Source: Erysipelotrichaceae bacterium RD49 (GTDB taxonomy: Bacteria; Bacillota_I; Bacilli_A; Erysipelotrichales; Erysipelotrichaceae). Taken from it: 39,961 nucleotides of DNA. Of this stretch, positions 1 through 39,961 are shown one piece after another. How positions within the stretch are numbered: the first letter of the stretch is position 1; each line of letters begins with the position of its first letter. Below the pieces are notes generated by a model that saw only the letters and a list, made by a program, of their open reading frames with translations, searched no databases and was not told the origin of the DNA. Position numbers and translations under genes: made by a program. Location of the stretch: contig JADGIS010000005.1 of NCBI GenBank assembly GCA_015233825.1, positions 1-39,961 of the forward strand. Reading direction: 5' to 3'.

Positions 1-384
1 TATGGCAGCCGCTGGCTTGTGGAAACAAGCTATCTGGAGCTCAAATACTATGTTGGCAAGCTCGCTATTCATGCACGAAAAATGAATTCTATCTACCAGG
101 AGATTTATGCGGCACTCGACTTATATAACTTGTCAAACGCTGTGATTCAATATTGTGAACTCCATAGACCAGAGCCCAAAAGAAATCTGAAGTATAAATA
201 CCGGCTTAACAGAAAGTATGCCTTCGAGATCTGCCGTGATTTCTTCAACTATAAGATTTTAGACGAAGACTATCTGATTCAAAGGATACTTAAGCATAAG
301 ACCCCCATAAAACCAACCCGCTATTTTAAGCGACGAACTATACGAAAGGCAGATTCAAACCAACACAGGCTTTCTGGACAATAA
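1..384 (+). pseudogene. IS4-type transposase, C-terminal fragment (cut by window edge)
   Basis: The frame is open from base 1 and ends at 384, so only the last ~127 residues are visible. The residues RWLVETSYLELKYYVGK, followed by HARKMNSIYQEIYAALDLYN, resemble the C-terminal end of IS4-family DDE transposases, where a conserved Glu sits in a WxVETxxxxLKY context and is followed by a basic helix. No catalytic Asp is visible because the N-terminus lies outside the window. Whether the full element is intact cannot be told. No terminal inverted repeat could be confirmed in the 200 bp downstream. Confidence 0.6.
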
Positions 385-407
385 GTTATCCTAAACAGAT
401 TATTTAG

Positions 408-432
408 AAAGGTGTTGCTTGGCACCTCTTTT
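408..432 (+). terminator. weak hairpin after transposase fragment
   Basis: AGGTGT and GCACCT form a 6-bp stem with a 6-nt loop followed by CTTTT. It lies 25 bp past the transposase stop codon. The short stem and short T-run make this a weak call. Confidence 0.3.
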
Positions 433-584
433 CAATGCGCCCAATTTTTGGAAAACATGAGGCTAAAAGACAATCTTTGGATAAGAATATAATCTCTAAA
501 AGATAGGCGTAGCGGGAAGGTAATTAATAAATTGCCGATATTGATCGAAAGATACTATTTGCCGCCAAACCGAATGGCATTGGA

Positions 585-1268
585 TTAGATCGTTCGCAGC
601 GCATCAACCAGTTCGGTTTTCGCACTGGCTTTGGCATCTTTCATCTTGATGACCTTGGCAGGACAACCGGCTACGACCGCATTGGCTGGGACATCATCAA
701 TGACAATCGCTCCAGCAGCGACAACCGCATTTTCACCAATATGGCAGCCTTCAATCACGACCGCATTGGCCCCGATCATGACGTTGTCTTCAACGATGAC
801 AGGCGTAGCACTGGCTGGTTCGATCACGCCGGCTAAAACAGTGCCGGCACCGATATGGCAATGTTTTTTCACAATTGCGCGGCCTCCAAGAACCGCACCC
901 ATATCAATCATCGTGCCTTCGCCGATTTCAGCACCGATATTGATGATGGCCCCCATCATAATGACAGCATTGTCCCCGATGGTTACCTGGTCACGGATAA
1001 TTGCCCCTGGTTCAATGCGAGCATTGATTCCTTTAAGATCCAGCATCGGAACGGCGGAATTGCGCATCTGGTTTTCGACGACATAATCGTTAATCTGGTC
1101 TGCATTGGCCTGAAGAATGGGCTCAATGTCTTTCCAATCGCCAAATACGACGTGGCCGAATTTCTGACAACCGGGAAAGTCGATGTCTTCTTTGGAATCG
1201 ACATAGACTTTAACAGGTGTTTTCTTTTCCGCATTCGCAATAAAATTGATAATTTCCTGTGCTTCCAT
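585..1268 (-). CDS. dapH: 2,3,4,5-tetrahydropyridine-2,6-dicarboxylate N-acetyltransferase
   Basis: DapH acetylates L-2-tetrahydrodipicolinate with acetyl-CoA in the N-acetyl branch of diaminopimelate/lysine synthesis. The 227-aa product starts [16 protein letters not shown]. From about residue 90 it shows left-handed beta-helix hexapeptide repeats ([20 protein letters not shown], then [15 protein letters not shown] and [10 protein letters not shown]), as in the DapD/DapH acyltransferases. The start was placed at 1268 because AGGAGG lies 7 nt upstream. A longer open frame to 1385 would run through the hairpin at 1286-1323 and lacks such a site. It is the last gene of the lysine operon, 165 bp after dapB. 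The partner N-acetyl-DAP aminotransferase and deacetylase are not in the window. Confidence 0.93.
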
Positions 1269-1285
1269 TTGTTTTCCTCCTAAAC

Positions 1286-1323
1286 AATGCCAAGAAACAG
1301 GATGCATGCTGTTTCTTGGCATT
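1286..1323 (-). other. perfect 15-bp inverted repeat between dapB and dapH
   Basis: The arms AATGCCAAGAAACAG (1286-1300) and its exact complement (1309-1323) flank an 8-nt loop that contains ATGCAT. In the operon direction the hairpin ends 18 nt before the dapH start and is followed by GTTTAGGAGG rather than a T-run. It therefore looks more like an mRNA-processing or translation-modulating stem, or a DNA operator, than a strong terminator. Confidence 0.6.
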
Positions 1324-1433
1324 TGATTTTTCTTCATTTCATTTTTACGGCTAACCTGTCTTTTGCTTCCGATTTTTGTGTCCACAAGCCAGGCAGCTTA
1401 TTCTCTCCAGTTGTTTTTTGCCAAATGAAAGAA

Positions 1434-2144
1434 CTAGCCAACTAAGTCTTTCATGGTATAGAAACCAGCTGGCTTATCCTGCATGAATTCGGCTGCTTCA
1501 ATAGCTCCGTTGACAAAGATCTGTCTGGAATTGGCATTGTGCATCAGAACCAGTTCTTCATCAGGTCCAAAGAAACTGACTTCATGCCGGCCGGCCATAT
1601 TGCCCCCACGCAGGGCATGAATGCCAATTTCTTTTTCGCGCACGCCTGTACGGCCGCTGCGGCCATAAACTTTCTTAAATTCATCATTGGGATCAACGGC
1701 TTCCACTAAAGCTAAAGCTGTACCGCTTGGAGCGTCTATTTTTTGGTTGTGGTGGGTTTCAACGATTTCAATATCCCATTTGTCCTTCAAAATCTCGCTG
1801 GCTTTGGCGGCAAGCGCTGTGAGCAGGGCAATGCCCAGCGAGTAGTTGGCGGCAAAGAAGACCGGATTGGTCTTGGCCAGCTCATGAAGAGATTCTTTTT
1901 GCTCATTGGTAAAACCGGTGGTTCCTTCGACCAACGCGATGGGTTTATTGGCGATGGCTTGCTCTACCCAGCCCAGATTATCGGGATGGGAGAAATCCAG
2001 GACGAGATCCACCTGGTCGAGATTGTCTAACAGACCGGCCTGGTCAAACGCATCTACATTGGCTAGTACGGTATGGCCATGGCTTTGGGCAGTGGTTTTG
2101 AGCAGCTGGCCCATGCGGCCTTTGCCTACGATAACGATATTCAT
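1434..2144 (-). CDS. dapB: 4-hydroxy-tetrahydrodipicolinate reductase
   Basis: DapB reduces the dapA product to tetrahydrodipicolinate with NAD(P)H. The 236-aa protein opens with the Rossmann motif GKGRMGQ. It carries the family signature around ETHHNQKIDAPSGTA, which supplies the substrate-binding His and Lys residues, and has EGTTGF in the substrate pocket. Its length is slightly below the usual 240-270 aa but all domains are present. The ATG overlaps the dapA stop codon by 4 nt, which indicates translational coupling. Confidence 0.96.
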   Translation of the reverse strand: MNIVIVGKGRMGQLLKTTAQSHGHTVLANVDAFDQAGLLDNLDQVDLVLDFSHPDNLGWVEQAIANKPIALVEGTTGFTNEQKESLHELAKTNPVFFAANYSLGIALLTALAAKASEILKDKWDIEIVETHHNQKIDAPSGTALALVEAVDPNDEFKKVYGRSGRTGVREKEIGIHALRGGNMAGRHEVSFFGPDEELVLMHNANSRQIFVNGAIEAAEFMQDKPAGFYTMKDLVG

Positions 2145-3028
2145 TCCACAAGCCCCTTTTCCTGGAGGGAATTATACAGTTTCTGGCGGTGAGCCGGTTC
2201 CATTTCAAAAAGCGGCAGGCGGTATTTGCCCACTTCCATGCCCATCATGTTCATGGCTTCTTTGATTGGGATTGGATTGACTTCGATAAATAAATTATGA
2301 ATCACATCGAGCAGATCCAGCTGCAAAGCACGAGCTGCAGGATAGTTGCCATCCAGGCAGTTCTGGGCGATTTGGTGGGTTTCTTCGGGCAGAATGTTGG
2401 CCAGAACGGAGATTACGCCCGAAGAGCCCAGCGACATCATTGGCACGATAATATCGTCGTTGCCTGAATACATCACAAAGTCATCGTTTAAAAACCGGGC
2501 GACATCAGTGGCATAGGATAAGTTGCCGCTGGCTTCTTTGATCCCCTGGATCATTGGGTGCTTGGACAGGCGGCCGACAGCGTTAACGGAAATAGAGCAG
2601 CCTGTGCGTCCAGGAATGTTATAAAGAATAATGGGGATATTGACGGCATCGGCTACCGTTGTAAAATGATGGACCATGCCTTCGTTATTGGCTTTGTTGT
2701 AGTAAGGCGAGATCAAAAGCAGGCCGTCGGCTCCCATATTCTGGTATTTTAAAGCTTTTTCTAACTGGGTCTGGGTACAGTTCGAGCCAGCGCCGACGAT
2801 GATTGGAATGCGGTGATCTGCCGTGGCGATGGCACAAGCCACAACAGCGTCATCTTCTTCATGGGACATGGTAGAGGATTCACCGGTTGTTCCTAACACC
2901 AGCAGACCATCCGTTCCATGATCGATATGCCAGTTGATCAGCTCCCGCAGTTTTTTGAAGTTGACGGTTCCATCACTGTGGAATGGAGTAATTAAAGCAA
3001 CGATTGATCCTTTTGGCAGGTTAGTCAT
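2141..3028 (-). CDS. dapA: 4-hydroxy-tetrahydrodipicolinate synthase
   Basis: DapA condenses pyruvate with aspartate semialdehyde, the first committed step to DAP and lysine. The 295-aa product has the family's usual length and TIM-barrel motifs. GTTGESSTM near residue 45 binds the pyruvate carboxylate, YNIPGRTG carries the catalytic Tyr, and GIKEASGN carries the Schiff-base Lys. It overlaps dapF upstream by 8 nt and dapB downstream by 4 nt. Confidence 0.97.
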   Translation of the reverse strand: MTNLPKGSIVALITPFHSDGTVNFKKLRELINWHIDHGTDGLLVLGTTGESSTMSHEEDDAVVACAIATADHRIPIIVGAGSNCTQTQLEKALKYQNMGADGLLLISPYYNKANNEGMVHHFTTVADAVNIPIILYNIPGRTGCSISVNAVGRLSKHPMIQGIKEASGNLSYATDVARFLNDDFVMYSGNDDIIVPMMSLGSSGVISVLANILPEETHQIAQNCLDGNYPAARALQLDLLDVIHNLFIEVNPIPIKEAMNMMGMEVGKYRLPLFEMEPAHRQKLYNSLQEKGLVE

Positions 3029-3836
3029 ATTCGTATTCTCCTTCGATGATTTTTTGGGCGGGGCCGGTCATGAAGACATGGTCATCGGCTCCAATTTCAA
3101 TTTCAAGATTTGCTTTTTTAAGCTGGACTGCAGTATGGGCGTTTGCTTTGCCCAGAGCATGGGCTGCATAGGCACTGGCACACACCCCAGTGCCGCAGGC
3201 TAAAGTCACCCCGCAGCCGCGCTCATAAGTCTGGACTTTTAAATGGTCCGCATCCTGTACTTCGACAAAATTTACATTGGTCTGCTCTTTAAACAAAGGA
3301 TGATGGCAGATCTTTTTTCCGACTTCTTCAATCTCGCCAAGCGCATCCTCGCAAAATAAGACCGTATGGACGGTGGACATAAAGAAGCTGTAGATCGTGT
3401 AAGTCTCGCCATCAATTTCCAAGGGGTAGGCCCAGATTTTCTTCTCGGTTCCAATCAGCTCCGGTTCCCATTTCGGGGTTCCCATATCCACCTGGACTTG
3501 AAAGGGATCGGTGCTTAAAACCGTGATGATCTTTTCACCGGCTAGAGTCTGGACTGGATAGGGATTAGGCAGATCAAAGCCATGATCAGAGCAGTATCTG
3601 GCAAAGCAGCGAATGCCATTGCCGCACATCGGGGCTCTCGAGCCGTCCTGGTTGTAGTAGACCATTTCCAAAGGATCGGTTTTGACAGCAATCAATCCAT
3701 CTGCCCCGATCCCGGTATGTCGGTCGCACACCTTGACGGTAAAATCGATGGGATCGGCTAAAGAAGCAAAGATCTGGTAGTCGAGCATGATAAAGTCGTT
3801 GCCGGCTCCATGATATTTACACACAGGCACTCTCAT
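3021..3836 (-). CDS. dapF: diaminopimelate epimerase
   Basis: DapF interconverts LL- and meso-diaminopimelate. The 271-aa protein carries both halves of the two-base catalytic site, Cys in MCGNGIRC and Cys in ACGTGVCASA, together with the N-terminal GAGNDF motif. Both catalytic cysteines are intact, so it should be active. It overlaps lysA upstream and dapA downstream by a few bases, in the middle of the lysine operon. Confidence 0.97.
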   Translation of the reverse strand: MRVPVCKYHGAGNDFIMLDYQIFASLADPIDFTVKVCDRHTGIGADGLIAVKTDPLEMVYYNQDGSRAPMCGNGIRCFARYCSDHGFDLPNPYPVQTLAGEKIITVLSTDPFQVQVDMGTPKWEPELIGTEKKIWAYPLEIDGETYTIYSFFMSTVHTVLFCEDALGEIEEVGKKICHHPLFKEQTNVNFVEVQDADHLKVQTYERGCGVTLACGTGVCASAYAAHALGKANAHTAVQLKKANLEIEIGADDHVFMTGPAQKIIEGEYEYD

Positions 3837-5146
3837 TGTACTTCCTCCACTTCCAGCAGTTCGCGTTCGATCAGCTCGTTCAGGCTTTGCGGTTTAATGG
3901 CCCAATAGATTTTGCCATCCTTGACAAAGACTACACCGGCAAAGGGAAGCTTGTTATAGTTGCTGGCCATCGAATAGCCATACGCACCGGTCGAGTGAAC
4001 GAGCAGCAGGTCGCCGCTTTGATAGGGCTGAATGGTAATCTCACTTCCCAGCAGGTCACCGCTTTCGCAGCATTTGCCTGCAATCGTAACGGTTTCGGTC
4101 TTGGCTGCATCCATATTGGTTGCAACATCAAATTCGTAATCTGCCTGGTAGAGCGCCGGGCGGATATTATCGGTCATGCCGCCATCGATAAAGATGTACT
4201 TGCGGTTTTGGGTTTCCTTTAAAAAGCCGATTTCATAAAGCTGATAGCCGGCTTCAGCCACAATCGAGCGGCCCGGCTCAATACAGATTGAATCAAAGGC
4301 CAAATTCAAGCGTTCTTTTTCAGCTTCAGCTTGGCTGATTACTGCTTTGCAGATTTGCTCAATTGCCACCGGTTTGTCGGCATCCGTATACCACACCCCA
4401 AAGCCGCCGCCAAAGTCGAGGGTTCTGGTCACAAATCCGAACTGTTCTTCAAACGTTTTGGCAAATTCGCAGACTTTCGTGATCTCGGCCAGAAACGCTT
4501 CCTGCTCAAAGATCTGCGAGCCGATATGGGCATGAAAGCCATCAAATGAGATGCCGGCTTGGCTGAGGGTTTGGACGATCTGAGCGATTTCATCCATTTT
4601 TAAAATCGAGATGCCAAACTTAGAATCCACATAAGCGGTTTGAATGTATTGATGGGTATGGGCTTCAATCCCTGGGTTAATGCGCAGCAAAGTGTTGACG
4701 CGGCAAGATTGGTATTCAGGTTTCTGGACGAGAAAAGCCAATAGTTCGGCTTCCATCAGGTTATCGACAATGATCGTGCCAACTTTAAGCTTTAAAGCCA
4801 TTTCCAGTTCTTTGCGGGATTTGTTATTGCCATGAAAGTAAACGTTCTTTAAATCAAAACCAGCCTTATAGGCGGTATACAGTTCGCCCGCGCTGACCAC
4901 ATCCAGGGCTAAACCATGTTTCTGGCACAGTTTATAAACAGCCAGGCATGAAAAGGCCTTGCTGGCATAGAGAACGGATGTCTGCAGTGTATCGCTTTTA
5001 AAACTGGATACAAATTCGGCCATACGTTCTTCCAAAGCGTTTTGATCATAAATATAAAGCGGTGTGCCGCAGGATGAGGCTAGCTTGCGAACACCAACCC
5101 CGCCGATTACAGCCTGACCGTCTCGGATTTCAATTGCATTGTGCAT
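3833..5146 (-). CDS. lysA: diaminopimelate decarboxylase
   Basis: LysA decarboxylates meso-DAP to L-lysine using PLP. The 437-aa product is a fold-type III decarboxylase. The PLP Lys lies in YASKAFS. HGNNKS, HIGSQIF, the glycine-rich GGGFG and EPGRSIVAEAG complete the cofactor site, and CCESGD carries the second-subunit Cys. The start follows GGAGG by 6 nt. It is the first gene of the operon, directly behind a riboswitch-controlled terminator, so lysine availability should set expression of the whole operon. Confidence 0.97.
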   Translation of the reverse strand: MHNAIEIRDGQAVIGGVGVRKLASSCGTPLYIYDQNALEERMAEFVSSFKSDTLQTSVLYASKAFSCLAVYKLCQKHGLALDVVSAGELYTAYKAGFDLKNVYFHGNNKSRKELEMALKLKVGTIIVDNLMEAELLAFLVQKPEYQSCRVNTLLRINPGIEAHTHQYIQTAYVDSKFGISILKMDEIAQIVQTLSQAGISFDGFHAHIGSQIFEQEAFLAEITKVCEFAKTFEEQFGFVTRTLDFGGGFGVWYTDADKPVAIEQICKAVISQAEAEKERLNLAFDSICIEPGRSIVAEAGYQLYEIGFLKETQNRKYIFIDGGMTDNIRPALYQADYEFDVATNMDAAKTETVTIAGKCCESGDLLGSEITIQPYQSGDLLLVHSTGAYGYSMASNYNKLPFAGVVFVKDGKIYWAIKPQSLNELIERELLEVEEVQ

Positions 5147-5153
5147 TCAATTC

Positions 5154-5197
5154 CTCCAAAAAAAATCAGTGAAATAGATCGACTATCTCACTGATTT
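5154..5197 (-). terminator. riboswitch expression-platform terminator
   Basis: Read on the minus strand, AAATCAGTGAGATAG pairs with CTATTTCACTGATTT around a 5-nt loop, followed by eight T residues. The T-run is immediately followed by the lysA GGAGG. The stem therefore ends transcription just before the first ribosome binding site when the upstream riboswitch is lysine-bound. Confidence 0.88.
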
Positions 5198-5212
5198 CAC
5201 ATGCATCGGTGT

Positions 5213-5376
5213 TTGATAGCCCTCCTGCAGATTTTCCTGCAGACAGTCCAGAAGATATTCTCCGCTGGCCCACCGGATCTTCATGCCTGAATCCCCAGTT
5301 CGGCGCTCATGCTTGAGACCAGGTCAGATGCCTGCCGGCTCCCTGATCGTCAGTCAATTGCGCAACCTCTATCGCT
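5213..5376 (-). promoter_or_regulatory. lysine riboswitch (L-box)
   Basis: The minus strand shows the conserved L-box elements in order. These are GATAGAGGTTGCG at the 5' side of P1/P2, GCGCCGAACT in the core, ACTGTCTGCAGG, and GGAGGGCTATC closing P1 with GATAG. Spacing and order match lysine riboswitches upstream of lysC and lysA in Bacillota. The aptamer is followed directly by an intrinsic terminator and then lysA, the expected arrangement for lysine-induced attenuation. Confidence 0.9.
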
Positions 5377-5390
5377 GATTTCTTTTGACC

Positions 5391-5418
5391 ATCTTACATT
5401 CAATTTGCACAATTACAA
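5391..5418 (-). promoter_or_regulatory. candidate promoter of lysine operon
   Basis: On the minus strand a TTGTAA -35 and a TAAGAT -10 are separated by 16 bp. They are placed so that transcription would begin a few bases before the riboswitch. Each box matches the sigma-A consensus at four of six positions. Confidence 0.45.
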
Positions 5419-5501
5419 ATCATCAATCCGCATTTGGAAATGATTTCTGAAAAAACGCCTGAAAAAGATGGGAAAACAGGACGGATTTTGGAGTTCCCAT
5501 C

Positions 5502-5531
5502 AAAAAAAGCCAGACCTTTATAGAGCCTGGC
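5502..5531 (-). terminator. terminator after GTPase-NYN gene
   Basis: On the minus strand GCCAGGC and GTCTGGC form a 7-bp stem with a 9-nt loop, followed by seven T residues. It lies 113 bp past the fusion gene stop codon and separates that unit from the lysine operon. Confidence 0.8.
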
Positions 5532-5643
5532 CAAATCAGTGAAAATGAATCTTTTCTTGAAACAATTGAATTCAAAATCCAGCAAGCAGTTGGAGGATAG
5601 TGAAAATGAATCCTCAATCGATGACCAATCCCGCCGCCATGGC

Positions 5644-8148
5644 TCAGCGAACCGTTTTGAGATCCTCAAAGGCTCTGGCGTTGACGCTTTTGACCATTCC
5701 TTCGAGCTCACGTGCCGAAATACGGCGGGCACCATGCGAGAGCACCGAGTTTTGAATTAAGGCATCACTGGTGGCCGCGATGCATTCAAATTTGCCCCGC
5801 AGATCGTGAACTTTCTTTTCAATATAGCTGTCCGCTGTCATTCCCGCAGGTGTATAGACGATCGAAGAAGAACCATTGCGCGTGCTGGATCCATGGCTGC
5901 CTTTATGCCGTGTGCCGTCAAAAACGATAATCATCGACCAGCCGCGGTAGCCCTGGTAATTCACCAGCATGCTGATGAGTTCTTCGCGTGCTGAGTGAAG
6001 CGACTTGGCAGCCAGTGTTTTGAGTTCTGGCCAGGAGTAAATCATATTGTAGCCGTCGACCAGCAGGCAGATCGGCAGATGGGAAAAGTTTTTAACACTC
6101 ACTGGCTCTAAAGAAAGATCAGTCCGTTTTTTCTTGGCTGGAGCTTTCTTTTCATTGCGGTTGGCCCCGCCCGCATAGCCAAATGCCCGGCGCAGTTCTT
6201 CATCGCTGACTTTGCCGGAGTTAACCGAATAGCTGGAAATGGAATCACGGGTATCAACCGGAATGTGAAGATGATCCTCAACCTCATCCCAGTCTACGAT
6301 TGTGCCGCTGCCATTGGAGCAAAAAACAGAAGCGGCTGGATTGCGGCGGTCCAAAGCGGGATCATACCCAATCTGGGCGATGATGGTTTCGCTATCCTGG
6401 CAGACATCATAGCCGCTTGTTTCAGCAGCAAACGAGGCGGTACCTTTGGAAGCACGGGCAAGCTCCTCTTGGAAATTGAGCAGCGTCCGCACCGGCCCGC
6501 GGCCATTGATAGCCACGGATCCATTTTCCTGTTCATTGACTTCAACCGAGGCCTTGCGCAGGTCAAGCTGGTAAAGCACTTTGGAAAGATGTTCGGCCGG
6601 AACGTGGATTTCAAAGGCAAAATAGGGTTCCAGCAGAATGTTTTCAGCCTTCATCAACCCTTGACGCACGGCTCTTTGGGCAGCCTGGCGAAAATCACCG
6701 CCTGATGTATGTTTTTGATGGGCGCGGCCATTGACCAGCGTAATCTTGACATCGGTGAGCTGTGAGCGGGTTAAAACCCCAGGGATTTTCCAATCGGCCA
6801 GAGCCGATAAAATCAATCGCTGCCAGTTGAGGGAAAGAATGTCGCGCGGCAGTTTGGATGACAAGGTCACCCCGGAATTGCGCTTTCCTGGTTCGAGCAG
6901 CAGATGGACTTCCGCATAATGGCGCAAGGGTTCAAAATGGCCATACCCAAAGACGCTGTCGCCGATTGTTTCTTTATAGACAATCTGGCCCGGTCCGAAT
7001 TCGACATGAAACCCGGATTTTTCCAGAATCTTCTTTTTTAAAACTTCCTTTTGGATGCTTCCCATCAAGTGAATCGAGATGGTCTGGGTCTGCTCATTGA
7101 ATTCGACTTGCAAAGAAGGGTCTTCCATCATTAATACTTTCATCCAGCCCATCATCTGCACGGCGTCTACTCCATCAGGCAGAATCAGATCGTAATACAA
7201 AGCAGGGGATAATAAGGCTTTGGGTTTATCCATTTCAAAACCAAGACCATCGCCAGGAGCAAGATCTTTCAATCCCTTCACGGAAACGACCTCGCCGGCT
7301 TTGGCTTCGGACACAGATTGAAATCCTTTGCCTTGATACAGGCGGATCTGGTCAACCTTCTGGTCATTGATGATTTCCTTGGCTTTAAGGGTTCCGCCGG
7401 TTATTTTGAGGTGGACAATCGGCATTGAGGTTTCATCAGCTGTCACTTTAAAAACTCTTGCACCAAATTCAGATGGATAGTCTTTGGGCAGGCTAAAGCG
7501 TACCAGAGCATCAAGCAGTTCCTTGATGCCCTCATTTTTAAGAGCGGAGCCAAACAAAACCGGAAAGACTTTGCGATCCATCACGGCTTGCGCCATGGAA
7601 TGGGCGGATAAAGTTTCCGTTTCAATAAATTCATTGAGCAGATCTTCATCCAGCAAGGCAAACTGTTCAATCCAGTCTTCGGCCTGAAGATCAACAATCC
7701 GCTCATCTAACGTGTGTAAAGAAGCGATGAGTTCTTCTTTGGACAAGTGGGCAGCATCCATCTTGTTGACAAAAAGAAGAGCTGGGATTTGATAGGCATC
7801 CAGACATTTCCAAATCGTCCGCGTATGGGACTGGACACCATCCAGGGCGCTGACCAGTACGATGGCCATATCCAGAACAGACAGAGAGCGTTCCATTTCG
7901 GCAGAAAAGTCGGCATGGCCAGGCGTATCGATCAGATTGATGCGCGTATCGTTCCAGACCAAACCAGCTTGCTTGGAATAAATCGTGATCCCACGGGCAC
8001 GCTCCATTTCGTCATAGTCCAAAAACGCATCCTGATGGTCGACGCGGCCGGCTTTTTTGAGAACACCAGCATCGACAAGCATGCTTTCAATACAAGTTGT
8101 TTTCCCCGCATCGACATGGGCTAAAATCCCGGTGGTTAAAGTTCTCAT
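5644..8148 (-). CDS. TetM-like ribosome-associated GTPase fused to a Rae1/YacP-type NYN nuclease
   Basis: The 834-aa product joins two modules. Residues 1-~650 form an EF-G/TetM-type translational GTPase, with P-loop AHVDAGKTT (10-18), RGIT switch (52-55), DTPGHADF (74-81) and NKMD (128-131), followed by EF-G-like domains II to V. Residues ~660-680 are a basic linker (EKKAPAKKKR). Residues ~690-825 match YacP/Rae1-type NYN (PIN-like) nucleases, with acidic residues in LVDGYNMI (D698), VFDGT (D744), TADSYIEK (D773) and ATSDA (D795). Rae1 of Bacillus subtilis cuts mRNA in the ribosomal A site, so the fusion would place a nuclease on a factor that binds the same site; this role is inferred. In domain IV, HQKHTSGGDFR stands where TetM has its drug-dislodging YSPVS loop, so tetracycline protection is doubtful. 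It overlaps the upstream phosphatase gene by 4 nt. Confidence 0.88.
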   Translation of the reverse strand: MRTLTTGILAHVDAGKTTCIESMLVDAGVLKKAGRVDHQDAFLDYDEMERARGITIYSKQAGLVWNDTRINLIDTPGHADFSAEMERSLSVLDMAIVLVSALDGVQSHTRTIWKCLDAYQIPALLFVNKMDAAHLSKEELIASLHTLDERIVDLQAEDWIEQFALLDEDLLNEFIETETLSAHSMAQAVMDRKVFPVLFGSALKNEGIKELLDALVRFSLPKDYPSEFGARVFKVTADETSMPIVHLKITGGTLKAKEIINDQKVDQIRLYQGKGFQSVSEAKAGEVVSVKGLKDLAPGDGLGFEMDKPKALLSPALYYDLILPDGVDAVQMMGWMKVLMMEDPSLQVEFNEQTQTISIHLMGSIQKEVLKKKILEKSGFHVEFGPGQIVYKETIGDSVFGYGHFEPLRHYAEVHLLLEPGKRNSGVTLSSKLPRDILSLNWQRLILSALADWKIPGVLTRSQLTDVKITLVNGRAHQKHTSGGDFRQAAQRAVRQGLMKAENILLEPYFAFEIHVPAEHLSKVLYQLDLRKASVEVNEQENGSVAINGRGPVRTLLNFQEELARASKGTASFAAETSGYDVCQDSETIIAQIGYDPALDRRNPAASVFCSNGSGTIVDWDEVEDHLHIPVDTRDSISSYSVNSGKVSDEELRRAFGYAGGANRNEKKAPAKKKRTDLSLEPVSVKNFSHLPICLLVDGYNMIYSWPELKTLAAKSLHSAREELISMLVNYQGYRGWSMIIVFDGTRHKGSHGSSTRNGSSSIVYTPAGMTADSYIEKKVHDLRGKFECIAATSDALIQNSVLSHGARRISARELEGMVKSVNARAFEDLKTVR

Positions 8149-8840
8149 TCTTTCGAATCAGATGGTCTGCATCCCGAGCAGATCCACCGCTCTGATTTCA
8201 TTTCTTTTCGCTCTTTTTCCAGCTCTGGAATCGACTTCTCCAGCTGTTCTAGTTCAAATTCGTCAAGCGCTTTAAGCCTGTCTGATTTTTGTTTCGGGAA
8301 GTCGTAAACGCGGACTTCACAGTTTTTCATAAAGAAGGTCCGAAAGTCATCATTGGATAACCCATTGAAGTAGGCTTCAATAATGCGGGCAATGCCGCCA
8401 TGAGTCGTGATGAGAATATTCTCCCGTCTGGTCTTTTTGGATTCTTTGGTCAGGTCGTCCAAAAAGTGATAGACACGGGCCGCTACATCTAAATACGATT
8501 CGCCGTTTTCAAAGGGCATAAAGTACTCTTTCTTTTCGGCTTGATAGGTTTCATCTTCACGCCTGATCCCTTCGAAAATGCCGAAGTTCTGTTCGATCAG
8601 CCGCTTGTCGACTAAAATCGGGGCCGGATTGGTTTGAAAGCGGCAGACAGCCTGCGCGGTTTGATAGGCGCGCTTTAAAGGGGAAGAGTAAATCGCATCA
8701 AAATGAACGCCGCCAAGCTTAATTCCGGCTGTATCGGCCTGATGAAAACCGGTAGAATCCAGGGGCAGATCACTGCGGCCTAAAACATGGTTGATTTTAT
8801 TGCGGCTGGTCTGGCCATGCCGCATGACATAAAGTTTCAT
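8145..8840 (-). CDS. histidine phosphatase family protein (phosphoglycerate mutase-like)
   Basis: The 231-aa protein begins MKLYVMRHGQTSRN, the RHG motif whose His is phosphorylated in this superfamily. It has PLKRAYQTA for the second phosphate-binding Arg, an acidic catalytic region near residues 85-95, and TTHGGI with the second active-site His. The substrate cannot be told from sequence; CobC/PhoE/GpmB-like annotations are common for this type. A ~60-residue C-terminal extension rich in Glu and Lys ends with a CSGC. The start is preceded by AAAGGA. It is first in a two-gene unit with the GTPase-NYN fusion, overlapping it by 4 nt. Confidence 0.88.
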   Translation of the reverse strand: MKLYVMRHGQTSRNKINHVLGRSDLPLDSTGFHQADTAGIKLGGVHFDAIYSSPLKRAYQTAQAVCRFQTNPAPILVDKRLIEQNFGIFEGIRREDETYQAEKKEYFMPFENGESYLDVAARVYHFLDDLTKESKKTRRENILITTHGGIARIIEAYFNGLSNDDFRTFFMKNCEVRVYDFPKQKSDRLKALDEFELEQLEKSIPELEKERKEMKSERWICSGCRPSDSKE

Positions 8841-9344
8841 CGTAAATCCTTTCGAATCCCGTTCAACGGGAAGATATCGTTACCATGGAGTCCATGGATT
8901 TTTTTCATTCATAAAATAAATAATAAGGAATAGAGAAGGTGACCCTATCCTCGGCAAAAAAGTGAAAACAGTCTTCAGAAGGCGTGCAAAGCAGGGGAAG
9001 ATCTGCCGGAAATTGGGTAGGCAGAAATTTAGAGGCTCGTCTGTCTAGACAAATTAAGAATACGGCTATTCGTATAAGCTTAAGGGCATTTTACAAGAGA
9101 TTCAGCATTTTTCTTCTCTTTAACAGAATACCGAAGATTGAGACAACTGAGTCAAAACAAGAAATAAGAAAGTCATTTTGCTTCAAAAATGTCACTTGCA
9201 GGATACCGATAGTTCCTCAAAAAGAAATATAAACGATTTATATTTGTTTGAACTTGAAGATGGCTGCAGGTGGAGTGCTCAATCTCTTTCCATTCCGAAC
9301 AGTCCCGCCCTTCCAGAAAAGTGAGACCGGATAAAAAACAATAT
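8841..9344. other. intergenic region without a supported gene
   Basis: No coding sequence is convincing here. The 82-codon plus-strand frame at 8984-9232 lacks a ribosome binding site and any recognisable motif. Small inverted repeats lie at about 8869-8881 (CCCGTTCAACGGG) and 8883-8897 (CCATGG arms). The latter is followed by seven T residues on the plus strand. Confidence 0.5.
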
Positions 9345-9377
9345 CAAAAAAAAGCGGCCTACCGAAGTAAGCCGCTG
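9345..9377 (-). terminator. tRNA-Lys terminator
   Basis: On the minus strand AGCGGCTTAC pairs with GTAGGCCGCT around a TTCG tetraloop, followed by eight T residues. It begins 13 bp after the tRNA 3' end, so the tRNA is a single-gene transcript. Confidence 0.9.
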
Positions 9378-9389
9378 TTGATTTTGAAG

Positions 9390-9465
9390 TGGTGGATCCT
9401 TAGGGATTCGAACCCTAGACCCACTGATTAAGAGTCAGTTGCTCTGCCAACTGAGCTAAGGATCC
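9390..9465 (-). tRNA. trnK: tRNA-Lys (anticodon CTT)
   Basis: The minus strand encodes a 76-nt cloverleaf. The acceptor arms GGATCCT and AGGATCC pair fully. The D arm contains AGCTCAGTTGGCAGAGC. The anticodon stem ACTGA/TCAGT encloses loop CTCTTAA, giving anticodon CTT. The T arm contains GGTTCGAATCC. The 3' CCA is encoded. The neighbouring terminator and promoters indicate independent transcription. Confidence 0.98.
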
Positions 9466-9473
9466 AGTAACTG

Positions 9474-9501
9474 CTTCACTATCTTAGCACAGCTTTGATG
9501 A
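9474..9501 (-). promoter_or_regulatory. proximal promoter of tRNA-Lys
   Basis: On the minus strand TTGAAT and TAAGAT are separated by 16 bp, with TGC in front of the -10 (an extended -10). The -10 lies about 13 bp before the tRNA 5' end. Confidence 0.55.
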
Positions 9502-9581
9502 AATTCAAGAAGAATCCCAGAAAAAGTTTGGCTGAAGTTGTGAGCGGCCGCAAGCAGTGCGCTCTCACTTGCGACTCGATT

Positions 9582-9610
9582 ATTCTAACAGAATTTTGAA
9601 ATACTGACAA
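9582..9610 (-). promoter_or_regulatory. distal promoter toward tRNA-Lys
   Basis: On the minus strand TTGTCA and TAGAAT are separated by exactly 17 bp, each matching the sigma-A consensus at five of six positions. Nothing else lies between it and the tRNA, so the tRNA probably has tandem promoters. Confidence 0.6.
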
Positions 9611-9672
9611 GATTTTTCTCTTTAACAAGTGAAAAAGAATGCCTTGAAAATCAATTCCGGTAAAAAACGGCC

Positions 9673-9701
9673 TTGTTTGCCCAGCACGGTCTGCCTATCA
9701 T
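9673..9701 (+). promoter_or_regulatory. candidate promoter of MupG-like gene
   Basis: TTGTTT and TATCAT are separated by 17 bp. The -10 is a five-of-six match but the -35 is weak. It lies 44 bp before the start codon. Confidence 0.4.
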
Positions 9702-9744
9702 CTTAAATAGAAATGCTTACATCTCATGAATGAGGAGGACAATT

Positions 9745-10833
9745 ATGGCTCGTTTAGGAATTTCCGTCTATCCGGAACATGATTCAATGGAGAATATTAA
9801 AAAGTATGTGGATCTTGCCAGTAAATATGGCTACTCCCGTATTTTCTCCTGCCTGCTTTCGATTGAAGGCAAAAATAAAGAACAACTCATCGAAGAATTT
9901 CGAGGGCTCAATGACTTCGCTCACGAGCGCGGCATGGAAGTTTTTCTTGATATTGCCCCCAATGTCTTGAACAATCTGGGCGTTGAATGGAATGACCTGC
10001 AGTTTTTTAAAGATATGCACGCCGATGGCATCCGCTTAGACCAAGGCTTTACCGGTATGGAAGAAGCCTTGATGACAACGAACCCCCAGGGATTGAAAAT
10101 TGAACTGAATGCCAGCAATCTGGACGGTTATATTGACAATGTCTGCATGCACCATCCTGACCGCGCCCATTTGACGACCTGCCACAACTTCTATCCCATG
10201 CGTTATTCAGGTCTGTCACTGGATCATTTTCGCAAATGCAACAAAGCCATTAAGAAAAACAACTTGCCGATTGCTGCTTTCATCGGCTCGAATCATCCAG
10301 ATGCCTTTGGTCCGTGGCCGGTAAAAGAAGGACTGGTTACTTTAGAAGACCATCGCGATCTGCCTTTGGATGCCCAAGCCAGGCTTTTAATTGCCGAAGG
10401 GGATGTCGATGATATTCTGATCTCCAACTGCTATCCAACCGAAGAAGAACTGGCGGCTGTGGCCAAGCTGCAGCCAGGCATTCTCAATCTCAAGCCGGTT
10501 CTGGAAAAAGAATTGACCGAAGTCGAACGCAAGATTTTGTACGAGCATCCTCACTTTGTACGCGGCGATATGTCCGAATACAGTGCCCGCTCGACCATGC
10601 CGCGAGTGACTTTTGCCAAAGAGAGCATCGCCCCAGCCAATAACCGGGAAATCAAACGCGGCGATCTGGTCATCTTCAACGATGGCTATGGCCGCTATAA
10701 AGGGGAACTGCATGTCGTCTTAAAAGATATGCCAGCGGATGATCGCAAAAACGTAATCGGCCATATTCCGCCTGAAGAACTTCATTTACTGGATGCCCTT
10801 AAACCATGGGCACCTTTCAAAATCGTCGAATAG
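9745..10833 (+). CDS. MupG/DUF871 family protein, probable 6-phospho-N-acetylmuramidase
   Basis: The 362-aa protein belongs to the DUF871 family. Its N-terminal TIM barrel starts MARLGISVYPEH and includes RIFSCLLS, FLDIAPNVL, IRLDQGFTG, LNASN and NFYPMRYSGLS. Its C-terminal beta domain contains RGDLVIFNDGYGRYKGE. The characterised member, Staphylococcus aureus MupG, splits MurNAc-6P-GlcNAc taken up by a PTS during cell-wall recycling. No PTS component or murQ lies nearby, so the substrate here is inferred. The start was set at the ATG that follows GAGGAGGA by 6 nt, not at the in-frame ATG inside that site. It appears monocistronic. Confidence 0.85.
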   Translation: MARLGISVYPEHDSMENIKKYVDLASKYGYSRIFSCLLSIEGKNKEQLIEEFRGLNDFAHERGMEVFLDIAPNVLNNLGVEWNDLQFFKDMHADGIRLDQGFTGMEEALMTTNPQGLKIELNASNLDGYIDNVCMHHPDRAHLTTCHNFYPMRYSGLSLDHFRKCNKAIKKNNLPIAAFIGSNHPDAFGPWPVKEGLVTLEDHRDLPLDAQARLLIAEGDVDDILISNCYPTEEELAAVAKLQPGILNLKPVLEKELTEVERKILYEHPHFVRGDMSEYSARSTMPRVTFAKESIAPANNREIKRGDLVIFNDGYGRYKGELHVVLKDMPADDRKNVIGHIPPEELHLLDALKPWAPFKIVE

Positions 10834-10886
10834 GCTTTCGATCAAGTTCAATCAGATGTTTGATCGATCGTTCACCGCCGGAGTTC

Positions 10887-10917
10887 AAACTGTCCGATCT
10901 TCGATCGGGCAGTTTTT
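10887..10917 (+). terminator. terminator after MupG-like gene
   Basis: AAACTGTCCGAT and ATCGGGCAGTTT pair along 12 bp with one G-T around loop CTTCG, ending in five T residues. It lies 54 bp after the stop codon. Confidence 0.85.
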
Positions 10918-11023
10918 CGGTATTTGTGGTCAACGAACAGTTGAAGAGGAAAGAAGATGGTTTTACGATTTGAAAGAAGCTACTTAAAATGGCCGTATAG
11001 CCAGACAGAAAGAAGGGCAGCTT

Positions 11024-11527
11024 ATGTTAGTGACAACCCTTGGCTATTTATGCCACGATGACAAGGTACTGATGCTGCATCGCATCAAGAAGAAAAATGA
11101 TATCAACCAGGACAAATGGATCGGCATTGGCGGCAAGCTGGAAGATGGCGAAACCGTTCTGGCCTGTATGAAACGGGAATGCAAAGAAGAGACGGGATTG
11201 ACTTGGAAAGACCCAGTGCTTCGGGCGATCATTACGTTCAATTTTAAAAAGAATCCTGAAGATGAGCTGTTTTCGGAATTGATGTGCCTGTATACCGGAA
11301 GTGAATATGAAGGAAGCCTGGCAGACTGTCCGGAAGGAGAGTTGGTTTGGAAGACATGGGATGAGATTCGAGAGCTCAATCTATGGAAGGGAGATCTGAT
11401 CTTTCTTTACTATATGCTGCAAAATATTCCTTTGTTTTATATGGAAGTCAACTATCTTGGCGACAAACTGATTTCAGCGACTCTCAATGAAAAACCAGTT
11501 GATTTAGACGATCCAAGGTGGGATTAG
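11024..11527 (+). CDS. Nudix hydrolase (MutT/8-oxo-dGTP diphosphatase-like)
   Basis: The 167-aa product has a complete Nudix box: GKLEDGE, seven residues, then RECKEETGL. This coordinates Mg2+ for cleavage of a nucleoside diphosphate linked to another moiety. The N-terminal TTLGYLCHDDKVLMLHR and the following WIGIGGK are typical of MutT-like sanitisers annotated as 8-oxo-dGTP diphosphatase, though substrate cannot be fixed by sequence. The start is preceded by AGAAGGG. It sits alone between two transcription units. Confidence 0.88.
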   Translation: MLVTTLGYLCHDDKVLMLHRIKKKNDINQDKWIGIGGKLEDGETVLACMKRECKEETGLTWKDPVLRAIITFNFKKNPEDELFSELMCLYTGSEYEGSLADCPEGELVWKTWDEIRELNLWKGDLIFLYYMLQNIPLFYMEVNYLGDKLISATLNEKPVDLDDPRWD

Positions 11528-11631
11528 AATTCTGCCTTTCATTCTTGATGCTGAAGCAAGCCAAAAACGGGACTCGAAAATGGGTTGAAGATGGTAAAAA
11601 TAGTGGAAATTATCAAAATTGCGGCCTTGGT

Positions 11632-11660
11632 TTGACACACGCTGACAATTTGGCTATGAT
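11632..11660 (+). promoter_or_regulatory. promoter of infC-rpmI-rplT
   Basis: A perfect TTGACA -35 and a TATGAT -10 are separated by 17 bp. Transcription would start near 11667, giving a ~150-nt leader before infC. Confidence 0.88.
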
Positions 11661-11686
11661 AGCTCGGTAAGAAATGGAAAGAAGAA

Positions 11687-11792
11687 GCACCCCTTCTCAC
11701 CTGATGTATTCTGATACATGGGTTCGATGCCATTCGAATTCCAAACGATTCGAAAACGGTATACGACGGGTGCGCTCTGCGCCCATTTTTTT
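11687..11792 (+). promoter_or_regulatory. infC leader attenuator (L20-leader type)
   Basis: GGGTGC (11768-11773) can pair with GCGCCC (11779-11784) to form an intrinsic terminator followed by ATTTTTTT. The same GGGTGC can instead pair with GCACCC at 11687-11692, which would prevent the terminator. Mutually exclusive pairing at this position, before infC-rpmI-rplT, matches the autoregulatory leader where ribosomal protein L20 stabilises the terminator. The L20 contact nucleotides were not verified. Confidence 0.7.
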
Positions 11793-11819
11793 ATGGATTC
11801 ATTGAAAGGAAGGTATTCA

Positions 11820-12389
11820 ATTATCAATAACCGAAAAGTTGTCCCTAACAATGTCAACGATGATCTTTATAATGAGAAGATTCCATTTAGAGAAGTTCTG
11901 GTCATCGATGCCAACGGAAAACAATTAGGAGTTAAATCCAGAAATGAGGCTCTGGACATTGCGTACAGACAAAATCTGGATCTGCTTTGTGTTGCTCCTA
12001 AAGCTCGTCCAGCTGTATGTAAAGTGCTCAACTATGGCAAATACCATTTTGAGCAGCAGAAAAAAGAAAAGGAAGCCAAGCGCAAACAGCATACTGTAGA
12101 GCTGAAGTCGCTCCGTCTTTCTCCTGTTGTGGATACGCATGATTTTGAAACCAAGCTCCGCCAGGTTCGTAAGTGGATTGAGCAGGGCATGAAAGTCAAA
12201 ATTGATATGCGATTCCGCGGACGTATGATGACGCGCCAGGATGTTGGCCGCCAGATTATGAACGACTTTCTTGAGCAGGTAAAGGATATCGCTGTGGTGG
12301 AAAAGAAACCATCACTTGAAGGCAACGTAATGTCCATCGTCCTTGCCCCGCAGAAAAAGAAACAGGCTCCAGCGCCTGAAAAGAACTGA
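11820..12389 (+). CDS. infC: translation initiation factor IF-3
   Basis: IF-3 binds the 30S subunit, blocks premature subunit joining and proofreads the start codon. The 189-aa product has the N-domain motif FREVLVIDANGKQLG, a basic linker (EQQKKEKEAKRKQ) and the C-domain with RFRGRMMTRQD. The start is an ATT codon at 11820, six nt after GGAAGG. The only nearby ATG (11793) lies directly after the terminator T-run without a ribosome binding site. Non-ATG starts are the rule for infC and allow IF-3 to repress its own translation. rpmI follows after 22 bp. Confidence 0.93.
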   Translation: MINNRKVVPNNVNDDLYNEKIPFREVLVIDANGKQLGVKSRNEALDIAYRQNLDLLCVAPKARPAVCKVLNYGKYHFEQQKKEKEAKRKQHTVELKSLRLSPVVDTHDFETKLRQVRKWIEQGMKVKIDMRFRGRMMTRQDVGRQIMNDFLEQVKDIAVVEKKPSLEGNVMSIVLAPQKKKQAPAPEKN

Positions 12390-12411
12390 ACCATAAAGAA
12401 GGAGAATTCAC

Positions 12412-12606
12412 ATGCCAAAAATGAAAAGCCATAGAGGTCTGGCAAAACGTGTTAAAAAGACCGGATCCGGAAAACTGAAAAGACACCACGCTTATACTTC
12501 TCATCGTTTCCATGGAAAAACGAAAGACCAGAGACGTCATTTAGCAAAATCTGGAGTGGTTTCCGAAAGCGACTACAAACGGATTAAACAGATGCTTGTG
12601 AAATAA
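12412..12606 (+). CDS. rpmI: 50S ribosomal protein L35
   Basis: The 64-aa, very basic protein begins [20 protein letters not shown] and contains [11 protein letters not shown], the standard bacterial L35 sequence. Length matches the family. An AGAAGGAGA site precedes the start. It sits between infC and rplT, the usual order, and is probably co-regulated through the infC leader. Confidence 0.98.
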
Positions 12607-12623
12607 GAGGAGGATAAGAAAAC

Positions 12624-12983
12624 ATGCCAAGAGTAAAAGGTGGAGTAGTTTCCCGCAGAAGAAGAAAAAAAGTCTTAAAACTTGCCAAAGGTTACTTTGG
12701 AAGTAAACATACCCTGTACAAAACTGCCAATGAGCAGGTAATGCACAGCTTTAAATATGCTTACAACGACCGTCGTAAACTGAAAGGCAATATGCGTAAA
12801 ATCTGGATTGCCCGTATCAACGCCGCAGCCCGTATGAACGATATTTCCTATTCAAAACTGATGCACGGTTTGAAATTAGCCAATATCGACATCAACCGTA
12901 AGATGCTGTCCGAAATGGCGATCCATGATGCGGAAGGTTTCACAAAAATTGTTGATGAAGCCAAAGCCGCTCTTGCGAAGTAA
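12624..12983 (+). CDS. rplT: 50S ribosomal protein L20
   Basis: The 119-aa product begins [19 protein letters not shown] and contains [10 protein letters not shown], the canonical L20 signature. L20 binds 23S rRNA early in 50S assembly and in Bacillota also represses this operon by binding the infC leader. GAGGAGGA precedes the start. It is the last gene of the unit, followed by a strong terminator. Confidence 0.98.
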
Positions 12984-13020
12984 GCTTGATTTCAGGCCTG
13001 GATCCATTGGATGATCTCTC

Positions 13021-13080
13021 AAGAGGTTTAAAGATTCTGATTCGTCAGAATGTTTAAACCTCTTTTTTTTTTTTTTTTTT
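13021..13080 (+). terminator. terminator of infC-rpmI-rplT with 18-T run
   Basis: AAGAGGTTTAAA pairs with TTTAAACCTCTT. An inner stem TTCTGA/TCAGAA closes on a TTCG tetraloop. Eighteen consecutive T residues (13063-13080) follow, far more than termination needs. Confidence 0.93.
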
Positions 13081-13686
13081 ATCTTTTGCTTGATTAGCGG
13101 GTGACCAGAAGAAAAAGAGTGAACAGATAATTGGGGATGTTGGACTGTCATTAGATTTGAATAAGGACAAACGGTGGTTCTAAAACGCTGATTGAAAAAA
13201 TCAATCCAGAAGCAGACAAGGGATCAGATCTTGAGACAACCGGCTCTCATTCTGGCCGAAGCGGTTCAAAGGCGCACAAAAAACCAACACTTTGCCATCA
13301 CTTCCTGCAAACGGTTCCGACGATAAAATTTGGGTAGAAAATCCGATATCTAAAGTACAGAAGCTAAAAACAGCATCTATATAAATCAAAAAGATCTTTA
13401 TCATTTCCCATAACTGTTCAAAATAAAATATTAAGACATCCGATTGGATACTAAGAAGCTGAAATTCATGTACGTCACCATTACAATGTTAAAGGAATAA
13501 ATTTATATTAAATCATGAATTAATCTATAATACAAAAATAACAAGCGAAATACAAAAATAAATAACACAAAAGTAATAAATATAGTAGAATGAAACAATT
13601 TTAATATGAAGCGTAAGTAGACATCTGAAGGGTGGTTTAGTATTGTAAGTCACACAGCAACATTAAATTGGAAAGGTGTCAAGATT
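13081..13686. other. AT-rich intergenic region with direct repeats
   Basis: No gene is supported between the rplT terminator and the BlaI-like gene. From about 13400 the sequence is markedly AT-rich. The direct repeat TACAAAAATAA occurs at 13531-13541 and 13551-13561, a spacing of 20 bp or about two helical turns. A perfect TATAAT lies at 13526-13531, just before the first copy, but no good -35 accompanies it. Confidence 0.5.
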
Positions 13687-14364
13687 ATGTCATACAACCT
13701 TACAGGAAAAGAATTAGAAATCATGCTTACCATTTGGGATTTTGGCGAGCCAGTTGGAATTGCGGATCTGAAAAGCCAGTATCGCCAGCGATATAATGGG
13801 CAGGAACTTAACCGCAATACCGCAAATGCTGTCCTGACCAGACTCGCGAAAATTGGAATGATTGATGTCAATGGATTTTCTTACTCTGGAAATGCCTTGA
13901 CCAGGATGTATTCACCATGCCTCACAAAAGAAGAATATTTCGCTGGTTTTTTTGATAATGAACCGGAACGTGCCAACATGATTGCTTATCTGGCTGGGCG
14001 GATTGAAGAGCCATCTACGTTGAAGGTTGTTAAAAAAGCAGTCAATCAGGTTCCCAACCCAGCTCCCAGATCGGCAAATGGGGAAGTGATCGAGTATACC
14101 AACCTGCTGGATCCAGATTTTTCAATCGCCGCGGCGGAACAAAAAGCCCGCTACGAAGCCAAAGAAGCCCAAACCTATCCAGTGATCGAAAAGAATTATG
14201 CCCAACGAGTGACCGCAGCACCGATTATTACACAAGATGAAAAACTGGATCCCGAAAGCCGCAAGGAATGGATTGAAAAGCTCAAGCCATTCAGACGGCA
14301 GAGCAATCCTGAATTTTCCAAACAGGAAGATCTTCAAGACGATGACGGTAAGAACCGTTCATAA
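13687..14364 (+). CDS. BlaI/MecI-like winged-helix transcriptional regulator
   Basis: Residues 1-~85 of this 225-aa protein resemble the DNA-binding domain of BlaI/MecI/CopY repressors: LTGKELEIMLTIWDFGEP, then a recognition helix region NRNTANAVLTRLAKIGMI and a wing ending near YSPCLTKEEY. The remaining ~140 residues are not part of the usual dimerisation domain. They look poorly ordered and charged, ending KPFRRQSNPEFSKQ and an acidic tail. Typical BlaI proteins are about 120-130 aa, so this is an extended variant. No BlaR1-type sensor or beta-lactamase is nearby, so the target is unknown. GGAAAGG precedes the start. Confidence 0.68.
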   Translation: MSYNLTGKELEIMLTIWDFGEPVGIADLKSQYRQRYNGQELNRNTANAVLTRLAKIGMIDVNGFSYSGNALTRMYSPCLTKEEYFAGFFDNEPERANMIAYLAGRIEEPSTLKVVKKAVNQVPNPAPRSANGEVIEYTNLLDPDFSIAAAEQKARYEAKEAQTYPVIEKNYAQRVTAAPIITQDEKLDPESRKEWIEKLKPFRRQSNPEFSKQEDLQDDDGKNRS

Positions 14365-14422
14365 ACTTCTGTCCAAAACTTGGCTTTTTCATGATCATGA
14401 AAAGCTGAACAGAATCAAATGT

Positions 14423-14474
14423 ACACCTCAGACATCAATTCATCACGATTGGTTCGTTTGAGGTGTTTTCTTTG
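14423..14474 (+). terminator. terminator after BlaI-like gene
   Basis: ACACCTCA and TGAGGTGT form an 8-bp stem enclosing a partly paired 28-nt loop (ATCAAT/ATTGGT), followed by TTTCTTT. It lies 59 bp beyond the stop codon. Confidence 0.6.
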
Positions 14475-14561
14475 AGTGAGGCTCAAAAACGATGAAGAAG
14501 CTTTCTTCAATCTTTTCTCAGCTTTCCAAGCGGTTCAAAGCATCCAGGTGAACATGAACCC

Positions 14562-14581
14562 CCCCACCAGTAGAGGTGGGG
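14562..14581. repeat. GC-rich hairpin in the BlaI-purB intergenic region
   Basis: CCCCACC and GGTGGGG form a perfect 7-bp stem around AGTAGA. It has no T-run in either direction and lies 25 bp from the purB terminator. It may be the remnant end of a hairpin-bounded element, but no transposase is present. Confidence 0.4.
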
Positions 14582-14600
14582 AGTGCTTGCCCATGGCTGT

Positions 14601-14626
14601 TAAAAAGCCAGCATCTTCATGCTGGC
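14601..14626 (-). terminator. terminator of purC-purB
   Basis: On the minus strand GCCAGCAT and ATGCTGGC form an 8-bp stem with a 4-nt loop, followed by five T residues. It lies about 50 bp past the purB stop codon. Confidence 0.8.
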
Positions 14627-14676
14627 AGGAATTCTTGAAAATGAATGATATCAACGAACGATTGTTGGCAGTAAAG

Positions 14677-16113
14677 CTAAACATTGATTTCAGCGCTTAA
14701 AGCGGCTGCTTCCGGGTGCTTTTCTAAAATCGGGTCCACTACGTTGGCAAAGAACTCAGCAGTCTGCTCAGGCGCACGGCCGACATATAAAGATGGATTC
14801 ATGCGCGCTTCTAATTCTTCTAAGGTTAAGGGAAAACGTTCATCATTGGCAATCCGTTCAAGCAGATCGTTTTCCAAGCCCAGTTCTTTAACCTGACGGG
14901 CAGCAGCCATGGAATGAACTCGAATGGCTTCATGCAGTTCCTGGCGGTCACCACCGGCTTTTACGGCATCCATCATAATGTTTTCGGTTGCCATAAATGG
15001 AAGTTCTTTGCGCAGGTCGGCTTCGATGACTTTTGGATAGACAACCAAACCATCGGTGATGTTCAAGTACAAATCCAAAATCGCATCAGCAGCTAAAAAG
15101 CCTTCGGCAATCGAAATCCGTTTGTTGGCCGAATCATCCAAAGTCCGTTCAAACCACTGGGTGCTGGCGGTTAATGCGGGATTCATCGTATCAGAAATCA
15201 GATAATTGGCTAAAGCTGCCATCCGTTCGGAGCGCATCGGGTTGCGTTTATAGGCCATAGCTGAAGAGCCGATCTGGCCTTTTTCAAATGGTTCTTCCAT
15301 TTCTTTTTTATGCTGGAGCAGACGCAGGTCATTGGAGAACTTGTGAGCAGACTGGGCAATGCCGCTTAACGCTTGCAGCACCTGGGTATCGTATTTGCGA
15401 GGATACGTCTGGCCCGAAACTGCAAACCAGTTATCATAGCCCATCTTGTTGCAGATCCGCTCGTCAATTTCAGCGGCTTTGGCGCTGTCGCCATCAAAGA
15501 GCTCTAAGAAGGAAGCCTGGGTTCCAGTGGTCCCTTTCTGGCCGAGCAGTTTTTTGTTAGCCAGCAGCCAGTCAATGGTTTCATAATCCATGACCAGATC
15601 CTGGGCCCACAAGGAAGCACGTTTGCCGACTGTTGTCGGCTGGGCTGGCTGAAAGTGAGTAAAAGCCAGGGCAGGCATGTCTTTATATTCAAGCGCAAAA
15701 TGCTTTAAGCGGGCCAGAACAGCAGCCAGTTTTTTCTGGATCAGTTCCAGGCCTTCATGCATAATGATCAAATCCGTGTTGTCGCCGACATAACAGCTGG
15801 TGGCGCCTAAATGGATAATGCCTTTGGCGGATGGTGCCTGCAGGCCATACGCGTAGACATGGCTCATGACATCATGGCGGACAATGGCTTCTCTTGCTTT
15901 GGCATCATCGTAGTTGATGTCTTTGGCATTTGCTTTGAGCTGGGCAATCTGCTCATCGGTAATGGGCAGCCCCATTTCCTGTTCAGCTTCAGCCAAAGCA
16001 ATCCAAAGCTTGCGCCAGGTCTGAAATTTTTTCTCTTCTGAAAACAGGTATTTCATTTCCTGGCTGGCGTAGCGTCCCGCAAATGGAGACTGGTAAATGG
16101 TATGGTTACTCAT
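14677..16113 (-). CDS. purB: adenylosuccinate lyase
   Basis: PurB splits SAICAR to AICAR plus fumarate, and adenylosuccinate to AMP plus fumarate. The 478-aa protein belongs to the fumarase/aspartase superfamily. The signature loop GSSAMAYKRNPMRSE holds the catalytic Ser. HLGATSCYVGDN and a TTVGKRASLW region supply further substrate contacts. It overlaps purC by 4 nt, and the two form a leftward operon divergent from the main purine operon. Confidence 0.97.
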   Translation of the reverse strand: MSNHTIYQSPFAGRYASQEMKYLFSEEKKFQTWRKLWIALAEAEQEMGLPITDEQIAQLKANAKDINYDDAKAREAIVRHDVMSHVYAYGLQAPSAKGIIHLGATSCYVGDNTDLIIMHEGLELIQKKLAAVLARLKHFALEYKDMPALAFTHFQPAQPTTVGKRASLWAQDLVMDYETIDWLLANKKLLGQKGTTGTQASFLELFDGDSAKAAEIDERICNKMGYDNWFAVSGQTYPRKYDTQVLQALSGIAQSAHKFSNDLRLLQHKKEMEEPFEKGQIGSSAMAYKRNPMRSERMAALANYLISDTMNPALTASTQWFERTLDDSANKRISIAEGFLAADAILDLYLNITDGLVVYPKVIEADLRKELPFMATENIMMDAVKAGGDRQELHEAIRVHSMAAARQVKELGLENDLLERIANDERFPLTLEELEARMNPSLYVGRAPEQTAEFFANVVDPILEKHPEAAALSAEINV

Positions 16114-16826
16114 TCGGCATCAAACCCCATGCGGGCGAATACTTCCTGATAGGCTCCTTCTGGATTGCCTAAATCGCGGCGGAAGGTGTCTTTGTCCAGA
16201 TGTGCGCCAGTTTTCATATCCCAATAGCGGCAGGTATCTGGGGAAATTTCGTCAGCCAGAACGATAGTGCCGTCAGCGGTTTTGCCAAATTCAAGTTTGA
16301 AGTCAATGAGTTCGATTCCGATTTCCTGGAAGAAGTCTTTCAGGACATCGTTGACTTGAAACGCATATTCAGTGATGGTGTCGATCTCTTCCTGCGTGGC
16401 TGCGCCAATGGCTTTGGCCATATAGGAGTTGATCAGCGGATCGCCTAAATCATCGTCTTTGTAGCTGAATTCCAGGGTGGAACATTTTAGTTCTGTTCCT
16501 TCGGGAATGCCAAGCCGTTTTGAAAACGATCCGGCTGCTTTGTTGCGGATGATGACCTCGAGCGGTACAATCTGAACTTTTTTGACAGCGGTTTTGCGGT
16601 CATCAATTTCTTCAACCAAATGAGTTGGAACGCCTTTTTCTTCCAGGATTTTCATCAGGTAGTTGGTCATCCGGTTGTTGATGGCCCCTTTTCCTTTGAT
16701 GGTTCCTTTCTTCAGGCCGTTGAATGCAGTTGCGTCATCCTTGTAATCCACAATCAGGATTTCAGGATCTTCAGTTAGGAATACTTTCTTCGCTTTGCCC
16801 TCGTAGAGCATTTCTTTTTCTTCCAT
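16110..16826 (-). CDS. purC: phosphoribosylaminoimidazole-succinocarboxamide synthase
   Basis: PurC joins CAIR and aspartate with ATP to give SAICAR. The 238-aa product begins MEEKEMLYEGKAKKVF. It contains IIRNKAAGSFSKRLG, IDFKLEFGK and LADEISPDTCR, all standard SAICAR synthetase motifs. The start was chosen because GAGGAGGA lies 7 nt upstream; the open frame extends 18 codons further without such a site. purB follows with a 4-nt overlap. Confidence 0.97.
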   Translation of the reverse strand: MEEKEMLYEGKAKKVFLTEDPEILIVDYKDDATAFNGLKKGTIKGKGAINNRMTNYLMKILEEKGVPTHLVEEIDDRKTAVKKVQIVPLEVIIRNKAAGSFSKRLGIPEGTELKCSTLEFSYKDDDLGDPLINSYMAKAIGAATQEEIDTITEYAFQVNDVLKDFFQEIGIELIDFKLEFGKTADGTIVLADEISPDTCRYWDMKTGAHLDKDTFRRDLGNPEGAYQEVFARMGFDAE

Positions 16827-16851
16827 GGTTTTCCTCCTCATAAACGACTCC

Positions 16852-16880
16852 ATCTTATATGCGGCCGTTTTGAGATTCAA
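16852..16880 (-). promoter_or_regulatory. candidate promoter of purC-purB
   Basis: On the minus strand TTGAAT and TAAGAT are separated by 17 bp. The -10 lies 25 bp before the purC start codon, which gives a very short leader. Confidence 0.5.
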
Positions 16881-16979
16881 TGGAATTTAGCTTGAAAGAG
16901 AAATCTCTATTTCTTTCTGTTTCCAAAAGCTTTCAAAGCGACAACTCGAGTTCATTCTAAGCGTTTTCACGATCCCTCA

Positions 16980-17008
16980 TTGAAATGGGAGGGGCTTTTG
17001 TCTAACAT
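16980..17008 (+). promoter_or_regulatory. candidate promoter of the 17-codon ORF
   Basis: TTGAAA and TAACAT are separated by 17 bp, 41 bp before the small ORF at 17049. A short hairpin AATGTC/GACATT (17010-17024) follows near the predicted transcript start. Confidence 0.4.
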
Positions 17009-17048
17009 GAATGTCGCAGACATTCTGCAGCTTTTGGAGGATAAAGTT

Positions 17049-17102
17049 ATGGTCATGACTTTAGTGAACAAAAGTAGAATATCAAATCAGAACATCTTTT
17101 AG
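17049..17102 (+). CDS. candidate 17-aa leader peptide or small ORF
   Basis: An ATG preceded by TTTGGAGGATAAAGTT (a strong ribosome binding site 7 nt away) opens a 17-codon frame, MVMTLVNKSRISNQNIF. The frame ends with a TAG that overlaps the first bases of an intrinsic terminator stem. A candidate promoter lies upstream. The arrangement resembles a leader-peptide attenuator or a short coding RNA. It lies antisense to the region upstream of purC and ~480 bp before purE. The peptide has no run of a single amino acid that would point to classical amino-acid attenuation. Function unknown. Confidence 0.4.
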   Translation: MVMTLVNKSRISNQNIF

Positions 17103-17130
17103 CGTACCTGCAAGATTGGTGCGCTTTTTT
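17101..17130 (+). terminator. terminator directly after the 17-codon ORF
   Basis: AGCGTACC and GGTGCGCT form an 8-bp stem (one G-T) around a 9-nt loop, followed by T residues to 17130. Its first bases contain the stop codon of the small ORF, so a ribosome finishing that ORF would cover the stem. Confidence 0.75.
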
Positions 17131-17285
17131 GACGTCCTGTGAGCAAAATGCCGGATTTCCATACTGAAATCGGAGTTTGCGGCAGGAAAATGACCCTGAA
17201 ATCGAACAGAAGGCCCAAGAAAGCAGATCGACGCTTCACGCAATACCGTCAGAAATTTCAAAATAAAATGGGACATTGTTTTCAA

Positions 17286-17368
17286 AAAAAGACAAAAAAA
17301 GCAACCACAACTGGCCAGAATCCCCTGGTAGAGCTTGTGGAAACGGGCCGGTCTTTGCTACGGTTGCT
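17286..17368 (-). terminator. structured terminator-like element on the minus strand
   Basis: On the minus strand AGCAACC (17368-17362) pairs with GGTTGCT (17306-17300), followed by seven T residues and, after GTC, another T7. Inside the 55-nt loop ACAA and TTGT pair and further GC-rich palindromes (CCGGCCCG, CTGGCCAG) suggest a branched fold. It points toward purC but lies ~460 bp upstream of its start, well before the proximal purC promoter. Confidence 0.5.
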
Positions 17369-17454
17369 CTCGTTCATTGAAAAGCCAAAAGAAAAACGAT
17401 CAAATCTTGATGATTGTTTGACAATGACAAAACGAGAAAACTGAAAATATTTTC

Positions 17455-17548
17455 AATCCGGTCTTCCGGATTGCAAGCGTTGTCTCTCTTTTGAATGAAA
17501 CCCCCTTCGATCCGCTTCGTTGGATGGATCGATTTCAGCTGACTGGCT
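17455..17548 (+). promoter_or_regulatory. hairpin-rich leader upstream of purE
   Basis: Three stems occur in a row. AATCCGG/CCGGATT has a TCTT loop (17455-17472). CGATCC/GGATCG closes a 12-nt loop (about 17508-17531). TGACTGGC/GCTGGTCA has a TATG loop (about 17540-17559). A perfect TTGACA lies at 17418-17423 but no good -10 follows at standard spacing, which suggests an activated or otherwise regulated promoter. I found no purine (guanine-class) aptamer core or clear PurR box. Confidence 0.4.
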
Positions 17549-17584
17549 ATGGCTGGTCATTTCAAGAAAGGATCAGGTAAGGAA

Positions 17585-18082
17585 ATGGAAAACGCAAAAG
17601 TATTGGTTGTGATGGGGAGCAGATCCGATCTGCCGGTCGTGCAGGCTTGTCTTGACCAGCTCAAGGATCTTCAAATTCCCTATGAAGCCAGAGTTTTGTC
17701 TGCCCACCGCACACCCGATGCGGTTTTAGAGCTCTCGAAAAACGCGCAGGCCAACGGAATCCAGGTCATCATTGCTGCAGCGGGCGGCGCTGCCCATTTA
17801 GCCGGTGTGCTGGCCAGCTCCACGACGCTGCCCATTATCGGCATTCCCATGCAGACAAGTGCATTAGGCGGTATGGATTCGCTTCTTTCCACCGTCCAGA
17901 TGCCGGCAGGCGTGCCGGTGGCGACCGTTGCCATCGGCAAAGCAGGTGCCAAAAACGCCGCCATTTTAGCCGGCCAGATGATCGCGCTCAGCGACCCGGA
18001 TTTAGCCAAGCGCATCGCAGCGTTTAAAGCGGATCAGGCACAGACAGTTTTAAAAGGAAGCTATTTGGAGGAAGTGGAATGA
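17585..18082 (+). CDS. purE: N5-carboxyaminoimidazole ribonucleotide mutase (class I PurE)
   Basis: PurE moves the carboxylate of N5-CAIR to carbon to form CAIR. The 165-aa product contains VVMGSRSD, LSAHRTPD with the catalytic His, and AAAGGAAHLAG, as in class I PurE of bacteria that also use PurK. Class II enzymes, which use CO2 directly, have a different SAHKT pattern. The start at 17585 gives the usual length. An upstream in-frame ATG (17549) lies in a hairpin loop without a ribosome binding site. The stop overlaps the purL start by 4 nt. Confidence 0.95.
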   Translation: MENAKVLVVMGSRSDLPVVQACLDQLKDLQIPYEARVLSAHRTPDAVLELSKNAQANGIQVIIAAAGGAAHLAGVLASSTTLPIIGIPMQTSALGGMDSLLSTVQMPAGVPVATVAIGKAGAKNAAILAGQMIALSDPDLAKRIAAFKADQAQTVLKGSYLEEVE

Positions 18083-21000
18083 ACACCAGACGCCTCATTA
18101 AGAAAAAGCCAGCCTACCAGGTTGAAAGCAAATCCCTTGAGCAGACTTTGAAAAAAGATCTGGGCCTGGATCCAGATTTCAGCTTAGAAATGTATGTCAT
18201 CTACGACATCTTCAATGCCGACCCCAATGACATCGATTTACTGGAAGCCAACGTCATTGCGGAACCAGCGGTTGATGAAGTGCTCACGGAGATCGACACA
18301 ACCGGCAAGCGCGTACTGGCCTTTGAATATCTGCCCGGCCAGTATGACCAGCGGGCCGATTCAGCGATGCAGTGTTTGATGCTTTTAAACAATAAAAAAG
18401 ATGTCCGGATTCATTCAGGAACCTTAATGGTGATGGATCACGTCAATGATGATCAGCTGGCTGCGATCGAACATTACATGATCAACCCCGTTGAATCCCG
18501 CAAGAAAAATCTGGCTGTCCTGGATGACTCGCAAAATGTAGCCATCCAGGATGTACCTGTCGTTGAAGGGTTTATCGAGGATTCGATGGAAAGCCTCGAA
18601 GCGATGCGCCAAAGACTTGGCCTGGCCATGTCGCTGGAGGATTTAGCCTTCATTCAGGATTATTTCAAAAATACCGAACACCGCAATCCAACCATGACCG
18701 AGATCCGCGTACTCGATACCTATTGGTCGGATCACTGCCGCCACACTACCTTTGAGACCATCCTCAAAAATGTCACCTTTAACAATGCGCAGTTTAACGG
18801 CCAGATTGAAGCGGCGTGGAACCAGTATCTTGCTTTGCGCCAGGAAAACAACCGCACTGAAAAGCCAATTACTCTGATGGATCTGGCAACGATTGCCGGA
18901 CGTACTCTGCGCAAGCGCGGCAAGCTGGATGATCAGGAAATCAGTGATGAAATCAATGCCTGCTCGATTGAAGTCGAAGTCGATGTCAATGGCCAGACAG
19001 AGCCCTGGCTGTTGATGTTTAAAAACGAAACCCACAACCACCCTACGGAAATTGAACCGTTTGGGGGGGCAGCAACCTGCATTGGCGGTGCAATCCGCGA
19101 CCCATTATCCGGCCGCAGCTATGTTTACCAGGCGATGCGCATTACCGGCGCCGGGGATATCAACGCTCCATTATCTGAAACCTTGGAACACAAGCTGCCG
19201 CAGTCCAAAATCTCCAAAACAGCAGCCCGCGGCTATTCGTCCTATGGCAACCAGATTGGACTGGCAACGACTTATGTCGAAGAAATCTTCGATCCTGGCT
19301 ATACGGCCAAGCGCATGGAAGTGGGCGGCGTAGTTGGGGCTGCTCCAAAAAGCCATGTGAAACGAGAAAAGCCAGCCGCTGGCGATGTGATCGTTTATAT
19401 CGGCGGGGCCACCGGCCGTGATGGTATCGGCGGTGCCACCGGCTCTTCGAAAGAACACAACGATACCTCGCTCGATACCTGCTCGTCAGAAGTCCAAAAG
19501 GGAAATGCCTTGATGGAACGCAAACTCCAGCGCTTATTCCGCAATCCGGAGGCGACCCGCCTGATCAAAAAAGCCAATGACTTTGGTGCCGGCGGTGTTT
19601 CGGTGGCCGTTGGGGAGCTGGCTGATGGGCTGGTGATTGATCTGGATGCTGTTCCAGTTAAATATACCGGCCTGGACGGAACTGAACTGGCGATTTCGGA
19701 AAGCCAGGAGCGCATGGCTGTCTGCATTGCAGCCAAGGATCTGGATGCCTTCTTAAAAGAATGCGAAAAGGAAAACCTCAATGCCATCAAAGTTGCCGAT
19801 GTCATCGAAGAGCCAAGATTGATCATGAACTGGCGAAACCGGACCATCGTGGATTTGGACCGTCACTTTTTGGATACCAACGGGGTGCGCCAGGTGGTTG
19901 ATGCCATCATTGAAGAAGGCGAGACGGCCTGCTCCCCATTTGCTGCAAGCAAGCAAGCCAATCGGCAGTCTTTAAAAGAAGTGCTGACAGAAATGAATAC
20001 CGCCGACCAGAGCGGCCTGGCAGAAATGTTCGATGCTTCCATTGGAAAGAGTACCGTTTTGATGCCATTTGGCGGTAAAACCCAGCACACCCCGGAAATC
20101 GGCTCTGTTCAAAAGCTGCCAGTCGATGGATTGACCACGACCTGCTCCCTGATGACCTATGGTTTTGATCCCAAGCTTTCCCGCTTTTCGCCATGGCTGG
20201 GAGCGCAATACTCTGTCATCGAAGCACTGGCCAGACTGGCTGCTTTAGGGGCTGATCCCTTTGCAGCAAGACTTTCCAACCAGGAATACTTTGAGCGTTT
20301 AAATAAAGATCCGCAAAAATGGGGCAATCCGCTGCAGGCGCTGCTGGGCCTGGTCAAGGCGCAGCTTGAATTCGAAACGCCGGCTATCGGTGGCAAAGAC
20401 TCGATGTCCGGAACCTTCAACGACCTGCATGTGCCGCCAACCTTAATCACCTTTGCGGTGACAACTGCCAAAACCGATGACATCCTCGTCGGCGAATGGA
20501 CCGGCCCTGCTCACCCTGTTTATCTTCTCAAACACCAGCCTTTAGAAAATGGCGAACCGAATTATGAAGCTTTGCGCAAAAACTTCAAATCCTTTGCCCA
20601 AGCCCATGCGCAAGGCAAAGTGCTTTCCGCCAGAACCATTAAAGATGGCGGCATCGGAGCAGCTGCAGCCATCATGAGCTTTGGCAATGAAATCGGTGTC
20701 GAGATTCAAAGTGATGAGCCATACAGCTTCAATCTGGGATCGTTATTGGTTGAAACAACCGAACCCATCGAAGCTGAAAACTGGATCCAGATCGGAACCA
20801 CCAACGATTCCCAAACCATTGCCATCAATGATGAAAGCCTGCCGATTGATGAAGCCTATGCCCTCTGGACCAGCCGCTATGAGGGCCTCTATCCAAGACA
20901 AGCAGCCAGTGAAAAGAAAACCATCACAACTCCGCTGACCAAGGCAGCACGCCGCTATTCGAAAGTCAAAGTTGAAAAACCAGTGGTTGTCATTCCGGTT

Positions 21001-21783
21001 TTCCCTGGCCAGAACTGCGAATTCGATACCGCTGCTAAATTCAAGCGGGCAGGTGCAGATGTCCATACGGTTGTCTTCAACAATCTGGATGTCGACCATA
21101 TCAGCCAATCAATTGACAAACTGGCTGCAGAAATTGAAAAAGCCCAGATCTTTATGGTTGTCGGCGGTTTCTCTTTGGCTGATGAACCCGATGGATCCGG
21201 AAAATTCATCGTCTCGGTGCTGCGCAACCCCAAAATCAAAGCCGCGCTCCATACGATGCGGGACAATGAAGGCTTGATCCTTGGCATCTGCAATGGCTTC
21301 CAGGCCTTGGTCAAATCTGGTCTGCTGCCATTTGGCAATCTCGACAAAGACGGCGCCGAATTGGCCACTTTATTTAGAAATGATATCAACCGCCACGTTT
21401 CCCATATTGCAACGACCCGCATTACGTCCAATAACTCGCCATGGCTGCAGGAATTCGAGCCCGGTCAAACCCATTCGGTTGCCATTTCCCATGGGGAAGG
21501 CAAATTCATGGCTGATCCTGAATTGCTCGAAGCTTTAGCGGCCAATGGCCAGATTGCCACCCAGTATGTCGACAAGAATGGCAATCCAACGATGGATGGC
21601 AAAGACAATCTGAATGGATCCGACTTAGCCATTGAAGGCATTTTGAGTGCGGACGGCATGATCTTTGGCAAAATGGGCCATTCAGAACGGTACGAAGAAG
21701 GATTGTTCAAAAACATCGCTGGCAACTGTGACCAGGATATTTTTGCCAGTGGTGTTCACTTCTTCACCCACCAAGGAGAATAA
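18079..21783 (+). CDS. purL: phosphoribosylformylglycinamidine synthase, single-chain form
   Basis: This 1234-aa enzyme converts FGAR to FGAM using glutamine and ATP. It is the large fused form, unlike the separate PurS, PurQ and PurL of Bacillus. The N-terminal ~200 residues correspond to the PurS-like region and linker. The synthetase core has SDHCRHTTF, KNETHNHPTEIEPFGGAAT and the GGIGAAAAIMSF repeat. From ~residue 970 (PVFPGQNCEFD) follows a class I glutaminase with nucleophile Cys1071 in GICNGFQ and the His1201/Glu1203 pair in GHSER. All key residues look intact. GGAGG precedes the start. Confidence 0.97.
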   Translation: MNTRRLIKKKPAYQVESKSLEQTLKKDLGLDPDFSLEMYVIYDIFNADPNDIDLLEANVIAEPAVDEVLTEIDTTGKRVLAFEYLPGQYDQRADSAMQCLMLLNNKKDVRIHSGTLMVMDHVNDDQLAAIEHYMINPVESRKKNLAVLDDSQNVAIQDVPVVEGFIEDSMESLEAMRQRLGLAMSLEDLAFIQDYFKNTEHRNPTMTEIRVLDTYWSDHCRHTTFETILKNVTFNNAQFNGQIEAAWNQYLALRQENNRTEKPITLMDLATIAGRTLRKRGKLDDQEISDEINACSIEVEVDVNGQTEPWLLMFKNETHNHPTEIEPFGGAATCIGGAIRDPLSGRSYVYQAMRITGAGDINAPLSETLEHKLPQSKISKTAARGYSSYGNQIGLATTYVEEIFDPGYTAKRMEVGGVVGAAPKSHVKREKPAAGDVIVYIGGATGRDGIGGATGSSKEHNDTSLDTCSSEVQKGNALMERKLQRLFRNPEATRLIKKANDFGAGGVSVAVGELADGLVIDLDAVPVKYTGLDGTELAISESQERMAVCIAAKDLDAFLKECEKENLNAIKVADVIEEPRLIMNWRNRTIVDLDRHFLDTNGVRQVVDAIIEEGETACSPFAASKQANRQSLKEVLTEMNTADQSGLAEMFDASIGKSTVLMPFGGKTQHTPEIGSVQKLPVDGLTTTCSLMTYGFDPKLSRFSPWLGAQYSVIEALARLAALGADPFAARLSNQEYFERLNKDPQKWGNPLQALLGLVKAQLEFETPAIGGKDSMSGTFNDLHVPPTLITFAVTTAKTDDILVGEWTGPAHPVYLLKHQPLENGEPNYEALRKNFKSFAQAHAQGKVLSARTIKDGGIGAAAAIMSFGNEIGVEIQSDEPYSFNLGSLLVETTEPIEAENWIQIGTTNDSQTIAINDESLPIDEAYALWTSRYEGLYPRQAASEKKTITTPLTKAARRYSKVKVEKPVVVIPVFPGQNCEFDTAAKFKRAGADVHTVVFNNLDVDHISQSIDKLAAEIEKAQIFMVVGGFSLADEPDGSGKFIVSVLRNPKIKAALHTMRDNEGLILGICNGFQALVKSGLLPFGNLDKDGAELATLFRNDINRHVSHIATTRITSNNSPWLQEFEPGQTHSVAISHGEGKFMADPELLEALAANGQIATQYVDKNGNPTMDGKDNLNGSDLAIEGILSADGMIFGKMGHSERYEEGLFKNIAGNCDQDIFASGVHFFTHQGE

Positions 21784-21786
21784 ACA

Positions 21787-23172
21787 TTGAAGTCACATCA
21801 AAATTCAGCCGGCATTGCCGCGGCATGGAATGTCGCGGATGCCAGCAGCGTGGTCTACTATCTGCTGCATGGCTTGCAGCACCGCGGCTCGGACAGCGCC
21901 GGCATTGCCAGCGCTGATGGCCAAAATGTTCAAGTGCATAAGCGCTTTGGCATGCTTGCAGAAAGCTTTAATGCCAATCGCCTTGCTGAACTTGGCGGCC
22001 AGTATGCGCTCGGTCAAGTGCGGATGGCTACCGACAGCGATATTGGAACCGCCAACCTGCAGCCCATGATGGTGCGGGCTCATCAAGGATCATTTGCGAT
22101 CGCCACAACGGGCATGATTTCCAATGCCCCCAGCCTGCGCAAGCATATGGAAGCAGATGGCTTGATTTTCCAAGGGACATCAGATGCGGAAGTGATCACC
22201 CATCTGATCCAGATGGCGCCGGGCAAACTGGTCAATAAAATTGAAACGGCCTGCCAGATTTTAAAAGGCCCTTATGCCTTTATCCTGATGACCCGCCACA
22301 CTATGTATGCGGTGGTCAGCCGCCTGGCAATCAGCCAGCTTTACTATGTGCCTTACCAGGATGGTTATTTGTTTGCTTCCGAAACTTCGGCGTTCGGCAT
22401 GTTTGATGTAGGGGAGCCGATCGCTATTGAACCTGGCCAGATGATTTTTCTAGGGCGCCATGGCTTTACAACCCGCCAGATGGATGTGGGAGCCAAATAT
22501 CCCTGCGCGATGGAAGCAGTCTACTATTCCAGGGAAGATTCGCTCTTCCAGAATCAATCGGTGCATAAAGCCCGCCAGAAACTGGGAGCTGCTTTAGCGA
22601 AAGGCGAAGATGTCCAAGCCGATATCGTCATCGGTGTTCCGGATACGGCGATTTCAGCTGCCACTGCTTTTGCCAGAGAATTGAAGATTCCCTATGAAAT
22701 CGGCTTGATTAAAAACCGCTACGTTGGATCCACCTTTGTACGCCCCATCAAGGAGCAGAAAGAAAACGAGATTCAAACCAGGCTCAATGCGATCAGCTCG
22801 ATTGTCAAAGGAAAATCCGTCTTTTTGGTTGATGACTCAATTCAAAAAGGCAAAACGGCCGCTTACCTTTGCCGGTTATTAAAAGAAGCAGGGGCGAGGG
22901 AAGTTCATTTGCGCATTGCTTCACCGAGGATTGACCATTCCTGTTTTTATGGAACGGAATATATTCCCCGCCAAGAGCTTGCAGCAGCCAATTATGAGCT
23001 GGAAGAGATGAAAGAAATCTTCCATGCCGATTCCTTACGCTTTTTGAAACTGGAAGATTTTGAAGCCGTGCTGGGCGATTCGATGTGCACCGCCTGCATG
23101 AGCGGCCGGTATTTTGGCAAGCTTTATGATTATGAATTCAGAAAGGAAAACGAAAATGGCAGATCAATATAG
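21787..23172 (+). CDS. PurF-like protein with inactivated glutaminase site
   Basis: This 461-aa protein aligns end to end with amidophosphoribosyltransferase (QHRGSDSAGIA, FQGTSDAEVI, VIGVPDTAISAA, FLVDDSI) but has lost the glutaminase residues. Ala8 stands where the N-terminal Cys nucleophile belongs (NSAGIAAAW against EECGVFGAY). The oxyanion HNG is TTG (107-109). RYS is RMA. The conserved GLRPL is AISQL. In the phosphoribosyltransferase half the PRPP motif is DDSIQKGKT instead of DDSIVRGTT. The four cysteines that bind the 4Fe-4S cluster in Bacillus-type PurF are retained (C240, C386, C434, C437). The start is a TTG after AAGGAG; an in-frame stop two codons earlier excludes a longer N-terminus with a Cys. 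It occupies the purF position of the operon, between purL and purM. Role unknown: regulatory subunit, ammonia-dependent enzyme or new reaction. Confidence 0.88.
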   Translation: MKSHQNSAGIAAAWNVADASSVVYYLLHGLQHRGSDSAGIASADGQNVQVHKRFGMLAESFNANRLAELGGQYALGQVRMATDSDIGTANLQPMMVRAHQGSFAIATTGMISNAPSLRKHMEADGLIFQGTSDAEVITHLIQMAPGKLVNKIETACQILKGPYAFILMTRHTMYAVVSRLAISQLYYVPYQDGYLFASETSAFGMFDVGEPIAIEPGQMIFLGRHGFTTRQMDVGAKYPCAMEAVYYSREDSLFQNQSVHKARQKLGAALAKGEDVQADIVIGVPDTAISAATAFARELKIPYEIGLIKNRYVGSTFVRPIKEQKENEIQTRLNAISSIVKGKSVFLVDDSIQKGKTAAYLCRLLKEAGAREVHLRIASPRIDHSCFYGTEYIPRQELAAANYELEEMKEIFHADSLRFLKLEDFEAVLGDSMCTACMSGRYFGKLYDYEFRKENENGRSI

Positions 23173-24187
23173 AGAGGCCGGCGTTGATTTAGAAGCTGGT
23201 TATGACAGTGTCCGGCGCATTAAATCCCATGTGGCGCGGACCAAAGTCCCTGGCGCGATCGATTCGATCGGCGCATTTGGCGGCATGTTCGATTTAAAGG
23301 CAGCAGGCTTGAAAGACCCTGTTCTGGTTTCCGGAACAGATGGTGTCGGCACCAAGCTGATGATTGCATTTGAAATGGATAAACACGACACCATCGGCAT
23401 TGATGCCGTGGCGATGTGTGTCAATGACGTTCTGGTGCAGGGAGCAGCCCCATTGTTCTTTTTAGATTACATTGCGGTTGGCAAAAACCATCCGGAAGTC
23501 ATCGAACAGATTGTCAAAGGCGTAGCCGATGGCTGTGTTCAGTCTGAATGTGCGCTCATTGGCGGCGAAACGGCGGAAATGCCGGATATGTACGATGTTC
23601 ATCATTACGATCTGGCCGGCTTTTGCGTCGGCGGAGTGGACCGGGACAAGCTGCTGACCAATGAAACTGTCAAAGAAGGGGACGTGCTGATTGGTCTGCC
23701 TTCTTCTGGCGTTCACTCTAACGGCTTTTCGCTGGTGCGCAAAGTCCTGTTTAAAGACAACCGTTTAGATCCAAAAGAAACATTTGACCAGCTCGGCGGC
23801 AAACGGCTGGGCGATGTGCTGCTGGAACCAACCCGGATCTATGTCAAGCCCATCAAGCATCTTTTTGGCAAAGCGGATTTACACGGAATGGCCCATATTA
23901 CCGGCGGCGGCTTTTTCGAAAACATTCCTCGAATGCTGCATGAAGGGCAGGGTGTATCGATTGACCTGAACAGTTTTCCAAGACCCGCCATCTTTGACTT
24001 TATTCAAAACCGTTCCCAGATTACAGAACAGGAAATGTACAACGTTTTCAATATGGGCATCGGCTTTGTGATTGCCGTGGATCCAAGCCAGGTACAACTC
24101 GTCCAGGACCTGCTGCAAGAAGCAGGCCAGGACAGCTACCAGATTGGGGTAGTGACTGATTCAGGAAAGGTAGAACTCCATCGATGA
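23156..24187 (+). CDS. purM: phosphoribosylformylglycinamidine cyclo-ligase
   Basis: PurM closes the imidazole ring, converting FGAM to AIR with ATP. The 343-aa protein has the family motifs GAFGGMFD, VSGTDGVGTKLM, MCVNDVLVQGAAPLFFLDY, IGGETAEMP, GLPSSGVHSNGFSL and HITGGGFFENIPR. The start at 23156 follows AAAGGAAAACGAAA and overlaps the end of the PurF-like gene by 17 nt. The longer open frame upstream lies entirely inside that gene. Confidence 0.97.
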   Translation: MADQYREAGVDLEAGYDSVRRIKSHVARTKVPGAIDSIGAFGGMFDLKAAGLKDPVLVSGTDGVGTKLMIAFEMDKHDTIGIDAVAMCVNDVLVQGAAPLFFLDYIAVGKNHPEVIEQIVKGVADGCVQSECALIGGETAEMPDMYDVHHYDLAGFCVGGVDRDKLLTNETVKEGDVLIGLPSSGVHSNGFSLVRKVLFKDNRLDPKETFDQLGGKRLGDVLLEPTRIYVKPIKHLFGKADLHGMAHITGGGFFENIPRMLHEGQGVSIDLNSFPRPAIFDFIQNRSQITEQEMYNVFNMGIGFVIAVDPSQVQLVQDLLQEAGQDSYQIGVVTDSGKVELHR

Positions 24188-24768
24188 AAGCCATCGTATT
24201 TGCTTCGGGCAGCGGAACCAACTTTGACGCCCTGGTCAAAGCCCAGCAGGAAGGCAAGCTGGACGTGGAGTTAGCTGGCGTTGTGTGTGACAAAGAACAA
24301 GCGCCTGTTCGTTCGAAAGCTGACAACTATGGCATTGCCCAGCGCTGGTACAATCCGAAAGCGTATGGAAGCAAAGCTGAATATGAAGCGGCGATTTTAG
24401 AGTGGCTCAAAGAGCTGGATGTCGACATGATTATTCTTTCCGGCTATATGCGCATTGTCGGCAAAACGCTGCTGGAAGCTTACCCGAACCGGATTGTCAA
24501 TCTTCATCCAGCCCTGCTGCCAAGCTTTCCGGGCGCCCATGCCATACTCGACGCCTACCAAGCCAAGGTGGAGCAAACCGGCGTGACCGTTCACTATATC
24601 GATGAAAATATCGACAGCGGCCCGATCATCATTCAGGAGCCGGTAGCCATTGATCCTGGCTGGAGCCTGGAGCAGCTGGAAAGCGCCGTGCATGCCAAGG
24701 AATATGACTTGTTCTACCGCGGCATCAACCAGGCGGCCAAAGATATTGAAGCGCGAAGCCAAAAGTAA
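24184..24768 (+). CDS. purN: phosphoribosylglycinamide formyltransferase
   Basis: PurN transfers the formyl group of 10-formyl-THF to GAR. The 194-aa product begins MKAIVFASGSGTNFDAL, with a phosphate-binding loop. It carries NLHPALLPSFPG, holding the catalytic Asn and His, and IDSGPII, holding the catalytic Asp. It overlaps purM by 4 nt. The formyl donor is made by the ligase at the end of the operon. Confidence 0.97.
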   Translation: MKAIVFASGSGTNFDALVKAQQEGKLDVELAGVVCDKEQAPVRSKADNYGIAQRWYNPKAYGSKAEYEAAILEWLKELDVDMIILSGYMRIVGKTLLEAYPNRIVNLHPALLPSFPGAHAILDAYQAKVEQTGVTVHYIDENIDSGPIIIQEPVAIDPGWSLEQLESAVHAKEYDLFYRGINQAAKDIEARSQK

Positions 24769-24855
24769 GCTGCCATAAGCGACGAAATCCCCAAAAAACA
24801 ATATGTAAACTTTGTTTAGGTGAAGATAAAGATTTGAAGAAGATAGGAGAACCTC

Positions 24856-26388
24856 ATGAAAAGAGCACTGATCAGCGTTTCCGACAAGACAGGCCTTGTG
24901 GATTTTGCCAAAGGCCTGCAGGCTGCCGGCTACGAAATTATTTCAACCGGCGGCACCCGCAAGGCATTGGAAAATGCCGGCATTTCGACCATTTCGATTT
25001 CGGATGTGACCGGCTTTCCCGAAATCATGGACGGGCGGGTTAAAACTTTGCACCCCAATGTTCATGGCGCTCTGCTTTGCGTCAGAGATAATCCCGACCA
25101 TGTCCGCCAGATCGAAGAATTAGGGATTCAAAACATCGATCTGGTCTGTGTCAATCTGTATCCCTTTAAAGAAACGGTTCAAAAAGAAGGCGTCAGCCAT
25201 GCGGAAATTATCGAAAATATCGATATTGGCGGTCCAAGCATGCTGCGTTCCGGTTCAAAAAACTACCGTTTTATCCCCGTAATCTGTGATCCAGCGGACT
25301 ACGATAAAGTTCTTGAAGAAATCAACACATTGGGTGAAACCACTCTGGAAACCCGCGAAAGACTCGCTGCCAAAGTCTTCCGCCATACCGCCCGTTATGA
25401 CAGCATGATTGCGGACTACCTGACGAAGAAGACTGGCGAACAGTTCCCGGAAAGCATGACGATCACTTTTGATAAAGTGCAGGATCTGCGCTATGGCGAA
25501 AACCCGCATCAGTCGGCAGCTTTCTACAAAGGCATGAATCCAAAGTATTCTCTGGCTAACGCCAAGCAGCTGCATGGCAAAGAGCTTTCCTATAACAATA
25601 TCCAGGATGGCAACGCCGCAATTGAGGTTCTGAAAGATTGCCAGAACCACAAGGCGGCTGTTGGCTTGAAACACATGAATCCATGCGGTGTAGGCATTGG
25701 CGAAACCATCAATGAAGCCTGGGATAAAGCCTATGATTCTGACCCGGTATCGATTTTTGGCGGCATCGTAGCGCTGAACGATATTGTCGATGAAGAACTG
25801 GCTGAAAAATTAAGCAAGATCTTCTTGGAAATTATCATTGCACCCGGATTCAGCCCTGAAGCCTTAGAGATTTTAACCCGCAAGAAAAATATCCGCCTGT
25901 TAGAGCTCGATACGACATTAGAGCCAAACAATACCCTCAAATATACCAACGTCAATGACGGTCTGCTCGTCCAGGATATGGATACCCACCAGATCAACAT
26001 CGATGAATTGACCTGCCCAACAGACCGCAAGCCAACTGAAGAAGAACTTGAACAGCTGCTTTTTGGCTGGAATATCGTCAAGCATGTGAAATCCAATGCG
26101 ATCGTGCTGGTCAAAGACAACCAGACCGTTGGTGTGGGTGCGGGCCAGATGAACCGCGTGGGCGCCGCAAAAATTGCCATCGAGCAAGCAGGTGAAAAAG
26201 CCAAAGGATCCGTTATGGCTTCCGATGCCTTCTTCCCAATGCCCGATACTGTAGAAGAAGCAGCCAGAGCGGGCGTTACCGCGATCATTCAGCCAGGCGG
26301 ATCGATCAAAGACCAGCTGAGCATTGAGGAATGCAACAAGAATGGCATTGCGATGGTCTTCACCGGCGTGCGCCACTTCAAGCACTAA
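24856..26388 (+). CDS. purH: bifunctional AICAR transformylase/IMP cyclohydrolase
   Basis: PurH performs the last two steps to IMP. In the 510-aa protein, residues 1-~195 form the cyclohydrolase domain (ISVSDKTGLVDFAKGL, STGGTRKALE, GRVKTLHPNVHGALL). The remainder is the transformylase, with RYGENPHQSAAFY and LKHMNPCGVG carrying the catalytic Lys and His. TAGGAGA precedes the start. An 87-bp gap separates it from purN, with no terminator evident. Confidence 0.97.
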   Translation: MKRALISVSDKTGLVDFAKGLQAAGYEIISTGGTRKALENAGISTISISDVTGFPEIMDGRVKTLHPNVHGALLCVRDNPDHVRQIEELGIQNIDLVCVNLYPFKETVQKEGVSHAEIIENIDIGGPSMLRSGSKNYRFIPVICDPADYDKVLEEINTLGETTLETRERLAAKVFRHTARYDSMIADYLTKKTGEQFPESMTITFDKVQDLRYGENPHQSAAFYKGMNPKYSLANAKQLHGKELSYNNIQDGNAAIEVLKDCQNHKAAVGLKHMNPCGVGIGETINEAWDKAYDSDPVSIFGGIVALNDIVDEELAEKLSKIFLEIIIAPGFSPEALEILTRKKNIRLLELDTTLEPNNTLKYTNVNDGLLVQDMDTHQINIDELTCPTDRKPTEEELEQLLFGWNIVKHVKSNAIVLVKDNQTVGVGAGQMNRVGAAKIAIEQAGEKAKGSVMASDAFFPMPDTVEEAARAGVTAIIQPGGSIKDQLSIEECNKNGIAMVFTGVRHFKH

Positions 26389-26403
26389 TTGGAGAAGCAG
26401 ACA

Positions 26404-27651
26404 ATGAAAATTCTTGTTATTGGAAAGGGCGGCCGCGAACATGCACTGGCGCTGGCCGCTTCCAAATCAGACTTATGTGAAACCCTTTATGCTGCTCCTG
26501 GCAATCCCGGCATGGCAGAAATTGCCACGCTGGTGGCTATTGATGATGGCAAAGTCAACCAGCTGGCTGACTTTGCCGAAAATGAGGGGATTGATTTAAC
26601 GATTGTCGGTCCTGAAAATGCCCTGGCTGATGGGATCGTCGATGAATTCCAAGCCCGCGGCCTGAAGATCTTTGGCCCGACGCAAGCAGCCGCGCAGGTT
26701 GAATCCTCGAAAGACTTTGCCAAAGGCTTGATGAAAAAGCACAACATTCCAACAGCTGGCTATCAGACGTTTACGGACTATGACAAAGCTGCTGCCTATG
26801 TCAAAGAACATGGAGCACCGATTGTCATCAAAGAAAACGGTCTGAAAGCAGGAAAAGGGGTTACTGTAGCGATGAGCGAAGACCAGGCTTTGGAGGCTTT
26901 GAAAGTCGCCTTCGATCTTCCTGATAACAGTGTTGTCATCGAAGACTATCTGGAAGGCTTTGAATTCTCCTTGATCGCTCTGGTGAATGCAGACCGGGTC
27001 TACCCCTTAGAATGTGCCCAGGACCACAAGCAGGTCGGGGATGGCGATACCGGCCCCAACACCGGGGGGATGGGCAGCTACTCGCCCGTTAAAAAGATCA
27101 CCCCGGAACTTGTGGAAGAAACGATGGAAACCATCATGAAGCCAATGGCTAAAGCTTTAGTTGAAGAAGGCTGTCCATTTACCGGCTTTTTATACGGCGG
27201 CTTGATGGTGACCGACAAAGGTGTGCAGGTCATTGAATTCAATGCCCGCTTTGGCGATCCAGAAGCAGAAGTCATCTTGTGCCGTCTGGAAAGCGACTTT
27301 GTTCAGGCCATTCTGGATGTCATGGATGGCAAAGAACCCAAACTTGCCTGGACGGATCAGGTCAGCCATGGCGTGGTTCTGGCAAGCGATGGTTATCCCG
27401 CTTCGTCAACCAAAGGCGCAGTCATTGAAGGTGTTGAAAAGGTTGACGGTCTGGTTTACCACATGGGCACCAAGCTGGATGATGGCGCCCTTAAAACCAA
27501 TGGCGGCCGTGTTTTGATGGTCGTCACCCTGGCTGACAAGCTGGAAGAGGCGATGGCTAAAACCTATGAAGAAATCAAAAAGGTAGACTGCGAGAAACTG
27601 TTCTATCGCAAGGATATTGGAAGAAAGGATCTTGAGAATGGCGAAGAGTGA
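26404..27651 (+). CDS. purD: phosphoribosylamine-glycine ligase
   Basis: PurD couples phosphoribosylamine and glycine with ATP to give GAR. The 415-aa ATP-grasp enzyme begins [16 protein letters not shown]. It has [28 protein letters not shown], the acidic [10 protein letters not shown] and [15 protein letters not shown], and the metal-binding [10 protein letters not shown]. The ATG at 26404, 10 nt after TTGGAG, was preferred to the in-frame TTG at 26389. It overlaps fhs by 14 nt. Confidence 0.97.
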
Positions 27652-29305
27652 TTTAGAAATTGCCCAGGAATGTGTCCTGGAGCCTATTGACATAATTGCG
27701 GCCAAAGCAGGCATCGATACTGCTGCCATTGAACCCTATGGCCGCAATAAAGCCAAAGTCGACTTGAATGTTCTGGACCTGGAGGGAAAAGAAGATGGCA
27801 AGCTGATCTTGGTTACCGCGATTAACCCCACCAAAGCAGGCGAGGGAAAATCCACGACAACCGTTGGTCTGGGCGATGCGTTAAACCGTTTAGGCAAAAG
27901 CACGATGATGGCGCTTCGTGAACCATCTTTAGGGCCGGTTTTCGGTTTAAAAGGCGGAGCGGCCGGCGGCGGTTATGCCCAGGTTGTTCCCATGGAAGAT
28001 ATCAACCTGCATTTTACCGGCGATATGCATGCGATCACGACAGCGAATAACTTATTGAGTGCGATGATCGATAATCACCTCTACCAGGGCAATGAACTCA
28101 ACCTCAATCCAGAAAAGATCAGCTTCAAGCGCTGCCTGGACATGAACGACCGTACGCTTCGCCAGGTGGAAATCGGCGGCGGGGCTAAAGTCAATGGCAT
28201 TGAGCGCACCGATGGCTTTAACATCACAGTTGCCTCTGAAATCATGGCAGCTTTATGCCTGGCCGATGATTTAATGGATCTGAAAAAACGCTTTGGTGAT
28301 ATGCTGATCGGCTATAACATGGACGATGAACCGGTGTATGTGCGGGATTTAAAATGCGAAGGCGCCATGGCCATGGTCATGAAAGATGCCATCAAGCCAA
28401 ACCTGGTGCAGACACTCGAACACAATCCGGTTTTGATTCACGGCGGCCCATTTGCCAATATCGCGCATGGCTGCAACTCTGTGATCGCCACCAAAACCGC
28501 ACTGAAACTGGCGGACTACGTTGTAACCGAAGCCGGATTTGGTGCTGACTTAGGGGCTGAAAAATTCCTGGATATCAAATGCCGTATGGCCGATCTCCAT
28601 CCAAGTGCAGTCGTCATTGTTGCAACGATCCGCGCGCTCAAGCAGCACGGCGGTGTTGCCTTTGAAGATCTTAAAAACGAAAATGTTGAGGCGATGTTAG
28701 AGGGCTGTGCCAACCTGGCCAAGCATATCGATACCGTGAAGCAGTTTGGCCTGCCGTATATCGTTGCCATCAACCAGTTTGACAGCGATACGGAAAACGA
28801 AATCAAGGCTCTCGAAGACTGGTGTCAGGCCAACGGCCATCCACTCTCTTTGTCCCAGGTATGGGCCAAAGGCGGCAAGGGAGCGCTGGACCTGGCTGAA
28901 AAAGTCGTAGCGCTGTGTGACCAGCCAAACACTTACGCACCGCTGTACGATACTGACGATTCGATTGAAGAAAAAATCACTGCAATCGCTCAAAAGGTGT
29001 ATGGTGCAAAAGACGTTGTTTTAACTGAGGAAGCCAAAGAGCAGGCTGAACAGTTCAAAAAAGCGGGCTGGGATAAAATGCCGATCTGCATGGCTAAAAC
29101 CCAGATGTCGCTGAGCGATGATCCAAAAGTCATGGGCGCACCGAAAGACTTTACGATTACTGTTCGTGAACTGCGGCCGTCTCTTGGGGCCGGCTTTATC
29201 GTGGCATTAACCGGTAAAGTGCTCACGATGCCAGGGCTGCCCAAACATCCATCCGCACTGGATATGGATATTGATGAAAACGGTAAAATTACCGGTCTGT
29301 TCTAA
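27638..29305 (+). CDS. fhs: formate-tetrahydrofolate ligase
   Basis: Fhs makes 10-formyl-THF from formate, THF and ATP. The 555-aa product has the P-loop-like [17 protein letters not shown] near residue 60, [22 protein letters not shown] in short consecutive blocks, DMNDRTLRQ and the C-terminal [16 protein letters not shown] region. Full length and complete. As the last gene of the operon, overlapping purD, it directly supplies the cofactor for PurN and PurH. AAAGGA precedes the start. Confidence 0.97.
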
Positions 29306-29361
29306 TTCCATTTACTGGATGGACCATCAATCCTTTTGAATTTTTATGATCAAGATCAACC

Positions 29362-29391
29362 AGCCATACTCTTTTTGGGGTATGGCTTTTT
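29362..29391 (+). terminator. terminator of the purine operon
   Basis: AGCCATACTC and GGGTATGGCT form a 10-bp stem (one G-T) around TTTTTG, followed by five T residues. It lies 56 bp after the fhs stop codon. Confidence 0.88.
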
Positions 29392-29501
29392 GCTGGCCAG
29401 GGAGTCATTTTCTTTGGCCGTCTGGGCGACCAAATGTTTCGAAGCCTTATACAATGAAGGATGTTAGAGAGTCACTGAAACAGGATTGGGGGAAGGAAAG
29501 T

Positions 29502-30446
29502 ATGATTTCTTATTTCAAAACGGATAATGATGGGATGCTGATCCTCCTTGAGAAGCCGCAGCAAGGCTGCTGGATCAGCGTCGTTTCACCATCAGCTCAT
29601 GAAGTGGAACGGTTATTGACAGAATTTGATCTGCTGCCAGAATTTATCGATGCCGCCCTGGATGAACAGGAGAGTTCGTATATCGACAAAGATGAAGAGC
29701 GCAATCAAACCTTGGCAATTGTCGATTATCCAGAAGAAGACGATGACTCCGATTGGGATATCGATACCTTTATCACCCTGCCCATCGGCATTATCTTTAC
29801 GGAAAACTATTTGTTTACAATCTGCACCCGCGAAAACAGCACGGTCGAGCGCATGGAAATGGGACAGGTCAAAGACCTGGATACACGCTACCGCACCCGT
29901 TTTCTATTAAATGTGCTGTTGTTGATCTCCCAGGAATACCTGGCAGATTTGCGCCAGATTGAACGGCTGACCGAATCGACCGAAAAAAAGCTCTATTCCA
30001 AAATGCAGAATAAGGAACTGATCGATATTCTGGTGTTGTCCAAGTCATTGATTTACTTTTCAACTTCACTGAAAGCTGAGCAGATGACTTTGGAAAAAGT
30101 GATGCGTTCGCGTGAGATTCCGATGTACGAAGAAGATAAAGAACTCTTAGAAGATGTAATGATTGAAATCCGCCAGGCGATCGAAATGTGCAATATTTAT
30201 TCGGATTTGACCACGAAAATGACAGATGGCTTTTCCAATGTCATCAACAACAACATGAACATCATTATGAAACGACTGACCGTCATCACATTAGTCATGT
30301 CGATTCCCAACATGGTGTATGGCTTTTACGGAATGAATGTCAGCGGCCTGCCGTTTCCAGCAGCCTGGTTTGCTTTCCTTGTCTCAGTCGTTCTGGTTAT
30401 TCTTGCCTGGCTCTACTTCAAGCATAATTCGGGCTACCGTTCTTAA
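29502..30446 (+). CDS. corA: CorA family divalent cation transporter
   Basis: The 314-aa protein has the CorA layout: a large cytoplasmic N-terminal domain of about 255 residues with long helices, then two C-terminal membrane segments (about 258-276 and 286-306). The selectivity motif GMN (277-279, in YGFYGMNV) ends the first segment. The loop after it is short and the C-terminus carries basic residues, as in the family. It most likely moves Mg2+, though Co2+ or Ni2+ are possible. The start was set at 29502 after GGAAGGAAAG. The longer frame upstream runs through the purine-operon terminator. Confidence 0.92.
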   Translation: MISYFKTDNDGMLILLEKPQQGCWISVVSPSAHEVERLLTEFDLLPEFIDAALDEQESSYIDKDEERNQTLAIVDYPEEDDDSDWDIDTFITLPIGIIFTENYLFTICTRENSTVERMEMGQVKDLDTRYRTRFLLNVLLLISQEYLADLRQIERLTESTEKKLYSKMQNKELIDILVLSKSLIYFSTSLKAEQMTLEKVMRSREIPMYEEDKELLEDVMIEIRQAIEMCNIYSDLTTKMTDGFSNVINNNMNIIMKRLTVITLVMSIPNMVYGFYGMNVSGLPFPAAWFAFLVSVVLVILAWLYFKHNSGYRS

Positions 30447-30647
30447 AGTGATGGGATTCTTGGTAAATGTGAGCTCTTGAATTTGAGGGAGCAAAGCGGT
30501 TTTTAAAGAAAATTGGGAGGATTCAGGCGGTATTTAAAGGATATCCAAGGCCTTTGACGCTTTTGCTGCGATCCATTTGATAAGATAATCTGGATTGAGA
30601 TTGGACAGTCAAAAAACAGACGGTCCATAAAGGAGAGACAACCGGAT

Positions 30648-32033
30648 ATGTTTGATGAACTTCATGAAGAGTGCGGGGTCTTTGGAGCCTACCACGTCGA
30701 CGATGCAGCCTTCAGCGTCTATTACGGACTTCATTCCCTGCAGCACAGAGGTCAGGAAGCCAGCGGGATTGCGGTCTATCAAGATCACCAGATTGAAACC
30801 CAGAAAGGCAAAGGGTTGACGATTGATGTCTTCAACCGCCAGGATCTTGAACACATGAAAGGCGAGACGGCGATTGGCCACGTCCGCTATTCAACAGCTG
30901 GGGGGCAGGAGGTTGAAAATATTCAGCCAATTGTTGCCCATGGCCACTCGGGCTCCATTGCGATCGTTCACAATGGTCAGATTGTCAACGATCTCGAATT
31001 GCGCATTGAGCTTGAACAGAAGGGCTGCATCTTTCAAGGCACCAGCGATTCGGAAATTATCCTGCATATGATCATGAAAGAGCGGGGAAGCCTGCTGGAG
31101 CGGGTTCAGAAAACAGCCAGGCAGCTGGAAGGAGCGTTTTCCTTTCTGGTTTTGCAAGATGATGTCATCATCGCAGTCAGAGATCAATATGGTTTGCGGC
31201 CTTTAAGCTATGCGCGAAGCGGCGATGGCTATATTATCTCTTCGGAAACCTGTGCCTTTGAAGTGCAGGGCATCTATGATCATATCGATGTCAAACCAGG
31301 AGAAGCTGTCAGCTTCAGCCGCGGCCTGGTCCGCCATCATCGTTATATCGATCAGCCCGAGTCGAATATGTGTGCGATGGAATATATTTATTTTGCCAGA
31401 CCTGATTCGCAGATTGAATCGATCAATGTCCATGCCTTTCGCAAGGAAACCGGCAAAATGCTGGCGCGGATGGACAAAGATCTCAAGGCGGATCTTGTCA
31501 TTGGCGTACCCGATTCTTCGCTTTCCGCAGCGATCGGGTATGCCGAAGAAAGTGGCACGATTATGGAAAGCGGCTTAGTCAAAAACCGCTTTGTCACCCG
31601 GACATTTATTCAGCCTACCCAGTCTTTGCGCGACCGTGGCGTGCGGATGAAGCTGACGCCCGTTCGGGATGTCATTGAAGGCAAGTCCATTGTCATGATC
31701 GACGATTCCATTGTCCGGGGCACTACCTCCCGCCGCATTGTTTCCTTATTGAAAGAAGCCGGCGCCAAAGAAGTCCATGTTCGGATTGCTTCACCGATCA
31801 TTACCTCTCCCTGCTTCTATGGCGTCGATACAAGCACCAAAAAAGAACTGATTGGGGCCAACAAAAGCGTAGAAGAAATCCGTGACTATATTCAAGCGGA
31901 TTCACTTAAATTTATGAGCTGCCAGGATTTGCAAAAAGCAGCTGGCAGTGTTGGTTTATGTACGGCTTGCTTTGACGGCAAGTATTGTTCGCCTTTATTC
32001 AGTCATGAAAAAAGCGCCAGAGGCGAAGAATAA
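30648..32033 (+). CDS. purF: amidophosphoribosyltransferase
   Basis: PurF makes 5-phosphoribosylamine from PRPP and glutamine, the first committed purine step. The 461-aa protein is canonical. It has an 8-residue propeptide before Cys9 (EECGVFGAY), Arg80 in HVRYST, Asn109-Gly110 in HNGQIVN, GLRPLS, and the PRPP motif DDSIVRGTT. Cysteines 242, 389, 438 and 441 match the 4Fe-4S ligands of Bacillus-type PurF. It lies outside the main purine operon, downstream of corA, in its own unit; an inactivated paralogue holds its place in the operon. AGGAGA precedes the start by a slightly long spacer. Confidence 0.96.
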   Translation: MFDELHEECGVFGAYHVDDAAFSVYYGLHSLQHRGQEASGIAVYQDHQIETQKGKGLTIDVFNRQDLEHMKGETAIGHVRYSTAGGQEVENIQPIVAHGHSGSIAIVHNGQIVNDLELRIELEQKGCIFQGTSDSEIILHMIMKERGSLLERVQKTARQLEGAFSFLVLQDDVIIAVRDQYGLRPLSYARSGDGYIISSETCAFEVQGIYDHIDVKPGEAVSFSRGLVRHHRYIDQPESNMCAMEYIYFARPDSQIESINVHAFRKETGKMLARMDKDLKADLVIGVPDSSLSAAIGYAEESGTIMESGLVKNRFVTRTFIQPTQSLRDRGVRMKLTPVRDVIEGKSIVMIDDSIVRGTTSRRIVSLLKEAGAKEVHVRIASPIITSPCFYGVDTSTKKELIGANKSVEEIRDYIQADSLKFMSCQDLQKAAGSVGLCTACFDGKYCSPLFSHEKSARGEE

Positions 32034-32087
32034 CCTAGAAGTCAGGTTTAGGTTTTTGAGTCCTTGGCCAGAAAGTTGAGGCAATTT

Positions 32088-32279
32088 ATGAATCTGGTCG
32101 ATTGGATTGTGGTCGTTATCATTGCGATCTTGCTGGTGGCAGCTGTTCTTTACAGTCATAAAAACCGCTGCTCAGGCGACTGCGGCAGCTGCCAGACCAG
32201 CTGTTCCAAAAAGAATCCCGGTGAAGTGCCGGACTGGGTCAAGCGTTATCGAAAAGACCATCCTAAACAACATTCATAA
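32088..32279 (+). CDS. FeoB-associated-type Cys-rich membrane peptide
   Basis: The 63-aa product has one N-terminal membrane helix (about residues 4-22, LVDWIVVVIIAILLVAAVLY). It is followed by a cytoplasmic-looking cluster CSGDCGSCQTSC and a charged tail. This CxxxCxxCxxxC pattern behind a single helix matches the small proteins annotated FeoB-associated Cys-rich membrane protein. Those usually lie next to feoB, but no feo gene is in the window. GAGG lies 8 nt before the chosen start; a longer frame from 32064 lacks a site. It follows purF by 54 bp and may be cotranscribed. Confidence 0.72.
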   Translation: MNLVDWIVVVIIAILLVAAVLYSHKNRCSGDCGSCQTSCSKKNPGEVPDWVKRYRKDHPKQHS

Positions 32280-32285
32280 TGTCAG

Positions 32286-32316
32286 AAAAACCTGAAGGAC
32301 TCCCTCAGGTTTTTTG
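32286..32316 (+). terminator. terminator after the Cys-rich peptide gene
   Basis: AAAAACCTGA and TCAGGTTTTTT form a stem of at least 8 bp, with an inner AGG/CCC pairing possible. It lies 7 bp beyond the stop codon. Confidence 0.85.
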
Positions 32317-32419
32317 ATGTGAAAAAACGTGAAGTCAGCCCTGTTGATTTCTGATACCCAAATTCCGTTGAGAACAGGCGGATTGATTGAACCCAAACAA
32401 AAAAATGGAGGACGCTTTT

Positions 32420-33667
32420 ATGAATGAAGAATATATCCAGAAATTTGCTCGTTTAGCCATTGAGCAAGGAGTAGCCTTGCAAAAAGGCCAGCCGATTGTA
32501 ATCCGCTCGTCGACCGATCCCGAGCTGGTCCGACTGGCCAGAGCATGCGCAAAAGTTGCCTGGAAACAGGGAGCCAGCGATGTTTGGATGGACTGGCGGG
32601 ACAGTGAAGTGAACGCTTTGGAATACGAGTATAAAGATCTTGAAGCATTTAAAACGGCACCAGAGTGGAAAATCGATTTGTATGAACATGCTGCCAAGAG
32701 CAATGCGGCTTTTTTGTTGATTGATGGTGATGACCCCCAGGCACTTAAAGACGCAGATCCAAAGAAAATGGTTGCCGGGCGTATGGCAATGAATGCCGCA
32801 GCAATCACCTATCGCAATGGCATTGATAATGGCTCTCTGGCTTGGTGCGTTTTGGCTGCACCAAGTGCCGGCTGGGCTAAGCAGGTCTATCCAGAGTTAG
32901 ACGAAGAAAAAGCGGTTGAAGCCTTATGGCAGGATATATTGCGCATCAGCCGCATTGACCAACAGGATCCGATTGAAAACTGGCAAAAGCATGGCGAACG
33001 TTTGAAAAAACAGATGGTCAAGCTCAATGATGCCGGTATTGTTCGTTTCCATTACACCGCTTCTAATGGGACCGATTTATGGGTGGAGATGCCAGAAGGA
33101 GCTATCTTTGTTGGCGGAGCCAGCAAGCTTCGCGATGGCAGGGAAAACTTTTGCAATATCCCGACCGAAGAACTTTTTTCAGCCCCCAAAATGGATGGCG
33201 TCAATGGAACATTAGAAGCAGTTTTTCCGCTCAATGAAAACGGTAAATTGGTTGAAGGATTTGGATTTACTTTTAAGGATGGTAAAGTAGTGGACTATCA
33301 TGCTGACAAGGGAAAAGAAGTCCTCGATGCTTTGTTAACCAGTGGTCCGGGAGCTGACCGCTTAGGAGAAATCGCTCTGGTTGACAAAAGTTCACCAATC
33401 CGCCAGGGAAACAAAATCTACTACAATACCTTGTTTGATGAAAATGCAGCCTGCCATTTTGCGTTAGGCCAGTCTTATGCTGAATGTATGCCAGGTGCCG
33501 AAACGATGAGTAAAGAAGAGCTGACAGCCAAAGGCATGAACCAATCCGACATTCATGTTGATTTCATGGTCGGTGCCGATGACTTGAACATCGATGGCTG
33601 CACTAAAGACGGTAGAATCATCCCAGTCTTTAGAAATGGGTCCTTTACACCAGAATTTGACCTCTAA
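32420..33667 (+). CDS. aminopeptidase, M29 family (AmpS/PepS type)
   Basis: The 415-aa protein matches the M29 clan of dimetal aminopeptidases, cytoplasmic enzymes that trim N-terminal residues from peptides. Candidate metal ligands appear in family order: Glu in IPTEELFSAP, Glu in GEIALVD, His in HFALGQSYAEC, and His and Asp in HVDFMVG. Length equals the family's usual ~410 aa. The start at 32420 follows TGGAGG by 8 nt. It appears to form its own unit after the terminator at 32286-32316. Confidence 0.93.
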   Translation: MNEEYIQKFARLAIEQGVALQKGQPIVIRSSTDPELVRLARACAKVAWKQGASDVWMDWRDSEVNALEYEYKDLEAFKTAPEWKIDLYEHAAKSNAAFLLIDGDDPQALKDADPKKMVAGRMAMNAAAITYRNGIDNGSLAWCVLAAPSAGWAKQVYPELDEEKAVEALWQDILRISRIDQQDPIENWQKHGERLKKQMVKLNDAGIVRFHYTASNGTDLWVEMPEGAIFVGGASKLRDGRENFCNIPTEELFSAPKMDGVNGTLEAVFPLNENGKLVEGFGFTFKDGKVVDYHADKGKEVLDALLTSGPGADRLGEIALVDKSSPIRQGNKIYYNTLFDENAACHFALGQSYAECMPGAETMSKEELTAKGMNQSDIHVDFMVGADDLNIDGCTKDGRIIPVFRNGSFTPEFDL

Positions 33668-33685
33668 TCGATAAGTATCTACAAT
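33657..33685 (+). promoter_or_regulatory. promoter of the DUF2812-like gene
   Basis: TTGACC and TACAAT are separated by exactly 17 bp, each a five-of-six match. The -35 overlaps the last codons of the aminopeptidase gene. Transcription would start near 33692, about 20 bp before the next start codon. Confidence 0.7.
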
Positions 33686-33711
33686 TAGAAGGATACAAGA
33701 AGGAGAATTTT

Positions 33712-35418
33712 ATGGCTGAAGATCAGAAAAAAACAACCGGCAATTCGATAGACGATACGATCTTTCAGGATCTTCTCAGTGATTCCAGAATTTCTTCGCT
33801 GGAAATCAAAGAACCTGAATTCGATTCTTTTGATGTGCAATCCGTAATTCAGGAAGCCAGAACAGTCTCGAGTGCGAAGAAATCCAGTGCCAATCCATTT
33901 GGCAAACGCAGCCGCCGCAATAAACCCGTGCGCCAGCAAACGCCGGCATTTAATGAACAGAGCTTCTTTGCTTCAAAAGCCCAGCGCCGTCAGGAGCAGG
34001 AAACCACCGCGATGGCCCAGGATTCGTTTAAGGAAACAAACCCTGAAGATTCAAAACCAGAAGCCGCCATCACGCCGGCTGCCCAAGAGCAGGTACAGGT
34101 TTTGACTCCTGCACCAGACCAGCCAGCAGCCTCTGAAAAAGAGGTTCCTGCTTTTATGCAGACGCGGCAGGAAGAAGGGCAGACCCAAAAGCCCAAAACG
34201 TTTGCCGAAATTTTGCATAATGCCCGCTATCAGGAAAACCAGAAGGCGCTTGAAAATATGGATCTCTTTGATGATCCGGTCATCGAAACGCCGCTGTTCC
34301 AGCAAGCGCAGGCAAGCGAACCTGCTCCAAGCGAACCATCCGTGGTGATTACCCGCAAATCGCAGTCGGAACTGCTTTTGCAGGCGCAAAATGAAACCGA
34401 AGCTGAGGTAGAGGAAGAAATTGAGCAAGAACCAGCGCAAGCTGGGGCAGTCGAGCAGGAGGCGGACCCAAAGGGAAAGCGAAGCCGCAAAAACAAAGCG
34501 GCTGTCCGTCCAGACCAGAATGAAGCCGATGAAGAAGTCTTTGATCCAGGTGCAAGCATCGTCGATGACTATCACTATGATGAATACGAAGATAAAAAGC
34601 GCTTTTCCACGACTGATTACCGGAAAATTGAAGACTATTTGACCAATGAATCGGCCCAGGGCTTCCATTTTGTCCGCCATGATGGCAATAAGTATTTCTT
34701 CAATAAATCCACTCCGCGTCATTACTACTATAAAGTGCTCTACTTTGGCCGCGAACCTGAAGACAGCTACTGGAATCAGCTAGAAAAGCAGGGCTGGAAA
34801 CGGATCGAACAAATGCCAAGCCGCCATAAGCGTGATGCAGGCTGGTATATCGTGCGCAATGAGAAAAAAGCAGGGGAGCTGCCTAAAGATATTGAAAACG
34901 AAGAAGAAAAATATCGTTACTTTACCAAGCTTTCTTCCTCGTGCCGCTCAACGATGTTCTTGCTTTTTATCGTCATGGTCTGCTCGGCGATTGCCGTCTT
35001 TTTACAGTACTACTTTAAAGGCTATATTGCCGTGATGATCGCTAGTGCGGTACTGTTCTTGATTGCCCTCTGGATTTTCTTAGTCTATGCCCGCATGCTT
35101 TCTAAAGCCCGCAAGCAGGCATCGCTTCTTTCTGCCCGGATTCGATTGGCAAGCAACGATCCAAACTATCTCGCTTTGCGCCATGCTGGCGAAAGCGATG
35201 AGCAGCTGGATCTGGACTGGGATGAAATAGATGCCCAGGACAAGCTTGGTGAGCCGGAAGATCAGGACGAGGATCAAAACAAAGATGATGCCTACGATGA
35301 TGAAGACTACCGCGATGAAGAAGACGAAGAGGATGAATACGACGACCAGTCTGACGATGATGAAGAAGATGAAGATGAAAAGCCGCGCCGCCGAAGATGG
35401 GGCCGCAGACGTCGTTAA
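33712..35418 (+). CDS. DUF2812-like membrane protein with long disordered and charged tails
   Basis: The 568-aa product has four parts. Residues 1-~290 are low-complexity, rich in Gln, Glu, Pro and Ala, with basic patches (GKRSRRNK, KGKRSRKNK), and look disordered. Residues ~303-385 resemble DUF2812: YFFNKSTPRHYYYKVLYF, then YWNQLEKQGWKRIE and GWYIV. Two membrane helices follow (about 412-434 and 437-461). The C-terminus has an acidic stretch (about 497-557) ending in RRRRWGRRRR. Ordinary DUF2812 proteins lack the 300-residue N-terminal extension and usually sit beside a PadR regulator, which is absent. AAGGAG precedes the start. Function is unknown; a membrane-anchored scaffold or envelope-associated role is only a guess. 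Confidence 0.75.
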   Translation: MAEDQKKTTGNSIDDTIFQDLLSDSRISSLEIKEPEFDSFDVQSVIQEARTVSSAKKSSANPFGKRSRRNKPVRQQTPAFNEQSFFASKAQRRQEQETTAMAQDSFKETNPEDSKPEAAITPAAQEQVQVLTPAPDQPAASEKEVPAFMQTRQEEGQTQKPKTFAEILHNARYQENQKALENMDLFDDPVIETPLFQQAQASEPAPSEPSVVITRKSQSELLLQAQNETEAEVEEEIEQEPAQAGAVEQEADPKGKRSRKNKAAVRPDQNEADEEVFDPGASIVDDYHYDEYEDKKRFSTTDYRKIEDYLTNESAQGFHFVRHDGNKYFFNKSTPRHYYYKVLYFGREPEDSYWNQLEKQGWKRIEQMPSRHKRDAGWYIVRNEKKAGELPKDIENEEEKYRYFTKLSSSCRSTMFLLFIVMVCSAIAVFLQYYFKGYIAVMIASAVLFLIALWIFLVYARMLSKARKQASLLSARIRLASNDPNYLALRHAGESDEQLDLDWDEIDAQDKLGEPEDQDEDQNKDDAYDDEDYRDEEDEEDEYDDQSDDDEEDEDEKPRRRRWGRRRR

Positions 35419-35461
35419 GTGACTCAGATCGAATGTCCAAATATCCAATGAATCCAATAAT

Positions 35462-35490
35462 AAAAGGGGCGGCAAAATGCTGCCCCTTTT
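35462..35490. terminator. bidirectional terminator between convergent genes
   Basis: AAAAGGGGCGGCA and TGCTGCCCCTTTT pair along 13 bp (one G-T) around AAA. A and T runs on the outer sides let it serve both the DUF2812-like gene and the convergent minus-strand gene. Confidence 0.85.
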
Positions 35491-35547
35491 ATTTGCAAAA
35501 TGAGGGCTTGCCTTTGAGAACAGCCAGCTTGAGAAATTCTCGCTTTC

Positions 35548-36006
35548 TTATCCTTGTAAGGAAGAATAGTCGTATTCGGCTTTCAGCAGGCCATCTTCTT
35601 GAAGCTGTGCCAGGGTTTGGTTCAGCGCTTTGGCGGCGAGTAAAACTGTGGGCAGGCAGCGCTCTTCTTGGGTGTGGTGAATGGATTTGAGTTTGGCGCA
35701 CTGAGTGTCCGTTAAAAGAGTTCGAAAGTTGCGAACGAGCAGGCGCTGGGCATAGGGAAGCTTTTCGGTTTCATGCGCCTTCGACTCAACCATCATGAAG
35801 GAAAGCGCACTCGTGCAGCCAACCAAGGCTCCGCACAGATTTCCCGTGTACAAGCCGCTGCCAAAGCCGGCCATCAGCTTTGACGTATATTCAGGCAGGT
35901 TAAGCTGAAATGTGTCATTGCAGGCCATGATCATGGTCTCCGCACAGTTGTAGTTATTGTTTTGATAGTGGTGTTTTACATTTATTTCTAACAAAGATTC
36001 GGACAT
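35548..36006 (-). CDS. C_GCAxxG_C_C family protein
   Basis: The 152-aa product matches the cysteine-signature family C_GCAxxG_C_C: Cys in NCAETM, then LCGALVG with CGA and a glycine, later Cys residues in DTQCAKL and ERCLPT. The pattern suggests a redox or metal site, but no function has been firmly assigned to the family that I know of. The start at 36006 follows AAAGGA by 9 nt; two upstream in-frame ATGs sit on or before that site. It is transcribed alone from a promoter at 36064-36092. Confidence 0.8.
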   Translation of the reverse strand: MSESLLEINVKHHYQNNNYNCAETMIMACNDTFQLNLPEYTSKLMAGFGSGLYTGNLCGALVGCTSALSFMMVESKAHETEKLPYAQRLLVRNFRTLLTDTQCAKLKSIHHTQEERCLPTVLLAAKALNQTLAQLQEDGLLKAEYDYSSLQG

Positions 36007-36408
36007 TTTGAACATTCCTTTCTTAATTTTCTCAGGCATCTTGCAAGCCGGAGGGCTTTCAATATTATACTGTCATGCGGTATCTATCCCAAGAAAATCT
36101 CGAGGGGAAGCTCTATTTGGCAACCTTTTTCATATCCTCAAGTTGGGCCAAAGCTTGTGAGGGCTGTTTCCACAAGAATTGGCAGGGCAACAGACTGATT
36201 TTGGTGTTTGGAAGAAATCTCTCTTTCGTCTGCAGGCAGACATCAAAACATGGAAGATTTGGGTACTTTTTGCTTCACATTCGCTTCGTCTTCGGAAATG
36301 TTTCTGTCAAATTTTGCGGAATATTGTGAAATCTGTCAAACTTTGAATAGACGATCCTCGAAATTATGGTATGTTAGATATGCATTTTACAGAAAGGTAT
36401 AGACAATT
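36007..36408. other. divergent intergenic region
   Basis: This 402-bp stretch holds the minus promoter described separately and the upstream region of the 157-aa gene. A weak plus-strand candidate, TTGAAT (36343-36348) with TATGGT (36365-36370) at 16 bp, may drive the latter. The 84-codon plus-strand frame at 36075 has no ribosome binding site or motif and was not accepted. Confidence 0.45.
36064..36092 (-). promoter_or_regulatory. promoter of the C_GCAxxG_C_C gene
   Basis: On the minus strand TTGGGA and a perfect TATAAT are separated by 17 bp, 58 bp before the start codon. Confidence 0.65.
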
Positions 36409-36882
36409 ATGGAAGACCAATACTCTCAAAATGAAATTCTGATGATCCTTCCCAGACGGACTTTCTTTAAGGCAAGCGATCTTCCAGGCAATTGGGAAGT
36501 CGATCAGGATCCAGCTGGACTTTCTGTGCTGGTCGATCAGCAGCCTGCCGGCTATGCTTCCTGGAAAGATGAAGACGATTTTGGAATGGACCGCCCTTCG
36601 ATCTTGTTTGATATACACGGATGCGACCTCCATACAAAGCTTGCACTGTTCGAGGCGATGATCAGCCGGCTGGCGATCGCCTATGATCAGATGCCTGGAA
36701 AATATCCTTTGTATATTCGCTTAAGTGAAAAAGATCTGGACCTGATCGCCAAGGCCAGTCATTTAGGTTTCATTCCCTATTTTGGTAAATGGGCCAATCA
36801 GACTGAAGAACAGTCAGAAAAAAGCTGGCAGATTATCACCGATCATCTGCGCAACCGCTATCCATCTGGATTGCGCGCTTGA
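36409..36882 (+). CDS. hypothetical protein, 157 aa
   Basis: I do not recognise this family. The protein is soluble, with no signal peptide or membrane helix. Its middle (PAGYASWKDE, then ILFDIHGCD) followed by a helix and the late AKASHLGFIPYFGKW faintly recalls the layout of GNAT acyltransferases. No acetyl-CoA-binding RxxGxG/A loop is visible, however. AGAAAGG lies 11 nt before the start. It ends before its own terminator and converges on the DAHP synthase gene. Confidence 0.65.
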   Translation: MEDQYSQNEILMILPRRTFFKASDLPGNWEVDQDPAGLSVLVDQQPAGYASWKDEDDFGMDRPSILFDIHGCDLHTKLALFEAMISRLAIAYDQMPGKYPLYIRLSEKDLDLIAKASHLGFIPYFGKWANQTEEQSEKSWQIITDHLRNRYPSGLRA

Positions 36883-36904
36883 TCCATTCAGTGTCACTTT
36901 ATAT

Positions 36905-36931
36905 TCCTGCATCCCTTGCAGGATTTTTTTT
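36905..36931 (+). terminator. terminator of the 157-aa gene
   Basis: TCCTGCA and TGCAGGA form a 7-bp stem around TCCCT, followed by eight T residues, 22 bp past the stop codon. Confidence 0.9.
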
Positions 36932-36934
36932 ACG

Positions 36935-36967
36935 GAAAAACCGGATCCGTAAGCTTACGGATCCGGT
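36935..36967 (-). terminator. terminator of DAHP synthase gene, 28-bp perfect palindrome
   Basis: Bases 36940-36967 form a perfect 28-bp palindrome (arms ACCGGATCCGTA, centre AGCT). Read on the minus strand it is a 12-bp hairpin followed by five T residues. It lies 110 bp past the DAHP synthase stop codon and back to back with the terminator of the convergent gene. Confidence 0.8.
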
Positions 36968-37077
36968 ATGGATTCATGGTTTCAACAATTAATTCAGTTT
37001 TACAATCAGCATTTTATCTTGTCATGGTGCTGATTGAGGCAGAAGAGAATGTGTTTTTCTTTTCGGCTTTTTTTGTT

Positions 37078-38133
37078 TTAGAGGCTTTCAGGCAGCGTTT
37101 CTTTGGTGCGGGCGTAAATATCTAAAATCAGTTTCTTGGTATCTTCCCAGCCCAGGCAGGGGTCGGTGATGGACTTACCGCGGACATAGTCTTCGCAAAT
37201 ATCCTGGCGTCCCTCGATTAAATAGGATTCAATCATAACACCTTTTACCAGATCATGGATTTCTGGATGATATTTGCGATTATGCATGACGTCCATGCAG
37301 ATCCGGATCTGTTCTTTGTATTTCTTATCGGAGTTGGAGTGGTTGGCATCGACGATGACGGCAGGGTTTTTTAAGCCGGCCTTTTTGTAGAGATCGCTGA
37401 CGATCTTGAGGTCTTCATAATGATAGTTCGGGATGGTCTTTCCATATTTATCTACACCGCCGCGCAAGATCACATGCGCTAAAGGGTTGCCATCGGTTTG
37501 AACATCGTCGCTGCGATAAATAAAGCGATGCGGATGCTGTGCAGCGGTGACGGAGTTCATCATAACGGAAAAGTCACCGGAAGTTGGGTTTTTCATGCCC
37601 ACTGGAATATCAATTCCACTGGCGACCAAACGATGCTGCTGGTTTTCAACCGAGCGCGCCCCGACAGCTTCATAAGAGAGAACATCATCCAAAAAGGAAC
37701 GGTTTTCTGGGTAGAGCATTTCATCGGCGGTAGAAAGGCCGGTTTCTTCCAAAACGCGCAAATGCATCCGGCGGATGGATTTTAATCCTTCCAATAAATC
37801 TGGCTCGGCATTGGGGTCTGGCTGGTGAAGCATGCCCTTATAGCCATCACCAGTTGTTCTTGGCTTATTGGTATAAACACGGGGAATGATCATCAAACGG
37901 TCTTTGACCACCTCATTAAGGTTAGCCAGTTTATGGCAGTATTCCAGAACGCTTTCTTCGTTATCCGCTGAACAAGGACCGACAATCACGATAAAACGAT
38001 CATCTTTCCCTTCAAAAATATCGCGGATCTCCTGGTCGCGTTTGGCTTTAATCGCTTTGGCATTTTCAGACATTGGAATTTCCTGCTTGAGCAGTTCAGG
38101 ATCAGGCAGGGAATGGTTAATATGAATCGACAT
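37078..38133 (-). CDS. aroF: 3-deoxy-7-phosphoheptulonate synthase (type I, AroFGH class)
   Basis: DAHP synthase joins erythrose 4-phosphate and phosphoenolpyruvate, the first step of the shikimate pathway. The 351-aa protein matches the type I-alpha class of the Escherichia coli AroF/G/H isozymes: VGPCSAD, KPRTTGDGYKG, GARSVENQQHR, GMKNPTSGD and DANHSNSDKKY with metal and PEP ligands. Feedback specificity (Phe, Tyr or Trp) cannot be read with confidence, so the symbol is nominal. AAAGTGAG precedes the start. It appears monocistronic, and no other shikimate gene lies nearby. Confidence 0.95.
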   Translation of the reverse strand: MSIHINHSLPDPELLKQEIPMSENAKAIKAKRDQEIRDIFEGKDDRFIVIVGPCSADNEESVLEYCHKLANLNEVVKDRLMIIPRVYTNKPRTTGDGYKGMLHQPDPNAEPDLLEGLKSIRRMHLRVLEETGLSTADEMLYPENRSFLDDVLSYEAVGARSVENQQHRLVASGIDIPVGMKNPTSGDFSVMMNSVTAAQHPHRFIYRSDDVQTDGNPLAHVILRGGVDKYGKTIPNYHYEDLKIVSDLYKKAGLKNPAVIVDANHSNSDKKYKEQIRICMDVMHNRKYHPEIHDLVKGVMIESYLIEGRQDICEDYVRGKSITDPCLGWEDTKKLILDIYARTKETLPESL

Positions 38134-38635
38134 AAAATCTCACTTTCTGTTTCTTAATAGTCTGCCATCAAGTATAACATTGCAAAATAGGAATTGTGGG
38201 AGAACTGTCAAATTCATCAGACAGCCTTTAAAGTGAAAACGCTTTCTTTACAAATTCTTTCTGAAAATAATTTTCAATTGTTCTCTTGAACAATCAGATC
38301 GATTTTTGAAGATTTGTCTGCTGGTTGAAAACAACTAACGGATAACCAAGTACAGTTTTGAAAAATCAAGGCTCACCAGGCTGCTTTGGATTGATTTTGG
38401 CAGGACGCTGCTGAATTGGATAAAATTGGCCGTAGAACCCTGAAAGTGGAAATTGAAGACTGTACAAGATTTTCAAAGGACTATCGGAAGTTTTGGGAAG
38501 AGCGAGGAACACGGACCCGGACAATAGTCATTCGATTTGTATTTATGGTAGAATCGTTGCGATGGACCTCAAGAACCAGGAACTTCTGGTCAAAGAAGGT
38601 CTAGTGCCACTTAGATATGAATGCGAGGTTTTTAG
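38134..38635. other. divergent intergenic region upstream of DAHP synthase and the last gene
   Basis: This 502-bp stretch contains candidate promoters in both directions. On the minus strand TTGACA (38206-38211) and TATTTT (38184-38189) lie 16 bp apart, toward DAHP synthase. The plus-strand promoter is listed separately. I found no T-box specifier, tryptophan-rich leader peptide or terminator that would indicate amino-acid attenuation. Confidence 0.4.
38525..38554 (+). promoter_or_regulatory. candidate promoter of the 242-aa gene
   Basis: TAGTCA and TAGAAT are separated by 18 bp, with TGG directly before the -10 (an extended -10). The distance to the start codon is about 80 bp. Confidence 0.4.
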
Positions 38636-39364
38636 ATGAAGTCTTATGAAATTCGAGTTGGAGCACCCGACAGTCAAGCGGTTGTGGTCTTCAACGATCG
38701 TAAATATACCCGTTTAAATGATGCTGTGAACCAGATCAAAAGCCTGCTTGACACTCTGGCAACAGGGAAAGATCTTTTAGATGACGATCTTTGCTTATGG
38801 GTTGTTCGCACCAATGATAAGAAGAAATCCAAAAAGAAAGAAGAAACGGAACTCATTCAGGTGACGGTTGGCTATGACGAAGATGGAAATGGGGAATTCT
38901 GCTATGAAGGTGTTTCGTTCTTAAGCAGAGCCAATGATTTTGAATCCATGACTCTTTCGGGTATGAAAGAAGCCGGCTCTTTAGGAAAATACAGCGTGGT
39001 CATGAACAATGGCAAACTCAGCGAGCTTTGCTTCTTCTCCGGCTTAGACATGATTCTGGATTCGATTCGCGATCTGCGTGAGAACAATCTTGCCTTTATT
39101 AACCAGAAACTTACTTTGTACCGCCGCAATGCCGATGGCCAGACGGAACGAATCGCCAAATTGATGTATGTTCGTGATGGCGGCGAAATTAAGCTTCACT
39201 CCAAGATCTATTTGGGTGCTGACCAAGCTGATGCCAAAGCCATTCAGGATTTCATCACTTCTGAAGCTTCTGACAAAGAAGAAATGAAAACAGAAGTTGA
39301 AAACACCCCTGAAGGCGTTGTTGAAGAAATCATCGAAGTCGTCAGCGAAAATCCAGCTGAGTAG
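38636..39364 (+). CDS. hypothetical protein, 242 aa
   Basis: I do not recognise this protein. It has no signal peptide or membrane helix. A lysine-rich patch (NDKKKSKKKEE, about residues 61-71) splits an N-terminal ~60-residue region from a mixed alpha/beta body. The C-terminal ~35 residues are acidic and look unstructured (EVENTPEGVVEEIIEVV). The start is preceded by GCGAGG at 9 nt, a modest ribosome binding site. It is followed by its own terminator and appears to be a single-gene unit. Confidence 0.65.
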   Translation: MKSYEIRVGAPDSQAVVVFNDRKYTRLNDAVNQIKSLLDTLATGKDLLDDDLCLWVVRTNDKKKSKKKEETELIQVTVGYDEDGNGEFCYEGVSFLSRANDFESMTLSGMKEAGSLGKYSVVMNNGKLSELCFFSGLDMILDSIRDLRENNLAFINQKLTLYRRNADGQTERIAKLMYVRDGGEIKLHSKIYLGADQADAKAIQDFITSEASDKEEMKTEVENTPEGVVEEIIEVVSENPAE

Positions 39365-39391
39365 TTTGCCTTTGTAATTTACGATTTAAAA

Positions 39392-39445
39392 AGGTACCTG
39401 TATTCATCTATAAAAGAATCGTGAGGATGGACAGGTATCTTTTTT
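39392..39445 (+). terminator. terminator of the 242-aa gene
   Basis: AGGTACCTGT and ACAGGTATCT form a 10-bp stem (one G-T) around a 29-nt loop with a possible inner CATC/GATG pairing, followed by five further T residues. It lies 27 bp past the stop codon. Confidence 0.7.
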
Positions 39446-39961
39446 GTCTTTTCTTATTGAATTGAAGCCATTGGAGTGAATCGACAGATCAATGTTTTGC
39501 CAGCAGATACAGGCATTACTGGTTCATGCTTATTGGTTCTAAAAATCTAACAAATCTATTTATATCTACTTGAAAAGTCATATTTTTAACAAATAGCCTT
39601 AAATTGAGGCTTTATTTACGTATCTCCAAACCGTTAGAAGATATTATGATGGGCCTGACAAAAGTCTTTTTCTTAGTGAATTCGACCAAAATCGTTCGCA
39701 ATATAAAGACCAAAGATAGCCTAAAACATCGATTACAAATCTAATTGTTCACGTTAAACAAACAGAAATTTACCTGTGATACTTTTGTCGGTCACGCTTT
39801 ATAAATATACACTAGTTGTCTGAAGATTTGATGGGATGCGACAGACAAAAGTGAGTTTATGGCGATTTGAAGACCTAATTGTTCATCTGTCACGATCGTT
39901 TCTTCACTACAGTTTTAATCACTTTGTGAAATTAAATCAAAATTCACAAGTATACCTGTAA
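39446..39961. other. AT-rich intergenic end of window
   Basis: No gene is supported in these 516 bp. GACAAAAGT occurs at 39657-39665 and 39844-39852, and inverted at 39781-39789. CTAATTGTTCA occurs twice (about 39740 and 39875). They may belong to the regulatory region of a gene outside the window. Confidence 0.4.

What the first reader, a model, noticed from the sequence alone, without database searches (positions are those of the whole stretch)
5644..8148. TetM-like translational GTPase fused to a Rae1/YacP-type NYN nuclease
A single 834-aa frame joins a complete EF-G/TetM-like factor to an NYN domain closely resembling Rae1, which in Bacillus subtilis cleaves mRNA in the ribosomal A site. 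Four acidic residues at expected NYN positions (D698, D744, D773, D795) are present, so the nuclease looks intact. The domain IV loop that TetM uses to eject tetracycline is replaced by HQKHTSGG. The fusion suggests a ribosome-targeted mRNA cleavage or stalled-ribosome rescue factor powered by GTP, rather than a drug-resistance protein. I cannot say from here whether this architecture has been described.
Basis: partly seen in the sequence, partly recalled or inferred. Interest (0 to 1): 0.8.

Follow-up and report, generated by a model that had tools for sequence, protein, structure and literature searches.

The report
Translation GTPase fused to mRNA-cutting nuclease
A gut bacterium has a single protein that joins a ribosome-binding GTPase, a cousin of the tetracycline-resistance protein TetM, to an intact copy of the Rae1 nuclease that cuts messenger RNA inside the ribosome; the fusion was noted in passing in 2015, its function has not been tested, and here it looks like the lineage's replacement for Rae1 rather than a drug-resistance gene.

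Summary
In detail: window 5644-8148, minus strand, one 834-aa frame, with EF-G domains I-V, a folded C-terminal extension, a disordered linker and a Rae1-like NYN domain. It is not a sequencing artefact: the same architecture recurs across Erysipelotrichales and Clostridia, including in complete genomes. The architecture is not new. Atkinson 2015 (PMC4342817) reported Tet proteins with a YacP-like NYN domain in ten Clostridiales species and guessed at a resistance mechanism.

New here: (1) The GTPase part is not a TetM-type protector. It belongs to a separate subfamily, fused and unfused, with its own near-invariant domain IV tip and C-terminal extension. (2) The fusion most likely arose once. 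(3) In 291 Clostridia genomes I classified 104 with the fused protein and 55 with standalone Rae1, and none with both; the window's own genome has no other NYN_YacP. (4) All four catalytic-type Asp are kept. (5) In one related genus the GTPase is dismantled stepwise while linker and nuclease survive.

Best explanation: a ribosome-directed mRNA endonuclease that replaces Rae1, with the GTPase module delivering or timing it on ribosomes with an open A site; tmRNA would rescue the cut complexes. No biochemistry exists; tetracycline protection is unlikely but untested.

The parts
5644..8148 (-). Whole gene, 834-aa GTPase-NYN fusion protein
7498..8148 (-). G domain (residues 1-217); P-loop AHVDAGKTT, RGITI, DTPGH, NKMD and GSALK all intact
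7243..7467 (-). Domain II (228-302)
6994..7167 (-). Domain III (328-385)
6643..6990 (-). Domain IV (387-502)
6907..6942 (-). Domain IV loop I GHFEPLRHYAEV (403-414), subfamily hallmark; differs from EF-G and TetM
6691..6723 (-). Domain IV loop III AHQKHTSGGDF (476-486), subfamily hallmark; TetM has YYSPVSTPADF here
6394..6636 (-). Domain V / EFG_C (505-585)
6259..6393 (-). Subfamily-specific C-terminal extension (586-630), NPxxSVFCxxGxG..V.WDEV..xxH; unfused members end here; predicted folded
6079..6258 (-). Linker (631-690), predicted disordered at 634-688
6181..6213 (-). Conserved short helix in the linker, KVSDEELRRAF (646-656); kept even in NYN-only relatives
5647..6078 (-). Rae1/YacP-type NYN nuclease domain (691-834)
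6055..6057 (-). D698 (Rae1 D7)
5917..5919 (-). D744 (Rae1 D53)
5830..5832 (-). D773 (Rae1 D81)
5764..5766 (-). D795 (Rae1 D104)
8145..8840 (-). Upstream histidine-phosphatase-like gene overlapping the fusion by ATGA (probably translationally coupled); adjacency seen only in Allobaculum among the loci checked
5508..5532 (-). Terminator-like hairpin plus T-run after the fusion, before lysA; suggests a two-gene transcript
   Evidence: consensus match only

Best explanation
The protein is a ribosome-directed mRNA endonuclease that takes the place of standalone Rae1. The EF-G/Tet-like GTPase module (domains I-V plus its own C-terminal extension) binds the factor site of ribosomes whose A site is free or stalled. 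The 60-residue flexible linker lets the Rae1-like NYN domain reach and cut the mRNA in or next to the A site, probably after GTP hydrolysis when domain IV has moved out, because domain IV and NYN cannot sit in the A site together. tmRNA would then rescue the truncated complex. Shown by sequence: intact GTPase motifs, intact Rae1 active-site residues and predicted fold, a single origin of the fusion (best-supported tree), mutual exclusion with Rae1, presence of tmRNA. Inferred: ribosome binding, A-site cleavage, order of events, GTP gating.
For: All G motifs and the EF-G domain order are intact. NYN matches B. subtilis Rae1 by sequence (E 3e-21) and by predicted fold (5mq8/5mq9 the only hits under 1e-3, TM about 0.8). 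Four Asp invariant. The own genome has one NYN_YacP, the fusion. In 291 Clostridia, 104 genomes classified fused, 55 standalone, 0 both; about 20 expected if independent. Fused proteins form one clade in the GTPase tree, and Rae1s form one clade in the NYN tree. In genus g4, two species have lost domains IV-V and two have lost the whole GTPase, yet linker helix and NYN with all Asp remain: the nuclease outlives the rest. tmRNA present. [quoted passage not shown]
Against: No experiment on any family member was found. The NYN tail of the window protein lacks the basic C-terminal helix of Rae1 (19 against about 45 residues), a region where R166P behaves as loss of function in B. subtilis Rae1 (PMC6613710), so ribosome docking may differ. 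Unfused GTPases occur in six sampled Clostridia without any NYN and in L. salivarius, where NYN was lost, so the GTPase has a job of its own. Exclusion with Rae1 follows clades and is not many independent events.
Confidence: 0.58

Rival explanations
1. A tetracycline-protection protein with an added RNase domain (the 2015 guess): the GTPase removes the drug and NYN is accessory.
For: Best NCBIfam match is tet_protect; sister clade to RPPs in the tree; NCBI labels some members TetM/TetW/TetO/TetS family.
Against: 382.6 bits against the 775 cut-off, while a Tet(M) control scores 879.8. Both drug-contacting domain IV loops are replaced by another conserved set. TetM/O/W lie outside the subfamily clade. 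Single-copy chromosomal gene through most of the order, no mobile context in the window. The chromosomal tetM with proven activity in Bacillus toyonensis (PMC5209696) appears, from its published primers, to have classical TetM-like segments.
Confidence: 0.08
2. An rRNA or tRNA nuclease delivered to ribosomes: processing, ribosome quality control or stress shut-off rather than mRNA decay.
For: NYN domains were proposed to mature rRNA and tRNA (Anantharaman and Aravind, cited in PMC4342817); an EF-G-like body brings it to the ribosome; Foldseek also finds EF-G2-type factors.
Against: The NYN is specifically the YacP/Rae1 type, whose characterised member cuts mRNA in the A site, and it excludes Rae1 in genomes.
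Confidence: 0.17
3. Two functions in one polypeptide without mechanistic coupling: an alternative translation factor (back-translocation, unstalling or recycling) plus a passenger Rae1 that is tethered only for stoichiometry.
For: Unfused GTPases live without NYN in some genomes; NYN lives without the GTPase in genus g4; disordered linker.
Against: A single fusion event has been kept across two large groups, and the linker helix is conserved.
Confidence: 0.17

Closest known systems
Clostridial Tet proteins with a YacP-like NYN domain (Atkinson 2015, PMC4342817)
   Same: Same domain architecture; almost certainly the same family
   Different: There: one sentence, ten Clostridiales, taken as Tet resistance proteins. 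Here: more than two hundred genomes including Erysipelotrichales, a non-RPP subfamily, exclusion with Rae1
Rae1/YacP of Bacillus subtilis (5mq8, 5mq9)
   Same: NYN fold and all four Asp
   Different: Standalone, about 170 aa, with a basic C-terminal helix; no GTPase
TetM/TetO ribosomal protection proteins
   Same: EF-G-like five-domain body, about 28% identity over 580 residues
   Different: Domain IV loops I and III, C-terminal extension, clade; no NYN
EF-G (own genome, 707 aa, contig C273)
   Same: Domain order and G motifs
   Different: About 27-28% identity; loop I RQSGGKGQYGHV absent; no NYN
Unfused subfamily members in Clostridia and Paenibacillus
   Same: 37-43% identity to the window (Clostridia members); same domain IV tip and C-terminal extension
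   Different: End at the extension; no linker or NYN

Membership tests
TetM-type ribosomal protection protein | Score above the curated NCBIfam tet_protect cut-off (775 bits) | tested here: not met
   382.6 bits; Tet(M) control 879.8
TetM-type ribosomal protection protein | TetM-like domain IV loops that reach the drug site | tested here: not met
   EPLRHYAEV and HQKHTSGGDF in place of PPNPFWASI and YYSPVSTPADF
TetM-type ribosomal protection protein | Groups with TetM/O/W in a tree | tested here: not met
   RPPs and subfamily are separate clades, SH-aLRT 92 and 99
TetM-type ribosomal protection protein | Confers tetracycline resistance | not testable with these tools
   Needs a susceptibility assay
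Rae1/YacP NYN nuclease | NYN_YacP domain above the Pfam cut-off | tested here: met
   133.1 bits against 24.6
Rae1/YacP NYN nuclease | Conserved acidic active-site set | tested here: met
   D698, D744, D773, D795 = Rae1 D7, D53, D81, D104
Rae1/YacP NYN nuclease | Rae1 fold | tested here: met
   5mq8/5mq9 the only Foldseek hits under 1e-3
Rae1/YacP NYN nuclease | Basic C-terminal helix of standalone Rae1 | tested here: not met
   Tail 19 residues against 45, no LEKLRR-like end
Rae1/YacP NYN nuclease | Ribosome-dependent mRNA cleavage | not testable with these tools
   Needs biochemistry
EF2-family translational GTPase | Five EF-G domains and intact G1-G5 motifs with catalytic His | tested here: met
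Tet-NYN fusion of Atkinson 2015 | Tet-like EF-G body plus C-terminal YacP-like NYN | tested here: met
   their supplementary sequences could not be opened

The most novel reading that the evidence does not exclude
A GTP-gated A-site endonuclease: a translocase-like GTPase probes ribosomes, and only when it binds a vacant or stalled A site and hydrolyses GTP does its tethered Rae1 domain cut the mRNA, coupling stall recognition and mRNA cleavage in one protein. The conserved linker helix, kept in NYN-only relatives, would be a separate ribosome or partner docking element.
Probability: 0.27. Interest if true: 0.8.

Novelty: new member of a known kind. Interest (0 to 1): 0.52.

Why it matters
How Rae1 is recruited to particular ribosomes is an open question. 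A lineage-wide fusion that ties Rae1 to a translational GTPase, excludes free Rae1 and is naturally dismantled in known relatives gives a direct handle on it. It also shows that some proteins labelled TetM-family resistance determinants in gut bacteria are probably housekeeping translation and mRNA-decay factors, which matters for resistance-gene surveys.

Tried and rejected
Frameshift or junction artefact: rejected by conservation in complete genomes. Phage-defence gene: no PADLOC match. Operon function: the histidine-phosphatase neighbour is conserved only in Allobaculum among the loci checked, so context gives no functional clue. Apparent cases of fused plus standalone NYN: second hits in G697, G762 and G803 are sub-cut-off and another protein; G785 is most likely one fused gene split over two contig ends. 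Short NYN frames in the order: G100, G156 and G038 lie at contig ends, G045 is a frame break, only G144 and G134 are genuine NYN-only genes, and they nest with fused ones. Key Rae1 papers (Leroy 2017, Condon 2018) are not held, so whether they mention the fusion is unknown. pCW3, sought for TetB(P), is not in the collection. The position of NYN on the ribosome was not modelled; the pTM of the full model is only 0.59 with a disordered linker.

Full report
WHAT IS THERE. The finding is real and on the minus strand: one 834-aa ORF at 5644-8148. Pfam gives the full EF-G domain order followed by NYN_YacP, all above the curated cut-offs. AlphaFold2 on 20 window and GTDB homologues gives mean pLDDT 82, with only the linker at 634-688 disordered apart from a low-confidence helix at 649-659. 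The NYN domain folded alone has pLDDT 88, and its only PDB hits under 1e-3 are the B. subtilis Rae1 structures. The gene starts inside the stop codon of a histidine-phosphatase-like gene (ATGA overlap), and a terminator-like hairpin follows it.

THE HOST. The window lies in a 2.97-Mb, 99% complete assembly, in the same genus as G122. By size and matching coordinates G122 is the Allobaculum mucilyticum 128 chromosome. The genome has its own EF-G (707 aa) and other translational GTPases, a complete tmRNA, and only one NYN_YacP domain, the fusion.

HOW WIDESPREAD. In the order, 140 of 196 genomes carry NYN_YacP, nearly always as a single copy inside an 800-960-aa frame. The exceptions are contig ends, frame breaks or secondary reductions. 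Elsewhere in the phylum sample, the only above-cut-off matches outside the order are again long frames. In 291 Clostridia genomes, 188 pass the cut-off, as standalone genes of about 170-216 aa or as fusions of about 840-930 aa. Combining the NYN and GTPase scans, I could classify 55 standalone and 104 fused genomes, with no genome in both classes against about 20 expected; Fisher p is about 2e-12, but species are not independent and the printed lists were truncated. Eight genomes with standalone Rae1 also have an unfused GTPase of the same subfamily: the two halves exist as separate genes. Six have the unfused GTPase and no NYN.

A SUBFAMILY OF ITS OWN. Fused and unfused members share a domain IV tip unlike either EF-G or TetM: loop I GHFEPLRHYAEV and loop III HxKHTxGGDFRxAxxRAxRQGL. 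They also share a C-terminal extension with the pattern NPxxSVFCxHGxGxxVxWxEVxxxMH, which TetM, TetO and TetW lack. In the tree they form one clade (SH-aLRT 99) apart from the TetM/O/W/OtrA-like group. Inside it the fused proteins form a clade (98) that includes the NYN-less L. salivarius plasmid protein (a secondary loss) and one contig-truncated row; the unfused Clostridia proteins form the other branch (87). This fits one fusion event, though the quick tree has some open forks. In the NYN tree the standalone Rae1s, B. subtilis included, form a clade (100), with one exception, L084 from G804, near the fused Lachnospiraceae sequences.

IS THE NUCLEASE INTACT. D698, D744, D773 and D795 correspond to Rae1 D7, D53, D81 and D104 and do not vary, nor do Y700, N701 and T766; Q799 varies by one gap only. 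What the fusion has lost is the basic C-terminal helix that almost all standalone Rae1s keep (tail about 45 residues; 19 in the window; variable in fusions). R166P in that tail behaves as a loss-of-function mutation in B. subtilis (PMC6613710). I infer that the GTPase or the linker has taken over part of the docking.

A NATURAL DISSECTION. In genus g4 of the same family, five species have the full protein, two species have lost domain IV, domain V and the extension but keep the G domain, linker helix and NYN (603 and 615 aa), and two keep only the linker helix and NYN (211 and 226 aa). The active-site Asp are kept throughout. The nuclease is thus the most durable part, and the linker helix ([IV]SxEELxxVF and variants) is kept even without the GTPase. 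It is therefore unlikely to serve only to dock NYN on the GTPase. A strict form of this motif is found in 55 of 83 linkers against 5% of shuffled ones.

MECHANISM. [quoted passage not shown] An EF-G-like body is built to enter the same site. The two cannot occupy it together, so the simplest scheme is sequential: the GTPase binds and leaves or retracts, and the tethered NYN enters and cuts. The steps after sequence and fold are inference. Rivals are an rRNA/tRNA nuclease, loosely coupled dual functions, and tetracycline protection. The last is disfavoured by score, loops and tree. One chromosomal TetM-like protein with proven resistance activity, Btoyo_0322 (PMC5209696), does not appear to belong to this subfamily: its published qPCR primers translate to segments resembling the classical NAV...GWxVTDxKI region. 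That is indirect evidence.

KNOWN OR NEW. [quoted passage not shown] Further literature searches in the held library found nothing more on it. The architecture is therefore known. The distinct subfamily, the exclusion with Rae1, the single origin and the reductive series are added here.

Noticed in passing
window 21787-23172 (+) and 30648-32033 (+): Two PurF-like amidophosphoribosyltransferases about 7.5 kb apart; the first lacks the N-terminal CGVFG nucleophile cysteine (reads SAGIAAAW), the second has ECGVFG. The first may lack glutaminase activity.
   Followed up: no
L009, L019, L027 (BQKD01000001.1, Erysipelotrichaceae bacterium OPF54): Three copies of the fused gene, matching alike, exactly 71,006 bp apart: a 71-kb tandem triplication or an assembly artefact.
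   Followed up: no
L022 (NZ_CP078088.1, Allobaculum sp. Allo2): Fused gene and upstream histidine phosphatase are both broken into several frames in a complete genome; probably assembly indels.
   Followed up: partly
L171-L174 (genomes G144, G134, G099, G006): Stepwise loss of domains IV-V and then of the whole GTPase in one genus while linker helix and NYN persist.
   Followed up: yes
L111 2986-4920 (Ligilactobacillus salivarius plasmid pR1): NYN-less member nested in the fused clade and annotated as TetM/TetW/TetO/TetS; secondary loss of NYN.
   Followed up: partly
MT835563.1 and MT835514.1 (phage collection): Two unannotated faecal 'Bacteriophage sp.' records carry nearly the whole fused gene; perhaps bacterial DNA filed as phage.
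   Followed up: no
L199 1483-4284 (Agathobacter rectalis plasmid): 933-aa fused member named as a TetM/TetW/TetO/TetS tetracycline resistance protein in the record; a likely misannotation.
   Followed up: yes
L175 (G045) 1943-4078 and 4036-4515: GTPase and NYN in two overlapping frames; sequencing error, gene fission or frameshift not resolved.
   Followed up: no
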